A stretch of DNA of 64,000 bases. It comes from Candidatus Competibacter sp. (GTDB lineage: Bacteria; Pseudomonadota; Gammaproteobacteria; Competibacterales; Competibacteraceae). Of this stretch, positions 1-64,000 are shown in pieces. The notes beneath the pieces are model-generated. The model saw only the letters and a program-made list of their open reading frames with translations, ran no database searches and had not been told where the DNA came from. The number at the start of each line of letters is the position of its first letter. Position 1 is the stretch's first letter. Both the position numbers and the translations under genes were made by a program. The stretch covers positions 1-64,000 of the forward strand of contig JARSSH010000029.1 of assembly GCA_029624815.1 (NCBI GenBank), written 5' to 3'.

Positions 1-21
1 ACCCTGATAGCGATGTCAGGA

Positions 22-48
22 ATCCTCGCCCTTCAGGGCGGGGAGGAT
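22..48. repeat. IS200/IS605-type terminal hairpin
   Basis: An imperfect palindrome: a GCCC/GGGC stem (28-31 and 36-39) with a TTCA loop, extended by ATCCTC (22-27) pairing with GAGGAT (43-48) across a GGG bulge. Hairpins of this form sit at the ends of IS200/IS605-group elements, where the transposase recognises them as single-stranded structures. It may be the right end of another element lying mostly to the left of the window, or an outer part of the IS200 copy that follows. The sequence alone does not decide between these. Confidence 0.5.
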
Positions 49-81
49 GTCAAGACTTGTATCCTAAATACGTGGGGTAAT

Positions 82-721
82 CCCCCGGCTCTGTCGGGGT
101 GACAGTAGAAGTTTGACATTTTCTGGAGTCCATCTGAGAGACTCCGCAGCGTGAGCCGCCAAGCACACGATTGTGGAGAATCCAGATGGACGATTCCGAG
201 AGCCTAAGTCACTCCCGTTGGGAGTGCAAGTATCACGTTGTATTCATACCGAAATATCGGCGGAAAGTGTTGTATCGGCAACTCAGGAAACATCTTGGTG
301 AAGTGTTTCACCGGCTGGCGCGCCAAAAGGAGAGCCAGATCCTGGAGGGGCATTTGATGTCGGATCATGTTCACATACTGATCGCGATTCCGCCGAAATA
401 TGCGGTTTCGCAGGTGGTGGGTTTCATCAAGGGGAAAAGCGCGATCCATTTGGCACGTATCCATGGTGAACGCAAACGCAACTTTGGTGGGCGACACTTT
501 ATGGGCACGTGGGTATTTTGTCTCGACGGTTGGCCGCGATGAGGCGACGATTCGTGCCTACATTCAAAATCAAGAGCGAGAAGATCAGCGCCTGGAACAG
601 ATCAATCTGTGGCGCTGATCGGCCGCCTTTAGGCGGCTCATGAACTGATGGGCCGCGTTAGCGACCCCTTTGCCGCTTTGAGCGACTCACGAATTCAAAG
701 CCCCCGGCTCTGCCGGGGGAT
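82..721 (+). mobile_element. IS200-type insertion sequence, probably inactive
   Basis: A single Y1-transposase reading region is bracketed by related hairpins: CCCCGGC-TCT-GTCGGGG at 83-99 and CCCCCGGC-TCT-GCCGGGGG at 701-719. The matching loops and stems mark the two subterminal hairpins of one IS200-type element, which has no inverted terminal repeats. The exact ends cannot be fixed by eye. The transposase carries a frameshift, so the element is probably dead or only movable in trans. The right hairpin lies inside the 3' end of the neighbouring PIN-toxin gene on the opposite strand. Confidence 0.7.
186..618 (+). pseudogene. tnpA: IS200-family transposase (Y1_Tnp), frameshifted
   Basis: HUH-type single-strand transposase that would cut and join DNA through one catalytic tyrosine. 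The first frame runs from ATG 186 and shows the family opening (WECKYHVVFIPKYRRK) and the HUH motif HVHIL near residue 62. At about 498-505 one extra base (the A in CACTTTATGG) throws the frame. The rest of the protein, from WARGYFVSTVG to LEQINLWR, continues in the other forward frame to the TGA at 616-618. That C-terminal part contains the region after the helix with the catalytic tyrosine. Joined, the two pieces give about 143 residues, normal for IS200 TnpA. A programmed frameshift is possible, but no slippery site is evident; a simple mutation is more likely. Confidence 0.85.
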
Positions 722-1120
722 TGTTACCCGATCAATCAGTTTATCGGCCAATTCAAGATAGGCGGAAAAAGCGCTATCCAGACTGATCAACTGGGTTTGC
801 CGTTCGATGGCGGTCGCGATGATGAAGCGATCCGCAGGATCCCGATGGTGTTTGGGGAGGCTGGCGGCACGCACGGCGATAGGCCGGTCGAGCGGGATAC
901 AAATCACATCCGAACCCTGTAACGCCTGATCGAGCCAGTCCAGTAAGCTTAGCCTGAGCTGCAAGCGACCTCGCCGAGCCAGCCAGGCGACCTCCCAGCA
1001 GGTAATCGCGCTGACCGCCAATTGCTCGGCGGTTTCGATGCAATCGAGGATTCCAGACGGTAAGGGGTTCGCTTGGGGATCGACCCAGCGAACCCAGATA
1101 TGGGTGTCCAGCAGGATCAC
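695..1120 (-). CDS. PIN-domain toxin (VapC-like)
   Basis: Probable ribonuclease toxin of a VapBC-type pair. It opens with the PIN signature (ILLDTHIWVRW; first acidic residue Asp5). A Glu follows in SAITCWEVAWLARRG, and RDPADRFIIATAI carries the C-terminal acidic residues that complete the metal site. The start is GTG at 1118-1120, overlapping the TGA of the upstream antitoxin by GTGA, so the two are translationally coupled. Length is 141 codons, near the family norm. The last residues (IPRQSRGL) are read from the right-end hairpin of the adjacent IS200 element, so the native stop has been replaced. Whether this affects activity is unknown. Confidence 0.85.
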   Translation of the reverse strand: MILLDTHIWVRWVDPQANPLPSGILDCIETAEQLAVSAITCWEVAWLARRGRLQLRLSLLDWLDQALQGSDVICIPLDRPIAVRAASLPKHHRDPADRFIIATAIERQTQLISLDSAFSAYLELADKLIDRVTIPRQSRGL

Positions 1121-1362
1121 TTCAGGGCGTTCCAGTCTTCTTCAGGCACGGCAGGTGTAATCAGGTCATCGTGCATGACCACCGAATCGGCCAGCTTCGG
1201 TGATGGCTTACGACGTGGCCGATCTTCTGGCCGCCGCTTGGGGACTTCAGTCATCGCGTCGTCCAGGAGCAACAAAACCCGGAGCCGGACGCCGTCGGGC
1301 ACATGATCCGGCAGTCGCAGCATGTGCTGGTCGGCGATGGCTTCAAACTCGATGGCTTGCAT
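1117..1362 (-). CDS. Antitoxin partner of the PIN toxin
   Basis: An 81-residue protein directly upstream of the PIN toxin and overlapping it by 4 bases, the usual order for an antitoxin. The N-terminal third (MQAIEFEAIADQHMLRLPDHV) resembles the short beta-rich DNA-binding part seen in small antitoxins paired with COG3744-type PIN proteins. The C-terminal half is charged and probably disordered until it wraps the toxin. I recognise it by context and shape more than by a firm family match. It probably represses its own promoter in the 1363-1573 gap. Confidence 0.65.
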   Translation of the reverse strand: MQAIEFEAIADQHMLRLPDHVPDGVRLRVLLLLDDAMTEVPKRRPEDRPRRKPSPKLADSVVMHDDLITPAVPEEDWNALK

Positions 1363-1573
1363 GGTTAGGCTCCTTTCGCGAAGACTTCAAACAGGCGAAA
1401 AGCCAGGATCGTTCAGTGTCCGCCGCTCGCCTTGAAAACCTCCCCCAGGCGATCACTGGGGGTACCGAGAGTCTCCCGATTCGTTGAGCGTCGATTTGAT
1501 GCCTGTTGGAAAAGCGGTTGAAATTCAAACTGCTGAATCGGAAGTCGATGCATTGTGGGGTTTCGTGGGTCAC
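1363..1573. other. Intergenic region upstream of the PIN toxin-antitoxin pair
   Basis: About 210 bases without a convincing gene. It must hold the leftward promoter of the toxin-antitoxin pair and the 3' end of the DUF29 gene. I see no strong terminator or tandem operator here. Confidence 0.3.
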
Positions 1574-2014
1574 TCAATCGTTTGGCAGCCAGTCCAGTCC
1601 CAACACCTGCTCGGCTAACCAGGGACAATATTCGGGAAAACTGGACAATCCTGTTTCTTCAGCCGCCTGCGCGGTGGCATCTTCCCAGACCCCTTCCCAC
1701 CACTCTGGTTCCTGCAAATCGGCCTTCAGACTCGGCGTTTTGTGCAGACGACGGATAATGCCTTTCCGTTGATTGCGAATCGTCACTTCCCACGACGCGC
1801 CCCGGCGACCGGACTGGTGCTGCCACTTGAGCAGATGAGCCAACAGGACCGCCATCCGGCTGGCTAACTCCCGCTGTTCGCTCTTGCCCACGTCTTCAAT
1901 CTCCTCAGCCAGATGTTCTAAATCCAACTGATCAAATCGACCCACTTTCAACCACTGCGCTTGCTCGCGAGACCAAGCCACAATGTCGGTTTCATAATCA
2001 ATCTTTCCGGGCAT
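1574..2014 (-). CDS. DUF29 family protein
   Basis: A 146-residue member of the DUF29 family, recognised from the conserved run YETDIVAWSREQAQWLKVGRFDQLD, the following EEIEDVGKSEQREL, and the LLAHLLKWQHQ segment. DUF29 proteins are common in mobile-element-rich genomes and have no established function. The reading frame stays open to a GTG at 2035. ATG 2014 is preferred because a strong AAGGAGGAGG ribosome site lies just before it and would be inside the gene if the upstream GTG were used. It sits alone between two toxin-antitoxin remnants in an accessory region. Confidence 0.8.
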   Translation of the reverse strand: MPGKIDYETDIVAWSREQAQWLKVGRFDQLDLEHLAEEIEDVGKSEQRELASRMAVLLAHLLKWQHQSGRRGASWEVTIRNQRKGIIRRLHKTPSLKADLQEPEWWEGVWEDATAQAAEETGLSSFPEYCPWLAEQVLGLDWLPND

Positions 2015-2091
2015 CTCCTCCTCCTTTGAAGCCACCCGATTACCCGCAAGTCGATAAAATCCAATAAAATCAAAGATAGTTGTGATAAAAA

Positions 2092-2331
2092 TTATATTGA
2101 TTTGATTAGGAAATTTGAACTTGTGGGTAATCGGATGGGTTTGAACACGATCAAAGTCAGCAGCGGTCCCAGCACCACATCCAGGCCGGCCAGAATCCGC
2201 GGCACTTTCCAGCCGCCGTCAATCTCGAAATAGGGGGCCGGATACCAAACGAAAAACATGATTCCAAGGAAGATCAGAAAGATCGTGACGCTGGTGGCCA
2301 GATGAATAACGAAGGCGTGTAATTGGGTCAT
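2092..2331 (-). pseudogene. Truncated duplicate of the TfpZ-like pilin accessory gene
   Basis: The first 65 or so residues (MTQLHAFVIHLATSV to LTLIVFKP) closely match the start of the full-length gene at 2586-3338, in both protein and DNA. After LIVFKP the match stops and a short unrelated tail (IRLPTSSNFLIKSI) is read to the stop, so about 70% of the gene is gone. The remaining part keeps the first membrane segment and the WYPAPYFE motif. Its ATG (2329-2331) overlaps the stop of a BrnA-like remnant, which places a duplication junction exactly there. It is unlikely to work as an accessory protein. Confidence 0.75.
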
Positions 2332-2498
2332 CGGAGATCGACCGGCACGTCGGCGTCAATGCGCACCGTTAATTGTTTTTTGACCGGACGGTAGAATTGT
2401 CCGCGCCGTGCTCCCTGCCAGTCTTGCTCGGTCGTGGCCGGCAAACCGGAAAAGTCGATTTCATCGTGATTAATAGTTCCAAGGTAGTGTTAAGCACT
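2328..2498 (-). pseudogene. BrnA-like antitoxin remnant
   Basis: One minus-strand frame reads HDEIDFSGLP, then ARRGQFYRPVKKQLTVRIDADV, and stops at TGA 2328-2330. The DEIDFS...RPVK.QLT.R.DADV pattern is the core of BrnA antitoxins of the BrnTA system. In a normal BrnA, DADV is followed by a short helix (typically LAWFK); here it is cut to PVDLR and the frame ends. There is also no ATG/GTG start upstream before an in-frame TAA, and no brnT toxin next door. I read it as both ends of a brnA gene lost to the rearrangement that inserted the tfpZ copies. Confidence 0.5.
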
Positions 2499-2585
2499 AC
2501 TTGGTATTTTGGTAGGAGATTCCGCCGCCGGCAAGTCGTTGATCCGAAGCATGTCCCGATCCAAAAAATGTGGTTTTCGAGACTA

Positions 2586-3338
2586 TCAATAATCCTCCAG
2601 CCACGGGCTGATGGAGATGGAACCCACCGGCATGCCGTCCTTGGGCGACAGCGCCATGACGATGTCCTTGTTGTTGCCCTTGAGCGGTAGGTATAGGTAA
2701 TCCTCCAGTCGTCCACCTTGATTGATGACGAAAGCATCGATGGCTTGCTTGGCGTCCGCGCTCGCGGCGGCGATTTTGGACAGATCGATGCCGCGCGCGC
2801 GGAGTTGTTGCGGGTCGGGCCGGTAGGGTTCGTACAGTTCGGCCCGGAATTCCAAATCTTTCTGACCCCCTAAAACGACGCCGAACAGCAATTCCTGCCG
2901 TTGCTGGAGATCCTTGGGCGGTTTGGCTTCCGCCAGCATCGGCCCGATGCCGGCGATGCGCTTCAATTCTGGATACCGGAGTTGTTCGAAATCCACGTCC
3001 GCCGCCGGCACGGTAGTGAAGCGGTCGACCCCGAACACCACGAAGGCTGGGCGTTCCTGGTAGATGATCGTTCCGCCGTAGATCAATGCGCCCAATTGCG
3101 CCACCACGATACAGCTCATGTCGAACTTCAGGCCGGGCTTGCCGGGTTTGAACACGATCAAAGTCAGCAACGGTCCCAGAACCACATCCACGCCGGCCAG
3201 AATCCGCAGCACTTTCCAGCCGCCGTCCGTTTCGAAATACGGTGCTGGATACCAAGCAAGAAACATCACGCCCAGGAAAGCGAGAACAATGATCGCGCTT
3301 GCGGTCAAGTGGATGGCAAAAGCGCGTAATTTGGTCAT
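2586..3338 (-). CDS. TfpX/TfpZ-family type IV pilin accessory protein (isolated copy)
   Basis: A 250-residue inner-membrane protein like the accessory factors encoded beside PilA in many proteobacteria, which help surface assembly of a particular pilin. It has an N-terminal membrane segment (AFAIHLTASAIIVLAFLGVMFLAWYPAPYFE), a second and third hydrophobic stretch (ILAGVDVVLGPLLTLIVF; CIVVAQLGALIYGG), and a soluble C-terminal half ending EDYLYLPLKGNNKDIVMALSPKDG. The start is set at ATG 3338 because the truncated duplicate begins at the same place; a GTG lies 15 bases upstream. No pilin gene is adjacent: it lies directly after a MazEF-like pair, so it looks like a displaced copy. Confidence 0.75.
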   Translation of the reverse strand: MTKLRAFAIHLTASAIIVLAFLGVMFLAWYPAPYFETDGGWKVLRILAGVDVVLGPLLTLIVFKPGKPGLKFDMSCIVVAQLGALIYGGTIIYQERPAFVVFGVDRFTTVPAADVDFEQLRYPELKRIAGIGPMLAEAKPPKDLQQRQELLFGVVLGGQKDLEFRAELYEPYRPDPQQLRARGIDLSKIAAASADAKQAIDAFVINQGGRLEDYLYLPLKGNNKDIVMALSPKDGMPVGSISISPWLEDY

Positions 3339-3357
3339 TGGAGAGCAAAGCACCTGT

Positions 3358-3669
3358 TCAGAAACCCAGAGCGAATAGAAGCGCGGTTTTGACCTGCTCC
3401 ATGCGTCGGTCGTTGAGGGTGGCGATGCATGGCCCGACCTTGGCCTTGGTAACGGTTTGTACGTGATCGAGATTGATGGCGCAGGTTTTGGGCATTCCGT
3501 CTTCTGGAGTCAGGATCACTTCGCTGGGAATGTGCCGGATCGTGGAGGTGATCGGTGCGATGGTCACTTCGCCCAGCACATCCAGAATCGAGTCTCGCGT
3601 CAGGATCAGTATCGGTCGTTTTTTGTCGGGCGTCTTGAACGTGTACCAGCGAATTTCACCGCGCCGCAT
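3358..3669 (-). CDS. MazF/PemK-type mRNA interferase toxin
   Basis: A 103-residue endoribonuclease toxin. It begins RRGEIRWYTFKTPDKKRPILILTRD, the conserved N-terminal strand set of the MazF fold, followed by VTIAPITSTIRHIPSEVIL and the NLDHVQTVTKAKVG segment that carries the catalytic-site Thr. MazF proteins cut mRNA at short sequences and are neutralised by their antitoxin. Its ATG shares one base with the stop of the upstream ribbon-helix-helix gene, so the pair is translationally coupled. No disabling change is visible. Confidence 0.9.
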   Translation of the reverse strand: MRRGEIRWYTFKTPDKKRPILILTRDSILDVLGEVTIAPITSTIRHIPSEVILTPEDGMPKTCAINLDHVQTVTKAKVGPCIATLNDRRMEQVKTALLFALGF

Positions 3670-3899
3670 CAGTCGCCCCAGACTTGTTCGTCTTCGAAAT
3701 CGCTGAATTCGCCAGGGCCGACGGGCTGGCGGAGGTAACCTTCCCGGTGTTGCTGTTCCAACGCGTGCGCTTCCAGTTTCGCCAAAGCCGCGCGCAGGGC
3801 GTCGCGGGTAAAAGCCGAACGGGATTGTCGGCGCTGACCGGCGGCCCGGTCCACCGCCGTGACCAGGTCGTTTTCCAAGGTGAGCTGCACCGTCCTCAT
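3669..3899 (-). CDS. Ribbon-helix-helix antitoxin of the MazF toxin
   Basis: A 76-residue protein. The N-terminal 45 residues (MRTVQLTLENDLVTAVDRAAGQ, then SRSAFTRDALRAAL) form a CopG/MetJ-type ribbon-helix-helix DNA-binding unit. The acidic C-terminal tail (GEFSDFEDEQVWGD) is the kind of flexible segment that plugs a MazF active site. It would bind its own promoter in the AT-rich gap upstream and hold the toxin inactive. The toxin gene follows with a one-base overlap. Confidence 0.85.
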   Translation of the reverse strand: MRTVQLTLENDLVTAVDRAAGQRRQSRSAFTRDALRAALAKLEAHALEQQHREGYLRQPVGPGEFSDFEDEQVWGD

Positions 3900-4093
3900 G
3901 ATTCGATACCTATTTGGATAGCGGTAATTTTAGGGATGGTAATGCGGATATTGATAGCGATCAATTATCAGGACAGGTGACTTCTCCATCATTGGTAATG
4001 CTTCAGACGTGGATTATTGAGTTCAATAACTACTTTATATTCATTTAGTTGATGGCTATTATATCCACGTCAGGAACACCGCCGACGATATCC
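3900..4093. other. AT-rich gap between mazEF-like pair and fusion gene
   Basis: A 194-base gap, noticeably richer in A and T than the DNA around it. It should carry the leftward promoter of the antitoxin-toxin pair and the 3' untranslated end of the fusion gene that reads towards it. No hairpin with a T-tract and no small gene could be recognised. Confidence 0.3.
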
Positions 4094-7000
4094 TTATTGC
4101 TGTGCTCCAAGTTTTTGTAATAACTTAACGTTATTATCCGCAGAAAATTCAATTAATGAATTGCCTTTAGGTGTCGAATATTCAAGATATAAATTAACAT
4201 CCGTTGATTGCAACCATTGTAGTTCAGGATCAAATTTTTTCATGATTCGATCAACCTCGGAAGGAGAAAGCAAGAGGCTTTCTTCGAGCGTCTTTACGGA
4301 TACTTTATAATTTTCCGGATGAGCGCCAAGCTTTTCCCTTGCTTCAGAGTTGTTCAACGCAGCAGGCGAATTAGATGCCACGATAATGCCTTGCCCTCCT
4401 GAAAAGTAGATCCAGACATATTTGAATTCGGAACGAACAGACCCAAGAATATGCAATAGATCCATTGGGCGCATATGATGTAATTGTACCCACTGCTGTA
4501 AAACACCTTGGTTTTTGAGGCGCTTTCTAGCTAATGTATAAAATTCCTTATTATATAAGTTAGCGGCGCCCGCAAACCAGATGCTGGAAATTTCCATACT
4601 AATCAAATCATATTGGCGATCTTGAGTCAGCAGAAAGTTTCGCCCATCTGTATAATACATTTGCACGCTAGGGCTCTTTGATACTAAACCATTAATATTG
4701 AAAAAGTGTTTGTCCGCCATATCCACAATATCCTTGGAGAGTTCGGCAATATCGATGTCCCTATATCCTTCTTCATATAAGACGTGTGCTGACATTCCGG
4801 TGCCATAACCAATGACGAGAGCATCGTCGCGTCGCTCCGTATGCAGCAAAGGTATAAGTGCAAAAGAAGCTTGTGCCACCATTTCGCCTCCTTTGGCATT
4901 GTTTCCTTGAAATTTTCCATTTGTCAGCAAAGTAAGCAGACGATCTTGCCTGTCAGGCGCTTCTTGGGCGGCTACTGTGGTCAATCCTCCTTCCGCGCTT
5001 TCTGCACTGTCAATCACACGGCCCCAGTTTTGAAAATGGAAATACACGTTGCCCCCTTGAGAAAGGGCCGTGTAATCCCAATGTTTTGGGAAAAATGGTA
5101 ATAACAGTATCGCTAATCCAATAGGTGCTAGTTGTCGCCATTCCCAGCGATGCCAGAAAGCCTGATTCGACATGGATTGCCTATTTTTTGCGCTTGTCAG
5201 CCATATAAGCAATGCGAGAAAAATAGCAACACTCATGAGTCCAAGATAGACAATGCGCGATCCATAGTATGGCAATAACCAGAAAGCTGCCAGTATGACT
5301 CCAGTGATGTTACCCAACGTATTTAGTCCACTCGCTATTCCTAAACCTTTAGTCGCCTTGCTTTTACCAAGCCAGTCAGCAGCCATGCCCATTGCTCCTG
5401 GATAGCTCATGCCAATGAAAAAGGCGGGTGGCATCATGGCGATAGCACAAACGATGCCACGAATGATTTCACGCCCGGCAAATCCAATGTGAATATGATA
5501 ATATTGATAAGAAAATCCAAAGCTACCTAAATAATCCGCCAAGCCATCCCACACAAAAGCTGTCAATAAAATGGTAACCGCTACACCTGATTGAGCCCAA
5601 ATTACTACTGTGGCGCGTTCTATACGGCGGAGTAAGTACTCTCCGATCGCCGAACCAGCTCCCAATCCAAGCAAAAATGTCGCCAGCATTAGGCCAAAAG
5701 CATAGACGCTATTGCCTGCTACGACTGCCAGCATATGCATGTTCAGTACTTCCAATGCCAAGGTAACCGCACCGCCGATCGTAAGCACAGCCACGGATGC
5801 CCATCCCAATTGGTGCGAAATACTTGAGGTTTGAGCTTCCGTACTAGTCGCTTCTGGCCGCGCCGCTAAATTGCTTGCATCCAGCGCAGGTTGAGTTTTC
5901 AGTTTTTCTATCACGTACAGCGCTACCAGCAGGCTGATCAACGCCGCCATATAAGTGGCGCTATTGCGCCCCAAGGTTGGCAGCAAGACGTAGCTCCCGG
6001 CTAGCGCGCCAGTAGCCGCGCCTAGCACGTTCGCACTATATAGCGGGGCGATGGCCCGCTCGCTCGCCATGCCCATTTGCTTAAGTTTTTTGAACACGAG
6101 CGGCAGGGTGGCGCCCATCAATACGGTAGGTACGCCCAGTACTGCCACGCCGAGCGCCACGCGCAGGACTGTCAGCCAGGAAGAATCAGGCGGTTCGTTT
6201 AGCGCTATTGCCACGTACGCGTTCTGAACCCAGTGGAAAAATGACGGTGTCAGCAGAGCGTAAAATCCAATCGCAGCTTCGCAGATGGCGTAAAGCCACA
6301 AGGGGCGCGTGCTGCGCTCAGCCAATAAGCCTCCCATCCATGCACCTAGGGCCATGCCACCCATATAGGTTGCCAATACCGTATTGGAGGCGAGCGTGGT
6401 GCCGCCAAAAGTAACACCAAGCGCCTTGGCGTAAACGACCTCATACACTAATCCGGCAAACCCGGATATGAAAAAGATTCCGATCAGCCAGCCGCCAGTG
6501 GCGCGCAACTCCTGAGGTAATAAAAGACGAAATCCCCAAGCGGTCTGGGTTGCGGGCATGTTTGGGGCCACGGTCTCCTGATGCCCCAAGACGTCTTTTT
6601 CACGCCAGACCATCCGCGCATAAATAATAAACAGCACCAACGCAATCAATATACTCCAGATGGAAAATAACTGGATAAACCACAAATGGGTATAGAGCCA
6701 CTCGGTGGCCAAACGCATTAGCCCCATCCAGACAAAAAACGTGCTTCCACACAAATAAAAAATCGCCTGCTGTATCTTCGTTCGCTGTGCCCAAAGCGGC
6801 GGGGAAATTAAAAGAACCCCTAGCCATATCACGAAAGGTAGTGCCACAATTAGATCTAAAAAATAATGTTCACCAGTTGTCAAGGTGGCACATGCCGTTA
6901 TTCCAGCAAACACACACAGCGCGGCAAAAATCAGTTTATTTCGCAAGCCGGCCGATACCATGACAAGCAGTAAGGCGGCTGACAGATGCATGGATGGCAT

Positions 7001-7873
7001 GGCATTTCGAGCCACTGGTATGACTATCGATAAAGCAGTGGGAACGTGGTCTAGTGAAGGTAGATTGTATGGAAAAAGGAGTCTATTGAAAGCATAAATG
7101 GGTCCAGTGGCGGGCAGCCAAGAATAACACAACCAAGCAACTCCATAAGGAATGACTAGAATCCGCCAGACATTGAGCGGTTTTGTCTTTGATTCGCGTA
7201 TCAGAACCCCCATCACGAGTAGTTGTGCCACAGTAACCAGATTGTAAGTAGCTTCAACAGTAGCCTGCCAAATCGGCCAAGCCGTATCGTTCCATTTTGC
7301 CAACGATGTTGCCAACCCACCATAAGCAGCATCCATGTGAAAAATGTAATAATCAAATGTCGCCGGAAAAATCACATCTCCAATCTTCAGCATATTCCAT
7401 GTGGTTTCTCCAACAAGAACAACGAATAAAGAGAACCAAAAGAGATCATAAATCCATTGTGGAACAGGTTGTTTCCGGTATTTAGCGGTAACCGCGATAA
7501 AAAATATCCTAACCAGTGCAACGGCACCAAACGGAGCTAATACGACGAACAGGTTAAAATGCTGCGCACGCATTTTTCCAGGGTAGAAATAATAATAAGA
7601 GAATAGCAAAGCGAGGCCTGCACCGAGGCAAAAACAGGCAGCGCGCATGCTCAAGTTGTACTTGTTGCCGATCCAGAAGGTGAAAGATGATAAGCCCGCA
7701 TAGGCTCCGATAAATAGTGTTGTGCCAATTACGCTGGTGAAGGATGATAAAAAAGTGGTGGTCGCGTAAGCCTCCCCACGAATACCGAAAAGCATGATTT
7801 CAGAAATGATGGCAACGAATATTACCAATACAGTCCAGTTGCGCATCTGCGTATCGGGTTCTGATCGATTCAT
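4094..7873 (-). CDS. PAP2-type phosphatase fused to a membrane spermidine-synthase-like protein
   Basis: A 1259-residue polytopic protein with three parts. Residues 1-430 have many membrane segments and the PAP2 lipid-phosphatase boxes: RNAMPSMHLSA (289-299, His296) and GEHYFLD (334-340, His336 and Asp340), most like the inositolphosphotransferase (Aur1/IPC synthase) branch. Residues 455-930 look like the membrane half of fused MFS/spermidine synthases (GFAGLVYEVVYAKALGVTFGG). The C-terminal 300 residues are a spermidine-synthase Rossmann domain (VIGYGTGMSAHVLYEEGY near 1020; TDGRNFL near 1067). PAP2 enzymes hydrolyse or transfer phosphate esters of lipids; the SpeE-like part could transfer an aminopropyl or similar group. 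The gene ends 12 bases upstream of tfpZ and the pilins, so a role in pilin or envelope-lipid modification is plausible but inferred. It is more AT-rich than its neighbours, suggesting acquisition. Confidence 0.75.
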   Translation of the reverse strand: MNRSEPDTQMRNWTVLVIFVAIISEIMLFGIRGEAYATTTFLSSFTSVIGTTLFIGAYAGLSSFTFWIGNKYNLSMRAACFCLGAGLALLFSYYYFYPGKMRAQHFNLFVVLAPFGAVALVRIFFIAVTAKYRKQPVPQWIYDLFWFSLFVVLVGETTWNMLKIGDVIFPATFDYYIFHMDAAYGGLATSLAKWNDTAWPIWQATVEATYNLVTVAQLLVMGVLIRESKTKPLNVWRILVIPYGVAWLCYSWLPATGPIYAFNRLLFPYNLPSLDHVPTALSIVIPVARNAMPSMHLSAALLLVMVSAGLRNKLIFAALCVFAGITACATLTTGEHYFLDLIVALPFVIWLGVLLISPPLWAQRTKIQQAIFYLCGSTFFVWMGLMRLATEWLYTHLWFIQLFSIWSILIALVLFIIYARMVWREKDVLGHQETVAPNMPATQTAWGFRLLLPQELRATGGWLIGIFFISGFAGLVYEVVYAKALGVTFGGTTLASNTVLATYMGGMALGAWMGGLLAERSTRPLWLYAICEAAIGFYALLTPSFFHWVQNAYVAIALNEPPDSSWLTVLRVALGVAVLGVPTVLMGATLPLVFKKLKQMGMASERAIAPLYSANVLGAATGALAGSYVLLPTLGRNSATYMAALISLLVALYVIEKLKTQPALDASNLAARPEATSTEAQTSSISHQLGWASVAVLTIGGAVTLALEVLNMHMLAVVAGNSVYAFGLMLATFLLGLGAGSAIGEYLLRRIERATVVIWAQSGVAVTILLTAFVWDGLADYLGSFGFSYQYYHIHIGFAGREIIRGIVCAIAMMPPAFFIGMSYPGAMGMAADWLGKSKATKGLGIASGLNTLGNITGVILAAFWLLPYYGSRIVYLGLMSVAIFLALLIWLTSAKNRQSMSNQAFWHRWEWRQLAPIGLAILLLPFFPKHWDYTALSQGGNVYFHFQNWGRVIDSAESAEGGLTTVAAQEAPDRQDRLLTLLTNGKFQGNNAKGGEMVAQASFALIPLLHTERRDDALVIGYGTGMSAHVLYEEGYRDIDIAELSKDIVDMADKHFFNINGLVSKSPSVQMYYTDGRNFLLTQDRQYDLISMEISSIWFAGAANLYNKEFYTLARKRLKNQGVLQQWVQLHHMRPMDLLHILGSVRSEFKYVWIYFSGGQGIIVASNSPAALNNSEAREKLGAHPENYKVSVKTLEESLLLSPSEVDRIMKKFDPELQWLQSTDVNLYLEYSTPKGNSLIEFSADNNVKLLQKLGAQQ

Positions 7874-7885
7874 GTCAAGCCCTTT

Positions 7886-8680
7886 TTAAAATCCGTCCAC
7901 CGAAGTATAACCGACAATTTTTGCCTGATCATTGAGAAGCACAATCCAGCCATCCAGTATTTTCTGGCTAGTCAGTGGCAGGTAATATAAACGGTCTAGC
8001 GCCAGATTAATGCTGTGCGCGGCGGCATCGATAACGGCCCGCGCTTCGACCGGGCACTGGGCGCGCAGGTCGCTCAGCTTCTTCATGCGGGCCTGCACCT
8101 CAGTCTCGCTTTTCTCATAGGCCTGCCACCAACCGGGGCGTGCGCTCGGCTCCACGCCTTGCAGCGACTGATCGATGCTGGCGAGCATTTCTCGGTTGTC
8201 TTTGGGGGTGCGTGTGCCGATCAGCCGTGGCCCCCGCCATGATAGATGCCGCAAGTCTGGCGGCGCCTGCGGTAGTTGCGCCGGGTCGATCTGCGCGGCG
8301 GACACCGCCACAAAGCGGTCTGTTTCAAATGCCAGCACCACCGGGCGCGCCAGCGCCATGCTATGCAGGCCGTAGCTCAGCGCGCCTAGTTGCAGCAGGG
8401 CGACCAGCGACAAGTCCAACAGCAGAGCACGGCGTGACTTGTAGGGGTTATACAAAATAGCGCTTAGAAGCGGGCCGCATACCACGATCACCCCTGCCGT
8501 CAGCCCTAACAGGCGGTCACCGCCGGCCAGACTGTAAAAGGGAAAGGGGTACCACACGCCCAACACCAAGGTTGCCGCCAGCGCGGCAAGGCTGGCGCTG
8601 ATGCCCAAATGCACCGCGCCAGCCTTGCAGGCTGCATGGAGTCTGGTTTTGTCCATCGTTTTCAATAACGCGGAAATCAT
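7886..8680 (-). CDS. TfpX/TfpZ-family type IV pilin accessory protein
   Basis: A 264-residue inner-membrane protein immediately after two pilin genes, the normal place for this accessory factor. It has the family layout: an N-terminal membrane segment ending VWYPFPFYSLAGGDRLLGLTAGVIVVCGPLLSAILYNP, a third hydrophobic segment (LSLVALLQLGALSYGLHSM), then a soluble domain ending ALDRLYYLPLTSQKILDGWIVLLN. It aligns by eye with the displaced copy at 2586-3338 but is clearly diverged. The start at 8680 has GGAGAGG close before it; ATG 8656 is an alternative. It probably forms an operon with the pilins and perhaps the downstream fusion gene. Confidence 0.8.
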   Translation of the reverse strand: MISALLKTMDKTRLHAACKAGAVHLGISASLAALAATLVLGVWYPFPFYSLAGGDRLLGLTAGVIVVCGPLLSAILYNPYKSRRALLLDLSLVALLQLGALSYGLHSMALARPVVLAFETDRFVAVSAAQIDPAQLPQAPPDLRHLSWRGPRLIGTRTPKDNREMLASIDQSLQGVEPSARPGWWQAYEKSETEVQARMKKLSDLRAQCPVEARAVIDAAAHSINLALDRLYYLPLTSQKILDGWIVLLNDQAKIVGYTSVDGF

Positions 8681-8707
8681 ACCTCTCCGCCGATGGCGGA
8701 AAAAGCA

Positions 8708-9253
8708 TCAACGACACTGGGCGGGGGCGTACTTGGCCAGCATCGTTGCGCCGCCGAGTACCGTGATGCCACTGGCGCTGGCCGTAGCGCTAGTTGCGGA
8801 CGCGCAGCCCCAGTCCACCGCGCCCGTATCGCCGGCGGCGATGGCGGCGGATAACCCTTGACCACCGCCTGCGGCGGCATTGCGCACCCACGGGGTCAGG
8901 GTAAGAACATTCTGAGCCGATGCCACGCCCACGCTTGTGGGGTTGTACGTAACGGTGATAAGGCCTGTACCGCTGTCGATCAGCACCGAGTTGACGAATT
9001 TGGAGTTGGCGCCCGTGCTGCTGGCCTGCGCGTTCCACGCCGTGGCGACGCGTTGCAAATCGATGCTGGCGGCAGCGGCTTCCCCTGCAATCATCAGCTT
9101 GGCCGTTTCGGCCAGGGCCAGCCCCTCGGCGACACGGGTGCGAATGGTGTAATCCTGGTAGGCTGGAATGGCGATGGCGGCCAGAATGCCGACGATCGCC
9201 ACGACGATCATCAATTCAATGAGGGTAAATCCTTTTTGTAGCGATGCGTTCAT
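8708..9253 (-). CDS. Type IV pilin (PilA-like), second copy
   Basis: A 181-residue major-type pilin. It has a short positive leader (MNASLQKG), the prepilin peptidase site G|FTLIELM with Glu5, and the hydrophobic N-terminal helix ([23 protein letters not shown]). C-terminal cysteines (WGCASATS and the final QCR) would form the disulfide loop. The reading frame is open further upstream, but ATG 9253 is chosen because it gives a normal leader and has GGAGAGG eight bases before it. It is a tandem paralogue of the pilin at 9363-9905, sharing most of its sequence but differing in the middle. A terminator-like hairpin separates the two, so this copy may be read at a lower level. Confidence 0.92.
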
Positions 9254-9315
9254 CTCGAAAACCTCTCCGTGCAAACGGGTTGATGCACCCGAAACTCATC
9301 GAGTGGCCGATCCAT

Positions 9316-9343
9316 AAAAAAAGGGCACCGAAGCGCCCTTTTT
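9316..9343 (-). terminator. Rho-independent terminator between the two pilin genes
   Basis: GGGC-A-C / G-C-GCCC stem with a CGAA loop (9323-9338), flanked by an A-run (9315-9322) and a T-run (9339-9343). Read on the minus strand it gives a hairpin followed by seven Us just after the first pilin gene. The flanking runs make it potentially bidirectional. Partial read-through would feed the second pilin and tfpZ. Confidence 0.75.
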
Positions 9344-9362
9344 GGACCGTATTACGTTCGAA

Positions 9363-9905
9363 TCAACGGCACTGAGCGGGGGCGTACTTGGCCAGCATGT
9401 TTCCGGCGGTGCCTACCGTGATGCCACTGGCGCTGGCGGTGGCGTTGGTTGCGGACGCGCAACCCCAGTCCACCACGCCCGAGTCGCCAGCGACGATGGC
9501 GGCAGCCAACGATTGACCGGCGCCTGCCGCGGCATTGCGCACCCACGGGGTCAGGGTAATCAGATTCTGACCCGATATCACGCCCACGTTCGCGGGGTTG
9601 TACGTGATGCTGATAACACCTGTGCCGCCAGCGATCGTCACCGAGTCGACGAATTTGGAGTTGGCGCCCGTGTTGCTGGCCTGTGCGTTCCAAGTCGTGG
9701 CGACGCGAGTTAGATCGGCAGCGGCGGCGGCGCCATCGGTGGCAACGGCCAGTTTGGCGGGTTCGGCCAAGCTCAAGCCTTCAGTGACGCGGGAGCGAAT
9801 GGTGTAATCCTGATAAGCCGGAATGGCGATGGCGGCCAGAATACCGATGATCGCCACGACGATCATGAGTTCGATCAAGGTAAAGCCGCGTTGGAACTTG
9901 TTCAT
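9363..9905 (-). CDS. Type IV pilin (PilA-like), promoter-proximal copy
   Basis: A 180-residue type IV pilin: leader MNKFQRG, cleavage before FTLIELM with Glu5, then the polymerisation helix [23 protein letters not shown]. The globular domain ends with WGCASATN and AKYAPAQCR, the disulfide pair. It is first in the leftward pilin cluster, about 90 bases below a sigma-54-type promoter, and has its own downstream terminator, so it is probably the abundant pilin. The second pilin has nearly the same start and end but a different centre, typical of tandem duplication with divergence of the surface-exposed part. Confidence 0.93.
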
Positions 9906-9994
9906 GGGATGCTCCTTACTGCACTTGGATGAAAACCCGTTGGGGGACTTGAGAGTTTTCGGGGATCATTGTTCGATCCCGTCGCGTACCCTGT

Positions 9995-10010
9995 TGCAGA
10001 GGGTGTGCCA
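9995..10010 (-). promoter_or_regulatory. Sigma-54 promoter of the pilin cluster
   Basis: On the minus strand TGGCACACCCTCTGCA matches the sigma-54 consensus (TGGCAC, then GC at the correct -24/-12 spacing) with one change in the -12 box. It lies about 90 bases upstream of the first pilin ATG. pilA genes in gammaproteobacteria are classically read by RpoN with the PilS/PilR system, so position and target agree. The region further upstream (10020-10080) is AT-rich, as expected for activator binding and bending. Confidence 0.75.
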
Positions 10011-10168
10011 ATCAGTCCAATGATGGGAGAATTTTATTTAACATATTGTTAAATAAAGAATAATAATTGAAATCCTCTGTGGCGTCATGCTAAACAGTCC
10101 CAAAAGTACGTCATTCGTCTCGCTCAAGAGTGACCCTGATCGGCGTAGGCTGACAAAAATGGTCAGAA

Positions 10169-11380
10169 TCAAAAGACGCCCTGACCCTTTAGCGTCGCCA
10201 ATTCCACTTCACTCAGCCCCAGCAGCCCGCCGAACACCTCCGCGTTGTGGCGGCCGATCTCCGGCCCCGGCCAGTCGGTCGCCCCCGGCGTGGCCGCCAG
10301 CCTGGGCAGAATAGCGGGAATTTTCAGCGGCTTACCGTCGATCTCCACCGTCTCGAACAAGCCGCGCGCCTGAAAATGCGGATCGGCGACCATGTCCGCC
10401 ACGTTGTAGATCGGTCCCGCTGGCACGTCCGCCGCCGCCAGCCGCGCCAGCGCCTCCCCGCTGTCCAGCGTCGCCGTCCAGGCCGCCAGCGCCGCGTCGA
10501 TCTCGGCCTGGTGCTCGACCCGGCCGGCGTTGTGGGCCAGTCGCGGGTCTTCGGCCAAATCCGCCCGCCCGGCGGCGTGCATCAGCCGCTTGTAAATCGA
10601 ATCGCCGTTGCCGCCGATGATCGCGTACTTACCGTCCCGGCAGCGATAGGTGCCGGTCGGCACGATGCCGGTCACGGTCGAACCGGACGGCTCGCGAATC
10701 GCGCCCGCGCCATCGTATTCCGGCACCACCGCCTCCAGCAGATTGAACACCGACTCGTACAGGGCCACGTCCACGGTCTGGCCAGCGTGCGGCGCGCGGC
10801 GCAAGCGGTCGAACAGGGCCAGCAGCACGCCGAAGGCCGCGTGCAGGCCGGCGAAGGTATCGCCGAGGCTGAGGTTAGGCCGCACCGGCGGCTCGTCGGG
10901 CACGCCGTTGACGTAGCGCAGCCCGCCGATTCCCTCGCACACCGAAGCGTAGCCGGGCCGGGCGGCGTAGGGGCCATCCTGTCCGTAGCCAGAAATCCGC
11001 GCGAAGATCAGGCCGGGATTGACCGGTTTCAGATCGTCCGGCCCCAAGCCCCAACCTTCCAGGATGCCGGGACGGAAGTTCTCGATCAGCACGTCGCAGC
11101 GTTCCGCCAGCCGCCGGGCCAGCGCGCGGCCGGCGGGATCGCGCAGGTTCAGAGTCACGCATTTCTTATTGCGGCCCAGACTGCGCCACCACAGCGACGC
11201 GCCGTCGCGGACGATGCGCCACTGCCGGATCGGATCGCCGCCCGGCGGTTCGACCTTGATCACCTCGGCGCCGAAATAGGCCAGCAGGGTGCCGGCGAAC
11301 GGGCCGGCCAGCAACTGGCCGAGTTCGAGCACGCGGATGCCGTCCAGCGGACGGGGAGTGGAGGTAGGAACGACGGACAT
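10169..11380 (-). CDS. Class III (CaiB/BaiF-type) CoA-transferase
   Basis: A 403-residue family III CoA-transferase that would move CoA between acyl-CoA thioesters in the cytoplasm. The hallmark opening is present (LDGIRVLELGQLLAGPFAGTLLAYFGAEVIKVEPPGGDPIR), with RNKKCVTLNLRDPAGRA, the ENFRPG motif, and SGYGQDGPYAARPGYA. In this family a conserved Asp carries the glutaryl/aspartyl-CoA intermediate, here probably in LGDTFAG. The open frame extends 55 codons further, but those codons run through an intergenic DNA repeat, so ATG 11380 is chosen. The substrate (formyl, succinyl, carnitine-like or other) cannot be told from sequence, and no pathway genes are adjacent. Confidence 0.85.
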   Translation of the reverse strand: MSVVPTSTPRPLDGIRVLELGQLLAGPFAGTLLAYFGAEVIKVEPPGGDPIRQWRIVRDGASLWWRSLGRNKKCVTLNLRDPAGRALARRLAERCDVLIENFRPGILEGWGLGPDDLKPVNPGLIFARISGYGQDGPYAARPGYASVCEGIGGLRYVNGVPDEPPVRPNLSLGDTFAGLHAAFGVLLALFDRLRRAPHAGQTVDVALYESVFNLLEAVVPEYDGAGAIREPSGSTVTGIVPTGTYRCRDGKYAIIGGNGDSIYKRLMHAAGRADLAEDPRLAHNAGRVEHQAEIDAALAAWTATLDSGEALARLAAADVPAGPIYNVADMVADPHFQARGLFETVEIDGKPLKIPAILPRLAATPGATDWPGPEIGRHNAEVFGGLLGLSEVELATLKGQGVF

Positions 11381-11445
11381 GATGCGATCACTCCATGGGC
11401 CTAATATTGCGTTGTGGTGTCTTATGGCAAGGCGAGTTCCAACAG

Positions 11446-11513
11446 GATCCAATCCCAAAATATAACCGTTCGCTCCCCTCGCCCGCTGGCGGGAGAGGGG
11501 CTGGGGGTGAGGG
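11446..11513. repeat. 68-bp direct repeat, copy 1
   Basis: A 68-base unit beginning GATCC-A-TCCCAAAATATAACC and ending in the GC-rich stretch GGGAGAGGGGCTGGGGGTGAGGG. It recurs almost unchanged at 11678-11745. The GC-rich half contains CTCGCCCGCTGGCGGGAG, which folds into a hairpin. Such units are dispersed intergenic repeats in many proteobacteria; a degraded relative lies near 14130-14165. Confidence 0.8.
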
Positions 11514-11596
11514 TGTCCGTCATCACCGATCAATCCACAACTCAAAGAGGATCGCTATATGGCTCTTTTCAATGAGTTGTGAGCGACTCGGAGGCG

Positions 11597-11658
11597 GAAA
11601 TCCCCCCAACCCCCCTTTTTCAAAGGGGGGCACCGCGTCAGCGGCTGGGGGGATTTAG
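11597..11658. repeat. Palindromic intergenic repeat between the two 68-bp copies
   Basis: A quasi-palindrome: AAATCCCCCCAACCCCCC...CAAAGGGGGG... and then CTGGGGGGATTTA. Read as protein it gives the familiar NPPNPPFSKGG string, a recognised sign of a widespread intergenic repeat family rather than a gene. It is flanked by the two 68-bp direct repeats. Confidence 0.7.
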
Positions 11659-11677
11659 CTCGAACGTCCACCAAAAC

Positions 11678-11745
11678 GATCCAGTCCCAAAATATAACCG
11701 TTCGCTCCCCTCGCCCGCTGGCGGGAGAGGGGCTGGGGGTGAGGG
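11678..11745. repeat. 68-bp direct repeat, copy 2
   Basis: The second copy of the unit at 11446-11513, differing at only a position or two (GATCCAGT for GATCCAAT near the start). The two copies are 232 bases apart in the same orientation. The rest of the gap (11746-11923) is AT-rich around 11790-11850 and should hold the promoter of the sulfite/nitrite reductase. Confidence 0.8.
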
Positions 11746-11923
11746 GGTTTGAATCATCCGGGCGTCCACAACCCGAATAGGATGGCTATAAGTGAAAAAG
11801 TTATAAATTTATGGTTAAAAAATGCTTTATGGGCATATGCGGCAATGCTAGTGTCTGAGCATAGTCGCCCACGGTCGATTTTGCCGGGGCGCGATCAGTG
11901 GATTCTCAGCGGGAGCGACGACG

Positions 11924-13624
11924 ATGTACCAGTACGACCAAGTCGACCAGACGCTTGTGGACGAGCGGGTCGCCCAATACCGAGGCCAGGTCCGGCGCTA
12001 TCTGGCCGGCGAGCTGAGCGACGACGAGTTTCGGCCGCTGCGGCTGATGAATGGTCTCTATCTCCAGCGTCATGCGCCGATGCTGCGGGTCGCCATTCCC
12101 TACGGTTTGCTGTCTTCCGATCAGTTACGAGTGCTGGCCCATATCGCCCGCCGCTATGATCGGGGCTTTGGCCATTTCACCACCCGCCAGAACATCCAAT
12201 ACAACTGGCCCAAACTGGAAGAGACCCCGGATATTCTCGCCGAACTGGCCCAAGTTCAGATGCACGCCATCCAGACCAGCGGCAACTGCATTCGCAACGT
12301 CACCGCCGACCATCTGGCCGGGGTTGCCCCGGACGAGATCGAAGACCCGCGCCTCTACTGCGAAATCATCCGCCAGTGGTCCACTTTTCACCCGGAATTT
12401 TCCTACCTGCCGCGCAAGTTCAAGATTGCCGTCACCGGCGCTCGTCATGACCGCGCCGCCGCCCAGGTCCACGATATCGGCCTGAATCTGGCGCGCGGCG
12501 AGCGGGGCGAGATCGGTTTCCGGGTGTTGGTCGGCGGCGGATTGGGCCGCACCCCGCTGATCGGCCACGTCATCCGCGAGTTCCTGCCCCAGCGCGATCT
12601 GCTGTCCTACCTGGAAGCGATCCTGCGGGTCTACAACCAGCACGGCCGGCGCGACAATCTCTACAAGGCCCGCATCAAGATCCTGGTCAAGGCGCTGGGG
12701 CCGGAGACTTTCCGCCAGCAGGTCGAGGCGGAGTGGGAACAGATCAAGGATTCGGGGCTGGTATTGGATCAAACCGAGGTCGAACGGGTACGTCGCCATT
12801 TCGCGCCGCCGCCCTACGAGGCGGAGGCCGCTGGCGATTCCAGCTTCGAACAATGGCTCAAGGCCGATCCGGCGTTCGCCACCTGGGTGCGCCACAACGT
12901 CGCCGAGCACAAGGTGGCGGGTTATCGCAACGTGTTCGTGGCGCTGAAGGAGCCGGGAGCGCCGCCGGGCGACATCGACGCCGACCAGATGGAGGCGGTG
13001 GCCGATCTCGCCGATCGCTACAGCTTCGGCCAGATTCGCGCCACCCACCACCAGAACCTGCTGCTGGCCGATGTGCGTCAGGCCGATCTCTACCCGCTGT
13101 GGCGCACGCTCGATGGGCAAAAGCTGGCCGCGCCGGTGATCGGCACCCTGGCCGACATGATCTGCTGTCCCGGTCTGGACTTTTGCAGTCTGGCCAACGC
13201 CAGCTCGATCGCCATCGCCCAGCAGATCAACGAAAAATTCGACCGGCTCGATTATCTTTACGATCTGGGCGAGATCCGTCTCAACATGTCCGGCTGCATG
13301 AACGCCTGCGGCCATCATCACGTCGGCCATATCGGCATTCTCGGCGTCGATAAGAAAGGCGAGGAGTGGTACCAGATTTCCCTGGGCGGTTCCTCGGAAA
13401 ATGATGCCGCGCTCGGTGACATTCTCGGCCCGTCCGTGCCCAAGGCCGAAGTCGCCAACACCCTGGAGCGCATCCTGCGGGTTTACGTGGAGCGGCGCAC
13501 GGAGGGCGAACGCTTTCTTGACACCGTCCGGCGGATCGGGCTGGAGCCATTCCGGGTCCGGGCCTACGCGCCGGGCAGCAAAGAGGCCAAACAGGAGGAA
13601 AAGCGCTATGCGGTCGGTTATTAA
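11924..13624 (+). CDS. Siroheme sulfite/nitrite reductase (CysI-like hemoprotein)
   Basis: A 566-residue enzyme with two ferredoxin-like and siroheme-binding halves. It would reduce sulfite to sulfide (or nitrite to ammonia) with six electrons. The iron-sulfur cluster ligands are clear: C415-x5-C421 (CPGLDFC) and C458-x3-C462 (CMNAC), followed by GHHHVGHIGILG. The first half has TTRQNIQYNWPKLEETPDIL and TSGNCIRNVTADHLAG, the siroheme-contact region. ATG 11924 gives the normal family start (MYQYDQVDQTLVDERVAQYRGQVRRYL). The partner DUF934 gene overlaps its 3' end, an arrangement found with assimilatory sulfite reductases, which favours sulfite as the substrate. Confidence 0.88.
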   Translation: MYQYDQVDQTLVDERVAQYRGQVRRYLAGELSDDEFRPLRLMNGLYLQRHAPMLRVAIPYGLLSSDQLRVLAHIARRYDRGFGHFTTRQNIQYNWPKLEETPDILAELAQVQMHAIQTSGNCIRNVTADHLAGVAPDEIEDPRLYCEIIRQWSTFHPEFSYLPRKFKIAVTGARHDRAAAQVHDIGLNLARGERGEIGFRVLVGGGLGRTPLIGHVIREFLPQRDLLSYLEAILRVYNQHGRRDNLYKARIKILVKALGPETFRQQVEAEWEQIKDSGLVLDQTEVERVRRHFAPPPYEAEAAGDSSFEQWLKADPAFATWVRHNVAEHKVAGYRNVFVALKEPGAPPGDIDADQMEAVADLADRYSFGQIRATHHQNLLLADVRQADLYPLWRTLDGQKLAAPVIGTLADMICCPGLDFCSLANASSIAIAQQINEKFDRLDYLYDLGEIRLNMSGCMNACGHHHVGHIGILGVDKKGEEWYQISLGGSSENDAALGDILGPSVPKAEVANTLERILRVYVERRTEGERFLDTVRRIGLEPFRVRAYAPGSKEAKQEEKRYAVGY

Positions 13625-14093
13625 AAACCGCCAGATCGTCGAGGACCGCTGGCAAGCGGTCGGCGACGATGACGAACCGCCGACTGGGCCGCTAATCGTG
13701 TCGCTGGCACGCTGGCGGCGGGAGCGGGCCGAATTGCTGGCGCGGGGCGGGCCGTTGGGGGTGCGCTTGCCGAACACCGCCGATGTGGCCGAACTCGTCG
13801 CCGATCTGGCGCTGTTGGATCTGGTGGCGCTGGAATTTCCCAAATTCAGCGATGGCCGCGCCTATTCGCAGGCTCGGCTGCTGCGGGAGCGCCACGGCTA
13901 TCGCGGCGAAATCCGCGCGGTGGGCGACGTGCTGCGCGATCAGTTGTTTTTCATGGCCCGTTGCGGCTTCGACGCCTTCGAAGCACGGGCCGACCGCGGC
14001 CTGGAGGACGCGCTGGCGGCATTTGACGACTTCAGCGCCAGCTACCAGCCGGCCGCCGACCAGCCGCTGCCTCTGTACCGGCGCGGGCGCTGA
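13608..14093 (+). CDS. DUF934 family protein, partner of sulfite reductase
   Basis: A 161-residue protein of the DUF934 family, usually encoded just after cysI-type sulfite reductases and thought to help sulfite reduction; its exact role is not settled. Family marks seen are GPLGVRLPNTADVAEL, VALEFPKFSDGRAYSQARLLRERHGYRGEIRAVGDVLRDQLFFMARCGFDAF, and the acidic C-terminal helix. ATG 13608 has AGGAGG about ten bases upstream and overlaps the reductase gene by 17 bases, so the two are co-translated. The frame stays open further upstream inside the reductase gene, which is not meaningful. Confidence 0.88.
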   Translation: MRSVIKNRQIVEDRWQAVGDDDEPPTGPLIVSLARWRRERAELLARGGPLGVRLPNTADVAELVADLALLDLVALEFPKFSDGRAYSQARLLRERHGYRGEIRAVGDVLRDQLFFMARCGFDAFEARADRGLEDALAAFDDFSASYQPAADQPLPLYRRGR

Positions 14094-14171
14094 GCGCCGC
14101 TCGCCCGCGCCCCGCCCGACGAAAACGGTCCGCTTCCGCCGGGAGAGGGCCGAGGGCGAGGGGGCCGTCTC

Positions 14172-14984
14172 TCAATCCAGATACCAGTCCGGCGGAATCG
14201 GGTCGTCGGCCGTTGCCGATCCCGGTTCCTCGGCGGTCTCCAGAGCGCCGTCGATGTTGACCACCACGGTGGTGACGTTATCGCTGGCATCCCGCATCAG
14301 CGCGAGGTGGATGAACGCCTTGACCGCTTCGTGGCAATCATGGTCGCTATGGATCAGCAGACGGCCGATCTCCTCGTCGCTCACGGTCTTGTTGAGACCG
14401 TCGCTGCACAGCAGGAACATATCGCCGGGACACAGCGGATGGATCACTTCGTCGATAAGCATCTCGTCGGCCGATCCGACCGCCCGGGTGATCACGTTGG
14501 CCAGCGGATGGCGGTGCGCGTCCTCGGGGGCGATCAGCCCCTGGTCCACCAGTTCCTGCACATGGCTGTGATCGCGGGTGAGTTGCTGGAGCTGATCGTC
14601 CCGCAGCCGGTAGATGCGACTGTCTCCCACCCACAGGCAGGCGCACTGCGCCCCGTAGGCCAGCAGCACCACCACCGTGCTGCCGATGGTGCGGTTCTGG
14701 TAACGCTGAGCCGATTCCTGCCGCAAACGCTGGTTGACCTCCTGCATCCGCTGCCGCACCGCATCCAGAAAATCCCGCCAGTCGAGCGGCGGCGGGATCT
14801 GTTGCAGGTTCTCGATCAGCATCTGGCTGGCGATGTCGCCGGCTTCGTGCCCGCCCATGCCGTCGGCGACCACCCAAAGGCCCATTTCGGGCATCACCAG
14901 GCAGGCGTCCTCGTTGATCGCCCGCACCATGCCGACATGGCTGCGGCCAGCGGACGACCATTTGAAGGTTTGTTGTTGGGTCAT
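14172..14984 (-). CDS. pppA: PP2C-type serine/threonine phosphatase of the T6SS (PppA-like)
   Basis: A 270-residue PPM/PP2C phosphatase. The metal-binding motifs are present in order: VRAINEDACLV, LWVVADGMGGHEAGD (residues about 38-50), LLCSDGLNKTVSDEEI and RDASDNVTTVVVNI. In T6SS loci this enzyme opposes the kinase PpkA and resets the FHA protein. Its ATG overlaps the tagF stop (ATGA, 14981-14984), so it is the last gene of the leftward T6SS operon. No ppkA kinase gene is found in the window, so its counterpart must be elsewhere or absent. The open frame upstream of ATG 14984 is inside tagF and is not used. Confidence 0.9.
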   Translation of the reverse strand: MTQQQTFKWSSAGRSHVGMVRAINEDACLVMPEMGLWVVADGMGGHEAGDIASQMLIENLQQIPPPLDWRDFLDAVRQRMQEVNQRLRQESAQRYQNRTIGSTVVVLLAYGAQCACLWVGDSRIYRLRDDQLQQLTRDHSHVQELVDQGLIAPEDAHRHPLANVITRAVGSADEMLIDEVIHPLCPGDMFLLCSDGLNKTVSDEEIGRLLIHSDHDCHEAVKAFIHLALMRDASDNVTTVVVNIDGALETAEEPGSATADDPIPPDWYLD

Positions 14985-15757
14985 GATGCTTCCTCTTCGG
15001 CGGCGGGCGGCTCGCCCGTGCGACGAGCGATATCGGCGGGCGCTCTTTCGTTCCAACCCCATTGGCGCCAGTTTCCGGCCAGCAGCGCCGCGAAACCGTC
15101 GCTCAGCGGCAGATCCTTGCAGATCAGCAGGCAGCGGGCGATCCAGTCGGAGCCATCGGTCCACCACAGGCTGTGCAGGGGGAAACCCCGCCGCAGCAGG
15201 TCGCTGGCCAGAAACGGCGAGATCCCGGCCGTTTCCAGCGTTTGCGGCAGCGGACAATACCAGGCGTTGCCGTCGCCCGCCGAACCCGTCGCCGGATAGC
15301 CGGTCGCGGGCGGCGCGCCCAGCTCCGCCACCTGCTGGCTGAAGCGGTCCAGATCCAGCTCGTCGCGCTCAAGCGCCGCCAGCGCCAGTCGCTCGGCTTG
15401 GCGAAACCACTCCTCGTTGCCGGCCGGTAGCGCGAACAGCGGCCAGTCCGGCGCCAGCGCGGCGGCGATCGCCAGCGGGTAGTAGCGTCCCACCCGGTCC
15501 ATGCTGGGCATCATGATACCAGCGTAGGCGGTGGACCCGCATAAGTTGGGGCCAAGCGCAAAGCGCCAGACCGGGCTGGTGCAATAATACTCCTGCCAGT
15601 TTTCGCCCAACTGTTCGCGACTGTGGGCGATGGCGGTTTGCAGCCAGCCATCCCAGGGGCCGACGAAGCTTTTGGGCAGATGGCGGCCGATGAAATCGCC
15701 CCGGCTGGGCAGCTTGCCGAAGAAGCCGGCCGCCGGACGCTCCAGGGTGGGGGTCAC
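14981..15757 (-). CDS. tagF: T6SS accessory protein TagF (ImpM)
   Basis: A 258-residue TagF/ImpM homologue, a cytoplasmic post-translational regulator that keeps T6SS assembly in check in species where it has been studied. Recognised from GFFGKLPSRGDFIGRHLP at the start, FVGPWDGWLQTAIAHSREQLG, MMPSMDRVGRYYPLAIAAAL, and the final SLWWTDGSDWIARCLLICKDLP. The start is GTG 15755-15757, which overlaps the tssM stop as GTGA; longer open frame upstream runs through tssM and gives a nonsense leader. It is followed, also with overlap, by the phosphatase gene. Confidence 0.9.
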   Translation of the reverse strand: MTPTLERPAAGFFGKLPSRGDFIGRHLPKSFVGPWDGWLQTAIAHSREQLGENWQEYYCTSPVWRFALGPNLCGSTAYAGIMMPSMDRVGRYYPLAIAAALAPDWPLFALPAGNEEWFRQAERLALAALERDELDLDRFSQQVAELGAPPATGYPATGSAGDGNAWYCPLPQTLETAGISPFLASDLLRRGFPLHSLWWTDGSDWIARCLLICKDLPLSDGFAALLAGNWRQWGWNERAPADIARRTGEPPAAEEEAS

Positions 15758-18700
15758 AGTTGCTCCGGGCACTGGAAGCCCACCAGCTCTTGCAGGCTGA
15801 AGGGGTTGGAGGAGCTGCCGGGGGTTCGCATCTGGTAGATGGCCTGCAAGCTGCCCAACTGAAATGTGATCTGGAACTGGCCGGCGCCCAGCGGGCGGAT
15901 CTGGGCCTGGTCGAGCAGCTTGAGCCAGGCCCAGGGACCGGTTTCGCTCAGTTGCGTCGGGCCGCCGCCGGACTGCGACAATTCGACGCGCGCCTGCCCG
16001 GCGGCCCCGGTCCATTGCAGATCGGCGACTCGCCCGGCCTGGCCGGCGCCGTAGCTGAAGGTTTGGCCGTCCAGACTGATCGTGGCCTGACTCACGCCGA
16101 CGCCGAGCTGGAGAGGAGTCAGTTGAAAGCGGATCGTGGGGTTCTGGCTACCGTCGAACAGGGCGGCGCGCACAGTGGCGGCGCGCTGGAAGGCTTGCAG
16201 CGCTTCCGGGGCGATGCTTTGCTCCGGTCCGGTGGGGCCACGCCAGCGCCAGCCACCCGGCGAGGTATCGACGTGGGCTTGCAGGTGCTGCTTGAAGAAA
16301 CCGTCCATCAGACCGTTCGGGCCAAAAAACCGGCCGAAGGCGGCCAGGGTGGCGTCGGGCGGTCCCGCCGCCGCCGGCGAGCGGATTGGGCTGACGGGGC
16401 CCTGCCCGACCCATTGAATCGAGTTGACCGGGGCGCTGGAGTCCTGAGCGCCGCCCGCCCCGGCGCCGCTCCACTGAATCGAACTGCGGACCAGGGGGTA
16501 GCGACCGCGCAAATTATCCTGAAAAAAAGGGGCGACCTGCGCCGCTTTCCACTGAGCGTTTAGCCGGTCGCGCAGGCCGCGCACGATATCGGCGCTGTCC
16601 CGGGCCAGCTTGTCCAGCAGGAGGTTGAAGGGCGGCGGCTTGCGGGTGGCGTCCACCTGCAATTGATTGACCACGGCGCCGAACTGATCCTTGAGATTCT
16701 GCGGCACGGCGCCGTCCGGGCTGGATTCCCGGGCGCGGGCGATGGCGTTCATGTGGCCATACAGCTCGTTCAGCGCCGCCAGGGTTTTGTCGAAGGGTGG
16801 GATGGTTCCGCCGGCGCCATCGATTTCCCGGCGGTACTGGGCATCGAAGCCGGTCAACCGGGGGTCGATGGCGCAAGGTTGCAGCAGCGGGTCGGCGGCG
16901 GCGTCGCTCTTGCCCAGGATGCCGGCGATCTTGTCGGTCAGCGAGCGGTCGGCGGCGGGTTTGCCGGCTTCCGGCGGCGGCGCGGGCGGCTGGTCCAGCG
17001 CGGCTTCGCGGGCCACGGTTTCGATCAGGGTCCGCAGCGGCGAGGCTGGTCCCGATAGCACTTGCAGGATGTCGAGCGCCTCTTGCGGATTATTGAATGT
17101 CTTGATTTTGACGTCGCCGAGCAGATCCTGCCATTGCTTCAGGTAGTCGCCGAGATACAGGCGGCAGACGCCTTCGGCGATGCGCTGGCGGTCGGCGGGG
17201 TCGCTGGAAATTTGCAGGGTTTGGCCCAGAATCCAACTTTCGTCGGCCAGGTGGGTCACCAGCTTGGGATTTTCGTCCAGAAAAAACTGGTAGTAACCCT
17301 TATAGGTATATAAACCGGGAACCCCGCTGTTCAGCGCCTGGCCGCTTCCGCGGTCGAACACCCGCGGCGTGTCGGGGCCGGCGGCGAGGGTCAGGCCGAT
17401 GTCCGGCGGCGTGCCGGCGCCGCGCTGGCGCTGTTTGAGCCGTTCGTAGATGCGCTGGGACAGAGGCACCTGGTTGAGCAGGTTGCGGCTGCTCTGGATC
17501 AGCGCGTTGTCCAGCGCGATGGGCGATTGCAGCGGCGCCAGTTCCAACAGGGCATCCAGGTGGGCCGACAGTTGTTCGCGCTGCTCACGGGTGAAGCCGC
17601 GCGGCAGATTGGTTTGCCACTCCTGCTCCATCCAGTCCTTGACGATCTTGGCGTCGAAGCGCTCGGCATCGTCCAGCATCAGGTAGGCCTTGAGCGTGTC
17701 GTACAGCGCGCCGGTGTTGCCGCTGTTCTGGCGCAGCCGCTCCTCCATGCGCAGCACGATGCGGGGCAGAAACGCCCGTTCCAGCAGCCGCCGGTAGATC
17801 GCCAGCGCCTCGCCGCCGAGCTTGTCGCCCTGATAGAGGCCGAAGCCCATCAGCCAGGGTGTGCCGGCGTTGCGGTCGTCGTAGCCGCCGGGGATGGCGC
17901 GGGCGGCGGTCAGCAGGGACAAAGCGGCGGCGGGATCGATCTGATCGGGCGAGAGCGCCTGAATCTGCTGTTCCACCTCCAGCCGCTGTTTTTCCACCGC
18001 CCGCACGTAGATTTCATTGCGGGCGTAACTGGTTAGCCACAGCAGGGCGGCAATCACGGTGATCAGCAGAGCGGCGGCGTAGGCGCCGCGCTGGATCCAG
18101 CCGCGCCAGCGTTCCGCCTTTAGATTGGCGCCGGCGATCTCGGCCTCCGGGAAGACGACCTCGCGCAGCAGCCGGGTGATGAAGTAGCTGCGGCCCTTGC
18201 CGGAGAACGTGCTCAAGGTCTGGCGGTGCAGGCCGAAGGTGGTGGCCAGCGAACTCATCAGCCGGTCGATCGGCGTGCCTTCCTGAGTGCCGCTGGTGAA
18301 ATATACCCCGCGCAGCAGCACCCGCTCCTCGTAGCGGCTGGGTCGGAACGCCTCCTTGAGGAAGCGGTCGGCAACCTGCTTCAGCGACGCGAACTGCTGG
18401 GGCAGGGTGTAGATCAGGTCGCGCCGCTGGGGATCGCGTTCTTCCTGCAGGCGCTGCACCAGCCGGTCGTTCAGCCGCTGCTCCAGCAGTTCGAATTCGG
18501 CGGTGAACTGTTCGACCACGCCTTCCGGGTTTTTGGGGTCATCCAGGGGGAAGGTCAGGCCCCAGACCTGAGCCCGCTCTTCCTGACCCAGATCGCCGAA
18601 GAATTCGATAAAACCGGCGATCAGGTCGGCCTTGGTGAACTGGACGTAGATGGGGAAGCGGATGCCGAAATGCTCGTGCAGCTCCTGCACCCGCTGCTTG

Positions 18701-19512
18701 ATGGCCAGCGCCTGGGCGGAGCGTTCCTCCTCGCTCTGCTGCATCAGGTCGGCCAGACTGATGGCGATGAAGGCGCCATTGATGGGTCGGCGGCGGCGGT
18801 GCTTCTTCAGCAGATCCAGGAAACCGCGCCAGGCGGCCCGGTCCACTTCCTCGTGGCTGTCCTGGGTGGTATAGCGGCCGGCGGTGTCCAACAGCACCGC
18901 TTCGTCGGTAAACCACCAATCGCAATTGCGGGTGCCGCCCACCCCGCGCACCTTGCCGGCGCCCAGCGGGAAGCGCAGGCCGGAATTGATCAGCGCCGTG
19001 GTCTTGCCGGAACCGGGCGGGCCGATGATGATGTACCAGGGCAACTGGTAGAGGTATTGGGTGCGACCGGTCTTGCCGCCCAGCTTGGCCCGTTTGAGGA
19101 CGGACAGCGCCTCGTCCAAACCCTGTTTGAGGGTGGAGATTTCCTCGGCCGAGGCGGCTTCCTCTTCCTTCTTTCTCTGACGCTCGCGGGCGGCCTGTTC
19201 GCTGTCGCTGGCCGCGCCGCCCTGATCCGCCGCGCCGCCCGTTCCGCCCGTTCCGACCCCGGCTTGACCGGCCAGATCGGCCAGCATGTTGCGGTTCCGC
19301 TTCAGGGTGTCGATGTAGTACAAAAGCTGGTACAGGCCATACATGCCGCCGACGGTCATGATGGTGCCGACACGGCCCAGGTCCGTGGCCAACGGGGTCT
19401 GGCCGGCGACGGCGATCAGGGGGCCCAGATACCAGATCAGACCGGCGACGGCCAGGAAGCCGGTGATGCCGATAAACCAGCGGCTTTTTAGAAAATTCAG
19501 GATCTTGTTCAT
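15754..19512 (-). CDS. tssM: T6SS membrane complex protein TssM (IcmF/VasK)
   Basis: A 1252-residue inner-membrane ATPase-like protein that, with TssL, forms the envelope-spanning part of the T6SS. It starts with two membrane segments (about residues 12-34 and 50-66). The cytoplasmic domain has an intact Walker A, GPPGSGKTT (164-172), and a Walker-B-like VLLDTAGRY. A third membrane segment (AAALLITVIAALLWL) precedes the long periplasmic part, and the C-terminal beta domain contains SPIRSPAAAGPPDATLAAFGRFFGPNGLMDGFF. Length is typical. No TssJ lipoprotein gene accompanies it. It ends in a 4-base overlap with tagF. Confidence 0.95.
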   Translation of the reverse strand: MNKILNFLKSRWFIGITGFLAVAGLIWYLGPLIAVAGQTPLATDLGRVGTIMTVGGMYGLYQLLYYIDTLKRNRNMLADLAGQAGVGTGGTGGAADQGGAASDSEQAARERQRKKEEEAASAEEISTLKQGLDEALSVLKRAKLGGKTGRTQYLYQLPWYIIIGPPGSGKTTALINSGLRFPLGAGKVRGVGGTRNCDWWFTDEAVLLDTAGRYTTQDSHEEVDRAAWRGFLDLLKKHRRRRPINGAFIAISLADLMQQSEEERSAQALAIKQRVQELHEHFGIRFPIYVQFTKADLIAGFIEFFGDLGQEERAQVWGLTFPLDDPKNPEGVVEQFTAEFELLEQRLNDRLVQRLQEERDPQRRDLIYTLPQQFASLKQVADRFLKEAFRPSRYEERVLLRGVYFTSGTQEGTPIDRLMSSLATTFGLHRQTLSTFSGKGRSYFITRLLREVVFPEAEIAGANLKAERWRGWIQRGAYAAALLITVIAALLWLTSYARNEIYVRAVEKQRLEVEQQIQALSPDQIDPAAALSLLTAARAIPGGYDDRNAGTPWLMGFGLYQGDKLGGEALAIYRRLLERAFLPRIVLRMEERLRQNSGNTGALYDTLKAYLMLDDAERFDAKIVKDWMEQEWQTNLPRGFTREQREQLSAHLDALLELAPLQSPIALDNALIQSSRNLLNQVPLSQRIYERLKQRQRGAGTPPDIGLTLAAGPDTPRVFDRGSGQALNSGVPGLYTYKGYYQFFLDENPKLVTHLADESWILGQTLQISSDPADRQRIAEGVCRLYLGDYLKQWQDLLGDVKIKTFNNPQEALDILQVLSGPASPLRTLIETVAREAALDQPPAPPPEAGKPAADRSLTDKIAGILGKSDAAADPLLQPCAIDPRLTGFDAQYRREIDGAGGTIPPFDKTLAALNELYGHMNAIARARESSPDGAVPQNLKDQFGAVVNQLQVDATRKPPPFNLLLDKLARDSADIVRGLRDRLNAQWKAAQVAPFFQDNLRGRYPLVRSSIQWSGAGAGGAQDSSAPVNSIQWVGQGPVSPIRSPAAAGPPDATLAAFGRFFGPNGLMDGFFKQHLQAHVDTSPGGWRWRGPTGPEQSIAPEALQAFQRAATVRAALFDGSQNPTIRFQLTPLQLGVGVSQATISLDGQTFSYGAGQAGRVADLQWTGAAGQARVELSQSGGGPTQLSETGPWAWLKLLDQAQIRPLGAGQFQITFQLGSLQAIYQMRTPGSSSNPFSLQELVGFQCPEQL

Positions 19513-19521
19513 GGTCCCCGC

Positions 19522-20874
19522 CTAATTGACTCGCGCCAGCAGGATGATGTCGACGCGCCGGTTCAGCGCGCGGTTCTGCGGGGTGTTGTTGGGGGCAACC
19601 GGCTCGGTGTCGGCGCGGCCTTCGCTGATGAAACGGCCGGGCTTGTCACTGACGGCGGCCAGCAGTTGCACCACGCTGTCGGCGCGGGCTTTGGAAAGAT
19701 GCCAGTTGGAGGGGAATTGCAGGGTGCGGATCGGGACGCTGTCCGAATGGCCGGTGACCAGCACCCGTCCCTGGACCGTGTTCAGCTCCTTGCCGATTTG
19801 CGCCAGCAGCGGCAGGAAGGCCGGTTTGACGTTGGCGCTGCCCGAATCGAACAGGCCATCGCCGCGGATGCGGACCGTGGTCTTGTCGGGATCCTCGAGG
19901 ACGTCGACCAAGCCCTGCCGGATCTGGGGATCGAGAAAGCTGCGCAGATCGCGCGATACCCGGTTGAGGTCGTTGAGAACCTGCGGTTTGGGTGTTGCGG
20001 GCGCCGCCGTCGCGCCGCCGCGGCGAACCATGGCCACGCTGTCGCCGCGGACGCCGCCGAGCGCGGTGAGCACCGGGTCGGAGGCGCTATTCAACAGCCA
20101 GTTGAACAATGCGTAGGCGATCAGCAGCAAGGCGGCCGCGACCGCCGCCACGACCCAGAGTGGCACGTAGCGGATCAATGGGTTGCGCTGGTTGAGGACA
20201 CCGCGCCAGTGTGGGGATAGCTCCCGCTCGAACTCGCCGTGGGCAGTGCGGATGGCGTTGTAGGTGCGCTCCCGCTGTTCGTCCAGCCGGCTGCGGCCGT
20301 TATCCAACAGCCGGTAACGGCCCTGAAAACCGAAGGCCAGGCACAGATACATCAGCTCCAGCAGGTGGAGATGCTTGCGCGGGTCGGGAAGGGTGGCGTC
20401 CAGCAACTCGAAGAACTTCTCGCCGCCCCAGGTTTCGTTGTGGAACGTGATCAGCAGGCTGCTCTCGCTCCATTCGCTGGCCCGGCCCCAGGGCGTGTTC
20501 AGCACCACCTCGTCCAGCGTGGTGCACAGCACATAGCGGGCCCGGAACACGGTTTTTTCGTGGACGCCGGCGTTGCGGGCATTGACGGTAAACGCTTTCA
20601 TTTCCTCGATCATGCGCCGCCGCAAGCGCTCGGGATCGGGATGCGAGTGGGTGTTCTTCAGGCGCATGATCAGGCTGAGCAGCGGCGCGGCCGCCGCTTC
20701 CAGCGGGTTCAGACCGACCCCGGCCGACACCGGAGCGGATTCGGCCGGCGCCGGGCGGGGCGGGGCGGGCGGGGGCGGAGCGGACGGTTCGGCGCGCCGG
20801 CCGCCCGGCGCCGGCCGGATGATGGTGCGGTCGCCTTCGTCCCCGTCGGCGGCAAACGGATCGTCGATGGTCAC
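19522..20874 (-). CDS. tssL: T6SS TssL (DotU) with C-terminal OmpA domain
   Basis: A 450-residue protein. After a proline/alanine-rich leader (residues 1-50) comes the DotU/ImpK domain (NPLEAAAAPLLSLIMRLKNT, CTTLDEVVLNTPWGRASEWS, LELMYLCLAFGFQGRYRL). A single membrane segment follows (LWVVAAVAAALLLIAYALFNWLL, near 250). A periplasmic OmpA-like domain closes it (VLVTGHSDSVPIRTLQFPSNWHLSKARADSV, RPxNNTPQNRALNRRVDIIL-type end). The OmpA half would grip peptidoglycan, so this is an 'extended' TssL able to anchor the complex without a separate TagL. It overlaps tssK upstream by four bases and precedes tssM by nine. Confidence 0.95.
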   Translation of the reverse strand: MTIDDPFAADGDEGDRTIIRPAPGGRRAEPSAPPPPAPPRPAPAESAPVSAGVGLNPLEAAAAPLLSLIMRLKNTHSHPDPERLRRRMIEEMKAFTVNARNAGVHEKTVFRARYVLCTTLDEVVLNTPWGRASEWSESSLLITFHNETWGGEKFFELLDATLPDPRKHLHLLELMYLCLAFGFQGRYRLLDNGRSRLDEQRERTYNAIRTAHGEFERELSPHWRGVLNQRNPLIRYVPLWVVAAVAAALLLIAYALFNWLLNSASDPVLTALGGVRGDSVAMVRRGGATAAPATPKPQVLNDLNRVSRDLRSFLDPQIRQGLVDVLEDPDKTTVRIRGDGLFDSGSANVKPAFLPLLAQIGKELNTVQGRVLVTGHSDSVPIRTLQFPSNWHLSKARADSVVQLLAAVSDKPGRFISEGRADTEPVAPNNTPQNRALNRRVDIILLARVN

Positions 20875-22241
20875 TGTTCGCTACTCGCTGAGTCTTTGAT
20901 GGCCCAAAACGCCATTTCCATACCCGGAAACTCGCCGCCGACATGGAAGGCGAAGCCGCCCGAATTGAGCACTTGTTTCCAGAACTCACTGCTGCGGTCG
21001 AGCCGGAAGTAGATGAAATCGGCCTGATAGGGGATCTCGCGCGGCGCCACCGGCAGCGCGCTGACCCCGATGCCGGGCAAGTGGTGGTTGACGAACTGCG
21101 CAATGCGCTCGACCGGGCCGATCTTGACCTGAGTCGGGAAGCGGGCGCGCAGCAGATCGGTCGCCATGTCGGCGCGGACCGCCAGAATGAAGGTGGCCTT
21201 GGTCAGCAGCGGGCGTTCGCGGTCGGTGATGATGGCTACCCGGATGCCGTACTGACGTTCCTCGATCGGAATCCGGATCGCCGCCTGCTCCTCGACCAGA
21301 CTGAGCGAACGGCGCAGCTCGCCGATCAGGGCGCCGAAGGTTTTTTGCAGATCGTCGTGGTCGTAGGCGGGGAACAACGGCGGTCGGCGCTTGGTTTTGC
21401 CGGTGAAGGTGGACATTTCGCCGGCCAGTTGCAGGGCGATCTGATAGAACGTTTCCGGATGCAGCCCCTGCATGGCCGCCAGATGGGCGAATAGCGGTTC
21501 GAAGCGGTTGACGGTTTGCAGGCGCAGGAATTGGGCGATGTCCACGCCCGCGCCACGCGCCGTACCCGCTCCCGTCACCCGTTCGGCCAGGGCGTCGCCG
21601 CGCTGGTGCAGCAACCCGAGCACCTCGGTGGCGAAGCCGTTCAGCACCGGCACGCCGCGGCAGTCCAGGCAGGGCGGCAGGTAGTCGGGGTCCAGCACCA
21701 CCGTTTGATCGGGCCGCTTTTCCAGAACCCGGGCGATGCCGATGCTGGTGTGCTCGCTGGAGTCGCGGGTGTCGAGGAACAGCCGCAACCGGCGTTCGCC
21801 GGTCTCGACGAAGGCGCTGTTGTTGGCGGTATCGACGTTGTTGTCCCGCACCTCGCGGGCCACGGCCCGGTAGCGAGCGGCGGTGTCCTGCTGCTCGCCG
21901 CGTTCCACATCGGCCATGCCGGCCCGCCGCAGGGGTAGGGCCAGCATGATCCGGGTGTCGCGCACGTCGGCCTCGATCGTTAGCGGCGCGGGCGGCGGGT
22001 CGTGGTCGGGGATGCTGAACGGCGTGCCGTCGGGCAGCAGGCCGGAGGCGGTGGTGATGGCGATTTTGCCCAGGGCCAGCGCTTCCCGGTCCAGGGCCAG
22101 ATCGGCGACGCCCCAGTCGTAGGGGCGCAGATGGCGGCAGGATTGCCGGACCAGGGCCTCAAGATAGCGGTCCTGTTGCTGGAAGTGCTGGGGGCGCAGG
22201 AACATCCCCTCGGACCACACAACTTTACTGTACCAGCTCAT
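20871..22241 (-). CDS. tssK: T6SS baseplate protein TssK (VasE/ImpJ)
   Basis: A 456-residue TssK, the trimeric adaptor linking the T6SS baseplate to TssL/TssM. The start MSWYSKVVWSEGMFLRPQHFQQQDRYLE is the family signature. Later conserved stretches are IGPVERIAQFVNHHLPGIGVSALPVAPREIPYQADFIYFRLDRSSEFW and the final GEFPGMEMAFWAIK. ATG 22241 was preferred over an in-frame codon 63 bases upstream because homologues begin at this methionine. Its stop overlaps the tssL start. Confidence 0.95.
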   Translation of the reverse strand: MSWYSKVVWSEGMFLRPQHFQQQDRYLEALVRQSCRHLRPYDWGVADLALDREALALGKIAITTASGLLPDGTPFSIPDHDPPPAPLTIEADVRDTRIMLALPLRRAGMADVERGEQQDTAARYRAVAREVRDNNVDTANNSAFVETGERRLRLFLDTRDSSEHTSIGIARVLEKRPDQTVVLDPDYLPPCLDCRGVPVLNGFATEVLGLLHQRGDALAERVTGAGTARGAGVDIAQFLRLQTVNRFEPLFAHLAAMQGLHPETFYQIALQLAGEMSTFTGKTKRRPPLFPAYDHDDLQKTFGALIGELRRSLSLVEEQAAIRIPIEERQYGIRVAIITDRERPLLTKATFILAVRADMATDLLRARFPTQVKIGPVERIAQFVNHHLPGIGVSALPVAPREIPYQADFIYFRLDRSSEFWKQVLNSGGFAFHVGGEFPGMEMAFWAIKDSASSEQ

Positions 22242-22349
22242 GGTGGAGTCGCTCGTTATATCGCTTCGTTGAGAGTGAGGGTCACCGCTTCTAAAGCCTA
22301 GCATCCAAACCGCATAACGGTAGCGGTTGCCGGATCGGGGTCGCGAAGA

Positions 22350-23912
22350 TCAATGTTCGCGCAAGCGCTCTTCGTAGGCACGGGCAAATTCGTCGCCAAA
22401 CAGTTCGTTGAAATCGTCCTCGGCCTCTCGGGCGATGGCTCGATATTCGGTCGTGAACAGATCCCAGTATTTAGCTTTGCGGTTGCCCGGCCAGAGGTTG
22501 TCGAGCACGCTCTGTTCGAGCCGGGTTTCCAGATTGCCTGGATCGAAGCGTTCGAGAAGGCGGGCCAGAGCGGCCTGAATCCCGGCCATGACCGCCAGTT
22601 GGTGGGCCTTAACGTCGTTGAAGCCCTCGCGCACCGCCTGCACGGGCGACATGTAGGCGTCTTTTTGCCGCACCAGCAACAGGGTCATCACCTGTTCAGG
22701 GCTGAGCGGCGGTTGGCCCGGCGACGTTTTGAGCGGATTGTTTTCGATGGGGCCGATGGTGGTGCGGTGCAAGCGGAACTCGCCTTTGACATCGCCACGA
22801 GCGAGCAGGATTTCCACCAGGCCCTGCACGGTCTCGCGAAAGATCTCGCCGAGGGTGCGCATGCACTCGGGCAGTTGTTCGGCCGTCAGCGGTAGGCGCG
22901 GCAGGCCAGCGCCCTCTAAGAAGGCGCGAATCAGGGCGTCGGTGTCCGATCCGTCCGGTTGGACGGCAGGGCTGGGTTCGGGCCGCGCCGGCCGTGCGGG
23001 GGGTGGCGCTGGGGGTGGCGCTGGGGGTGGCGCTGGGGGTGGCGCTGGGGGTGGCGCTGGTATCTCGGGGACGGGGCGGCGAGGTTCGGCGACCGGTGGC
23101 GCGCTGGGTGGTTGCGGTGCGGGTTGGGCGGCGGCGGACGGCGCCAACCACCAGTCTTCCGGGATGGCCGGCGCTGCGTCCGGCGACGGTCCGGGGATAT
23201 CCGGAGACGGTTGAGCGGGCGGCTCCGGATCGGCCCACGCCGCGGGCGGTTCGTCCGTTGGCGGCGATTCGGTTTCGAGCGGCGAGGGGGGCGCTTCTGG
23301 AATCGGCGCCGGCGGCGTTTCGGGGATCAGTGCCGGCGGCTCGAAGGAAGCCCGTTCCGGTTCCATCAAATCGGAAGGCGGTTCGGTGGCCACGGCTCCT
23401 TTGCCCGATTTCCCCGAAGCCAGGCCCAGGCCATCCCGGCCCTCGGTCATGATATCGCTGAAGGATGGTTTGATCATGCTGTCGGGACCGCCACCCAATT
23501 CCGCGGTGCCGGAGGCGGGTAGCAGATCCGGAACCGGTACGGCCTCGGTGATCGGTCCTTCCGGTAGGATTTCCGCCGGTTCAGGCGCTTCGGATAGTAA
23601 GGCGACCGCAATCTCGTATTCGCCCAGCACGAAATGGTCGCCGTCCTTCAGCCTGACCTTCTGGTTGCGGCCGACACGCTCCGTCGAATCGTTGAGATAG
23701 ACGCCGTTGGTGCTGGTGTCGGTCAGAAAGTAGCCGCCGTCCTGATAGTGGAGGGTGCAATGCCGGCCGGACAGGATGCGTTCCGGGTCTTGCAGAACCC
23801 AGTCGCTTTGTGTTGCCCGCCCGATGCTGAGCGACCCACGGTCGAGCGTCTTGGTGGTTTCCTGACCGGGAGAGAGCCGCTGAAAGCTGGTGATGGTCAA
23901 TCGCAAGGGCAT
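22350..23912 (-). CDS. tagH: T6SS FHA-domain protein TagH (Fha/ImpI)
   Basis: A phosphothreonine-reading scaffold that switches the T6SS on when phosphorylated by a PpkA-type kinase. The N-terminal FHA domain (about residues 10-100) shows SIGRATQSDWVLQDPERILSGRHCTLHYQ and TSTNGVYLND. A long, probably disordered Pro/Ala linker follows, encoded partly by a 12-bp tandem repeat. The C-terminal type VI FHA domain contains LIRAFLEGAGLPRLPLT, EIFRETVQGLVEILLARGDVKGEFRL, NPLKTSPG and FNELFGDEFARAYEERL. ATG 23912 gives MPLRLTITSFQ, typical for the family; an in-frame ATG at 23969 is the alternative. First gene of the leftward T6SS operon. Confidence 0.9.
   Translation of the reverse strand: MPLRLTITSFQRLSPGQETTKTLDRGSLSIGRATQSDWVLQDPERILSGRHCTLHYQDGGYFLTDTSTNGVYLNDSTERVGRNQKVRLKDGDHFVLGEYEIAVALLSEAPEPAEILPEGPITEAVPVPDLLPASGTAELGGGPDSMIKPSFSDIMTEGRDGLGLASGKSGKGAVATEPPSDLMEPERASFEPPALIPETPPAPIPEAPPSPLETESPPTDEPPAAWADPEPPAQPSPDIPGPSPDAAPAIPEDWWLAPSAAAQPAPQPPSAPPVAEPRRPVPEIPAPPPAPPPAPPPAPPPAPPPARPARPEPSPAVQPDGSDTDALIRAFLEGAGLPRLPLTAEQLPECMRTLGEIFRETVQGLVEILLARGDVKGEFRLHRTTIGPIENNPLKTSPGQPPLSPEQVMTLLLVRQKDAYMSPVQAVREGFNDVKAHQLAVMAGIQAALARLLERFDPGNLETRLEQSVLDNLWPGNRKAKYWDLFTTEYRAIAREAEDDFNELFGDEFARAYEERLREH
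22999..23058. repeat. 12-bp tandem repeat inside tagH
   Basis: Five head-to-tail copies of GGGGGTGGCGCT, coding on the minus strand for repeating APPP in the TagH linker. Copies are identical, which suggests recent slippage and a linker length that may vary between strains. Confidence 0.85.
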
Positions 23913-23969
23913 AACGCAATTTCCGTTGGCAGGGAGGTCCGCTTGGGTCGCCTGGGCGGAGTTCATCAA

Positions 23970-24073
23970 ACCAATCGCATAAGCTTATTGGATTTCAGTC
24001 TATACCGCCCAGGTAATCGCGCCAAGCGGGGCTATACTTGAAAACCGACAATCGATGAAAAGGCGCACGACCG
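23970..24073. promoter_or_regulatory. Divergent promoter region of the two T6SS operons
   Basis: About 100 bases (160 from TagH ATG 23912) between tagH (leftward) and tssA (rightward). It must hold both operon promoters. A TATACT box occurs at about 24034 on the plus strand, but no convincing -35 partner was found. No sigma-54 element is visible here, unlike upstream of hcp. Confidence 0.4.
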
Positions 24074-25138
24074 ATGAGTGTGATCGAAATCGAAGCATTG
24101 CTGGGTGATGTCGCCGCCAGCGCACCGTGCGGCGAAGATCTTGAATACGACCCTTTGTTCGCCGAAATGGAGAAACTGGCGCAGGAAACGCCCGAGCGTC
24201 AGTACGGCGACACCATCATTCCGGCCGAGCCGCCCGACTGGCGCGGCGTCAAGAAAGCCGCCCTGACCCTGCTGGAGCGTACCCGTGATTTGCGGGTGGC
24301 GGTCTATCTTACGCGCGCTTTGTTGCAGAGCGACGGCCTCCCGGGTTTCGCCGAAGGTCTGGCCCTGGTGGAGGGTCTGGTCGAGCGCTACTGGGAGGGT
24401 GTTTATCCGCTGCTCGACCCGGACGACGACAACGATCCAACTTTGCGGATCAACACGATCGTGGCGTTGTGCGATCCGGAAACCACCCTGCGCGACCTGC
24501 GGGAGGCGCCGCTGGTCAGCTCCCGTGCCCTGGGGCGATTTAGCCTGCGCGATATCCAGGTTGCCACGGGCGTGCTGACGCCCGTGGCGGGTGACGACGA
24601 GGAGTTGCCGACTCAAAGCCGGATCGAGGCCGCGTTCCAGGATGCCGATCTGGAGGTGTTGCAGGGCACGGCCGGGGCGGTCGCCGATGCCTTCGGCCGG
24701 GCCGAGCGGATCGAGGCGCTGCTGACCGATTGGGTTGGGGTGACCCAGGCGCCCGACATGAGCGATCTGACCGGGGTTCTGAAGGAAGTTCGGCTAGTAT
24801 TGGCGGAGCAGTTGCAGCGGCGGGGAGCGAGCCTACCCGGTGAAACCGGGGAGCAGGCCGAAGCGGAGGAAGGCGCGACGGCGGGCGCGGCGACAGGCCA
24901 ACGGGTGGTGGTGGGCGAGATTGCCAGCCGCGAGGACGTGATTCGTATGCTGGATAAAATTTGCGATTATTTCGCGCGCTACGAACCGTCCAGCCCCGTA
25001 CCATTTTTGCTAAAACGTGCTAAAAATTTAGTCACGAAGGACTTCATGGAGCTTATGCTCGATCTTGCGCCGGGAGGGGCCGAGCAGGCCAATCTGATTT
25101 TCGGTCTGCAGGGCGAGGGTTCCGGCGAATACGGCTGA
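24074..25138 (+). CDS. tssA: T6SS TssA (ImpA)
   Basis: A 354-residue TssA protein, which helps baseplate assembly and tail-sheath growth. The conserved N-terminal ImpA region is clear: IEALLGDVAASAPCGEDLEYDPLFAEME, PPDWRGVKKAALTLLERTRDLRVAVYLTRALL, GLVERYWEGVYPLLDPDDDNDPTLRINTI. The C-terminal end (AVQ-like helices, SREDVIRMLDKICDYFARYEPSSPVPFLLKRAKNL) is the short TssA type that forms a ring rather than the long capping form. First gene of the rightward operon. Confidence 0.93.
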   Translation: MSVIEIEALLGDVAASAPCGEDLEYDPLFAEMEKLAQETPERQYGDTIIPAEPPDWRGVKKAALTLLERTRDLRVAVYLTRALLQSDGLPGFAEGLALVEGLVERYWEGVYPLLDPDDDNDPTLRINTIVALCDPETTLRDLREAPLVSSRALGRFSLRDIQVATGVLTPVAGDDEELPTQSRIEAAFQDADLEVLQGTAGAVADAFGRAERIEALLTDWVGVTQAPDMSDLTGVLKEVRLVLAEQLQRRGASLPGETGEQAEAEEGATAGAATGQRVVVGEIASREDVIRMLDKICDYFARYEPSSPVPFLLKRAKNLVTKDFMELMLDLAPGGAEQANLIFGLQGEGSGEYG

Positions 25139-25204
25139 CAGGCCGGATCGCCGCCGGGTAGGGGGTAGACCACATGCTTTCGAATTCAGAGAGGTAATTT
25201 TCCG

Positions 25205-25723
25205 ATGGCGATGAGCAGCCAGAAATTTATTGCCCGCAACCGGGCTCCACGCGTACAGATCGAGTACGACGTTGAGGTGTACGGTTCGCAGAAGAAGGTG
25301 CAACTGCCGTTCGTGATGGGTGTGATGGCCGATCTGTCCGGTAAGCCGGTCGATCCGCTGGCGCCGGTGGCCGAGCGCAAGTTCCTCGAAATCGATATCG
25401 ACAATTTCGATAGCCGCATGAAGGCCATGAAACCGCGCGCGGCGTTTCGGGTTCCCAACTCGCTCACCGGCGAAGGCGAGTTGAGCGTGGATCTGACCTT
25501 CGAGAGCATGGACGATTTTTCTCCGGCCGCCGTGGCGCGCAAGGTCGATGCCTTGAATCAGTTGTTGCAGGCGCGCGAGCAACTCACCAACCTGATGACC
25601 TACATGGACGGCAAGACCGGCGCCGAGGATCTGATCGCCAAGGTTCTGAACGATCCGGCCCTGCTGCAAGCCCTGGCGTCCGCGCCCAAACCCGAGGGCA
25701 AGACGCCCGCCGCCGAGGAGTGA
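25205..25723 (+). CDS. tssB: T6SS sheath small subunit TssB (VipA/ImpB)
   Basis: A 172-residue sheath protein that pairs with TssC to form the contractile tube. The family start KFIARNRAPRVQIEYDVEVYGSQKKVQLPFVMGVMADLSG is present, along with KFLEIDIDNFDSRMKAMKPRAAFRVPN and the C-terminal helix region RKVDALNQLLQAREQLTNLMTYMDGK. A strong GAGAGG ribosome site precedes ATG 25205. The next gene, tssC, begins six bases after its stop. Confidence 0.97.
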   Translation: MAMSSQKFIARNRAPRVQIEYDVEVYGSQKKVQLPFVMGVMADLSGKPVDPLAPVAERKFLEIDIDNFDSRMKAMKPRAAFRVPNSLTGEGELSVDLTFESMDDFSPAAVARKVDALNQLLQAREQLTNLMTYMDGKTGAEDLIAKVLNDPALLQALASAPKPEGKTPAAEE

Positions 25724-25729
25724 TGAGCC

Positions 25730-27232
25730 ATGGCCGAAACCGACACCAACGCCCAGATCCAGCCCGAAGTCCAAACCGAAACGGTGGAAGCCAGCGAGTT
25801 TGGCTCGCTGTTGCGGCGGGAATTCAAGCCCAAGTCCGATCAGGCCAGGGAGGCGGTCGAGAGCGCCGTCCGCACGCTGGCCGAGCAGGCCCTGCAGCAT
25901 ACGACGCTGATTTCCAGGGACGTCCTCAAGTCCATCGAGTCGATGATCGCCGCCATCGACCGCAAGCTGAGCGAGCAGATCAATCTGATCATGCACCACT
26001 CGGAGTTCCAGCAACTGGAGGGGGCCTGGCGCGGACTGAACTATCTGGTTTCCAACACCGAAACCGACGAGATGTTGAAAATTCGGGTGATGAACATCTC
26101 CAAGAAGGAGTTGGCGAAGAACCTGAAAAAGTTCAAGGGAGTCGCCTGGGATCAAAGCCCGCTCTTCAAGAAGGTCTACGAAGAAGAGTACGGCCAGTTC
26201 GGCGGCCAGCCGTTCGGTTGCCTGGTGGGCGATTACTACTTCGACCATAGCCCGCCGGACGTGGAATTGCTGCGAGGGATGTCGCAGATCGCCGCCGCTT
26301 CTCACACGCCGTTCATCGCCGCCGCCGCGCCCACCACCATGCAGATGGATTCCTGGCAGGAGCTGAGCAATCCGCGCGATCTCACCAAGATCTTCCAGAC
26401 GCCGGAATACGCCGCTTGGCGATCGCTACGCGAATCGGAGGATTCCCGTTACATCGGTTTGGCCATGCCGCGGTTTCTGGCCCGCCAGCCCTACGGGGCC
26501 AAGTCCGACCCGGTCGAGGAATTCGATTTCGAGGAAGATGTGGAAGGCGCCGATCACAACAAATATGCCTGGGCCAATTCGGCCTATGCGATGGCCACCA
26601 ACATCACCCGGGCCTTCAAGCTGTATGGTTGGTGCACCCGGATTCGTGGCATCGAATCCGGCGGCGCGGTGGAAAATCTGCCGACTCATACCTTCCCGAC
26701 CGACGATGGCGGCGTGGACATGAAGTGCCCGACCGAAATCGCCATCAGCGACCGGCGCGAGGCGGAGTTGGCCAAGAACGGCTTCATGCCGCTGATCCAC
26801 AAGAAAAACAGCGACTTCGCGGCTTTCATCGGCGCCCAGTCGTTGCAAAAGCCGGCCGAGTACGACGATCCGGACGCCACCGCCAACGCCAATCTGTCGG
26901 CCCGCCTGCCCTATCTGTTCGCGGTCTGCCGCTTCGCGCACTACCTGAAATGCATGGTCCGCGACAAGATCGGTTCGTTTAAGGAACGCGATCAGTTGCA
27001 GCTCTGGTTGCAGGAATGGATTTACAACTACGTGGACGGCAATCCCGCCATTTCCAGTGACGAGACCAAGGCCATGAAACCCTTGGCCGCCGCCGAGGTG
27101 GTGGTGGAGGAGGTGGAAGGCAATCCAGGCTACTACACCTCGAAGTTCTTCCTGCGCCCCCACTACCAACTGGAAGGGCTGACCGTGTCGTTGCGCCTGG
27201 TGTCCAAGTTGCCTTCGATCAAGGGAGGTTGA
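25730..27232 (+). CDS. tssC: T6SS sheath large subunit TssC (VipB/ImpC)
   Basis: A 500-residue main sheath subunit. Conserved blocks include EFQQLEGAWRGLNYLVSNTETDEMLKIRVMNISKKEL, GQPFGCLVGDYYFDHSPPDVELLRGMSQIAAASHTPFIAAAAP, FLARQPYGAKSDPVEEFDFEED, and the C-terminal VEEVEGNPGYYTSKFFLRPHYQLEGLTVSLRLVSKLP. Contraction of the TssBC sheath drives the Hcp tube outwards; ClpV then recycles it. The single TssC is full length. A 250-base gap with its own promoter separates it from hcp. Confidence 0.97.
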   Translation: MAETDTNAQIQPEVQTETVEASEFGSLLRREFKPKSDQAREAVESAVRTLAEQALQHTTLISRDVLKSIESMIAAIDRKLSEQINLIMHHSEFQQLEGAWRGLNYLVSNTETDEMLKIRVMNISKKELAKNLKKFKGVAWDQSPLFKKVYEEEYGQFGGQPFGCLVGDYYFDHSPPDVELLRGMSQIAAASHTPFIAAAAPTTMQMDSWQELSNPRDLTKIFQTPEYAAWRSLRESEDSRYIGLAMPRFLARQPYGAKSDPVEEFDFEEDVEGADHNKYAWANSAYAMATNITRAFKLYGWCTRIRGIESGGAVENLPTHTFPTDDGGVDMKCPTEIAISDRREAELAKNGFMPLIHKKNSDFAAFIGAQSLQKPAEYDDPDATANANLSARLPYLFAVCRFAHYLKCMVRDKIGSFKERDQLQLWLQEWIYNYVDGNPAISSDETKAMKPLAAAEVVVEEVEGNPGYYTSKFFLRPHYQLEGLTVSLRLVSKLPSIKGG

Positions 27233-27344
27233 AGTCGGGGAGGCTAGGGATCTGGACGGGTCAGAGTGGACTCCAAAGGGTTCGTTCTGAGCCGTTCACA
27301 GGGAAGAATATTGAAATAAGTCGTTAAAACAATAGCTTGTGTTT

Positions 27345-27360
27345 TGGCACACAAGGTGCA
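27345..27360 (+). promoter_or_regulatory. Sigma-54-like promoter upstream of hcp
   Basis: TGGCACACAAGGTGCA fits the -24 (TGGCAC) and -12 (TGCA) boxes at exact spacing, with one mismatch in the -12 element. It lies 125 bases upstream of the hcp start, in the only long gap of the rightward T6SS operon (27233-27485). RpoN control of hcp units is known from several gammaproteobacterial T6SS. A short inverted repeat (CTTGTG ... CACAAG, 27336-27355) overlaps it. The rest of the gap holds no gene that I can see. Confidence 0.65.
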
Positions 27361-27485
27361 ATCTCTAGAGCGACGACGGAACTTCCAGTCTTTTACGCCC
27401 AAGATCGGGCGGGAAAGGCGCCGTTGCTCGCAGGGGCGGGGCGACCCGCCGGCAGTTTCCATACCCACATCGAGAGGATACGATC

Positions 27486-27974
27486 ATGGCTGATGCATTT
27501 TTGAAAATTGGCGACGTGAAGGGCGAGTGCAAGGATCACGAGTTCAAGGAGTGGATCGAAGTATTGAGCTGGAGTTGGGGCGCCAGCCAGCTGGGCACCG
27601 CCGGGCACGGCACCGGTTTGGGCGCCAGCAAGGTGAGCTTGCAGGATTTCAGCTACACCATGCACTTCTGCGCCGCTTCGCCCGAACTGCTGCTGTCGTG
27701 TTGCTCGGGCCACCACTACCCCGAGGCCACCCTGGTGATGCGCAAGCCGACCGGCAAGGACGGCGGGCAGAAGAAATTCCTGGAGTTCAAGTTCAAGGAC
27801 GTTCTGGTCAGCAGCTACCAGACCGGTGGCAGCGACGGCGCGGGTCTGCCGGTCGAGAGCCTGTCGCTGAACTTCACCAACATGACCCAGGAATACTTCA
27901 CCCAGGATGAGAAGGGTGCGACCAAATCGGCTGGCAAGGCCGGCTGGGACGTCAAGACCAACAAGAAGGTTTGA
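27486..27974 (+). CDS. hcp: T6SS tube protein Hcp (TssD)
   Basis: A 162-residue Hcp that forms hexameric rings stacked into the inner tube and also carries small effectors. Family features: MADAFLKIGDVKGECKDHEFKEWIEVLSWSWGAS, VSLQDFSYTMHFCAASPELLLSCCSGHHYPEATLVMRK, and VLVSSYQTGGSDG...LPVESLSLNFTNMTQEYFTQDEKG. GAGAGGATACGATC before the ATG supplies a ribosome site. The independent promoter upstream suggests this gene is made in excess over the rest of the cluster. Confidence 0.97.
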   Translation: MADAFLKIGDVKGECKDHEFKEWIEVLSWSWGASQLGTAGHGTGLGASKVSLQDFSYTMHFCAASPELLLSCCSGHHYPEATLVMRKPTGKDGGQKKFLEFKFKDVLVSSYQTGGSDGAGLPVESLSLNFTNMTQEYFTQDEKGATKSAGKAGWDVKTNKKV

Positions 27975-28081
27975 CGGTAAGGGAGCTTTCGTTTCGGGGT
28001 CAAGACGCGAATTCCGCGCATTCGGACGGCGTTTGGTCCGGGTGCGCGGCGTTTTCCTTCCAACCAGCGGGACACGCCGTT

Positions 28082-28912
28082 ATGCAAGCCGAGCAAAGTG
28101 TACGCGAAGGCCGTTTGCAGGACGCCTTGGCCGAATTGCAAGCGCAGGTGCGCAAGGAACCCGCCAACGCCAGATACCGTATTTTCCTGTTTCAGTTGCT
28201 GGCGGTGCTGGGCCAGTGGGAACGGGCATCGAACCAGTTGAACGTGCTGGAGGAAATGGATCCGGAATCCCTGCCGATGGTGCAGACCTACCGCGAAGCC
28301 ATCCGCTGCGAGTTGCTGCGCGCCGAGGTATTCGCCGGCCGCCGTTCGCCGCTGATTTTCGGCGACCCTGAACCGTGGATGGCGTTGTTGCTGGAAGCGC
28401 TGCAGTTGACCGCCGGTGGTCATCACGCCCAGGCCCAAGTGGCGCGCGACCAGGCGTTCGAGGGCGCGGCGGCGACGTCGGGAACGCTGGACGGCCAGCC
28501 GTTCGAGTGGCTCGCCGACGCCGACCCGCGGTTGGGACCGATGCTGGAGGCCGTCATCAACGGTCGTTACTACTGGATCCCCTGGCAGCGGATCCGCACG
28601 CTCGCGCTCGAACAGCCCAGCGACCTACGCGACTATGTCTGGATGCCCGCTGGCTTTACCTGGGCCAACGGCGGTGAAACCGTGGGCCTGATTCCGTCGC
28701 GCTATCCTGGCTCGCAGACCAGCGCCGATCCACAGGTGCAACTGGGTCGCAAGACTGAATGGCCGGAGCAGGAGGGCGGGATCTATTCAGGCATTGGCCA
28801 GCGTATGTTGGCCACCGATCGGAACGAATATCCGTTGCTCGATATTCGACGAATCGAGCTGATCGTTCCGGAAGCCGCGCCACAAGCGACGACCGATTCC
28901 GGCGATGGCTGA
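28082..28912 (+). CDS. tagJ: T6SS accessory protein TagJ (ImpE)
   Basis: A 276-residue TagJ/ImpE protein, which in other species binds the TssB N-terminus and may modulate ClpV-driven sheath recycling. It opens with TPR-like helices (AEQSVREGRLQDALAELQAQVRKEPANARYRIFLFQLLAVLGQWERASNQLNVL). The ImpE domain follows (PFEWLADADPRLGPMLEAVINGRYYWIPWQRI, SDLRDYVWMPAGFTWANGGETVGLIPSRYPGS). The open frame continues upstream to a TTG overlapping hcp, but ATG 28082 gives the normal family start. It overlaps tssE by eight bases. Confidence 0.9.
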   Translation: MQAEQSVREGRLQDALAELQAQVRKEPANARYRIFLFQLLAVLGQWERASNQLNVLEEMDPESLPMVQTYREAIRCELLRAEVFAGRRSPLIFGDPEPWMALLLEALQLTAGGHHAQAQVARDQAFEGAAATSGTLDGQPFEWLADADPRLGPMLEAVINGRYYWIPWQRIRTLALEQPSDLRDYVWMPAGFTWANGGETVGLIPSRYPGSQTSADPQVQLGRKTEWPEQEGGIYSGIGQRMLATDRNEYPLLDIRRIELIVPEAAPQATTDSGDG

Positions 28913-29420
28913 ACTCACGCCCAAGGAACGGCTGCAACCTTCGCTGTTGGATCGCCTGACCGACGATGAGCCGGAAAAGCCGCAGGAGTCGCGCGATAGG
29001 CGGGTGTTGTCCACGAACCGCCTGCGCGAATGTGTGCTGCGCGATTTGGCTTGGCTGTTCAACGCCAGCCGGATGCCGGACGACAGCGAAATCGAGCGAT
29101 ATCCCTTCGCTGCCCGGTCGACCATCAATTTTGGCCTGCCGCCGCTGGCTGGGGTGACGGCCCGCAGTCTGGACGTGGATGGGCTGGAGCTCATCCTGCG
29201 TCAAGTGATCCTGGACTTCGAACCGCGCATCCTGCGCAATTCGTTGCGGGTGCATACGGCGTTTACCGAGGAGCGCATGAACCATAACGCGCTGACCTTC
29301 GAGATCGATGGAGAATTATGGGGGCAGCCCATGCCCCTGCAATTGTATTGGAAAACCGAGATCGATCTGGAAAGTGGTCAGGTCAAGGTCGAGGAAACCA
29401 ACCGGACGAGGGAGCGCTGA
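28905..29420 (+). CDS. tssE: T6SS baseplate protein TssE (gp25-like)
   Basis: A 171-residue baseplate wedge protein related to phage T4 gp25. Seen: QPSLLDRLTDDEPEK at the start, RECVLRDLAWLFNAS, a FGLPPLAGVT loop, and the gp25 core LELILRQVILDFEPRILRNSLRV (which includes the EPRI motif) followed by ALTFEIDGELWGQPMPLQLYWKTEIDLESG. It overlaps both neighbours, so it is translated as part of the tagJ-tssE-tssF-tssG chain. Confidence 0.95.
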   Translation: MAELTPKERLQPSLLDRLTDDEPEKPQESRDRRVLSTNRLRECVLRDLAWLFNASRMPDDSEIERYPFAARSTINFGLPPLAGVTARSLDVDGLELILRQVILDFEPRILRNSLRVHTAFTEERMNHNALTFEIDGELWGQPMPLQLYWKTEIDLESGQVKVEETNRTRER

Positions 29421-31297
29421 TGGATGCCCGCCTGCTCGAATACTACAACCGGGAACTCCAACACCTGCGCGAGTTGGGCGGGGAATTCGCCCGCGAATTC
29501 CCGAAGATCGCCGGTCGGCTGGGGCTGGAGGGGTTCGAGTGCGCCGATCCCTACGTCGAGCGATTGCTGGAGGGTTTCAGCTTCCTGGCGGGGCGGGTGC
29601 AGCTCAAGATGGACGCCGAATTCCCGCGGTTTACCCAGCATTTGCTGGAGATCGTCTATCCGCATTATCTGGCGCCGACGCCGTCGATGCTGGTGGCCCG
29701 CTTCCAACCGGATTCGACCGAAGGCGCGCTCGAACAGGGGTTCGTGATTCCCCGCGACAGCCAACTGCGCAGCCAGCTTGGCAAGGGGGATCAGACCCCC
29801 TGCGAGTACCGGACCGCCCATGACGTGACGCTGTGGCCGCTGGAACTGACCGAGGCGCAATATTTCGCCGGCCGGGAACCGGTGGCGCAGCTCGATCTGC
29901 CGGATCTGGCCAAGGTCCGCGCCGGCATCCGGCTGCGCCTGCGCACGACGCTGCCGGGCTTGCCCTTCAACAAGTTGGCGTTGACCCAATTGCCGTTGTA
30001 CCTGCACGGCAGCGAAGCCATGCCGGCCCGGCTGTACGAGCAATTGCTGGCCAACGCGGTGATGGTGGTGGCGCGACCCGGTCAGCGGCCGGCGCCCTGG
30101 TACGAGATCGCGGCCAAGCACGAGATCCGGCGACTCGGTTTCGAAGACGAGCAGGCGCTGTTGCCTTGCACGCCACCCTCGTTTCAGGGCTACCGGCTGT
30201 TGCACGAGTATTTTTCCTTCCCGCAGCGCTACCTGTTCGTGGAATTGGGTGGTTTGGGGCCGGCGGTGCGTCGCTGCGCGGATTGTGAACTGGAAGTCTT
30301 GATCCTGCTCAACCGCGCCGACCCGACGCTGGAAAACGTGGTGGCGGCGGAAAATTTCGCCCTGTTCTGCGCGCCCGCGATCAATCTGTTTCCCAAGCGG
30401 GCCGACCGTATTCACTTGAGTGATCAGGTGGCCGAACATCACTTGGTGCCGGATCGCACCCGACCGATGGATTTCGAGGTCTACCAGATCAGCGGAGTGA
30501 CCGGAATCGGTCCCGAAGGCGAAGAGCAGGACTTTCTACCGTTCTACGCCAGCTATGATCGGATCGACCAGCGCCAACAGCGTTCCTACTACACACTGCA
30601 CCGGTTGCCGCGCCTATTGTCCAGGCAGCAGCGGCGCGATGGGCCGCGTTCGAGTTATGTGGGCAGCGAAGTTTTTTTGTCGCTGGTGGATGCCGACGAA
30701 GCGCCCTATCGTGGCAACTTGCGACAACTGGCGGTCACCACCTGGTGCACCAACCGTGATTTGCCCCTGCTCATGCCGATCGGGCGGGGTGACACCGATT
30801 TTACGTTGGCCTCCGGGGCGCCGGTCGGCGCCGTGCGCTGTCTGGCCGGACCCACTCGGCCATGGCCTTCCCACGCGCACGGCGACACCGCTTGGCGGCT
30901 GATCAGCCATCTGTCCCTGAACTATCTGTCGTTGGCCGATACCGATGCCCGCCAGGGCGCCGTGGCGCTCCGAGAGTTGCTGGCGCTGTATGGCAGTCTG
31001 GCGGAAATGACCGTTCGCCGGCAGGTCGATGGAGTTTGTTCGGTACAGGCCATACCGGTGACCCGGCGTGCGCCGATTCCCGGTCCGATCGCCTTCGCCC
31101 GCGGATTGGAGGTAACCGTGACCTTGGACGAAGCCGCCTTCGAAGGGGTGGGCATCCTGCTGTTGGGCGCGGTGCTGGAACAGTTTTTCGCCAAGTACGC
31201 TTCCATCAATTCCTTCACCGAAACGGTCGTTAGATCGACCGAGCGGGGCGAGATCGCTCGATGGCCAGCCCGGATCGGACGCAGGCATACGCTGTAG
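29420..31297 (+). CDS. tssF: T6SS baseplate protein TssF (VasA/ImpG)
   Basis: A 625-residue TssF. It starts MDARLLEYYNRELQHLRELGGEFAREFPKIAGRLGL and continues DPYVERLLEGFSFLAGRVQLKMDAEFPRFTQHLLEIVYPHYLAPTPSM, the diagnostic first 90 residues. Its C-terminal end has GVGILLLGAVLEQFFAKYASINSFTETVVRS. The ATG shares a base with the tssE stop (TGATG, 29418-29422), preceded by a GAGGGAG ribosome site. TssF with TssG and TssK builds the baseplate wedge. Confidence 0.97.
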   Translation: MDARLLEYYNRELQHLRELGGEFAREFPKIAGRLGLEGFECADPYVERLLEGFSFLAGRVQLKMDAEFPRFTQHLLEIVYPHYLAPTPSMLVARFQPDSTEGALEQGFVIPRDSQLRSQLGKGDQTPCEYRTAHDVTLWPLELTEAQYFAGREPVAQLDLPDLAKVRAGIRLRLRTTLPGLPFNKLALTQLPLYLHGSEAMPARLYEQLLANAVMVVARPGQRPAPWYEIAAKHEIRRLGFEDEQALLPCTPPSFQGYRLLHEYFSFPQRYLFVELGGLGPAVRRCADCELEVLILLNRADPTLENVVAAENFALFCAPAINLFPKRADRIHLSDQVAEHHLVPDRTRPMDFEVYQISGVTGIGPEGEEQDFLPFYASYDRIDQRQQRSYYTLHRLPRLLSRQQRRDGPRSSYVGSEVFLSLVDADEAPYRGNLRQLAVTTWCTNRDLPLLMPIGRGDTDFTLASGAPVGAVRCLAGPTRPWPSHAHGDTAWRLISHLSLNYLSLADTDARQGAVALRELLALYGSLAEMTVRRQVDGVCSVQAIPVTRRAPIPGPIAFARGLEVTVTLDEAAFEGVGILLLGAVLEQFFAKYASINSFTETVVRSTERGEIARWPARIGRRHTL

Positions 31298-32292
31298 CTC
31301 TATTCGAGACGCTACGGCACAAGCCGTATACCTTCCATTTCTTCCAGGCCCTGCGGCGGCTGGAGTGTCTGTATCGCGATAAGCCCCGATTGGGTAAGGC
31401 AACGCGGTTGAGCGACGACCCCGTGCGTCTGGCGCAGGAGCCGTCGATGGCTTTTGCGCCAGCCACGCTGGCGGCCTTCGATCCGGGCGACGAGGGTCGG
31501 CCGCCGCGTTTGTCCGAATATTTTCTGGGGCTTTTTGGTCCGCACGGACCGTTGCCGCTGCATCTGACCGAATACGCGCGCGACCGGTCGCGCAATTACG
31601 ACGACCGGACCTTCGCCTGGTTTGCCGATGTCTTTCACCACCGGATGCTGAGCCTGTTTTACCGGGCATGGGCGGATACCCAACCAACCATCAGTTTCGA
31701 CCGGCCGGAAACCGACCGTTTCAATGTCTATGTCGGCGCTCTGTGCGGTTTGGGCATGCCGTCGTTGTGGAATCGGGACACGGTGCCGGATCTGGCCAAG
31801 TTTCATTACGCCGGTCGCCTGGTCGGTCAGACTCGAAACCCCGAGGGCCTGCAAGCGATCCTGGCGGATTTTTTTAAACTGCCGGTGGCGGTCGAGAGCT
31901 TTATCGGGCACTGGTTGCCGTTGTCCGAGGCCAGCCGTTGCCGGTTGGGGGAAGCGCCGGCCACTGGACTGCTGGGAGCGACGGTGGTGATCGGCGAACG
32001 GGTGTGGGATTGTCAGTACAAGTTCCGAATCGTCATGGGGCCGATGAGCCTGGTGGAATTTCAGCGCTTTTTACCCGGTGGCGCCAGCCTGCGGCGGTTG
32101 GTCGACTGGGTGCGCAACTATACCGGCGACGAACTGTTATGGGATGTGAATCTGATCCTCCGCAAGGAGGAAGTGCCGCCGTTGCGATTGGGCGAGGGAT
32201 CGCGGTTGGGCTGGACGACGTGGCTGACCAGCCAGCCACTGGATCGCGACGCTGACGATCTGAAGCTGGACGCCGTTATCTACTGCACCTGA
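31261..32292 (+). CDS. tssG: T6SS baseplate protein TssG (VasB/ImpH)
   Basis: A 343-residue TssG partner of TssF. Conserved stretches: FHFFQALRRLECLYRDKPRLGKATRLSDDPVRLAQEPSMAFAP, LFGPHGPLPLHLTEYARDR, FADVFHHRMLSLFYRAWAD, and GLRQ-type C-terminal GPMSLVEFQRFLPGG. It begins 37 bases inside the end of tssF in another frame, typical of tight coupling between the two. Confidence 0.96.
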   Translation: MASPDRTQAYAVALFETLRHKPYTFHFFQALRRLECLYRDKPRLGKATRLSDDPVRLAQEPSMAFAPATLAAFDPGDEGRPPRLSEYFLGLFGPHGPLPLHLTEYARDRSRNYDDRTFAWFADVFHHRMLSLFYRAWADTQPTISFDRPETDRFNVYVGALCGLGMPSLWNRDTVPDLAKFHYAGRLVGQTRNPEGLQAILADFFKLPVAVESFIGHWLPLSEASRCRLGEAPATGLLGATVVIGERVWDCQYKFRIVMGPMSLVEFQRFLPGGASLRRLVDWVRNYTGDELLWDVNLILRKEEVPPLRLGEGSRLGWTTWLTSQPLDRDADDLKLDAVIYCT

Positions 32293-32342
32293 CTACTTCA
32301 TTGTCAATGACATCTTAACAACGCCACTGGAGTCTGAATCTT

Positions 32343-35027
32343 ATGGCCGAAATCAGTCGCGTCACCGCATTCGGTAAGCTGAACAGTCTGGGCTATAAAG
32401 CCATCGAAAGCGCCACCGTTTTCTGTAAGCTGCGCGGTAATCCTTATGTGGAACTGGTGCACTGGCTGCATCAAATCCTGCAATTGCAGGATTCGGATCT
32501 GCACCGGATCGTCCAGCACTTCGGTTTGAATCCATCACGGCTGGCCAAGGATTTTACCGAGGCGCTGGACCGGCTGCCGCGGGGTTCGACTTCGATTTCC
32601 GATCTGTCCTCCCATGTCGATGCGGCGGTGGAGAGCGGTTGGGTGTGCGCGACCCTGATGTTCAAGGACGCCCAAGTGCGCACCGGTCACCTGCTGGTCG
32701 GGATGCTGAGGACGCCGGACCTGCGCAACGTGCTGCTGGCCATTTCGCGCGAGTTCGACAAGATCAAGCTGGACGAACTGGGCGACCGGTTTGACGATAT
32801 CGTCGCCGCTTCGCCGGAAACCGGGTTGCGCGCCTCGGACGGTTCCCAGGTCGGCGGCGGCGCGGCGCCCGGCGAGGCCAGCGAGGCCGTGGCGCCGGCG
32901 CAGATGGGCAAGCAGGAGGCCCTGCAACGCTTTTCGGTGGATCTGACCGAGCGGGCGCGCAAGAGCGAATTGGACCCTATCGTCGGCCGCGACGAGGAAA
33001 TCCGCCAGATCGTCGATATTCTGATGCGTCGCCGCCAGAACAATCCGATCCTGACCGGCGAGGCCGGGGTGGGCAAGACGGCGGTGGTCGAAGGTTTCGC
33101 CCAGCGCATCGCCTCCGGCGATGTCCCTCCGCCGCTCAAGGACGTGACGCTGCGGGTGTTGGACGTGGGTCTGTTGCAGGCCGGCGCCAGCATGAAAGGC
33201 GAGTTCGAGAACCGGCTGCGGCAGGTCATCGACGAAGTGCAATCCTCGCCCAAGCCGATCATTCTGTTCATCGACGAGGCGCACACCCTGATCGGCGCCG
33301 GCGGCGCGGCCGGCACCGGCGACGCCGCCAACCTGCTCAAACCGGCGTTGGCGCGCGGCAAACTGCGCACCATCGCCGCCACCACCTGGGCCGAGTACAA
33401 GAAGCATATCGAGAAAGATCCCGCCCTGACCCGTCGCTTTCAGGTGGTGCAGGTCGGCGAGCCCAGCGAGGAAAAGACCATCCTGATGATGCGCGGCATG
33501 GCTTCGACCATGGAGCAGCACCACCGGGTGCAGATTCTCGACGAAGCGCTGGAGGCGGCGGTCAAGCTGTCGCATCGCTACATCCCGGCCCGGCAGTTGC
33601 CGGACAAGGCGGTCAGCCTGCTGGATACCGCCAGCGCCCGGGTGGCGATCAGCCTGCACGCGGTGCCGGCCGAGGTCGAGGATTGCCGCCGCCGTATCGA
33701 AGGGTTGAACATCGAGATGGAGATCATCGGCCGTGAGACGGCGGTCGGCATCGACACCGCCCAGCGTCGGACCGACGCCACCGAGAAGTTGCAAGCCGAG
33801 CAGGCGCGACTGGGGGAACTGGAAGCCCGCTGGCAGGAAGAAAAAGGTTTGGTGGACCAGATTCTGGAACTGCGCGCCAAGCTGCGCGGCGACGGTGGCG
33901 CGGTCGATGCGTCCGCCGCGCCCGAGCCTGACCCGCAACGGCAGACTTGGTTGACGGAGTTGAAGGATCTCCAAGTCAAATTGCATGAGTTGCAGGGCGA
34001 GACGCCGCTGATTTTGCCTAGCGTGGATGCTCAGGCGGTGGCCTCGGTGGTCGCCGACTGGACCGGCATTCCAGTCGGGCGCATGGTCAAGAACGAGATC
34101 GAAACCGTGCTCAAGCTGGCCGACATCATCAACCGCCGCATCATCGGTCAGCGTCACGCCCTGGATATGATTGCCCGGCGGATTCAGACTTCGCGCGCCG
34201 CGCTGGACAACCCCAGCAAGCCGATCGGCGTGTTCATGTTGGCCGGCCCGTCCGGAGTCGGCAAGACCGAAACGGCGCTGGCGCTGGCCGAGGCGCTATA
34301 CGGCGGCGAGCAAAACGTCATTACCATCAACATGAGCGAGTTTCAGGAAGCGCACACCGTTTCCACCCTCAAGGGCGCGCCGCCGGGCTACGTCGGTTAT
34401 GGCGAGGGCGGGGTGCTGACCGAGGCGGTGCGCCGCCGACCCTACAGTGTGGTGCTGCTGGACGAGGTGGAAAAGGCCCATCACGACGTACACGAAATCT
34501 TCTTCCAGGTCTTCGACAAGGGGTGGATGGAGGACGGCGAAGGGCGGCACATCGACTTCAAGAACACGCTGATCCTGCTGACCACCAACGTTGGCACCGA
34601 TTTGATCATGGGCATGTGCAAGGATCCGGATCTGCTGCCCGATCCGGACGGTTTGGGCAAGGCGTTGCGGGAGCCGCTGCTCAAGGTTTTTCCGCCGGCG
34701 CTGCTCGGCCGTCTGGTGACGATTCCCTATTACCCGCTCAGCGACGAAATGATCGGCGATATCGTGCGCCTGCAATTGGGGCGGGTTCAGAAGCGAGTTC
34801 TGGAAAATCACAAGGTTCCGTTCGGTTACGACGACGAGGTGGTGAAGCTGATCGTCAGCCGTTGCACCGAGTTGGAGAGTGGCGGGCGGATGGTGGACGC
34901 GATCTTGACGAATACCGTATTGCCGGCAATCAGCCAGGAGTTTTTGAATCGAATGGTGGAAGGCAAATCGGTTTCGCGGGTGCAAATTAAGGTCGTGGAG
35001 GGGGAGTTTGGCTTCTCTTTTGAGTGA
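32343..35027 (+). CDS. clpV: T6SS sheath-recycling ATPase TssH (ClpV)
   Basis: An 894-residue AAA+ unfoldase that pulls apart contracted sheaths. It starts with the Clp N domain (SLGYKAIESATVFCKLRGNPYVELVHWLHQIL), which binds TssC. The two ATPase modules have Walker A motifs at residues 239-246 (GEAGVGKT) and 635-642 (GPSGVGKT), Walker B DEAHTLIGAGGAAGTGDAANLLKPALARG and LLDEVEKAHHDVHEIFFQVFDKGWMEDGEGR, and the middle coiled domain with QRRTDATEKLQAEQARLG. Length and the 'LNSLGYKA' N terminus separate it from ClpB. Last core gene of the rightward operon. Confidence 0.97.
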   Translation: MAEISRVTAFGKLNSLGYKAIESATVFCKLRGNPYVELVHWLHQILQLQDSDLHRIVQHFGLNPSRLAKDFTEALDRLPRGSTSISDLSSHVDAAVESGWVCATLMFKDAQVRTGHLLVGMLRTPDLRNVLLAISREFDKIKLDELGDRFDDIVAASPETGLRASDGSQVGGGAAPGEASEAVAPAQMGKQEALQRFSVDLTERARKSELDPIVGRDEEIRQIVDILMRRRQNNPILTGEAGVGKTAVVEGFAQRIASGDVPPPLKDVTLRVLDVGLLQAGASMKGEFENRLRQVIDEVQSSPKPIILFIDEAHTLIGAGGAAGTGDAANLLKPALARGKLRTIAATTWAEYKKHIEKDPALTRRFQVVQVGEPSEEKTILMMRGMASTMEQHHRVQILDEALEAAVKLSHRYIPARQLPDKAVSLLDTASARVAISLHAVPAEVEDCRRRIEGLNIEMEIIGRETAVGIDTAQRRTDATEKLQAEQARLGELEARWQEEKGLVDQILELRAKLRGDGGAVDASAAPEPDPQRQTWLTELKDLQVKLHELQGETPLILPSVDAQAVASVVADWTGIPVGRMVKNEIETVLKLADIINRRIIGQRHALDMIARRIQTSRAALDNPSKPIGVFMLAGPSGVGKTETALALAEALYGGEQNVITINMSEFQEAHTVSTLKGAPPGYVGYGEGGVLTEAVRRRPYSVVLLDEVEKAHHDVHEIFFQVFDKGWMEDGEGRHIDFKNTLILLTTNVGTDLIMGMCKDPDLLPDPDGLGKALREPLLKVFPPALLGRLVTIPYYPLSDEMIGDIVRLQLGRVQKRVLENHKVPFGYDDEVVKLIVSRCTELESGGRMVDAILTNTVLPAISQEFLNRMVEGKSVSRVQIKVVEGEFGFSFE

Positions 35028-35049
35028 GAGAATCTTTGGGTTGAAATGA

Positions 35050-35090
35050 GCCGGTCCAGAATGAGCGACGAGCGTTCATTCTGGACCGGC
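35050..35090 (+). terminator. Large hairpin after clpV
   Basis: Perfect 15-base arms (35050-35064 and 35076-35090, GCCGGTCCAGAATGA and its complement) around an 11-base loop, 22 bases after the clpV stop. The following TATTGAGTCTTTTGG is only weakly T-rich, so intrinsic termination is not certain. It marks the boundary between the T6SS core operon and the downstream cargo genes. The remaining gap to 35409 shows no gene that I recognise. Confidence 0.5.
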
Positions 35091-35409
35091 TATTGAGTCT
35101 TTTGGGCTGGCTAGCATGATAATCTTGAATTGAAATGCTTGGATGGAGTGGCATGGAACGTGCTCACTGAGCAGAGTGTTCGATGAGCAGTAGTCATTCA
35201 CACTCTCCGTCGTTGACTTCTCTCCGAAAGGGGAGCATGGAGGACTGAGAGCCGAGTCACCAGCTCACGGTCGCCGAGCAGTCGGGTGCCGTGGGATCGA
35301 CAAGGCGGCACGCTGGGCCACACCGCGCTGCCTTGCCCCGGTAGAGGGAGAGAACGGCTACGAGTTCCTATCCTTTGTGACTTTGCGATTGTATCAGGAG
35401 GATCGAATC

Positions 35410-36480
35410 ATGGTAAAAATTTCGGCGTCTGTGGGCCAAGGCGGGGTAAACAAGAAAGCGGATGTTCTGACGATTCAAAAAGCGCTCAACCAGATCCCGC
35501 CGAACAAGGGCGGTCCGGTCCCTAAACTGAAAGAAGACAGCTTGGTTGGGCCGAAGACAATCGGGGCTATCATCAAGTTCCAGAAAGCCAACTCTGGTTT
35601 GGCTCATGATGGACGTGTCGACGTAAACGGTCCCACGCTTGCTTGCATCAACAAGCTGCTTAAAAGCAAGCCAAACTTTTCGGACGAGAATCTGTACGGT
35701 CCCGGCGGGCCCTCCGCCAACGATATTAAGCAAGACGCGTTCGGTGATTGCTACTTCGTCGCCACTCTGGGAGCGGTCGCGCAGCAAAATCCCACGATGA
35801 TTCGGAACGCCATTCACTATGACCCAATCACACAGCAATTCCGAGTACGGCTCTATGACCTGAAAGGCCAGGCCAAATTCATCTGGGTGACCCAGGCGGA
35901 GCTGGAGGATAACGTGAAACGCCACGGCGGAAGCTATGTCGATAACACCGGGAAGTACGAACGTACCTGGCCTGCCGTGATTGAAACAGCGTATGCCAAG
36001 ATGTTCGACACCAATCCGGCGGATGGGTTGGGTGAGGGCTACCAGAAGATCATCAATGGTGGTTGGCCTTCCGATGCCATGATGGCGATCACCGGAAACG
36101 CGGGAACCAAAGTGGCTTACATCTACTATCTTAAGCTTGGCACGGTCGGTTCCGTGGCCTTGCTGGGCGCGAGAATCTCGACCGCTTTGAGTCAACGCAA
36201 GAGCGTCACCTTGTGGTCGGTGCCTGAGAAAGACTCTCGTAGCTATTGGCAAAAGCTGACCGGCGCTCCGATTCCCCAAGACGGGTTAGTGGATAACCAT
36301 GTCTATACGGTCTTGTCGATCGCGCGGGCAGGAACGGATTGGAATGTCACTTTGCGGAATCCCTGGGGAACGAACATGGGCGTTGGCGAAGGCAAGGATA
36401 CGGCGTCGGCCACGATGGTGGTTTCGCTGCAGAGTCTGGTGGCGACCGGCGGTCTAGAGTCTTTTCAAGTGAGTCAATGA
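35410..36480 (+). CDS. Candidate T6SS effector: peptidoglycan-binding plus calpain-like cysteine protease
   Basis: A 356-residue protein with two domains. Residues 1-88 form a peptidoglycan-binding-type module (VNKKADVLTIQKALNQIPPNKGGP, LVGPKTIGAIIKFQ, GRVDVNGPTLACINKLL). Residues 105-356 are a calpain (C2) protease: KQDAFGDCYFVATLGAVA with catalytic Cys114, TWPAVIETAYAKM and INGGWPSDAMMAITG matching the calpain 'WPALLEKAYAK...LSGG' region, His297 in DNHVYTVLSI, and Asn317 in LRNPWG. The full Cys-His-Asn triad is intact. There is no signal peptide, so export by the adjacent T6SS is the simplest route; the wall-binding part suggests action in a rival's periplasm. CAGGAGG precedes ATG 35410. 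Role inferred from domains and position; the target is unknown. Confidence 0.8.
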   Translation: MVKISASVGQGGVNKKADVLTIQKALNQIPPNKGGPVPKLKEDSLVGPKTIGAIIKFQKANSGLAHDGRVDVNGPTLACINKLLKSKPNFSDENLYGPGGPSANDIKQDAFGDCYFVATLGAVAQQNPTMIRNAIHYDPITQQFRVRLYDLKGQAKFIWVTQAELEDNVKRHGGSYVDNTGKYERTWPAVIETAYAKMFDTNPADGLGEGYQKIINGGWPSDAMMAITGNAGTKVAYIYYLKLGTVGSVALLGARISTALSQRKSVTLWSVPEKDSRSYWQKLTGAPIPQDGLVDNHVYTVLSIARAGTDWNVTLRNPWGTNMGVGEGKDTASATMVVSLQSLVATGGLESFQVSQ

Positions 36481-36497
36481 AATGAAGAGAGAGAGAA

Positions 36498-36947
36498 ATG
36501 AGAGCATGGAAAAACACGGGAATCGTAATGACGTTGGTGTTGGCAATATTTGCCTGGGAGTGTGGGATGACTGAGACCAGAGTATTTCAACCGAAGCCAC
36601 TCGATGGCATGAAGGAAGTTCCGGCATCGAAGAGCAGCGAGAAACTCGACGCCGAAGCGATAGCGTTCTTCCGGGGCCGGTTCTCCATCCAGTCGGCGCG
36701 CTATTATCAGGTGCCTGGCGAAATTCCTTGGATTGCGGTTTCGAAATCCGTGCAGAACCAGATGGCGGAGAAGTCAATCCAGCGGACAATGCTCGAATGG
36801 TACGAACCGGGTATCGATTTTGTGGAAATCTATCCGCAAGGCAGCAATGGCGCTGCCTTCGCGGTAGCGATGCCGAAGGAGACCGATCTCAGCGCGGACA
36901 AACTGGTCGGGTTTTACGTTCTAGGCGCTCCTGCGGGCGCGCGGTGA
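36498..36947 (+). CDS. Exported protein, candidate immunity factor for the calpain-like effector
   Basis: A 149-residue protein starting 17 bases after the putative effector. It has an N-terminal export signal or anchor (KNTGIVMTLVLAIFAWEC, residues 5-22). Cys22 might be lipidated, although AWEC is a poor lipobox. The rest is soluble (SARYYQVPGEIPWIAVSKSVQNQMAEKSIQRTML, FVEIYPQGSNGAAFAVAMP). No known family was recognised. A small exported protein directly after a periplasm-acting T6SS effector is the usual arrangement for a self-protection gene, so that role is inferred from context only. Confidence 0.55.
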   Translation: MRAWKNTGIVMTLVLAIFAWECGMTETRVFQPKPLDGMKEVPASKSSEKLDAEAIAFFRGRFSIQSARYYQVPGEIPWIAVSKSVQNQMAEKSIQRTMLEWYEPGIDFVEIYPQGSNGAAFAVAMPKETDLSADKLVGFYVLGAPAGAR

Positions 36948-37165
36948 TTAAGCGGCCAATCTCACGCAACCCATGGTCGCGTTGGATTGGCTGGTCTCCT
37001 TTCCCGCGCTCGGTCCGCTTAGATGAAGTAGCCGTTCGGACCCTCCACAACGCTTTGTCGAAAAAGTGGTTCTCCGGCACTAACCTACTTCACGACTTCA
37101 CCGTTTGACGATGCAGGGTCCGCTCAAAAACCGCAGGGGATCTGAACAGCTACGGAGGATCAAGG
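36948..37165. other. Gap of unclear content downstream of the putative immunity gene
   Basis: 218 bases with no convincing gene. One forward frame stays open to 37108 but reads an arginine-rich, low-complexity shadow across the end of the preceding gene. The region may be the remnant of an older cargo gene. A GGAGG ribosome site for the next gene lies at its end. Confidence 0.3.
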
Positions 37166-37831
37166 GTGGAAGCCGATAATTTTGAGTTTTTAAACCGCGA
37201 CTCAGCCCCCTGTACCGTCGTGTTCAAATGGACCGGAGCCTACGCGGGTTTTTTCAATAACGATCGGTTGTTCGACAAATCCGGACGCTATCTGGGTTGG
37301 CGCGATTCCAGTGGCGCCGTGTGGAAATACGACGGGGAATGGCTCGGTCGCGTTATGGAGGAAAACTATTTGGCGCGCGACCTGCGGGCGTTGTCTCAAA
37401 AGCGACCGCCTCCGGTGCCCCCGGTGCCGGCGCGGCCGCCGACGCCACCCACGCCGCGAGTAGCGCGACCGCCATGGCCCAACTGTTGCGACCCGCTGGA
37501 GGCGCTATTGCGAGTGCCGGTACTGGAAGAGTTGATTGGCGAGTGGCGCTCCCAGGACGAGAGCCTGCGGCTGAGCGAGGACGGTTCCTTTCATTGGACG
37601 ACGGTGGAGTCGACGACGAATGCCGTCGGTCGTTGGGAGTTGCGCGGACAGGAGTTGCTGCTGTGCTGGGAAAGCGTCGAAGAACCGGAAAGAACCTACT
37701 GGGTCATCGAATTCAGCGGGGATTCGCTGCTGCTGCGTTGGATGAGAAAAACCGGTCGTAGCCTGCCCTTCCGGCTGCATCGCCGGGCCGCCCAGCCGGA
37801 TGTTGGCGCCGATGAATCGCAAGCAGCGTAG
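37166..37831 (+). CDS. Beta-flower plus lipocalin-like protein
   Basis: A 221-residue protein with no export signal. Residues 5-70 have repeated short strand motifs (FEFLNRDSAP, GFFNNDRLFDKSGRYLGWRDSSGAVWKYDGEWLGRVME) like the four-fold 'beta flower' domain. A proline-rich linker follows (about 78-102, PPPVPPVPARPPTPPTP). The C-terminal part (ELIGEWRSQDESLRLSEDGSFHWTTVESTTNAVGRWELRGQELLLCWE) resembles small lipocalin-like barrels. The start is GTG 37166, with GGAGG eight bases before it. It lies between the effector pair and the TPR-methyltransferases and overlaps the next gene. Function unknown; family assignments are by eye. Confidence 0.6.
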   Translation: MEADNFEFLNRDSAPCTVVFKWTGAYAGFFNNDRLFDKSGRYLGWRDSSGAVWKYDGEWLGRVMEENYLARDLRALSQKRPPPVPPVPARPPTPPTPRVARPPWPNCCDPLEALLRVPVLEELIGEWRSQDESLRLSEDGSFHWTTVESTTNAVGRWELRGQELLLCWESVEEPERTYWVIEFSGDSLLLRWMRKTGRSLPFRLHRRAAQPDVGADESQAA

Positions 37832-39176
37832 AGCACTCGCCGGCGCGGCGGGGACGAAGATGCCCGCCAGCATGGAACAGCAGGTCGAGCAGGCGATTGC
37901 CTTGCACCGGCAAGGGCAGATCGATGCGGCGGAAGCGCTTTACCGTCGGATACTCCATCGAAACCCGCGGCAGGTCGACGCCCTGCATTTTCTGGGCGTG
38001 CTCGCCGCGCAACGACGCGATAACGATGGAGCCATCAAGCTAATCCGTCGCGCGCTCGAACTGAACCCACGCTATGTAGACGCCCACAACAACCTGGGCA
38101 ACGTGTTGGCCGCCATGGAACGGTTCGATGAGGCGGCGGCGGCCTACCGCCAGACTATCGAACTGGCGCCCGGCAATATCAACGCTCACTGCAATCTCGG
38201 CGTGATGTTGCGACGTTCCGGCCGGTTCGAGGAAGCGATCGCCGCCTGCCAGCAGGCGTTGGCCCTGGATGCGCGGCTGGCCGAGGTTCATCTCAATCTG
38301 GGCAAGGCGCTGGTCGCGCTGGAGCGTTATGAAGAAGCATTGGCCGCGCACCGCGAGGCGCTCCGCCTGCAACCCGGCCATGCTTCCGCCTATAAAAGTC
38401 TCGGCATGCTGTTGTACCGGCTCGATCGCGGTGAAGAGGCCGTCGAGCTGTTTCAGCGCTGGTTGGAACAGGATCCGGCCAACCCGGTTGCCCGACACCT
38501 GCTGGCGGCGCATTCCGGGCGCGGCGCGCCGGCGCGAGCGGCGGACGATTATGTCCAGGAACTGTTCGACGGCATGGCTGGCAGCTTCGACGACCACCTG
38601 CGCCGCTTGGACTATCGGGCGCCGGAGTTGATCGCTCGGGGACTTGCCGCGGTGCTGGACGCGCCGAACCGGTCGCTTGAGGTGGTGGACGCCGGTTGTG
38701 GCACGGGACTTTGCGGGCCGTTATTGCGTCCTTACGCCCGCCGCCTGACCGGAGTCGATCTGTCGCCACGCATGGTGGATCGCGCGCGGGCGCGTGGGGA
38801 TTACGACGAACTGGCGGTCGCGGAACTGACCGCGTTTCTCACCGCCCGGCCGGCAGCCTACGACCTGGTCGCGTCGGCGGACACCCTGATTTATTTTGGC
38901 GACCTGCGGCCGGTATTGGCGGCGGCGGCGGCGGCCCTGCGACTGGGCGGGCGGCTGGCGTTTACCGTGGAGCGCGGCGAGGGTGGAAAAACGGAGGACT
39001 TCCTGCTCAATCGCAGCGGTCGCTACCAGCATACCGAAGCCTATCTGCGCCGAGAGTTGGTCCGAGCCGGCATGATGATCGAAACTTTGGAAGCCATGGA
39101 TTTGCGTTTGGAAGGCGGCCAACCGGTTGCTGGGTTTCTGGTATTGGCACGCAAATCCTTGGCCAGCGTGGGTTGA
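37812..39176 (+). CDS. TPR-repeat SAM-dependent methyltransferase, copy 1
   Basis: A 454-residue protein. About six TPR repeats (residues 20-240, e.g. ALHFLGVLAAQRRDNDGAIKLIRRALELNPRYVDAHNNLGNVLAAMERFDEAAAAYRQTIELAPG) precede a class I methyltransferase domain: LEVVDAGCGTGLCGPLLRPYARRLTGVDLSPRMVDRARARG is motif I and the acidic loop, and YDLVASADTLIYFGDL is motif IV. The TPR part would recognise the target. MNRKQRRAL at ATG 37812 is a typical start for this type; ATG 37800 is four codons upstream. It overlaps the previous gene by 20 bases and the next by one (TGATG). Substrate unknown. Confidence 0.8.
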   Translation: MNRKQRRALAGAAGTKMPASMEQQVEQAIALHRQGQIDAAEALYRRILHRNPRQVDALHFLGVLAAQRRDNDGAIKLIRRALELNPRYVDAHNNLGNVLAAMERFDEAAAAYRQTIELAPGNINAHCNLGVMLRRSGRFEEAIAACQQALALDARLAEVHLNLGKALVALERYEEALAAHREALRLQPGHASAYKSLGMLLYRLDRGEEAVELFQRWLEQDPANPVARHLLAAHSGRGAPARAADDYVQELFDGMAGSFDDHLRRLDYRAPELIARGLAAVLDAPNRSLEVVDAGCGTGLCGPLLRPYARRLTGVDLSPRMVDRARARGDYDELAVAELTAFLTARPAAYDLVASADTLIYFGDLRPVLAAAAAALRLGGRLAFTVERGEGGKTEDFLLNRSGRYQHTEAYLRRELVRAGMMIETLEAMDLRLEGGQPVAGFLVLARKSLASVG

Positions 39177-39208
39177 TGCGTGACCGAAACAAGCTTAGGG
39201 AGGTGTTC

Positions 39209-40630
39209 GTGAACGGCAATGGCGACAAGTCCAAGGCATTTGATGGCGACCTGAGGAGCACAGTGGTGGCCGGATGGTTTGACCAGGCAATGGCACGGCA
39301 TGGCCAAGGCGATCTAACCCAGGCGCAGGTTTTTTATCAGCGGGTGCTCGATGCCCAGCCCGAGCACCCCGAAGCCTTGAATTTCCTGGGAATCCTCATG
39401 CAGCAACGAGGTCAATCGACCCAGGCGGAACAGTTTATTCGCCGGGCCATCCGCAGCGCGCCCGGTTATGCGGCGGCGTATACCAATCTGGGTAACGTCC
39501 TGGTCGTCCAGAGGCGCTACGAAGACGCCATCGTCGCCTACCGGCAGGCCATCATTTACAAGGCGGATGAAGTAGAGGCCTGCGTGAACATGGGCGCGGT
39601 GCTCAGAGGGTTGGGGCGGCTGCCGGAGGCGCTGGAGGCGTACCGCCAAGCCAGCGAGCGGCGTCCCGCGAGTGCTGAAATTCACCACCGCCTCGGTCTG
39701 GTGCTGGCCGAGTTGGGGCGGTTTGAAGAGGCGATTGCCGCCCAGGAAACCGCGCTGCGTTGCGATGCCGGCCACGAAGAGGCGATCAAGCAGTTAGGGG
39801 GCTTGTTGCATCGCGAGGGACGGTTCGAGGATGCGCGGATGGTGCTGGGCAACGCCGTATTCCAATTGGGAGATAGCAAGGCCGCGCTGGCTCTACTGCA
39901 ATATTGGCTGCGGTTGATGCCGGACGACCCAATCGCCCAGCATCGGTTGGCGGCCTGGTTCGGGCAGGATCGGGTGCCGGCGCGCGCTTCCGACGCCTAC
40001 GTCACTTATCTGTTCGATCGGTATGCGGAAGGGTTCGACCAGCATTTGGTGCAGGAATTGAACTATCAGGCGCCGGCGGTCGTCATGGAGCGGATCGCCG
40101 AAATTCTGGATGCGCCCACTGCCGGCCTGGAGGTTCTGGACGCCGGCTGTGGCACCGGCTTGTGCGCGCCGCTGTTGCGCCCCTACGCCCGTCGTCTGGT
40201 GGGCGTGGATCTGTCGCCGCGCATGCTGGACAAGGCGCGCGAGCGGGGCGGGTACGACGAACTGGTCACCGCCGAGCTGACCGCGTTCCTGGCAACGTGG
40301 CCACAGACCTACGACCTGATCGTTTCGGCCGATACGCTGGTGTACTTCGGAGCGCTGGAGACGGTTTTCGCCGCCGCCGCCGCCGCCTTGCGCCCCGGTG
40401 GCTGGCTGGCGTTTACGGCGGAAGCCGCAACGGGGGATGTCCCACCGGGCGGATTTCGCATCAATCCCAGTGGTCGATATAGCCATACGGCTGAGTATTT
40501 GCGGCAAGCCCTGGTGGGGGCTGGCCTGGAGATCCGCTCGATGACGACAGCCACGCTGCGGCAGGAATGCGACAAACCCATGATGGGTTATGTGGTGCTG
40601 GCTTGCCAGCCCGTCGCCTCGATCGGCTAA
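39209..40630 (+). CDS. TPR-repeat SAM-dependent methyltransferase, copy 2
   Basis: A 473-residue tandem paralogue of the preceding gene with the same layout: TPR repeats (residues 15-235), a PARASDAYVTYLFDRYAEGFDQHLVQELNYQAP linker conserved between the two, and the methyltransferase domain (LEVLDAGCGTGLCAPLLRPYARRLVGVDLSPRMLDKARERG; YDLIVSADTLVYFGAL). The catalytic halves are closely similar and the TPR halves more diverged, which suggests different targets. GTG 39209 is chosen because GGGAGG lies five bases before it. An in-frame ATG at 39176, overlapping the previous stop, is an alternative. Confidence 0.8.
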   Translation: MNGNGDKSKAFDGDLRSTVVAGWFDQAMARHGQGDLTQAQVFYQRVLDAQPEHPEALNFLGILMQQRGQSTQAEQFIRRAIRSAPGYAAAYTNLGNVLVVQRRYEDAIVAYRQAIIYKADEVEACVNMGAVLRGLGRLPEALEAYRQASERRPASAEIHHRLGLVLAELGRFEEAIAAQETALRCDAGHEEAIKQLGGLLHREGRFEDARMVLGNAVFQLGDSKAALALLQYWLRLMPDDPIAQHRLAAWFGQDRVPARASDAYVTYLFDRYAEGFDQHLVQELNYQAPAVVMERIAEILDAPTAGLEVLDAGCGTGLCAPLLRPYARRLVGVDLSPRMLDKARERGGYDELVTAELTAFLATWPQTYDLIVSADTLVYFGALETVFAAAAAALRPGGWLAFTAEAATGDVPPGGFRINPSGRYSHTAEYLRQALVGAGLEIRSMTTATLRQECDKPMMGYVVLACQPVASIG

Positions 40631-40679
40631 CCGCTGGATTCTTGTTCTCGGCAAGACTATCTTGACAAGCTCTCGGCGC

Positions 40680-40712
40680 GCACGGCGGCCGGCAACCCGC
40701 CGGTCGCCGTGC
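40680..40712. repeat. GC-rich inverted repeat between methyltransferase 2 and the ACP gene
   Basis: Arms 40680-40693 and 40699-40712 (GCACGGCGGCCGGC and GCCGGTCGCCGTGC) pair with one mismatch around an AACCC loop. It could end the methyltransferase transcripts or lie in the leader of the carrier-protein gene. No T-tract follows directly. A TTGACA box lies just before it (40663-40668). Confidence 0.55.
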
Positions 40713-40745
40713 GTTGCCCTTTCCCATCCCGAGGAGGCGGTTTTG

Positions 40746-41003
40746 ATGGTCGAGTTCGATGACGTGCGGCAGTTGGTTGGCGAGATATTGCAGTTGGGAG
40801 ACCGGGTTCCGCGGCTCGGCCCGGATACGCCGCTGCTGGGGAATATCCCGGAGTTCGACTCGATGACGGTGGTGACCTTGATCTATGCCCTGGAGCGGCA
40901 ATTCGATATTCAGGTTGCCGACGACGAGATTAGCGCAGAGATCTTCGAAACCTTGGGGAAAGTCCATGAATTTGTCCGCGGCAAGCTCGTGGCGGGGAAT
41001 TGA
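40746..41003 (+). CDS. Acyl carrier protein-like protein
   Basis: An 85-residue four-helix carrier protein. The phosphopantetheine site is EFDSMTVVTLIYALE with Ser39 in the DSM motif, preceded by the LGPDTPLLGNIPEFDS loop typical of stand-alone carrier proteins used outside fatty acid synthesis. ATG 40746 has GAGGAGG upstream. No acyltransferase, ketosynthase or adenylating enzyme is adjacent, so what it carries is unknown. It closes the run of unusual genes after the T6SS. Confidence 0.85.
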   Translation: MVEFDDVRQLVGEILQLGDRVPRLGPDTPLLGNIPEFDSMTVVTLIYALERQFDIQVADDEISAEIFETLGKVHEFVRGKLVAGN

Positions 41004-41009
41004 GCGCCG

Positions 41010-41440
41010 TCGCGTCCGCCGAGCCGCCGCCGGATCCGTGCCACCGCGCCGCTAGAAACTCGGAAATCCTCTGTTCCAGCCAATATTCCGCCCACCACGG
41101 CCAGCGCCCGGCAATGAAACCGACATGGCCGCCTTGTGAGCCGAGTTCCAGCCGCACGCGGGGCGAAAGCGCGCTGGCGTCCGGCACCACTTCCGGTCAC
41201 ATGAGAGGACCGTCCAGTGCGTGCGGGATCAAGGTCGGAACGCGGACGCGCCGCGGGTAGGACCGGCAACTGGCCCGGGTGTGGTAGTCATGGACGCCGG
41301 CATAACCGTGCAGGGGCGCGGTGATCCGGTCGTCGAAGGTGTGGAAGTTCCGCGGCGCCGCCAGCTTGTCCCAACGGCACGGGCGCATCTGGACGATGCC
41401 GGAATGTGTCGCGATCGCTCTTTTTCAGCGCGTGCGGCAG
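41010..41440 (-). pseudogene. Remnant of a YheT-like alpha/beta hydrolase
   Basis: One minus-strand frame reads the C-terminal third of a YheT-type hydrolase: AAPRNFHTFDDRITAPLHGYAGVHDYHTRASCRSY, RVRVPTLIPHALDGPLM, an in-frame TGA (41197-41199), then PDASALSPRVRLELGSQGGHVGFIAGRWPWWAEYWLEQRI. The GGHVGF histidine of the catalytic triad is still readable, but the N-terminal two thirds with the nucleophile are missing and a stop interrupts the rest. It is a decayed gene. The gap 41441-41517 before glgB has nothing that I recognise. Confidence 0.7.
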
Positions 41441-41517
41441 GTCACTTGGAACAGTCTCTAGGGCGCGGCCTATTCGCCGCCGCGCCCTCCAAGGAATGGA
41501 AACGCACTAGCGCCGGT

Positions 41518-43851
41518 TCATTCGGGCTGCGCCAATTCTTCCTCGACCGCGTCCGGGGCGGTGGATGTCGGCGGTTTCGCGGCCGGTTCCGCCAGCGGTT
41601 CTTCCCCGATCGCCGTATCGGCCAGTAGCTCGCCCAGAGCGGTTGTGGTCAGCACCGGTGCCGGCAGCGGTTCCGGACGAAGCACCAGGCCGCCCAGCGG
41701 TGGCACGGTAATGGTGATCGAGTAGGGATGCTCCATCCAGGGTCGTTCCTCGGCGATCAGATCGACCCCGCCGTTGCCGATGCCGCTGCCGGCGTAGTAG
41801 TGGGAGTCGGAGTTGAACACTTCCGTGTAACGGCCCGCCCGCGGAACGCCGATGCGGTAATTTTCGCGTGGGACCGGCGTAAAATTGACCACGACCACCA
41901 AAAAGTCGTCGTCCTTCTTGCGCAGATAGCTCAGGATGGATTGCTCGGCGTCATGACAGTCGATCCAGCTGAACCCTTGCCACTCGAACTCGTAGTGATG
42001 AAGCACCGGATCGCTGTGATAAAGCCGGTTCAGGTCGGTGACCAACTGCTTTAAACCCCGGTGGAAATCGTATTGCAGCACCCACCAGTCGATCGGGTTG
42101 GCGCTGTTCCACTCGTTGCCTTGGCCGAACTCGGTGCCCATGAACAGCAGTTTCTTGCCGGGGTGGGTGAACATGTAGAGATAAAGCAGCCGCAGGTTGG
42201 CGAAGCGCTGCCATTCGTCGCCCGGCATCTTGTTCGGCATCGAGCCCTTGCCGTGCACCACTTCGTCGTGCGAGAAGGGCAGCATGAAATTCTCGGTGAA
42301 GCAGTACAGCATGCTGAAGGTCAGCAGATCGTGGTGGTACTTGCGATGGACCGGGTTCTGCGCCATGTAGCGCAGGGTGTCGTTCATCCAACCCATGTTC
42401 CATTTCATGCTGAACCCCAGCCCGCCGAGATAGGTCGGCCGGGTGACTTGTGGCCAGGACGTGGATTCCTCGGCGATGACCATCGCGCCGGGATGCTCGC
42501 TGTGAACCACCGTGTTCAGCTCGCGCATGAAATCGATGGCTTCCAGATTCTCGCGCCCGCCGTATTTGTTGGGAATCCACTCGCCTTCCTTGCGCGAATA
42601 GTCCAGATACAGCATGGACGCGACCGCGTCCACCCGCAGGCCGTCGAGATGAAACTCCTCGATCCAGTACAGGGCGCTGGACAGCAGGAAGTTCTTCACC
42701 TCGTAGCGACCGAAGTTGAAGATCAGGGTGGACCAGTCGAGATGTTCGCCCAAGCGGGGGTCGGCGTGCTCGTACAGCGGCTCGCCGTCGAAGCGGGCCA
42801 GACCGTGGGCATCCTTGGGGAAGTGGGCCGGCACCCAGTCGAGGATCACCCCGATATCGTGCTGGTGGCAATAATCGATGAAATAGCGGAAATCGTCCGG
42901 CGTGCCGAAACGGCTGGTGGGCGCGTAGTAGCCGGTGGTCTGGTAGCCCCAGGAGGCGTCGTAGGGATGCTCGGTGACCGGCAGCAGTTCGATGTGACTG
43001 AAGCCGGTTTCCTGGACGTATTCCACCAACTGGTGCGCCAGCTCCCGATAGTTCATGAACTCGCCTTCCGGCCCGCGTCGCCACGAGCCGAGATGAACCT
43101 CGTAGATGGACATCGGCTGGTGCAGCCAGTCGGATTTCTTGCGCCGCTCCAGCCATTCGGCGTCGCGCCAGGCATAGGCATTGGGTTTGGTGACGATGGT
43201 GGCGGTGCTGGGACGCAGCTCGAACTGCTGGCCGTAGGGATCGGATTTGAGCAGGATCGCGCCGCTGTGGCGGTTGCGGACCTCGAATTTATACAGGTCG
43301 CCTGGGCACAGGTTGGGGATGAACAGCTCCCACACCCCGCTGCCGCCGCGCACCCGCATCGGATGGATTCGGCCATCCCAGCGGTTGAAACTGCCCACCA
43401 CGCTGACCCGTTCGGCGTTCGGCGCCCAGACCGCGAACAGCACGCCGGCCACCCCGTCCGCCTCGTGCCGGTGCGCGCCCAGGAAGCGGTAGGAATGCCA
43501 GTGCTTGCCCTCACCGAACAGGTAAAGATCGAAGTCGGGCAACTGCGGCGGAAAGCAATAGGGATCGTGGGAGATATGCTCGTGGTGGTCGGCGTCGCGC
43601 CAGATCAGCCGGTAGCGCTCCGGAACCTGATCGACCTTGCCCTGCCACTCGAACAGGTCGGTGTTGGGGATTCGCTCCAGCGGCAGGTTGCCCTCGGCGA
43701 TATGCACGTCCTGGGCGTAGGGCAAATGGGCGCGCACCACGACTTTCTTGTCTTGCGGATGGCGGCCCAATACGGAGAAAGGATCGTGATGGCGGGCTTC
43801 GACAATGCGTTGCAGTTCGGGTTGAAGTTTCGGGCTCGTCACTTGGTTCAT
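41518..43851 (-). CDS. glgB: 1,4-alpha-glucan branching enzyme GlgB
   Basis: A 777-residue glycogen branching enzyme: it cuts alpha-1,4 chains and rejoins them by alpha-1,6 links. Order of domains: an N1 carbohydrate-binding part ([24 protein letters not shown]), a CBM48 domain ([25 protein letters not shown]), and the GH13 barrel with [25 protein letters not shown] (nucleophile Asp), [12 protein letters not shown] (acid/base Glu) and [14 protein letters not shown]. The C-terminal beta domain is followed by an unusual 50-residue Ala/Pro/Glu-rich tail. The start at ATG 43851 gives [25 protein letters not shown]. It is alone, not in a glg operon. Confidence 0.96.
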
Positions 43852-44119
43852 CCTGTTGTGTTGACGGTTTTTGGGGCCATGTCCGACGATGGCTGATGTT
43901 CCAACCGCAAGGCCGGACGGCAACGCGCGGATGAGAATCGCGGCATTGCGCGGGATCGGGAAACGGCAAGCGTCTGGAGTCGAGCGTCAAACGCCATGCG
44001 CGCTAATGGCTCTAGTATAACGTAATCCGCCAAGGCATGACTTTCCGTGGAGGATATCGGCGGATAGCCCGCTTGTAGAGCAGCCGGCCGCTCTCCGGTT
44101 TAACCTCCCCCCATCGGCC
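43852..44119. other. Intergenic region upstream of glgB
   Basis: 268 bases between glgB and the end of the SQR gene, both read leftward. It should hold the glgB promoter. I see no terminator with a clear T-tract and no additional gene. Confidence 0.3.
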
Positions 44120-45391
44120 TTATTCCAGCCGTTCGATGCCCAGCGTCCGCAGTACGTATTTCTCGTACACCGGTTCCGACGCGCCGGTTTTGATCTTGTG
44201 GATGAAGTATTTTTCGAAAGCGATTTTGGCGTAGTGAACCCACTTGCCCTTTTTGAACCAGTTGACGTTGCGCGGCGGGATTTGCGGCAGCGCCACGAAG
44301 GCCGCGCCGGTATCGCCCATATCCGCCAGGCAGATGGCGTTCCAGGTGCCCTTGGCGACGGCTGGCTGGCCGGCCAGATCGGCCTGGATGTTCTGGACGA
44401 TGGCGGACACCATCGATTCGATCATATAGCCGGTCTTGGGTACGCCAGTGGGCACCGGCGTGGCTTCGACCGGCGGGATCGCCACGCACACCCCAGCCGA
44501 GAAGATGTTGCGGTACTTGGGGCTGCGCTGGTTGGCGTCGATCAGCACGAAGCCGCGCGGGTTGCACAAGCCGTCCACGGCGGCAACCGGATCAACGCCG
44601 CGAAACGCCGGCAGGGTCATGGCGAACTTGAAGGGTACCTCGTGTTCCTTGATCACGTCACCGCGTTCGTTGTATTCCTCAACCAGGGCTCGATCAGATT
44701 CAATCCGGGTGGTTCTGGCGTTGGTGATCCATTTGATGTGCCGGTTGCGCAGGTCCGATTCCAGCATGCCCTTGGAGTCGCCGACGCCGCCCAAGCCCAA
44801 GTGACCGATATACGGTTCGCTGGTGATCAGGGTCATGGGTACATGTTTGCGCAGCTTGCGCTTGCGCAGGTCGGCGTCGAGGATGAACGCGCTTTCGTAG
44901 ACGGGTCCGAAACAACTGGCCATGGGCATTGCGCCCACCAGGATCGGGCCGGGGTTCTCGCAGAAGGCTTCATAGGCTTCGTAGGCGGTCTGGGCGTGGT
45001 CCACCGCGCAGACCGAATGGGTGTGGCCGTTGTGGGGACCGGCGCCCGGCACCTCGTCGAAGGCCAGTTTGGGGCCGGTGGTGATGACGAGATAATCGTA
45101 ATCGACGGTTTGCCCGTCCTGTATCGTGAGCCGGTTGTGGGCGGCGTCGATCCGGGTGACCGGCCGGCCGATGAAACGGATGTCCTTCTTTTCGAGGTAG
45201 GGACCGATCGGGAAGGCGATGTCGTCGCGCCGGCGCCAGCCGACCAGCAGCCACGGGTTGGAAGGAAGAAATTGGAACTCCTCGCTCGCGTTGATCACCG
45301 TGATATCGTGGGTCTTGCCCAGTTTTTCCCGGGCTTCGTAGGCGAAGGGAATGCCGCCGATACCCGCGCCCATCACAACGATATGAGCCAT
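44120..45391 (-). CDS. sqr: Sulfide:quinone oxidoreductase family flavoprotein
   Basis: A 423-residue FAD enzyme that would oxidise sulfide and pass electrons to the quinone pool at the inner membrane. It opens with the FAD-binding fold MAHIVVMGAGIGGIPFAYEAREKLG, has YDYLVITTGPKLAFDEVPG, and carries cysteines expected to take part in catalysis (VCAVDHAQ, MASCFGPVYESAF and IFSAGVCVAIPP). The end IPPVEATPVPTGVPKTGYMIESMVSAIVQNI is characteristic of one SQR branch. ATG 45391 follows AGGAGAAACAGCC; the longer open frame upstream is a shadow. It diverges from a cytochrome c gene, a plausible electron-transfer partner. Confidence 0.82.
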   Translation of the reverse strand: MAHIVVMGAGIGGIPFAYEAREKLGKTHDITVINASEEFQFLPSNPWLLVGWRRRDDIAFPIGPYLEKKDIRFIGRPVTRIDAAHNRLTIQDGQTVDYDYLVITTGPKLAFDEVPGAGPHNGHTHSVCAVDHAQTAYEAYEAFCENPGPILVGAMPMASCFGPVYESAFILDADLRKRKLRKHVPMTLITSEPYIGHLGLGGVGDSKGMLESDLRNRHIKWITNARTTRIESDRALVEEYNERGDVIKEHEVPFKFAMTLPAFRGVDPVAAVDGLCNPRGFVLIDANQRSPKYRNIFSAGVCVAIPPVEATPVPTGVPKTGYMIESMVSAIVQNIQADLAGQPAVAKGTWNAICLADMGDTGAAFVALPQIPPRNVNWFKKGKWVHYAKIAFEKYFIHKIKTGASEPVYEKYVLRTLGIERLE

Positions 45392-45631
45392 GGCTGTTTC
45401 TCCTGAACCCTCCGCAGGGTGCTTGAGATGGTCGTTTGGGAAGCCGATTGAGGTGAATAAGGTCTTCAAATTAAAGCATAGAGCATTTTCGCGGGCCTGG
45501 CCGGATGCCGGCGCGTGACGATTCGCGGCGCTTTGGCGTCCCCACGCCGCCGCAGTCTGGTAAGATATGACGGTATCATCCAGACGTATCCGATAACCCG
45601 AGCAGGTCAAAACATATCCAAAGGACGATCC
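45392..45631. promoter_or_regulatory. Divergent control region of SQR and cytochrome c
   Basis: 240 bases between two genes read away from each other, so it holds both promoters. An AT-rich stretch (45456-45490) lies near the SQR side and a TAAGATATG box near 45561 on the cytochrome side. No clear regulator site could be assigned. Confidence 0.35.
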
Positions 45632-46027
45632 ATGAACTCTCGTAAATTGCTTGCATTCGCATTGGTTTCGGGGTTGGGCATGTTGGTGGGTTGTTCCGGC
45701 GAACGACCGGACAAGCCGGTGAGCTTCCAGAAGGACGTGTATCCGATTCTGAAAGCGAACTGTGCGGAGTGCCATACCGTGCCCAATGGCGAGGGCTATA
45801 CCAAGAGCGGTTTGGCGCTGGGCGCCTATGAGGATCTAATGAAGGGCACCAAGATGGGTCCCGTCATCATCCCCGGGCAGAGTCTCAACAGCAGTTTCAA
45901 CCGATTGATCGAAGGCCGTCCCGGCGTGGATCCTTCCATTCAAATGCCGCACGGCAAGGTCAAGCTGCCGGAAGAACAACTGGCCATCATCCGTAAGTGG
46001 GTCGATCAGGGCGCCAAGAACAACTAG
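45632..46027 (+). CDS. c-type cytochrome lipoprotein
   Basis: A 131-residue exported protein with signal peptide and lipobox (LLAFALVSGLGMLVGC, Cys21) and one heme c site CAECH (near residue 50). The fold resembles the small 'planctomycete-type' cytochrome c domain: FQKDVYPILKANCAECH, then GPVIIPGQSLNSSFNRLIEG, MPHGKVKLPEEQLAIIRKWVDQGAKNN. A Met in QMPHG is the likely second heme ligand. It is anchored in the periplasm and may take electrons from the divergent SQR or from another sulfur enzyme. AAAGGA precedes ATG 45632. Confidence 0.88.
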   Translation: MNSRKLLAFALVSGLGMLVGCSGERPDKPVSFQKDVYPILKANCAECHTVPNGEGYTKSGLALGAYEDLMKGTKMGPVIIPGQSLNSSFNRLIEGRPGVDPSIQMPHGKVKLPEEQLAIIRKWVDQGAKNN

Positions 46028-46059
46028 AAGGCCCGTACTGCTTTCCGCCCGCATTCCGG

Positions 46060-46086
46060 CCCTCCCTCCGACGCCAGAGGGAGGGC
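46060..46086 (+). terminator. Hairpin after cytochrome c gene
   Basis: Ten-base arms GCCCTCCCTC (46060-46069) and GAGGGAGGGC (46077-46086) with a seven-base loop, 33 bases after the stop. It lacks a T-tract directly after the stem, so it may act as a processing or pause structure more than as a strong terminator. Confidence 0.5.
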
Positions 46087-46213
46087 GCGGCGCCGGCCGA
46101 TCTTACCCACCAAAAAAACAATCCGGCTCGTCCGCCCGACCCCCATCCTTCGTTCCGCCGCCTGTCCAACGTCGGAACGAGCCTGTTCCATCGGATCGTT
46201 TTGGGAAGGCATC

Positions 46214-48358
46214 ATGGTTAGCTCTCGGCAGACCGCGCTGGCCGGCGCGGATTTCGATACCTGGTTGAGTACCCTGCAAGTCCGCTGGTCGCCGGCTCAG
46301 ATCGAGATCGTCCGGCACGCCTACGCGCTCGGCGGCGAGCCGGAACTGGCGGTGGCCGACCTGCTGGCCGACCTGCGCGTGGATCACGAAGTGGTTGCCG
46401 CCGCACTGCTATACGAGCCGGTTGCGGCCGGGCTGACCCAACTGGCTTTGGTCGAGGAGGAATTCGGGTCGGCTGTCGCGCGTTTGGTCGACGGCATCGC
46501 CAAGCTCGATGCCATCGGCGAATTGCATCAGAGCGGCCAGCATGCCGCTCATCAGTTGGAAAGCCTACGCAAGATGTTATTGGCGATGGCGCAGGATGTG
46601 CGGGTGGTGCTGATCAAGTTGGCGATGCGATTGCACGAATTACGCCAGTTTGGGCAGCGACCCGCTGCCGGGCAGCACCGCATCGCCCAGGAGACCCTGG
46701 ATATCTTTACCCCGCTGGCCAATCGGCTTGGCATCGGTCGTATCAAGTGGGAGATGGAAGATCTGGCGCTGCGCTACCTGGAACCGCCGGTTTACAAGCA
46801 AATCGCCGCCGCCCTCGACCAACGCCGCGCCGATCGGGAAAATTATATCGAACGGGTTGTGGGGGAATTGCGCGGTCGCCTGCGCCAGGTCGGTATCCGC
46901 GCCGAGGTCAGCGGCCGAGTCAAGCACATCTACGGCATCTGGCGAAAGATGCAGCTCAAGAAGCTGTCCTTCGAGCAGATTTTCGATGTGCGCGCGGTGC
47001 GAGTCATGGTCGATACGGTGAACGACTGCTATGCCGCGCTCGGCGTGGTGCATGCCTGCTGGAACCATATCCATCAGGAGTTCGACGACTATATCGCCCA
47101 TCCCAAGCCCAACGGTTATCAATCGCTGCATACGGCGGTGGTGGGGCCGGAAGGTCGGGCCCTGGAAGTGCAGATCCGAACCTTCGCCATGCATCAGAAC
47201 GCCGAATTGGGTGTCGCCGCCCACTGGCGCTACAAGGAGGGCGGCGAGAGTCCGGGCGCGGCGGCCGAACAGCAAGTCGTTTGGTTGCGGCAGATTCTGG
47301 AGTATCGGGAGGAAGAAGCCGGCGACGGCGACCTGCTGGAGCGCTTCAAGGCCGAGGCGTTCCAGGATCGGGTGTACGCCATCACGCCCAAGGGCGCCAT
47401 CGTCGAACTGGCGCAGGGAGCGACGCCGCTGGATTTCGCCTACCACATCCATACCGAGGTCGGCCATCGCTGTCGGGGCGCCAAGGTCAACGGCCGCATC
47501 GTGCCGCTCACTTACGAACTCAAGAACGGCGAGCAAGTGGACGTGCTGACCGCCAAGACCGGCGGCCCCAGTCGCGACTGGCTGAGCCCGCATCTGGGTT
47601 ACGTCAAAACCAATCGGGCGCGAGCCAAGATCCGCCAATGGTTTATCCAGCAGGATCAGGATAAAAGCATTATCGCGGGTCGCGGGTTGCTGGAGCGGGA
47701 GTTCCAGCGGTTGGGAATCCGGCAGATCAAGCTGGAGAAAGTGGCGGAAAAGTTCAACTTCGCCAAACCGGAAGATCTGTTCGCCGCCATCGGCCACGGC
47801 GCGCTGACCACCGCGCAGGTGGTGGCTAAAATCCAGGATCTGCTGCCGGCGCCGCCCGCGACCGCGGATCATCCGCCCATCACGCGCAAGCCCAGAAGCG
47901 TCGAATCCGGCAAGGACGACGTGCGGATCCGCGGGGTGGGCCGGTTGCTGACGCAGATGGCGCAATGTTGCCAACCGGCGCCGTTCGAGCCGATCGTCGG
48001 CTATATCACCCAGGGGCGCGGCGTGACCATCCACCGGCAGGATTGCGCCAACTGGCTGAGCCTGGCCAGCCAGCACCACGAACGCGTCATCGAGGTTGGC
48101 TGGGGCGAAACGCCCGCTACTTATCCGGTGGACATCATGGTGGTCGCCCACGATCGCTCCGGTCTGTTGCGCGATATCACCTCGATTCTGGCCAACGAAC
48201 AGGTCAACGTGTTGGGCGCGAATACGTTGACCGACCGGGAAACCTCGATCGCCCGCATGGGGTTGACCCTGGAAATCACCGATGTGGTGCAGCTCAGCCG
48301 GGTGCTGGACCAAATCGGGCAGTTGCACAATGTGGTGGAGGCGTATCGCAAGAGCTGA
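46214..48358 (+). CDS. relA: (p)ppGpp synthetase RelA
   Basis: A 714-residue stringent-response enzyme that makes (p)ppGpp on stalled ribosomes. The N-terminal hydrolase domain has lost its HD pair (HEVVAAALLYEPVAAG where SpoT has HD), and the synthetase domain has the acidic EFDD motif (HQEFDDYIAHPKPNGYQSLHTAVVG) typical of synthesis-only RelA. Then follow the TGS domain (DRVYAITPKGAIVELAQGATPLDFAYHIHTEVGHRC), a helical region, and the C-terminal ACT domain (VDIMVVAHDRSGLLRDITSILANEQVNVLG). Full length. It converges with hflD, with only 12 bases between stops. Confidence 0.95.
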   Translation: MVSSRQTALAGADFDTWLSTLQVRWSPAQIEIVRHAYALGGEPELAVADLLADLRVDHEVVAAALLYEPVAAGLTQLALVEEEFGSAVARLVDGIAKLDAIGELHQSGQHAAHQLESLRKMLLAMAQDVRVVLIKLAMRLHELRQFGQRPAAGQHRIAQETLDIFTPLANRLGIGRIKWEMEDLALRYLEPPVYKQIAAALDQRRADRENYIERVVGELRGRLRQVGIRAEVSGRVKHIYGIWRKMQLKKLSFEQIFDVRAVRVMVDTVNDCYAALGVVHACWNHIHQEFDDYIAHPKPNGYQSLHTAVVGPEGRALEVQIRTFAMHQNAELGVAAHWRYKEGGESPGAAAEQQVVWLRQILEYREEEAGDGDLLERFKAEAFQDRVYAITPKGAIVELAQGATPLDFAYHIHTEVGHRCRGAKVNGRIVPLTYELKNGEQVDVLTAKTGGPSRDWLSPHLGYVKTNRARAKIRQWFIQQDQDKSIIAGRGLLEREFQRLGIRQIKLEKVAEKFNFAKPEDLFAAIGHGALTTAQVVAKIQDLLPAPPATADHPPITRKPRSVESGKDDVRIRGVGRLLTQMAQCCQPAPFEPIVGYITQGRGVTIHRQDCANWLSLASQHHERVIEVGWGETPATYPVDIMVVAHDRSGLLRDITSILANEQVNVLGANTLTDRETSIARMGLTLEITDVVQLSRVLDQIGQLHNVVEAYRKS

Positions 48359-48370
48359 AGCCTTGGTGGT

Positions 48371-48988
48371 TTACGCCAGACTAGCCAGCAGTCGCCGGGT
48401 TTCCCGCAGCAGGGGGTTGCGCCGCAGCAGCAGCGTCAACCGGCCGCCGCCGCTTTGTCGCCACAGGGTCGCCGCGCGGATGCCGGCCAACAGCAGCGCC
48501 CGAATCCGGTTGCTGTTCTCCGGGTTGTTCAGGTGGACCGGTGCGCCGCTGACCATGATGCGCGGCGACAGCGTGCTCAGGCTGTTCAAGTAGATCTCGG
48601 CGAAACGGGCGACGGAGTTGCTGTGCCCGACCGGAAAATGCGCCAGGTTCGGAATGATGTTCTCGATGCCGGCGCGGACGGCCCGCAACAGATCGGCGCG
48701 TTGGAATAGCTTGCGCTCCAGACTCAGCAACGTTATCGCGTAGCGGGTCAATTCCATGTCCCGCGGGTTGCCAAGCTGCTGCTCAAGCAATTGCAGGCCG
48801 GCGCGTAGCCGGGGAACGCCACCGTACACGTCGTCGCTGCTGGTGGCGTCGATCTTGATCAGGCTGTGCAGGCAGGTTTCGATATCCTCCGGGTTGGCTT
48901 GGCCGCGGCGGGCAATGCCGCGCACCAGGTCGGCGGCTTGCAGCACGCCGGCCAGAGCGATGGCGCGATCACGGTCGGTTTGGGGCAT
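48371..48988 (-). CDS. hflD: HflD homologue
   Basis: A 205-residue helical protein of the HflD family, a membrane-associated factor first known for effects on phage lambda CII and usually encoded beside mnmA. Family marks: DRAIALAGVLQAADLVRGIARRG, LHSLIKIDATSSDDVYGGVPRLRAGLQLLEQQLG, RYAITLLSLERKLF, and RIRALLLAGIRAATLWRQSGGGR. It follows mnmA by 30 bases in the same direction, the standard gammaproteobacterial order. Confidence 0.95.
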   Translation of the reverse strand: MPQTDRDRAIALAGVLQAADLVRGIARRGQANPEDIETCLHSLIKIDATSSDDVYGGVPRLRAGLQLLEQQLGNPRDMELTRYAITLLSLERKLFQRADLLRAVRAGIENIIPNLAHFPVGHSNSVARFAEIYLNSLSTLSPRIMVSGAPVHLNNPENSNRIRALLLAGIRAATLWRQSGGGRLTLLLRRNPLLRETRRLLASLA

Positions 48989-49018
48989 GGGATGGGGATC
49001 GGGGTTGGAGAGTTGGAT

Positions 49019-50107
49019 TTAATCCCAGGTGTCATCGATCACCCCACCGCCCAGGCAGTCGTCGGCGAGGTAGAAGACAATGGACTGTCCGGGGGTGATG
49101 GCGCGCTGCGGTTCGGGAAACCGGATCGTAGCGCCTCGCGCATCCAATGCCTCCAACACGCACGCCCGATCGCTTTGGCGATAGCGAATTTTGGCCTGAC
49201 AGCGCAATGGCGTGGTGGGTGGCCGGCCTGCGATCCAGCGCAGTTGCGAGGCGCGTAAGCGCCGGTGAAATAGAGCAGGGTGGTCGTGACCCTGCACCAC
49301 GGTCAATGTGTTGCTTTCCAACTCCTTGCCGGCGACGTACCAGGGGAGGCCGCTGCCGTCGCGCCGACCGCCGATGCCCAGTCCCTGTCGCTGGCCGATG
49401 GTGTGGAACATCAAGCCGGCGTGCTCGCCCAGCGGATCTCCGTTCGGGGTTCGGATCGGCCCCGGTCGGGCTGGCAGAAAACGGTTCAGGAACTCCCGGA
49501 ACGGGCGTTCGCCGATGAAGCAAATGCCGGTGCTGTCCTTTTTGGCGTGGGTGACCAGACCGGCGCGGGCAGCCCTATCCCGCACCTCCTGCTTGTGGAG
49601 GTTACCGACGGGAAACAATGCACTGGCCAGTTGGGATTGGTCGAGTCCGTATAGAAAGTAGCTCTGGTCCTTATTGGGGTCACGGCCCTTGAGCAGGTGC
49701 TGGCGGCAATCGCGCTCCTCGCGCCGGACATAGTGGCCGGTGGCGATATGCCCGGCGCCCAGCCGGCGGGCATGATCGAGAAAAGCCCTGAACTTGATTT
49801 CGGTGTTGCACAGGATGTCGGGGTTGGGGGTTCGACCACGGCGGTATTCGTCGAGAAAATAATGGAATACCCGCTCCCGATATTCGGTGGCGAAGCTGAC
49901 CTGGTGCAAGGGAATGCCCAGCGTGTCGCAAACCGAGCGCGCGTCCTCCAGATCCTCGGCGGCGGAACAGTAACCGGCCTCGTGGGAATCCTCCCAGTTC
50001 TTCATGAACACGCCATGCACATCGTGGCCCTGTTCGACCAGCAGCAGCGCTGCCACCGAGGAATCCACGCCGCCGGACAGGCCCACCACGATCCGGTTTT
50101 TTGCCAT
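49019..50107 (-). CDS. mnmA: tRNA 2-thiouridylase MnmA
   Basis: A 362-residue enzyme that makes the 2-thio group of wobble uridine in Lys, Glu and Gln tRNAs. The PP-loop SGGVDSS (residues 11-17) activates uridine with ATP. Catalytic cysteines sit in [12 protein letters not shown] and [40 protein letters not shown] and the C-terminal barrel (KIRYRQSD) complete the normal length. It leads the mnmA-hflD pair; the preceding 145 bases contain the phasin terminator and its own promoter. Confidence 0.97.
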
Positions 50108-50210
50108 CGAGAGAGTATCAGGAGACCGAGGTTAAGAATGCGAATGGAGAGATTAGAATACCAAACGGATCTCGCCGGGACAGCGCCTGCTTAACCGCGG
50201 GCCAAAGAAA

Positions 50211-50239
50211 AAGGCCGAACCCCCGGTTCGGCCTTGCGG
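50211..50239 (-). terminator. Rho-independent terminator of the phasin gene
   Basis: Perfect 11-base stem AAGGCCGAACC/GGTTCGGCCTT (50211-50221 and 50225-50235) with a three-base loop, just after the phasin stop. On the minus strand the stem is followed by TTTCTTTGG. A strong, simple terminator suits an abundantly expressed granule protein. Confidence 0.85.
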
Positions 50240-50252
50240 GGCAAGGCGTGAC

Positions 50253-50597
50253 CTATTTGCCGATGCCGGCCAGACTGTCCTGCACCAGCTTGTCGAATTC
50301 GGCCTTGAAGCGCGCCGTCAGATCGGCCAGCGCCTTGGCGTCGTCCATGAACTTCTGATTCAGGCTGGAGATCGACTCGGACTGCGAGGTCAGGAACGCC
50401 TGCAAACTGGCGAAATCGTTGATGTCGGCGGCGTTTTTCATCCGGTTCATCGCCATGTCGACATAGGATTGCAGGGCGCTCATCTGAAAATTGACCAAGG
50501 CTTCCAGATTGGTGGCGGACAGCTTGTTGGCCTTGATCACCGGAGCCAGGAAGCTCTGGTACTGTTCGGACATTTTGGCTAGGGCGTCGTTGGTCAT
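50253..50597 (-). CDS. Phasin (polyhydroxyalkanoate granule protein)
   Basis: A 114-residue helical phasin that coats PHA granules and controls their size and number. It reads MTNDALAKMSEQYQSFLAPVIKANKLSATNLEALVNFQMSALQSYVDMAMNRMKNAA, then DINDFASLQAFLTSQSESISSLNQKFMDDAKALADLTARFKAEFDKLVQDS, the amphipathic pattern of the Phasin_2 group. ATG 50597 is chosen because the open frame upstream runs through the promoter. The gene stands alone with its own terminator and an operator-rich promoter, which is the usual set-up for a phasin controlled by PhaR. Confidence 0.88.
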   Translation of the reverse strand: MTNDALAKMSEQYQSFLAPVIKANKLSATNLEALVNFQMSALQSYVDMAMNRMKNAADINDFASLQAFLTSQSESISSLNQKFMDDAKALADLTARFKAEFDKLVQDSLAGIGK

Positions 50598-50654
50598 GGC
50601 GGTGGTTTCCCCATCAGTGGTTGGTCGATGGAAAACAGCATAAGGCAATTTTTG

Positions 50655-50694
50655 TTGCAGTGCAATATAAACCTGGATTTTTGTTGCAGCGCAA
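50655..50694 (-). promoter_or_regulatory. Phasin promoter with two PhaR-like operators
   Basis: Two near-identical palindromes, TTGCAGTGCAA (50655-50665) and TTGCAGCGCAA (50684-50694), lie 29 bases apart within longer direct repeats (TTTTTGTTGCAG-GCAATA). Both fit the TGC-N3-GCA form known for the PHA-responsive repressor PhaR. On the minus strand a -35 box TTGCGC (50689-50694) and a -10 box TTATAT (50665-50670) are spaced 18 bases. One operator covers the -35 and the other begins at the -10, so a bound repressor would block the polymerase from both sides. Confidence 0.7.
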
Positions 50695-50775
50695 TAAATG
50701 GAAAGCGTCCGCTTGGCTTGGCGTCCGACGGGCATTGGCGGATAATGCCGACCTTTGCGGCGATGGATAATTCCC

Positions 50776-51675
50776 ATGTGGTTCAGGAATCTGACGTTGT
50801 TTCGCCTGGTTGAGCCATTGTCGCTTTCGGCCGAGACGCTGGCGGCGCGGCTGGAGCAGCATGCGTTCCAGCCCTGCCCCAGTCATCAACCGAGCAGCGC
50901 TGGCTGGGTTCCGCCGCTGGGCCGCAAGGGGCGCGATCTGGTGCATGTCGCGCTGGGTCGGTGGCTGCTGTGCTTGCGGATCGAAGAGAAAGTCTTGCCG
51001 GCGGCCGTGCTTAACCAGATGGTGGACGAGCGCATCGCCGAGCTGGAAGACCAGCGGCGACAGCCGGTGCGGCGTCGTGAAAAGCAGGAGCTGCGCGAGC
51101 GGATGGTGGGCGAACTGCTGCCGCGCGCCTTGTGCCGGAGCCGGCATGGCTACGCCTATCTCGATCCATCGGCGGGCTGGCTGGTGGTGGGCAGCGCCAG
51201 TCCGCGCGGGGTGGATGAACTGACCGGAATGTTGCGCAAGACATTGGATACTCTGCCAGTCGCTCCACCGCGAGTGCGACAGTCGGTGGCGGCGGTCATG
51301 ACGGCGTGGTTGGCCGAGGGCCAGGCCCCCGCGGAATTTACCCTGGGAGATACCTGCGAGTTGCGGGAGGTGGGAGAAACCGGTGGGGTCGTGCGTTGTC
51401 GCGGACAGGATTTGGCCGGCGCCGAAATTCGCGGTCATCTGGCCGCGGGGAAGGAAGTAACCCGGTTGGGCCTGTGCTGGAACGAGCGGATCGCCTTTGT
51501 GCTCGACGAGGCGCTGGTGGTTCGCCGACTTCAGTTCCTCGATGTGATCCGGGAGTCGCTGCGGGATATCGCCGATTCTCCGGAAGCGATATTCGACGCC
51601 GAGTTCGCGCTGATGGCCGGCGAATTGGCGCTGTTGGCGCCGCGGTTGCTGGATCTGTTTGGGGGCGAGGCGTAG
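50776..51675 (+). CDS. rdgC: Recombination-associated protein RdgC
   Basis: A 299-residue ring-forming DNA-binding protein that limits RecA loading. Family start MWFRNLTLFRLVEPLSLSAETLAARLEQHAFQPC, then SSAGWVPPLGRKGRDLVHVALGRWLLCLRIEEKVLPAAVLNQMV, RREKQELRERMVGELLPRAL and the RLGLCWNERIAFVLDEALVVRRLQFLDVI block. ATG 50776 matches the family; an in-frame start 21 bases upstream is not needed. It diverges from the phasin gene. Confidence 0.95.
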   Translation: MWFRNLTLFRLVEPLSLSAETLAARLEQHAFQPCPSHQPSSAGWVPPLGRKGRDLVHVALGRWLLCLRIEEKVLPAAVLNQMVDERIAELEDQRRQPVRRREKQELRERMVGELLPRALCRSRHGYAYLDPSAGWLVVGSASPRGVDELTGMLRKTLDTLPVAPPRVRQSVAAVMTAWLAEGQAPAEFTLGDTCELREVGETGGVVRCRGQDLAGAEIRGHLAAGKEVTRLGLCWNERIAFVLDEALVVRRLQFLDVIRESLRDIADSPEAIFDAEFALMAGELALLAPRLLDLFGGEA

Positions 51676-51760
51676 ATAGTCGGTCTTGGGCCGAGATAGA
51701 CGCTAGAGTTGAATGACAAGACGGGCCGTATATGCTTCGGCGGTCCAAAAAAGGCGGCAC

Positions 51761-52819
51761 ATGAGCAGTTGGCAACTAACGGGCGTGATCGGATTGCTGG
51801 CGGCGCTGGTGAGCATGGGAGTGGCCGGCTGGCTGGTTCTGCGCTTTATCCAACAGCGCAAGCAGCGGATGGAAGCGCGGCTGGCGGCGCTGCGGAAGGC
51901 AGTGACGGAGAAAGCGGCGGCGGAGAAAGCGGCGGCGGAGAAAGCGGCGGCGCACAGCGCGGCGATCGCGCGGGCGGCGGCGGAGCGAGTGGCGGCCAAG
52001 CGGGTGGCGGCGGAGAAAGCGGCGGCGGAGAAAGCGGCGGCGGAGAAAGCGGCGGCGGAACAGGCCATCGCCGAATGGGCGGCGGCGGAGCAGGCCGAAG
52101 CCGAGCGCGTCCAGCTCAAGCGGGCCACGGTGGAGCGGCGGGAATCCGAGGAAGTCGAGGCGCGGATGCGCGCCGTCGAGGATGCCATCACCGAATGGTT
52201 GGACGCGGAACGCGAAGGCAGCCGATTGGCCGCTACCGTTGCCGCCAAACCGGGCAGGGCGCCGAAAAAGACCTACACCCGGGCCGAAGCGATCCGTCAG
52301 CAGGTGCGCACCACCGCCGAGAAGGTGGAAAGGGAGGCGCAGGAGTTGGAGTTCATCAAGAACCGTATCCAGGCCGGGGTGGATTTTCTACCGATCGAAT
52401 TCAAGCAGACTATCGATGACTGGAAGGAAGGGCGAGTCTTCCGCCACAATACCTTCGACGATCTCAAGCTTAAATTCCGCTACAAGGCCTACTCGGTCGA
52501 GGACGGCTACGAGCTGCTGTATCAGTACAACGAATGGATGGCTCAGCAACGCGAAAAACTCCGGGTCTTTATCCGTCTGCTGGGCACCGAGGTAAACAAG
52601 GGAGAAAGCATTCAGGGGGCCATCGAGCAGGCGGAGCGCAGCGAGCGGCAGAAGTACCTGGAAATGGATGTCGATGTGATCTTTACCCTGCGCGAGATCC
52701 GCACCATCCTGGACCGGCTGATCGGCATGGAGACCATTCTGAAGGAGCTCGAAATGGTCTGTCGCAAGCGTTCCGAACAGATCATCACTCCATCCTGGGA
52801 GGCGAAGGGGTCGCTGTAG
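51761..52819 (+). CDS. Membrane-anchored Ala/Lys-rich coiled-coil protein
   Basis: A 352-residue protein of no recognised family. It has one N-terminal membrane segment (LTGVIGLLAALVSMGVAGWLVLRFI), then a long alanine/lysine/glutamate coiled coil (residues 35-150) built largely from KAAAE units that come from 12-base DNA repeats. A soluble, better-conserved-looking C-terminal half follows (TRAEAIRQQVRTTAEKVEREAQELEFIKNRIQ, FLPIEFKQTIDDWKEGRVFRHNTFDDLKLKFRYKAYSVEDGYELLYQYNEWM). The layout recalls TolA-like spacers but lacks a TolA C-terminal domain. ATG 51761 is preferred over the frame opening at 51713. It stands between rdgC and the end of the liv operon. Confidence 0.65.
   Translation: MSSWQLTGVIGLLAALVSMGVAGWLVLRFIQQRKQRMEARLAALRKAVTEKAAAEKAAAEKAAAHSAAIARAAAERVAAKRVAAEKAAAEKAAAEKAAAEQAIAEWAAAEQAEAERVQLKRATVERRESEEVEARMRAVEDAITEWLDAEREGSRLAATVAAKPGRAPKKTYTRAEAIRQQVRTTAEKVEREAQELEFIKNRIQAGVDFLPIEFKQTIDDWKEGRVFRHNTFDDLKLKFRYKAYSVEDGYELLYQYNEWMAQQREKLRVFIRLLGTEVNKGESIQGAIEQAERSERQKYLEMDVDVIFTLREIRTILDRLIGMETILKELEMVCRKRSEQIITPSWEAKGSL
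51908..52060. repeat. 12-bp repeats in the coiled-coil gene
   Basis: Two blocks of tandem GCGGCGGAGAAA units (about 51911-51950 and 52012-52060), coding for AAEK in the coiled-coil part. Near-identical copies suggest slippage and possible length variation among relatives. Confidence 0.75.
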
Positions 52820-52833
52820 CCAGGATCGCTCTT

Positions 52834-53559
52834 TCAGCCTTGCCCACCCAAATACGCCCGCCGCACCTCGGGATCAGCCAGTAGCTCCTCTCCGGTTCCC
52901 GATAGACGAATTTCGCCGTTCACCAGCACATAGCCACGCTGGGCCAGTTTCAGCGCATGATGCGCATTCTGCTCCACCAGAAAAATGGTCGCGCCGCTAT
53001 CGCGAATTTCCCGGATCGTGGCAAAAATGCGCTGCACCATCAACGGCGCCAATCCCAAACTGGGTTCATCCAACAGCAGCAGGCGAGGCCGGCTCATCAA
53101 CGCCCGGCCAATCGCCAGCATCTGCTGCTCGCCGCCGGAGAGCGTGCCGGCCCGTTGATTGCGCCGTTCCTTGAGTCGGGGGAACAGTTCGAACACATTG
53201 ATCAGGTCGGCATCCATGCGATCCATCCCAACTGGAATCGCACCCATCAGCAGGTTTTCCTCGACGCTCATCGCCGCAAAGATCCGCCGTCCTTCCGGGG
53301 CCTGCGCGATACCCATCTTGGCGATCTCGTGGGTCGGCAGACCCGTGATGTCGCGGCCCTGGTAGCGAATCCAGCCCCCGGCAGGCCGCGGATCGCCAAA
53401 CAGGCTCATCAACAAGGTCGATTTGCCCGCCCCATTGGCGCCGATCAGAGTCACGATCTCGCCGGAATCAATGAACAAGGAGACTTGGCACAGTGCCTGA
53501 ATCGGGCCATAGCGGGCGTCCAGCTCATGGATTTGCAACAACGGCTCGCTATGACGCAT
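52834..53559 (-). CDS. livF: Branched-chain amino acid ABC transporter ATPase LivF
   Basis: A 241-residue ABC ATPase. Walker A GANGAGKST (about residues 38-46), Q-loop, signature LSGGEQQMLAIGRAL, Walker B LLLLDEPSLGLAP, and the His loop VEQNAHHALKLAQRGYVLVNGEI. The short length and the ARYGPIQAL start are those of LivF. Last gene of the liv operon; its start overlaps the end of livG by 11 bases. Confidence 0.95.
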   Translation of the reverse strand: MRHSEPLLQIHELDARYGPIQALCQVSLFIDSGEIVTLIGANGAGKSTLLMSLFGDPRPAGGWIRYQGRDITGLPTHEIAKMGIAQAPEGRRIFAAMSVEENLLMGAIPVGMDRMDADLINVFELFPRLKERRNQRAGTLSGGEQQMLAIGRALMSRPRLLLLDEPSLGLAPLMVQRIFATIREIRDSGATIFLVEQNAHHALKLAQRGYVLVNGEIRLSGTGEELLADPEVRRAYLGGQG

Positions 53560-54448
53560 CGTCGTTTACCGCTTCGGTTCCAAGATAGGCCGCCAGCACG
53601 GCTGGATGATGAGCCACGGTGCGCGGATCACCGTCGGCGATCACCTCGCCATAATCCAACACCACAATATGCTCCGACAGACCCATCACCAGACCCATGT
53701 CATGTTCGATCAGCAGGATCGTGACCCCATGCTCGTCGCGTAGCCGACGAATCAGCTCACTGAGTTCCGTCGTTTCACGCGGATTCAATCCGGCCGCCGG
53801 CTCGTCGAGACACAGCAACCGGGGACCGGTACACATGGCCCGAGCGATTTCCAGCCGACGTTGGTGACCATAGGGCAACTCTCCCGCCAATCGATTGGCG
53901 TCTTCCGCGAGCCCAAACACCTTGAGCCAGGCATACGCACGCTCCAGCGCATCGCGCTCCGACTGACGATAAGCGGCGGTTTGCAACAGGCCCGCCACCA
54001 GGTTGCGATTGAGTTGCAAGTGCTGGGCGACCAGCAGGTTCTCGATCGCGGTCATTTCCTTGAACAAGCGCACGTTCTGAAAAGTACGCGCGACTCCAGC
54101 CCGCGTCACTCGGTGGGTTCCGCCGAACACTTTGTAATATAACCGGTCGGCAAAAGCCGCCGGATTGACGAAATCGCTAGCCCGGAATGGCTGGCCAAGA
54201 ATGTTAATCAAATCGATGGCGGCGCGGGAGGTATGCAGCGCGATTTGGCCTTCGGTCGCTTTATAAAAGCCCGTCAGGCAATTGAATACCGTTGTCTTGC
54301 CAGCGCCATTGGGACCAATCAAGGCGGAGATGGAGCCACGCTTGACCTCGAAGCTAACATCGTTGAGGGCCAGGATGCCGCCAAAGCGCATGGTTAATCC
54401 GGTCACTTCCAATAACGGCGGATGGATTGGATCGGTCGTCATGGACAC
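53549..54448 (-). CDS. livG: Branched-chain amino acid ABC transporter ATPase LivG
   Basis: A 299-residue ABC ATPase, longer than LivF because of an insert after Walker A. GPNGAGKTTVFNCLTGFYKATEG, the signature LPYGHQRRLEIARAM, LLCLDEPAAGLNPRET, and IEHDMGLVMGLSEHIVVLDYGEVIADG are intact. TRAGVARTFQNVRLFKEMTAIENLLVAQH is a LivG-typical stretch. Overlaps livM by 10 bases. Confidence 0.95.
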   Translation of the reverse strand: MSMTTDPIHPPLLEVTGLTMRFGGILALNDVSFEVKRGSISALIGPNGAGKTTVFNCLTGFYKATEGQIALHTSRAAIDLINILGQPFRASDFVNPAAFADRLYYKVFGGTHRVTRAGVARTFQNVRLFKEMTAIENLLVAQHLQLNRNLVAGLLQTAAYRQSERDALERAYAWLKVFGLAEDANRLAGELPYGHQRRLEIARAMCTGPRLLCLDEPAAGLNPRETTELSELIRRLRDEHGVTILLIEHDMGLVMGLSEHIVVLDYGEVIADGDPRTVAHHPAVLAAYLGTEAVNDDAS

Positions 54449-55752
54449 AAGCCCTTGACCTCGAAAGCACGCCGCCTTGGGCGAATCAAGCCACGTGGCC
54501 GCCAGATCATCATCGACACCATCAACACGCCGAAAGTAAATACCCGATAGTCGGCAAAGGCGCGCAGCAGTTCGGGCAAAACGGTCAGTACCAGCGCCGC
54601 CACAATCACCCCGGTGGTGGAGCCCAGTCCGCCCAGCACCACGATGGCGACGATCAATGCCGATTCGAAGAAGTTGAACGACATCGGATTGATGAAACCC
54701 TGATACGTAGCGAAGAACACACCAGCGATACCGCCAACCATGGCGCCCATCATGAAAGCCGACAGTTTGACCAGAACATGATTGATGCCCAAGGCGCGGC
54801 AGGCGATTTCGTCCTCGCGCAATGCCTCCCAGGCCCGGCCCACCGGCATGTCGCGCAGACGGGTGACCACGACCACCATTAGACAGACGATCAGGAACAG
54901 CGCCAGGTAGATGAAGATAAAGCGGTGCAGTGGATCGTAGCTGATCTGGAAATATTCGTGAAAGGACATCCCGCCGTCTTTGGCGGTGCGGGTGAATTCC
55001 AGGCCGAACAGTTGGGGGGGCGGAGCGGAGATGCCGTTAGGGCCGCCGGTGAACTCCAGCCAGTTGTTCAGCACCAGGCGGATAATCTCGCCGAAGCCCA
55101 AGGTAACGATCGCCAGGTAGTCGCCATGCATCCGCAGCACGGGGAAGCCGAGTATGCCGCCAAACAACGCCGCCAGCATCGCCGCCAGCGGTAGCGCGCT
55201 CCAAAAGCCCAAGTCGAGATATTGCGCGCCCAAGGCCAATCCGTATGCACCAACGGCGTAGAAAGCAACGTAGCCGAGATCGAGCAGGCCGGCCAGCCCG
55301 ACCACGATATTCAGCCCCAAACCCAGCAGCACATAGATCATCGCCTGGATCAACACGGTCAGCCAATATTTGCTGGCCAGAAACGGTAGGCTCAGAGCGA
55401 GAGCGACAATGACCAGCAGCCACCAGCGCTGCCGGTTGTTTTCCGAGATGCTGACCACCAGGATGCCCGGTTGGCGGCGGCGGGCGTTAAACCGTTCGAG
55501 CGCGGCCTGCCCGGTCGGCGTATGCATCGCCAATGTAACCAGGAATCGGCCCACGGCGATGATCGCGGCGATCAGCAACGGGCGTTGCAATTCGTTCTTG
55601 ACTTCATAGCCGTCCAACACCAGACCGACGATGGGGCCCAACAGCAAGAGCGCCAGCGCGAAAGCGGCCGTCGCTTCCAGGACGGCTTGGCGGAAAACCG
55701 GATTCCAGCGAACCCCGCGGGTAGCGGGCGAAGCAGCGGTGGACGGCATCAC
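54439..55752 (-). CDS. livM: Branched-chain amino acid permease LivM
   Basis: A 437-residue membrane permease. The LivM core starts about residue 120 (ALSLPFLASKYWLTVLIQAMIYVLLGLGLNIVVGLAGLLDLGYVAFYAVGAYGLALG). The coupling region to the ATPase is present (RLRDMPVGRAWEALREDEIACRALGINHVLVKLSAFMMGAMVGGIAGVFFA). The N-terminal 110 residues add two further membrane segments, as in the longer LivM of enteric bacteria. It ends VLMVSMMIWRPRGL, the usual closing strand. Confidence 0.95.
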   Translation of the reverse strand: MMPSTAASPATRGVRWNPVFRQAVLEATAAFALALLLLGPIVGLVLDGYEVKNELQRPLLIAAIIAVGRFLVTLAMHTPTGQAALERFNARRRQPGILVVSISENNRQRWWLLVIVALALSLPFLASKYWLTVLIQAMIYVLLGLGLNIVVGLAGLLDLGYVAFYAVGAYGLALGAQYLDLGFWSALPLAAMLAALFGGILGFPVLRMHGDYLAIVTLGFGEIIRLVLNNWLEFTGGPNGISAPPPQLFGLEFTRTAKDGGMSFHEYFQISYDPLHRFIFIYLALFLIVCLMVVVVTRLRDMPVGRAWEALREDEIACRALGINHVLVKLSAFMMGAMVGGIAGVFFATYQGFINPMSFNFFESALIVAIVVLGGLGSTTGVIVAALVLTVLPELLRAFADYRVFTFGVLMVSMMIWRPRGLIRPRRRAFEVKGLCP

Positions 55753-56666
55753 ACCTTCTCCACTTCCGGTTTACCGAGCAAGCCGGTGGGGCGGAAGATC
55801 AGCACCAACACCAGCAGCGAGAAGGCGAACACATCCTTGTAATCGGTGTTGACCATGCCGGAGAACAGCGCCTCCGACAAGCCGAGAATCAGACCGCCCA
55901 GCATCGCGCCCGGCAGCGAGCCGATGCCGCCCAGCACCGCGGCGGTGAAGGCCTTGATGCCAGTGACGAAGCCAATGTAGAAATCGAAGGAGCCGTAATT
56001 CAAGGTGACCAGCACCCCGGCGATCGCCGCCATGGCCGCGCCGATAACGAATACCGTGGAAATGATCCGATCGGTGTCAATGCCGAGAATCGCCGCCATC
56101 CGCCGATCCTGCTGCGTCGCGCGGCATTGCCGGCCCAACGAGGTGCGCTGGATCAGCCAGGTTAGCGCCGCCATGCTGGTCAGGGAGACCACGACAATCA
56201 TGCATTGCACCAGGGTGATCTGCACGAAGTCATTCCCTTCGCCGAAACGCAGCGTGGCCGGGATCAGACTCGGCACCCCCTGAGTTTTGGCGCCCTGACT
56301 TAATTGCACCCCGTTTTGCAGCACCAACGACATGCCGATAGCGGAAATCAGCGGCGCCAAGCGAGGCGCGCCGCGTAGGGGACGGTAAGCGATGCGCTCG
56401 ATGGTCCAGCCGTAAGCGGCGGTGATCAGCATGGTGGTCGCTAAAGTTGCCAGCAGGGCGAAGGGCAACGAGTCGATGCCGAAGGAGAACAAGACAGCCA
56501 GGCAGATCGCGGTCACATACGCCGAGATCATGTACACATCGCCGTGGGCGAAGTTGATCATGCCCACGATGCCGTACACCATGGTGTAGCCGATGGCGAT
56601 CAGGCCGTAAATGGAGCCGAGCGTCAGGCCGTTGACCAATTGTTGGGCGAGAATATGCCAGTCCAT
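55749..56666 (-). CDS. livH: Branched-chain amino acid permease LivH
   Basis: A 305-residue membrane permease: QQLVNGLTLGSIYGLIAIGYTMVYGIVGMINFAHGDVYMISAYV at the start and LIQRTSLGRQCRATQQDRRMAAILGIDTDRIISTVFVIGAAMAAIAGVLVTLNYGSFDFYIGF in the coupling region are diagnostic. It pairs with LivM to form the channel and overlaps it by four bases. Confidence 0.96.
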   Translation of the reverse strand: MDWHILAQQLVNGLTLGSIYGLIAIGYTMVYGIVGMINFAHGDVYMISAYVTAICLAVLFSFGIDSLPFALLATLATTMLITAAYGWTIERIAYRPLRGAPRLAPLISAIGMSLVLQNGVQLSQGAKTQGVPSLIPATLRFGEGNDFVQITLVQCMIVVVSLTSMAALTWLIQRTSLGRQCRATQQDRRMAAILGIDTDRIISTVFVIGAAMAAIAGVLVTLNYGSFDFYIGFVTGIKAFTAAVLGGIGSLPGAMLGGLILGLSEALFSGMVNTDYKDVFAFSLLVLVLIFRPTGLLGKPEVEKV

Positions 56667-56707
56667 GTGGATCGGACTACCGGATGAAGGATGGGAAAGG
56701 GCGGCGA

Positions 56708-56730
56708 CCCTCCCTCGTGGGGAGGGAGGG
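56708..56730 (-). terminator. Attenuating hairpin between livK and livH
   Basis: CCCTCCC (56708-56714) pairs with GGGAGGG (56724-56730) in the 78-base gap between the binding-protein gene and the permease genes. No T-tract follows. Hairpins at this spot often protect the upstream mRNA or cut read-through, so that the binding protein is made in excess over the membrane parts. Confidence 0.5.
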
Positions 56731-56744
56731 CCGGGAGAAAAGAA

Positions 56745-57884
56745 TTACTTCCGCATTTCCTTATAGGTTCCGTCCGGTTCCCAGACGAACAACGAGAAGC
56801 TGGTGTCCTTGAGGTCGCCCTTGCCGTCCCAACTCTTCGGGCCAAGCACGGTTGGCACGGTGTGGGATTTGAGCCATTTGGCGAGCTTCGCGCCGTCGCT
56901 GGTCTTGGCGCCTTTCATGCTGTCGGCAATGGCTTGCAGCGAAGCATAGGCGTACAACGTGAAGCCGGACGGGTCAAAACCGGCATCCTTCATCTTTTTG
57001 ACGACGGCTTGGCTGGCAGGGATGTTGCGCGCCTCGCGGACCGAGGTCATGTAGGCGCCTTCGACGAACTGCGGGCCGCCGGCGGCGGTGACGATGGCCG
57101 GGTCCAGACTGCCGTCACCGGAGAGAAAGTTGACTTTCAATCCCTGCTCACGCAATTGCCGCAGCAACGGGCCCGCTTCGTTGTACAGGCCGCCAAAATA
57201 CACGGTATCGGCGCCCGATGCCTTAATCTTGGTCACCAAGGCGTTGAAGTCCTTCTCGCCGCGGGTCAGTCCCTCGTACAGCACCACCCGGTTATCGGCC
57301 TTCAACTCTTTCAGCCGATCGCGCATGGCGTCAGCGATGCCTTGGCCGTAGGTGTCCTTGTCATGCACCACGGCGATTTTCTTGGCCTTGAGTTCCTTGA
57401 CGATGAAATCGGCGGCCAGTGGCCCCTGCTGATCGTCGCGACCACACATACGAAATACCGTCACCAAACCGCGCTCGGTCACTTTGGGGTTGGTGGAGCC
57501 GGGGGTGATCACCAGGACGCCAGCGTCGGCATAGACTTCGGAAGCCGGGATGGTCGAGGACGAACAGAAGTGGCCAACTACCGCCGCCACCTTATCTTGG
57601 TCCAATAAGCGGTTGGCGACCGCCGTCGCTTGTTTGGGTTCGCAGGCGTCATCGCCCTTGACCAGCTCGATCTGCTTGCCATTGATGCCACCGGCGGCGT
57701 TGATGTCCTCGGCCGCTTGGCTGGCGCCGCGCCAGAATTGCTCGCCGAACGCTGCGTAGCCGCCGGTCATCGGACCGGCAACGCCGATCTTGATGGTATC
57801 GGCAGCGCCAGCCAAGCCGCTCAGGCTCAGTCCGCCAGCCAGAGCCACGGCCAACAGGCAACGCGGGAAGGATGGATGATCCAT
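56745..57884 (-). CDS. livK: Branched-chain amino acid-binding protein LivK/BraC-like
   Basis: A 379-residue periplasmic binding protein. The signal peptide (residues 1-28, CLLAVALAGGLSLSGLAGAADT) is followed by IKIGVAGPMTGGYAAFGEQFWRGASQAAEDINAAGGINGKQIELVKGDDACEPKQATAVANRLL, the LivK/BraC signature, and VAAVVGHFCSSSTIPASEVYADAGVLVITPGSTNP in the ligand cleft. It feeds Leu, Ile, Val or related amino acids to LivHMGF. ATG 57884 has AAGGAG upstream; the longer open frame is not real. First gene of the operon. Confidence 0.94.
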   Translation of the reverse strand: MDHPSFPRCLLAVALAGGLSLSGLAGAADTIKIGVAGPMTGGYAAFGEQFWRGASQAAEDINAAGGINGKQIELVKGDDACEPKQATAVANRLLDQDKVAAVVGHFCSSSTIPASEVYADAGVLVITPGSTNPKVTERGLVTVFRMCGRDDQQGPLAADFIVKELKAKKIAVVHDKDTYGQGIADAMRDRLKELKADNRVVLYEGLTRGEKDFNALVTKIKASGADTVYFGGLYNEAGPLLRQLREQGLKVNFLSGDGSLDPAIVTAAGGPQFVEGAYMTSVREARNIPASQAVVKKMKDAGFDPSGFTLYAYASLQAIADSMKGAKTSDGAKLAKWLKSHTVPTVLGPKSWDGKGDLKDTSFSLFVWEPDGTYKEMRK

Positions 57885-57991
57885 GAATGTACTCCTTGGG
57901 GGTGGGTTGAGAACGGATTTACGCGATTGGAGCCGCCGATTCGAAGCGAGTAGCGCCAAGGGGGCCGAATATTGCCAAGCCCTTCTCTTAA

Positions 57992-58020
57992 TTTTTATTG
58001 ACATTGCCCGATCTTGCCAA
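57992..58020 (-). promoter_or_regulatory. Candidate sigma-70 promoter of the liv operon
   Basis: On the minus strand TTGGCA (58015-58020), 17 bases, then TAAAAA (57992-57997), about 110 bases before the livK start. Several TTGCCAA/TTGGCAA words cluster here (57972-58035) and could be a regulator site. The rest of the 57885-58199 gap has no gene that I can see. Confidence 0.45.
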
Positions 58021-58199
58021 CTTTTGCAAAGATTGCCGCGCCAGCGCGGATCGTCATCCGCGCCTGTCTGCCAAACCGGAACGGTCATTCCAGCCGGCGC
58101 CACTGAGGCATTGCCCGATGGCCTTCGGTCAAGGAGGCTTGTCTGGGGGTCTACCAGTCCGAAAAACAGGCATGGACCCTCTCGCCCTTCAACCACCGC

Positions 58200-59564
58200 T
58201 CAGCTCGACGCCGAGTCTTTTTCGAGATCGCGCTCCAGCAGCGCCTCGTAGATCGGTACGTCCGGCCACCATTCGGCGATGACATAGGCCGAGAAGCAGG
58301 CGGTGAACAGTGGCAGGATCAGGGAATAGTTACCGGTCATTTCGACGATCAGCACGATGCCGGTGAGCGGCGCGCGGACGATGGCGGTGAAATAGGCGGC
58401 CATGCCGGCGACCGCGACCGTCAGCGGTTCCGGCGCGACCAGCGGGAACCACTCGCGCCCCAGTTCGCCGATCCCCAAGCCCAGCAGCGCGCCCAGCACC
58501 AACAGCGGCGCGAAGATGCCGCCGGCCGCGCCGGTGCCGTAGCTGCCCATCGTCAGCAGGAAGCGCAAGCCGAACAGCAGGGCCACCGTCCAGAGATCGA
58601 TGTATTCGCGCCCGCTCAAAATCCGTTCCACCAGTGGCTGGCCTCCCCCGCAGATCTCCGGCATCCACCAGCCGGTCAGGCCGATGATCACCCCCCAGGA
58701 GATCCATTTGCCTGCCAGCAGCCTTGGGCTTCGGACATCGGTCAAGCGCTGCGTGGCCATCAGCGTCCGGTTGAACAGGACGCCGAGGACGCCGGCCAAG
58801 ATACCTAGGGCCAGGAACAGCGGCAGGCTGGCCAGATCGGGAATGGCGGTGACCGTGACGTGGAATATCGGATGCTGGCCCATGAGCCCGCGCGACAGCA
58901 CGTCGGCGGTCATGGAGGCGATGAGCGCGGCGAAAAACACCAGCGAGGTGAAGTTTCCTTGCAATTCCTCCAGAACGAAGACCACGCCCGCCAGTGGCGC
59001 GTTGAAGATGGCCGATAGCCCGGCGCCGGCGCCGGCGGCGATCAGCGAGCGCTGTTCCAGGGTGTCGCTGTGGGAGCGGCTGCCCAGCATCTGCCCCAGC
59101 GCGCCGCCCATTTGCACGGTGGGGCCTTCTCGTCCCAGGGTGAGGCCGCCGGTGACGCCGATCACGCCCCCGACGAATTTTACCCACAGCACCCGGTGCC
59201 AGACCATCGAGCGATACCCGAGTAAAACGCCCTTGAGGTGGGGAATGCCGCTGCCGGCGGCGGCCGGAGCAAAAGTTCGGACCAGCCAAACCGCCAAGCT
59301 GACGGTGACGACCGAAAACGCAACGGACAGGGCCGCTCCCCATCGATCGAAGCGACTGGCAAAGTCGAGGAGGGCCAGCCGCAGCGCGTCGCCGGCATCC
59401 ATGGCTTTCGCGAAGGCCACCGCCATCAGGCCCGAAAGCACGCCGAGCAAGAGGGCGCGCGGCAACAGGCGCAGCCGTTGGCGGTTCAGTTTCTCCATGC
59501 GCCGCTTGGCACGGAGCAGATTGCCGCCGGGCTGGGAAAAATTTTGATCGGTTCGGGCTGTCAT
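58200..59564 (-). CDS. clcA: ClC-family chloride/proton antiporter
   Basis: A 454-residue membrane protein with the ClC selectivity motifs GSGIPH, GREGPTVQMG (external gating Glu), and GTGAAGGIFAPLL. The internal proton Glu is present in VFVLEELQG and the chloride-coordinating Tyr lies near the end in DVPIYEAL, which argues for a Cl-/H+ exchanger rather than a channel. Likely role: help with acid stress or charge balance. It lacks CBS domains. Read alone, between liv and a Nudix gene. Confidence 0.93.
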   Translation of the reverse strand: MTARTDQNFSQPGGNLLRAKRRMEKLNRQRLRLLPRALLLGVLSGLMAVAFAKAMDAGDALRLALLDFASRFDRWGAALSVAFSVVTVSLAVWLVRTFAPAAAGSGIPHLKGVLLGYRSMVWHRVLWVKFVGGVIGVTGGLTLGREGPTVQMGGALGQMLGSRSHSDTLEQRSLIAAGAGAGLSAIFNAPLAGVVFVLEELQGNFTSLVFFAALIASMTADVLSRGLMGQHPIFHVTVTAIPDLASLPLFLALGILAGVLGVLFNRTLMATQRLTDVRSPRLLAGKWISWGVIIGLTGWWMPEICGGGQPLVERILSGREYIDLWTVALLFGLRFLLTMGSYGTGAAGGIFAPLLVLGALLGLGIGELGREWFPLVAPEPLTVAVAGMAAYFTAIVRAPLTGIVLIVEMTGNYSLILPLFTACFSAYVIAEWWPDVPIYEALLERDLEKDSASS

Positions 59565-59645
59565 CGTCTGAGGGAAGCGAGGCGCTAGCGGGTCGACGGG
59601 AGTCCGCCAGATGTTGAATCGGTGCCGTAACGACGGTTGGGTGTT

Positions 59646-60095
59646 TCAGAGATAGCCGAATAAATCCAGCGGATAGCGTCTGCCGGCCAGATAATCGTCG
59701 ATGCAGCGCAGCACCATCGGACTGCGCAACTTTGGCCCCAGCGCCGCGATTTCATCGCGGTTCAGCCAAAGCGCTCGCTGGATGCCATGATCCAGCGGCT
59801 GGTCGGGATGGTGGTGCAGGGCGGCGCCGGCAAAACAGGTGCGGACGAAGGTATGACCCTTGGGGTAGGTCCAGTAATACAGTCCGACGATAGCCTCGAC
59901 CCGAACTTCCCAGGCGGTTTCCTCCAGGGTTTCCCGGATGGCCGCCGCCGCCAGCGTTTCGTGCTCGTCCAGATGGCCGGCGGGTTGGTTGTAAACCAGT
60001 TCCTCGCCGTCGGCGTATTCCTCCACCAGCAGAAAGCGTCCGTCGCGCTCGATGACGGTGGCCACGGTCAGATGTGGGGTCCATTCCAGATTCAT
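59646..60095 (-). CDS. Nudix hydrolase (NudJ-like)
   Basis: A 149-residue pyrophosphatase-type enzyme. It starts WTPHLTVATVIERDGRFLLVEEYADGEELVYNQPAGHLDEHETL, as in NudJ (phosphatase towards HMP-PP, nucleoside di- and triphosphates). The Nudix box GHLDEHETLAAAAIRETLEETAWEV keeps the RETLEE metal-binding residues, but the usual Gly near its end is Ala (EETA instead of EETG). Unlike in enteric bacteria, it is not next to mnmA. The start overlaps a good ribosome site (GGAGAG). Confidence 0.88.
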   Translation of the reverse strand: MNLEWTPHLTVATVIERDGRFLLVEEYADGEELVYNQPAGHLDEHETLAAAAIRETLEETAWEVRVEAIVGLYYWTYPKGHTFVRTCFAGAALHHHPDQPLDHGIQRALWLNRDEIAALGPKLRSPMVLRCIDDYLAGRRYPLDLFGYL

Positions 60096-60107
60096 GTGGT
60101 CTCTCCT

Positions 60108-60704
60108 CTACGGCAGCGGCTTGGCGATGGTGAACGCCCCGCGCAAGTCGCCCTCCTTGAAACCGCGGGCGGTGTCGTTCGGGTACAGCGTTTTCAGCTT
60201 GGCGTCCACCTCGGGATCGAGTTTGTCGCCATGACAGGCCAGGCATAGCGAGGCGGTGGGTATCGCCTTCATGTAACGGAAGGTTTTCTGGCCCTGGTCG
60301 TCCTCGATGACCGCGAAGAACTCCAGTTTGCCGGCCGGCTCGCCTTGAGCCTTGCGAGCCTCGAACTGCTTGAGCACGGCCAGCTCCCAGTTGTCGGGGG
60401 CGTTGCCGGGATTACGGATCTTGAGGCTGGTCCGACCGACGATCATATCCAGTTTCGCGCCAAGATCGGCGGCGATTTTCCCCGCCTGGTCGTGGCAGAT
60501 TGCGACGCCATTGGCCGGGCCGCCGGTCTTGATGGCTTGTTGCAGCGCTTCCTTCAGAGCGCCGCCGAACTGCTGCGCGGCGGTGCGGCTGACTTCCACC
60601 TCGGCGCCGACATCCGGTTGCTCGTCGACCGCGGGCTGCGGTCGAGCGAAGACAACGCCGGCCGCCAACATTGCGCCAAGAACCAGAGTGGACGAGTAGC
60701 GCAT
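60108..60704 (-). CDS. Periplasmic DUF3365 heme protein
   Basis: A 198-residue exported protein (signal peptide residues 1-20, TLVLGAMLAAGVVFA). The DUF3365/Tll0287-like fold is seen in ANGVAICHDQAGKIAADLGAKLDMIVGRTSLKIRNPGNAPDNWE, with one c-type heme site CLACH in TASLCLACHGDKLDPEV and the closing DTARGFKEGDLRGAFTIAKP. Such domains are thought to sense redox state or gases, or carry electrons; the specific role here is unknown. It lies 12 bases upstream of the Nudix gene, so the two may be co-transcribed. Confidence 0.85.
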   Translation of the reverse strand: MRYSSTLVLGAMLAAGVVFARPQPAVDEQPDVGAEVEVSRTAAQQFGGALKEALQQAIKTGGPANGVAICHDQAGKIAADLGAKLDMIVGRTSLKIRNPGNAPDNWELAVLKQFEARKAQGEPAGKLEFFAVIEDDQGQKTFRYMKAIPTASLCLACHGDKLDPEVDAKLKTLYPNDTARGFKEGDLRGAFTIAKPLP

Positions 60705-60839
60705 GCGGGTTTCCTCATTTCGGTCAATACTTAACGATCAGTATAAAGCGAAACGCCCCGTTCTGGCGGACTTTTCCAGGTTTCGCCGTTCTAAAACGCC
60801 AGATGCGGATTGCCGATAAACCAGCAAGCGAGGTGCATG

Positions 60840-61187
60840 ATGGATCTGTCCCAGAAGACCTGCACACCCTGTCAAGGTGGAGTTTCCCCTCTTACGCACG
60901 GCGAAGCCGAGACGCTATTGCCGCAAGCGTCCGGCTGGCGGCTGTTGGACGATGGCGCCCGGTTGGAGCGGCGCTTCGAATTCAAGACCTTTGCCGCCGC
61001 TCTGGCTTTTGTCAACCGGGTCGGCGATTTGGCCGAGAGCGAGGGGCATCATCCGGACATCGGTTTCGGCTGGGGATACGCCAGCGTGCTGTTTTACACC
61101 CACAAGATCGGCGGCTTGCACGAAAACGACTTCATCATGGCCGCCAAGGTCAACGAGTTGTACACGGATGAGTACTCGGCGGCTTGA
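60840..61187 (+). CDS. phhB: Pterin-4a-carbinolamine dehydratase
   Basis: A 115-residue enzyme that dehydrates the carbinolamine formed by aromatic amino acid hydroxylases, or serves in molybdopterin-linked steps. The signature RRFEFKTFAAALAFVNRVGDLAESEGHHPDI followed by YASVLFYTHKIGGLHENDFIMAAKVNEL is complete, with the active-site His-His-Pro. GAGG lies six bases before ATG 60840; the ATG just upstream (60837) is also possible. No phenylalanine hydroxylase gene is adjacent. Confidence 0.93.
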   Translation: MDLSQKTCTPCQGGVSPLTHGEAETLLPQASGWRLLDDGARLERRFEFKTFAAALAFVNRVGDLAESEGHHPDIGFGWGYASVLFYTHKIGGLHENDFIMAAKVNELYTDEYSAA

Positions 61188-61192
61188 AGCGC

Positions 61193-62152
61193 TCAGGTCA
61201 GGGCCGCCGCCACGCCGCGCAGGGCCGGATTGGCGGCGGTGATCACCCAGGTCGGGATGGCCGCCAGATACGCGCTGAACCGACCCTTGGCCTCAAAGCG
61301 GCTCCGAAACATCGACCGGTCGAAGAAATCGCCCAGACGCGGCACGATGCCGCCGCCGATATACACCCCGCCCCGCGCGCCGAGCGTGATCGCCAGGTTG
61401 CCCGCCGCCGTGCCCAGCGCCCCGCAGAACAGATCCAGCACCTCTGTACTGTGCGGGCAGGTACCGGCCAAAGCACGCTCGGTGATGTCGGCGGGTGTCA
61501 GATTTTCCGCCGGCCAGCCTTCCAGTTCCGCCAGCGCGGTATAGAGATTCACCAACCCCGGCCCGGACAGCAGCCGTTCCGGCGAGACGTGGCCGAACCG
61601 TCGGTACAGAACTTGGCCGATGGCCCATTCCCGCTTGTCGGTTGGAGCGAAGGTGACGTGACCGCCTTCGGTCTGCAAAGGGAGCCAGCGATCACCGGAC
61701 CATACCAGGCCCGACACACCCAGGCCGGTGCCGGCTCCGATCAAACCGATGGGGGCGCCGGCAATCGCCGCGCCACCACCGACCGCTCGGCGTTCTTCCG
61801 CGCCTAGTAGCGGCAACGACAGCGCAAAGGCGGTGAAGTCGTTCAGGATTAGCAATTGTTTCAATCCTAGCTCCCGCCGCGCGGTTTCCGTCGAGAACGA
61901 CCAGTGACTATTAGTGAATTGAATCCAGTCGCCGGTGATCGGCGTGGCGACCGCGATGGCCGCACGGGTCGGGCGCGGTCCTCCGGTCGCTTGCAGATAC
62001 GCCGTGGCGGCGGCGGTCAGACCGGTAAAGTCGGCGCAAGCCAAGATTTGCTCGGCGTAAATCCGCCGATGAGCGTCGACCCGAGCAAAACGGGCGTTGG
62101 TCCCGCCGATATCGGCGATCAGGTCATGGGGTCCAGTCGGAGATTCTTGCAT
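61193..62152 (-). CDS. glk: Glucokinase
   Basis: A 319-residue ATP-dependent glucokinase of the bacterial Glk family. It shows the phosphate-binding LIADIGGTNARFARVD at the start, ITGDWIQFTNSHWSFS, the catalytic Asp in LLILNDFTAFALSLPLL, IGAGTGLGVSGLVW, TEGGHVTFAPTD (substrate Glu-His), and GGVYIGGGIVPRL. It brings free glucose into metabolism and glycogen synthesis. It converges with the dehydratase gene, with five bases between stops. Confidence 0.94.
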   Translation of the reverse strand: MQESPTGPHDLIADIGGTNARFARVDAHRRIYAEQILACADFTGLTAAATAYLQATGGPRPTRAAIAVATPITGDWIQFTNSHWSFSTETARRELGLKQLLILNDFTAFALSLPLLGAEERRAVGGGAAIAGAPIGLIGAGTGLGVSGLVWSGDRWLPLQTEGGHVTFAPTDKREWAIGQVLYRRFGHVSPERLLSGPGLVNLYTALAELEGWPAENLTPADITERALAGTCPHSTEVLDLFCGALGTAAGNLAITLGARGGVYIGGGIVPRLGDFFDRSMFRSRFEAKGRFSAYLAAIPTWVITAANPALRGVAAALT

Positions 62153-62283
62153 CGCGGTCGTTCCGGGCGGTCGGGGAGAGGAGCATCGAATATCGATAAT
62201 CGCTAGATTCTAGCAAGCCGAGGGAACCCGCGTCGCCGCGGTGCTTTTCGTGAAGGACGAACCGCCGAGTCGTTGTAATCCGC

Positions 62284-62313
62284 TTGTAAAATGCTGCATA
62301 GCCACATTAGAAT
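62284..62313 (+). promoter_or_regulatory. Candidate sigma-70 promoter of aceA
   Basis: TTGTAA (62284-62289), an 18-base spacer, then TAGAAT (62308-62313), about 155 bases before the aceA start in an AT-rich stretch. The long leader between it and the gene (62320-62467) shows no clear hairpin. Confidence 0.45.
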
Positions 62314-62467
62314 AATTGAAATTACTTGTTGTGCGCTTGATTTCCCAATTCGAAAACCAAGCGAGATTGTGACGATCGCGCCGCGTCTTGCGGCAAGTCC
62401 GAGGCGTTTTTTGCGGCCGCTTCGCCCGACATCAAACCAAGCCCGTAACCCCAAAGAGGATCTGCAC

Positions 62468-63760
62468 ATGGCGTACCTCAGCGTTGAGCAACTAAAGAAT
62501 GACTGGGCCGAAAATCCCCGCTGGAAGGGCATCACGCGCGGCTACACCGCCGAGGATGTCGTGCGGTTGCGCGGCAACGTACCGGTCGAGTACAGCCTGG
62601 CGCAACGGGGAGCCGAGCAACTGTGGCGCCTGATCAACAACGAACCCTACGTCAACTGTCTGGGCGCGCTGACCGGCGGGCAGGCGATGCAGCAGGCCAA
62701 GGCCGGCATCAAGGCCATCTACCTGTCCGGCTGGCAGGTCGCCGCCGACAACAACACATATATGTCCATGTATCCCGACCAGTCGCTGTATCCGGTCAAC
62801 TCGGTGCCGGCGGTGGTCGAGCGCATCAACAACTCTTTCAAGCGCGCCGATGAAATTCAATGCGCTCGGGGCATTCATCCGGGCCACAAGGATTTCGTGG
62901 ACTACTTCCTGCCCATCGTCGGCGACGCCGAAGCCGGGTTTGGCGGCGTGCTGAACGCTCACGAGTTGATGAAATCGATGATTCGCGCCGGGGCGGGCGG
63001 CGTGCATTTCGAGGATCAACTGGCCTCGGTCAAGAAGTGCGGCCACATGGGCGGCAAGGTGCTGGTGCCGAGCCAGGAAGCGGTGCAGAAATTGATCGCC
63101 GCCCGGCTGGCGGCCGATGTGTACGGCGTGCCCACCATCATTCTGGCCCGCACCGACGCTGAAGCGGCCGATCTGTTGACCAGCGATTGCGACGAAAACG
63201 ACAAGCCGTTCTGCACCGGCGAGCGCACCGTGGAAGGCTTCTACAAGACCCGCAAGGGCTTGGAACAGGCGATTTCCCGCGGTTTGGCCTACGCGCCCTA
63301 CGCCGACATGGTGTGGTGCGAGACCGGCACGCCGGATCTGAATTTCGCCAAGAAATTCGCCGAGGCGATCCGCGACCGCTTCCCCGGCAAGCTGCTGGCC
63401 TACAACTGCTCGCCTTCGTTCAACTGGAAGAAAAACCTGGACGACGCCACCATCGCCAAGTTCCAGCGCGAGCTGGGCGCGATGGGCTACAAGTATCAAT
63501 TCATCACCCTGGCCGGCATTCACAACATGTGGTACCACATGTTCGATCTGGCGCAGGACTATGTGAAACGCGGCATGTCCGCCTACGTCGAGAAGGTGCA
63601 GGAACCCGAGTTCGCCGCCCGCGACCGTGGCTACACCTTCGTATCCCATCAGCAGGAGGTGGGCACCGGCTACTTCGACGACATGACCACCGTGATTCAG
63701 GGCGGCGTCTCCTCGGTGACCGCGCTGACCGGTTCCACCGAAGAAGAGCAATTCCACTGA
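62468..63760 (+). CDS. aceA: Isocitrate lyase
   Basis: A 430-residue glyoxylate-shunt enzyme that splits isocitrate to glyoxylate and succinate. [62 protein letters not shown], the catalytic [11 protein letters not shown] (Cys191) and the substrate loop [15 protein letters not shown] are present. Length matches the short bacterial type. Together with the malate synthase starting downstream, it lets the cell grow on acetate or recycle acetyl-CoA from PHA. Confidence 0.97.
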
Positions 63761-63818
63761 GCGGGTCCGGTTCCGCCAGTCGCCGGTGAGCGCTGACGGA
63801 ACCCAGCGATGGACGACA

Positions 63819-63845
63819 ACCCGGAGGCGAACCCTCCGGGTTTTT
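63819..63845 (+). terminator. Rho-independent terminator of aceA
   Basis: ACCCGGAGG (63819-63827) pairs with CCTCCGGGT (63833-63841), followed by TTTTT. It lies 59 bases after the aceA stop and before the next gene, so malate synthase probably has its own promoter in 63846-63914. Confidence 0.85.
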
Positions 63846-63914
63846 GTCTTGGAAACCGCGATAAAATGATGCCCGCTCATTTTCATTTAACGAATGTCCT
63901 TCCCAGGAGTAGCC

Positions 63915-64000
63915 ATGAAGCTGAACCTGCCTGCTGGCGTACAAGTGAACGCCCCACTTCATCCCCGTTTCGACGAGGTTCTCACTCACGACGCCTTGGC
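63915..64000 (+). CDS. aceB: Malate synthase A, N-terminal fragment (cut by window end)
   Basis: The first 28 codons, MKLNLPAGVQVNAPLHPRF then DEVLTHDALA, match the opening of type A malate synthases (PRF.E.LT..AL). An AGGAG ribosome site lies eight bases upstream. The rest is outside the window. Its place right after aceA supports the second step of the glyoxylate shunt (glyoxylate + acetyl-CoA to malate). The short length limits confidence. Confidence 0.7.
   Translation, partial: MKLNLPAGVQVNAPLHPRFDEVLTHDAL

Follow-up and report, generated by a model that had tools for sequence, protein, structure and literature searches.

Bacteria use type IV pili to twitch, adhere and take up DNA, and phages use them as receptors; decoration of the pilins alters phage and immune recognition. 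In Pseudomonas aeruginosa, pilin-accessory cassettes consist of a pilin gene, an intrinsic terminator and then an accessory gene (PMC11841053); no accessory gene described in that paper has PAP2, MFS or SpeE parts. A SpeE-like domain is joined to seven transmembrane helices (7TM) in the fungal N-terminal histidine methyltransferase NHMT, a S-adenosylmethionine (SAM) methyltransferase of secreted proteins (PMC10349129). Here we analyse a window of 64,000 nucleotides from Candidatus Competibacter sp. (contig JARSSH010000029.1), in which one gene combines all three parts in a pilin locus. We propose, at roughly even probability, that this gene encodes a pilin-accessory modifying enzyme that attaches to pilin both a phospho-headgroup and a group derived from SAM, a type new to the sources searched. 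No description of the fusion or of the pilin modification proposed for it was found in the papers searched.

Results

The open reading frame has an ATG start and a stop codon (Table 1) and encodes, in order, a PAP2_3 domain of the Aur1/IPC-synthase-like type, an MFS domain of 12 helices, one further (13th) helix and a spermidine-synthase fold. The three-part architecture given in the preliminary description was borne out by Pfam, in which PAP2_3 (PF14378; E=1.9e-12, residues 202-349, 47.8 bits against a cut-off of 27), MFS_1 (E=4.8e-9, residues 717-911) and Spermine_synth (E=1.5e-8, residues 1005-1148) all exceed their gathering cut-offs. The protein belongs to the NCBIfam family NF037959, 'fused MFS/spermidine synthase' (84.2 bits, E 8e-24; cut-off 40), and scores 48 bits against the SpeE model TIGR00417, under the NCBIfam cut-off of 249.55. 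A chance reading frame or an assembly artefact is ruled out because a full-length, 88% identical orthologue occurs in another species of the genus, with the order pilA-pilA-tfpZ-fusion kept. Divergence between the two orthologues (dN 0.063, dS 0.385) gives a dN/dS of ~0.16. The gene is AT-rich, as previously reported, with a GC content of 0.472 against 0.612 for the whole window.

Table 1. Features of the fusion gene and its pilin locus (positions in the window; res, residues of the fusion protein)
Feature	Position	Strand	Basis
Fusion gene PAP2-MFS-SpeE-like, 1259 aa	4094..7873	-	ORF, Pfam, NCBIfam, orthologue, dN/dS
Aur1/IPC-synthase-like PAP2_3 domain, res 1-445, ~12 TM helices	6539..7873	-	Pfam 33/33, AF2, PDB fold matches
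PAP2 motif C2 RNAMPSMH, res 289-296; invariant R, N, P, S, H	6986..7009	-	
PAP2 motif C3 HYFLD, res 336-340; invariant H336, D340	6854..6868	-	
12-helix MFS domain, res 461-895	5189..6493	-	AF2, MFS folds, Pfam MFS_1
13th helix, res 906-929, predicted to cross the membrane and take the C-terminal domain to the periplasm	5087..5158	-	
Spermidine-synthase-fold domain, res 930-1259	4097..5086	-	Pfam Spermine_synth; fold match 6qmm
Nucleotide-binding loop GYGTG, res 1022-1026; Thr1025 in place of aminopropyltransferase Asp/Glu	4796..4810	-	
EISSIW, res 1094-1099, at aminopropyltransferase DSxDP position; E1094 still acidic, S1097 for second Asp	4577..4594	-	
tfpZ-like pilin accessory gene, 12 bp upstream of fusion	7886..8680	-	NF041437, 185 bits
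Type IV pilin directly upstream of tfpZ	8708..9253	-	Pfam Pilin + N_methyl
Intrinsic-terminator-like hairpin + T run after first pilin gene	9316..9343	-	Direct sequence reading
Second type IV pilin	9363..9905	-	Pfam Pilin + N_methyl

The arrangement is that of a pilin-accessory cassette, with the fusion gene downstream of type IV pilin genes and co-oriented with them. The pilin locus and the 12-base spacing from the end of tfpZ to the fusion ATG are as first described, with two Pilin and N_methyl genes upstream; the terminator-like hairpin sits between them. The adjacent tfpZ-like gene scores slightly below the 200-bit cut-off of the TfpX/TfpZ model, and a second tfpZ copy (2586-3353) exceeds it at 218 bits.

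A motif-guided scan of ~85,000 species' genomes yielded 33 PAP2-MFS-SpeE fusions, every one of which matches Pfam PAP2_3 at E up to 0.01. Among the 27 with at least 1 kb of upstream sequence, 22 follow a type IV pilin gene of their own strand at a distance of up to 1.7 kb; none of the 31 PAP2-less relatives, controls that are mostly from other phyla, does so (Fisher p=1.4e-11). In 280 kb of the fusion loci, only five pilin-like reading frames lie more than 3 kb away. A terminator-like hairpin and T run separates pilin from fusion in all 15 loci examined, an arrangement like that of the P. aeruginosa cassettes; TfpZ homologues adjoin 14 loci, and the Wzy_C/PglL-type O-glycosylation ligase family adjoins six (Pfam-checked in three). 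Carriers include Competibacteraceae, Accumulibacter, Burkholderiales, Iodobacter, methanotrophs, Acinetobacter, Moraxella and Cardiobacterium, with Variovorax sp. J22R187, Inhella gelatinilytica and Iodobacter sp. BJB302 among them, and gene GC is below that of the flanks in 24/28 loci. The link between fusion and pilin is strong: homologues do recur beside pilA and tfpZ and keep their catalytic PAP2 residues (31/31), the two points on which the preliminary description had staked its proposal.

When the PAP2 part was the only query, 369 genomes of the class and 398 of the phylum yielded no further fusion and one weak partial PAP2 match; these samples had suggested a lineage oddity, an idea overturned by the motif-guided scan. 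Viral contigs held no relative of the fusion, and plasmids held only MFS-SpeE pieces without PAP2 at low identity (~24-31%). MasABK of Myxococcus was checked as a possible relative and is unrelated. In six PAP2-less loci, PAP2 and MFS-SpeE genes are separate neighbours, and both parts therefore appear to work together. No pilins lie close to the PAP2-less relatives or to such separate pairs in Acidobacteriota and Myxococcota; a lipid may therefore have been the original substrate.

Among PDB folds, the AF2 model of the PAP2 part (pLDDT 90.7) comes closest to those of IPC synthase (Z 14.7) and Aur1 (Z 14.2); the PAP2 phosphatases LpxE and PgpB match as well (Z 10-12.6). This likeness emerged by fold comparison; a profile search of the PDB with PAP2-part sequences gave chance matches only. 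The active site reported around His296, His336 and Asp340 is intact, and R289, N290, P293, S294, H296, H336 and D340 are present in 31/31 fusions.

The MFS part is also modelled with confidence (pLDDT 91.4) and matches MFS folds at Z 26-29. The 13th helix, the positive-inside rule and the near-absence of cysteine together suggest that the SpeE-like domain is periplasmic, like the PAP2 site. Cysteines make up 7/8314 residues (0.08%) of the SpeE-like domain against 112/5565 (2.0%) in soluble SpeE; they are likewise rare in loops on both sides of the membrane, so their scarcity is only supportive of sidedness. If the SAM-dependent domain is periplasmic, SAM would have to be exported, which counts against this placement.

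The C-terminal domain has the spermidine synthase fold (6qmm: Z 27.6, rmsd 2.9, 264 aligned), its nearest solved relative is an aminopropyltransferase, and its nucleoside-binding motifs are kept. The glycine loop claimed for it stands as regards its glycines, and fails as regards the Asp/Glu of the aminopropyltransferase GxG(D/E)G loop, which is absent; T1025, D1076, E1094 and S1097 are found in 31/31 fusions. The DSxDP acidic pair is likewise incomplete (E1094 and S1097). Throughout the family, other residues thus stand at two of the three acidic positions by which aminopropyltransferases are defined. No SAM decarboxylase (AdoMetDC) match was found in 8/20 carrier genomes, which are drafts.

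Discussion

Because unrelated bacteria in some number carry the fusion immediately after pilin genes, it is very probably a pilin-decorating enzyme. Its genomic position, conserved residues, folds and co-occurrence with pilins are established here by computation, and a putative acceptor, transferred groups, sidedness and transport can be fitted to them. The fusion lies in the accessory slot after pilA, which in other bacteria houses the pilin glycosyltransferases TfpO/TfpW. Its Aur1-like domain, with a periplasmic-side active site, would take a phospho-headgroup from phospholipid and attach it to a hydroxyl group, most likely one of pilin that awaits assembly in the inner membrane. The SpeE-fold domain, apparently periplasmic, may bind SAM rather than decarboxylated SAM and transfer a group derived from it, most likely a methyl group, using Glu1094 as the base, and the MFS domain may supply SAM (or a charged product) across the membrane. 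In its fullest form, which we consider doubtful, the protein would be a self-contained periplasmic pilin-decorating machine in which SAM is exported through the MFS part, methylation is the task of the SpeE-like domain, and the Aur1-like domain adds a phospholipid headgroup to pilin, for example with phosphoethanolamine turned into phosphocholine by methylation in place. This would be a bacterial SAM-dependent enzyme acting outside the cytoplasm, and its layout of MFS, 13th helix and Cys-poor SpeE would extend to the wider 'fused MFS/spermidine synthase' family.

The PAP2 part could instead act on membrane or undecaprenyl lipids, as a phosphatase or by transferring headgroups, with the SpeE-like part alkylating lipid and pilin aided only indirectly, for example by recycling of the carrier used in PglL pilin glycosylation. 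This is a possible, somewhat unlikely reading, to which the PglL/Wzy_C family at six loci, the structural matches to LpxE and PgpB and the separate PAP2 and MFS-SpeE pairs without pilins lend support; most fusions, however, have a pilin yet no PglL-family reading frame within 5 kb, and the nearest solved folds are transferases, not phosphatases. True aminopropyl (polyamine) transfer to pilin or lipid, as proposed in the preliminary description, draws on the fold, the nucleoside-binding residues and the nearest solved relative. We reject it as improbable because Thr1025 and Ser1097 occupy the acidic positions in all fusions and part of the draft carrier genomes gave no decarboxylase match; SAM-dependent transfer, most likely of methyl, would fit better, and fungal NHMT, which lacks the same acidic residue, is a precedent for it.

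Low GC relative to flanks suggests horizontal transfer, and the gene might simply travel with recombining pilin islands and do nothing for the pilin. That, too, is improbable, given that order, spacing and terminator are conserved across diverse lineages, catalytic residues are kept and dN/dS is low. A SAM-dependent fold adjoining pilins could also replace the N-methyltransferase function of prepilin peptidase at the pilin N-terminus, which we regard as most improbable and reject because PF06750, the N-terminal domain of bacterial A24 prepilin peptidase, is kept in 9/9 carrier genomes tested. A pilin-decorating enzyme conserved across carriers would point to a pilin modification that is without description in the papers searched; it would offer an initial clue to what proteins annotated 'fused MFS/spermidine synthase' do, and it makes periplasmic SAM-dependent chemistry a possibility open to test.

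Comparison with known systems

The fusion shares its slot with the tfpO/tfpW/tfpX/Y/Z cassettes of P. aeruginosa, and TfpZ relatives often lie beside it; TfpO and TfpW, unlike the fusion, are glycosyltransferases. With the PAP2_3-type enzymes Aur1/IPC synthase and sphingomyelin synthase it has in common the fold and the His-His-Asp site, to which it adds MFS and SpeE-like domains and an association with pilin loci. Members of NF037959 have the same MFS and SpeE-like parts, and the fusion differs from them in its extra PAP2 domain, EISSIW subfamily motif and pilin linkage. Fungal NHMT likewise pairs a membrane domain with a SpeE-like domain without the loop Asp/Glu (PMC10349129), but that membrane domain is 7TM, not MFS, and PAP2 is lacking. 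The pilin phospho-form transferase PptA of Neisseria is an alkaline-phosphatase superfamily member (PMC10434233) of unrelated fold; Pfam assigns the fusion PAP2, MFS and Spermine_synth only, with no alkaline-phosphatase/sulfatase fold. If the pilin-decorating reading is true, both proteins would do a comparable job, the transfer of a phospholipid phospho-headgroup to pilin.

The fusion gene, its locus and its distribution

The open reading frame (ORF) is intact and its protein carries PAP2_3, MFS_1 and Spermine_synth, each above the Pfam cut-off, and also matches NCBIfam "fused MFS/spermidine synthase". Two type IV pilins precede a tfpZ-like gene, and the fusion starts 12 bases on, which bears out the preliminary description of a three-part fusion in a pilin locus. 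Its composition is AT-rich, as described (GC 0.472 versus 0.612 for the window). A copy that is 88% identical and preceded by the same pilA–pilA–tfpZ row occurs in another genome of the genus, the Candidatus Competibacteraceae MAG L047; dN of 0.063 versus dS of 0.385 between the copies indicates purifying selection. The fusion gene of the window is not alone in its composition: GC of the fusion gene lies below that of the flanks in 24 of 28 loci (L047–L106), which suggests repeated transfer or compositional constraint. The features at 171–2035 form a mobile-element-like margin of the pilin locus.

Features of the pilin locus in the window
Feature	Position	Remarks
PAP2–MFS–SpeE-like fusion	4094–7873 (−)	1259 aa
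PemK/MazF-like toxin gene	3358–3669	between fusion and second TfpZ
Second TfpZ	2586–3353	218 bits, above cut-off; downstream, without its own pilin
DUF29 protein	1577–2035	
PIN-domain protein	698–1120	
Probable IS200-type transposase remnant	171–542	judged by eye

A survey of ~85,000 species genomes, seeded with two C-terminal subfamily peptide motifs (E[IT][ST]SIWFA and GVLQQWV), yielded 72 confirmed loci, many of them on MAG contigs. The PAP2 part is present in 33; 32 of these are in the alignment (A4), all with PAP2_3 matches, and the other (L089) is read in two frames. Carriers belong to Competibacteraceae, Accumulibacter, Burkholderiales (Variovorax, Inhella, Rhodoferax, Hydrogenophaga, Mitsuaria, Oxalobacteraceae), Iodobacter, Methylobacter, Methylomicrobium, Acinetobacter, Moraxella, Cardiobacterium, a Legionellales MAG, an Archangium MAG and an acidobacterium. 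The remaining, PAP2-less loci (MFS–SpeE only) are mostly from Myxococcota and Acidobacteriota. Fusions form approximately one cluster in the tree (3 label changes versus a shuffled mean of 23.4). With the PAP2 part as query, small samples of relatives yielded no further fusions. A Cardiobacteriaceae MAG has a tandem pair of fusion genes (L055:5248–13798; open frames of 1302 and 1273 aa) behind several pilins. No description of this fusion turned up in the literature searched, which is weak evidence of absence because subscription journals were mostly outside coverage.

Linkage to type IV pilins

Pilin linkage is the strongest result of this analysis. With pilins called by signal-motif pattern, 22 of the 27 fusions with ≥1 kb of upstream sequence have a co-oriented pilin ORF ≤1.7 kb upstream, versus 0 of 31 PAP2-less relatives, which are mostly from other phyla. 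Only five pilin-like ORFs occur >3 kb from the fusion in 280 kb of the same loci, a background from which well under one pilin neighbour would be expected among 27 fusions. Of ten neighbour proteins checked with Pfam, two are PglL-type ligases and eight are pilins; every one of these pilins has the N_methyl motif, and the Pilin domain is found in most. Three of the five other fusions are still near pilins: 2.7 kb off on the opposite strand (L059), 7.5 kb off (L070), or divergent from a PF14245 PilA (L073). TfpZ relatives adjoin the fusion at 14 loci. Such recurrence beside tfpZ/pilA supports the proposed place of the gene in pilin biology. In 15 of 15 loci examined, a terminator-like hairpin and T run lie between pilin and fusion (a raw count without shuffled control). 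A pilin-accessory function is highly probable. Wzy_C/PglL-type O-glycosylation ligase genes lie within 5 kb of the fusion at six loci (L050, L059, L061, L069, L071 and L104; Pfam-checked in L050, L104 and L059), which suggests pilin islands with two modification systems.

Predicted chemistry and sidedness

The PAP2 part (model pLDDT 90.7) is nearest in fold to inositol phosphorylceramide synthase (Z 14.7, rmsd 5.1, 234 aligned) and Aur1 (Z 14.2, rmsd 5.9, 253 aligned), followed by LpxE (Z 12.6) and PgpB (Z about 11). Foldseek alone gave this part no significant E-value, so the transferase-like ranking is only moderate evidence. The PAP2 catalytic residues H296, H336 and D340 are intact, as first read, and are invariant in fusions together with R289, N290, P293 and S294; Aur1-like headgroup transfer has roughly an even chance of being correct. 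A stand-alone PAP2_3 gene is the commonest non-trivial neighbour at PAP2-less loci and adjoins the MFS–SpeE gene in six (L079, L084, L087, L094, L107 and L113), which argues that the two serve one process and are fused in the branch linked to pilins. Hosts of these pairs are Acidobacteriota, Myxococcota and one planctomycete, and the pairs look like a two-gene version located at a distance from pilins.

The C-terminal model (pLDDT 91.4) begins with a standard 12-helix MFS domain (Z up to 29.2); helix 13 (906–927) follows, and then a domain with the spermidine-synthase fold (Z 27.6, rmsd 2.9). Lys/Arg means are higher in loops assigned to the cytoplasm than in outer loops, with complete separation in the MFS half, and 12 + 12 helices plus the 13th would place the SpeE-like domain in the periplasm, on the side of the PAP2 site. 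In this domain cysteine accounts for 7 of 8314 residues (none in 28 of 31 proteins), whereas soluble SpeE proteins from the same class have 112 in 5565; this supports the placement, although cysteine is also scarce in loops of both sides. A periplasmic location, judged from composition, is about as likely as not.

The glycine loop reported as intact keeps G1022, G1024 and G1026, but its acidic position is Thr1025 in all fusions. D1076 and Glu or Asp at 1044, also nucleoside-binding features, are retained; in the DSxDP equivalents the first Asp is Glu1094 and the second is Ser1097. Use of decarboxylated SAM requires the Asp/Glu of GxG(D/E)G (PMC10349129). AdoMet decarboxylase (PF02675) was unmatched in 8 of 20 carrier genomes, among them Acinetobacter sp. 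ANC 5054 and Hydrogenophaga taeniospiralis (draft assemblies can lack genes, and there are further types of decarboxylase), and SpeE scored above the NCBIfam cut-off in 0 of 12 carriers searched. The aminopropyl-type transfer originally proposed is therefore disfavoured, and SAM-dependent transfer is probable instead. Methyl transfer is the likeliest reading given the replaced acidic residues, the carriers with no decarboxylase match and a fungal membrane-bound SpeE-like enzyme that lacks the same acidic residue and is a SAM methyltransferase acting on secreted proteins (PMC10349129); another SAM-derived group, such as aminocarboxypropyl, may be moved instead. Other "fused MFS/spermidine synthase" proteins (L026–L036, L039–L046) also lack the loop Asp/Glu, and their SpeE-like domains contain 0–1 Cys, a hint that this annotation class in general is neither aminopropyltransferase nor cytoplasmic.

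Comparison with known systems

A SAM supply problem has been noted for the ER, with Golgi SAM transporters cited (PMC10349129); the fused MFS domain might, speculatively, transport SAM to the periplasm. For pilin phosphocholine, the donor pathway has been described as unknown, with transfer of phosphoethanolamine and its later methylation put forward as one possibility (PMC10434233); that the fusion's product is phosphocholine or a methylated phospho-form is a long shot. The fungal SpeE-like methyltransferase (PMC10349129) and the fusion are both membrane-bound and both lack the loop Asp/Glu, and the 15 fusion loci examined for hairpins share the pilin–terminator–accessory layout of Pseudomonas aeruginosa pilin-accessory cassettes (PMC11841053).
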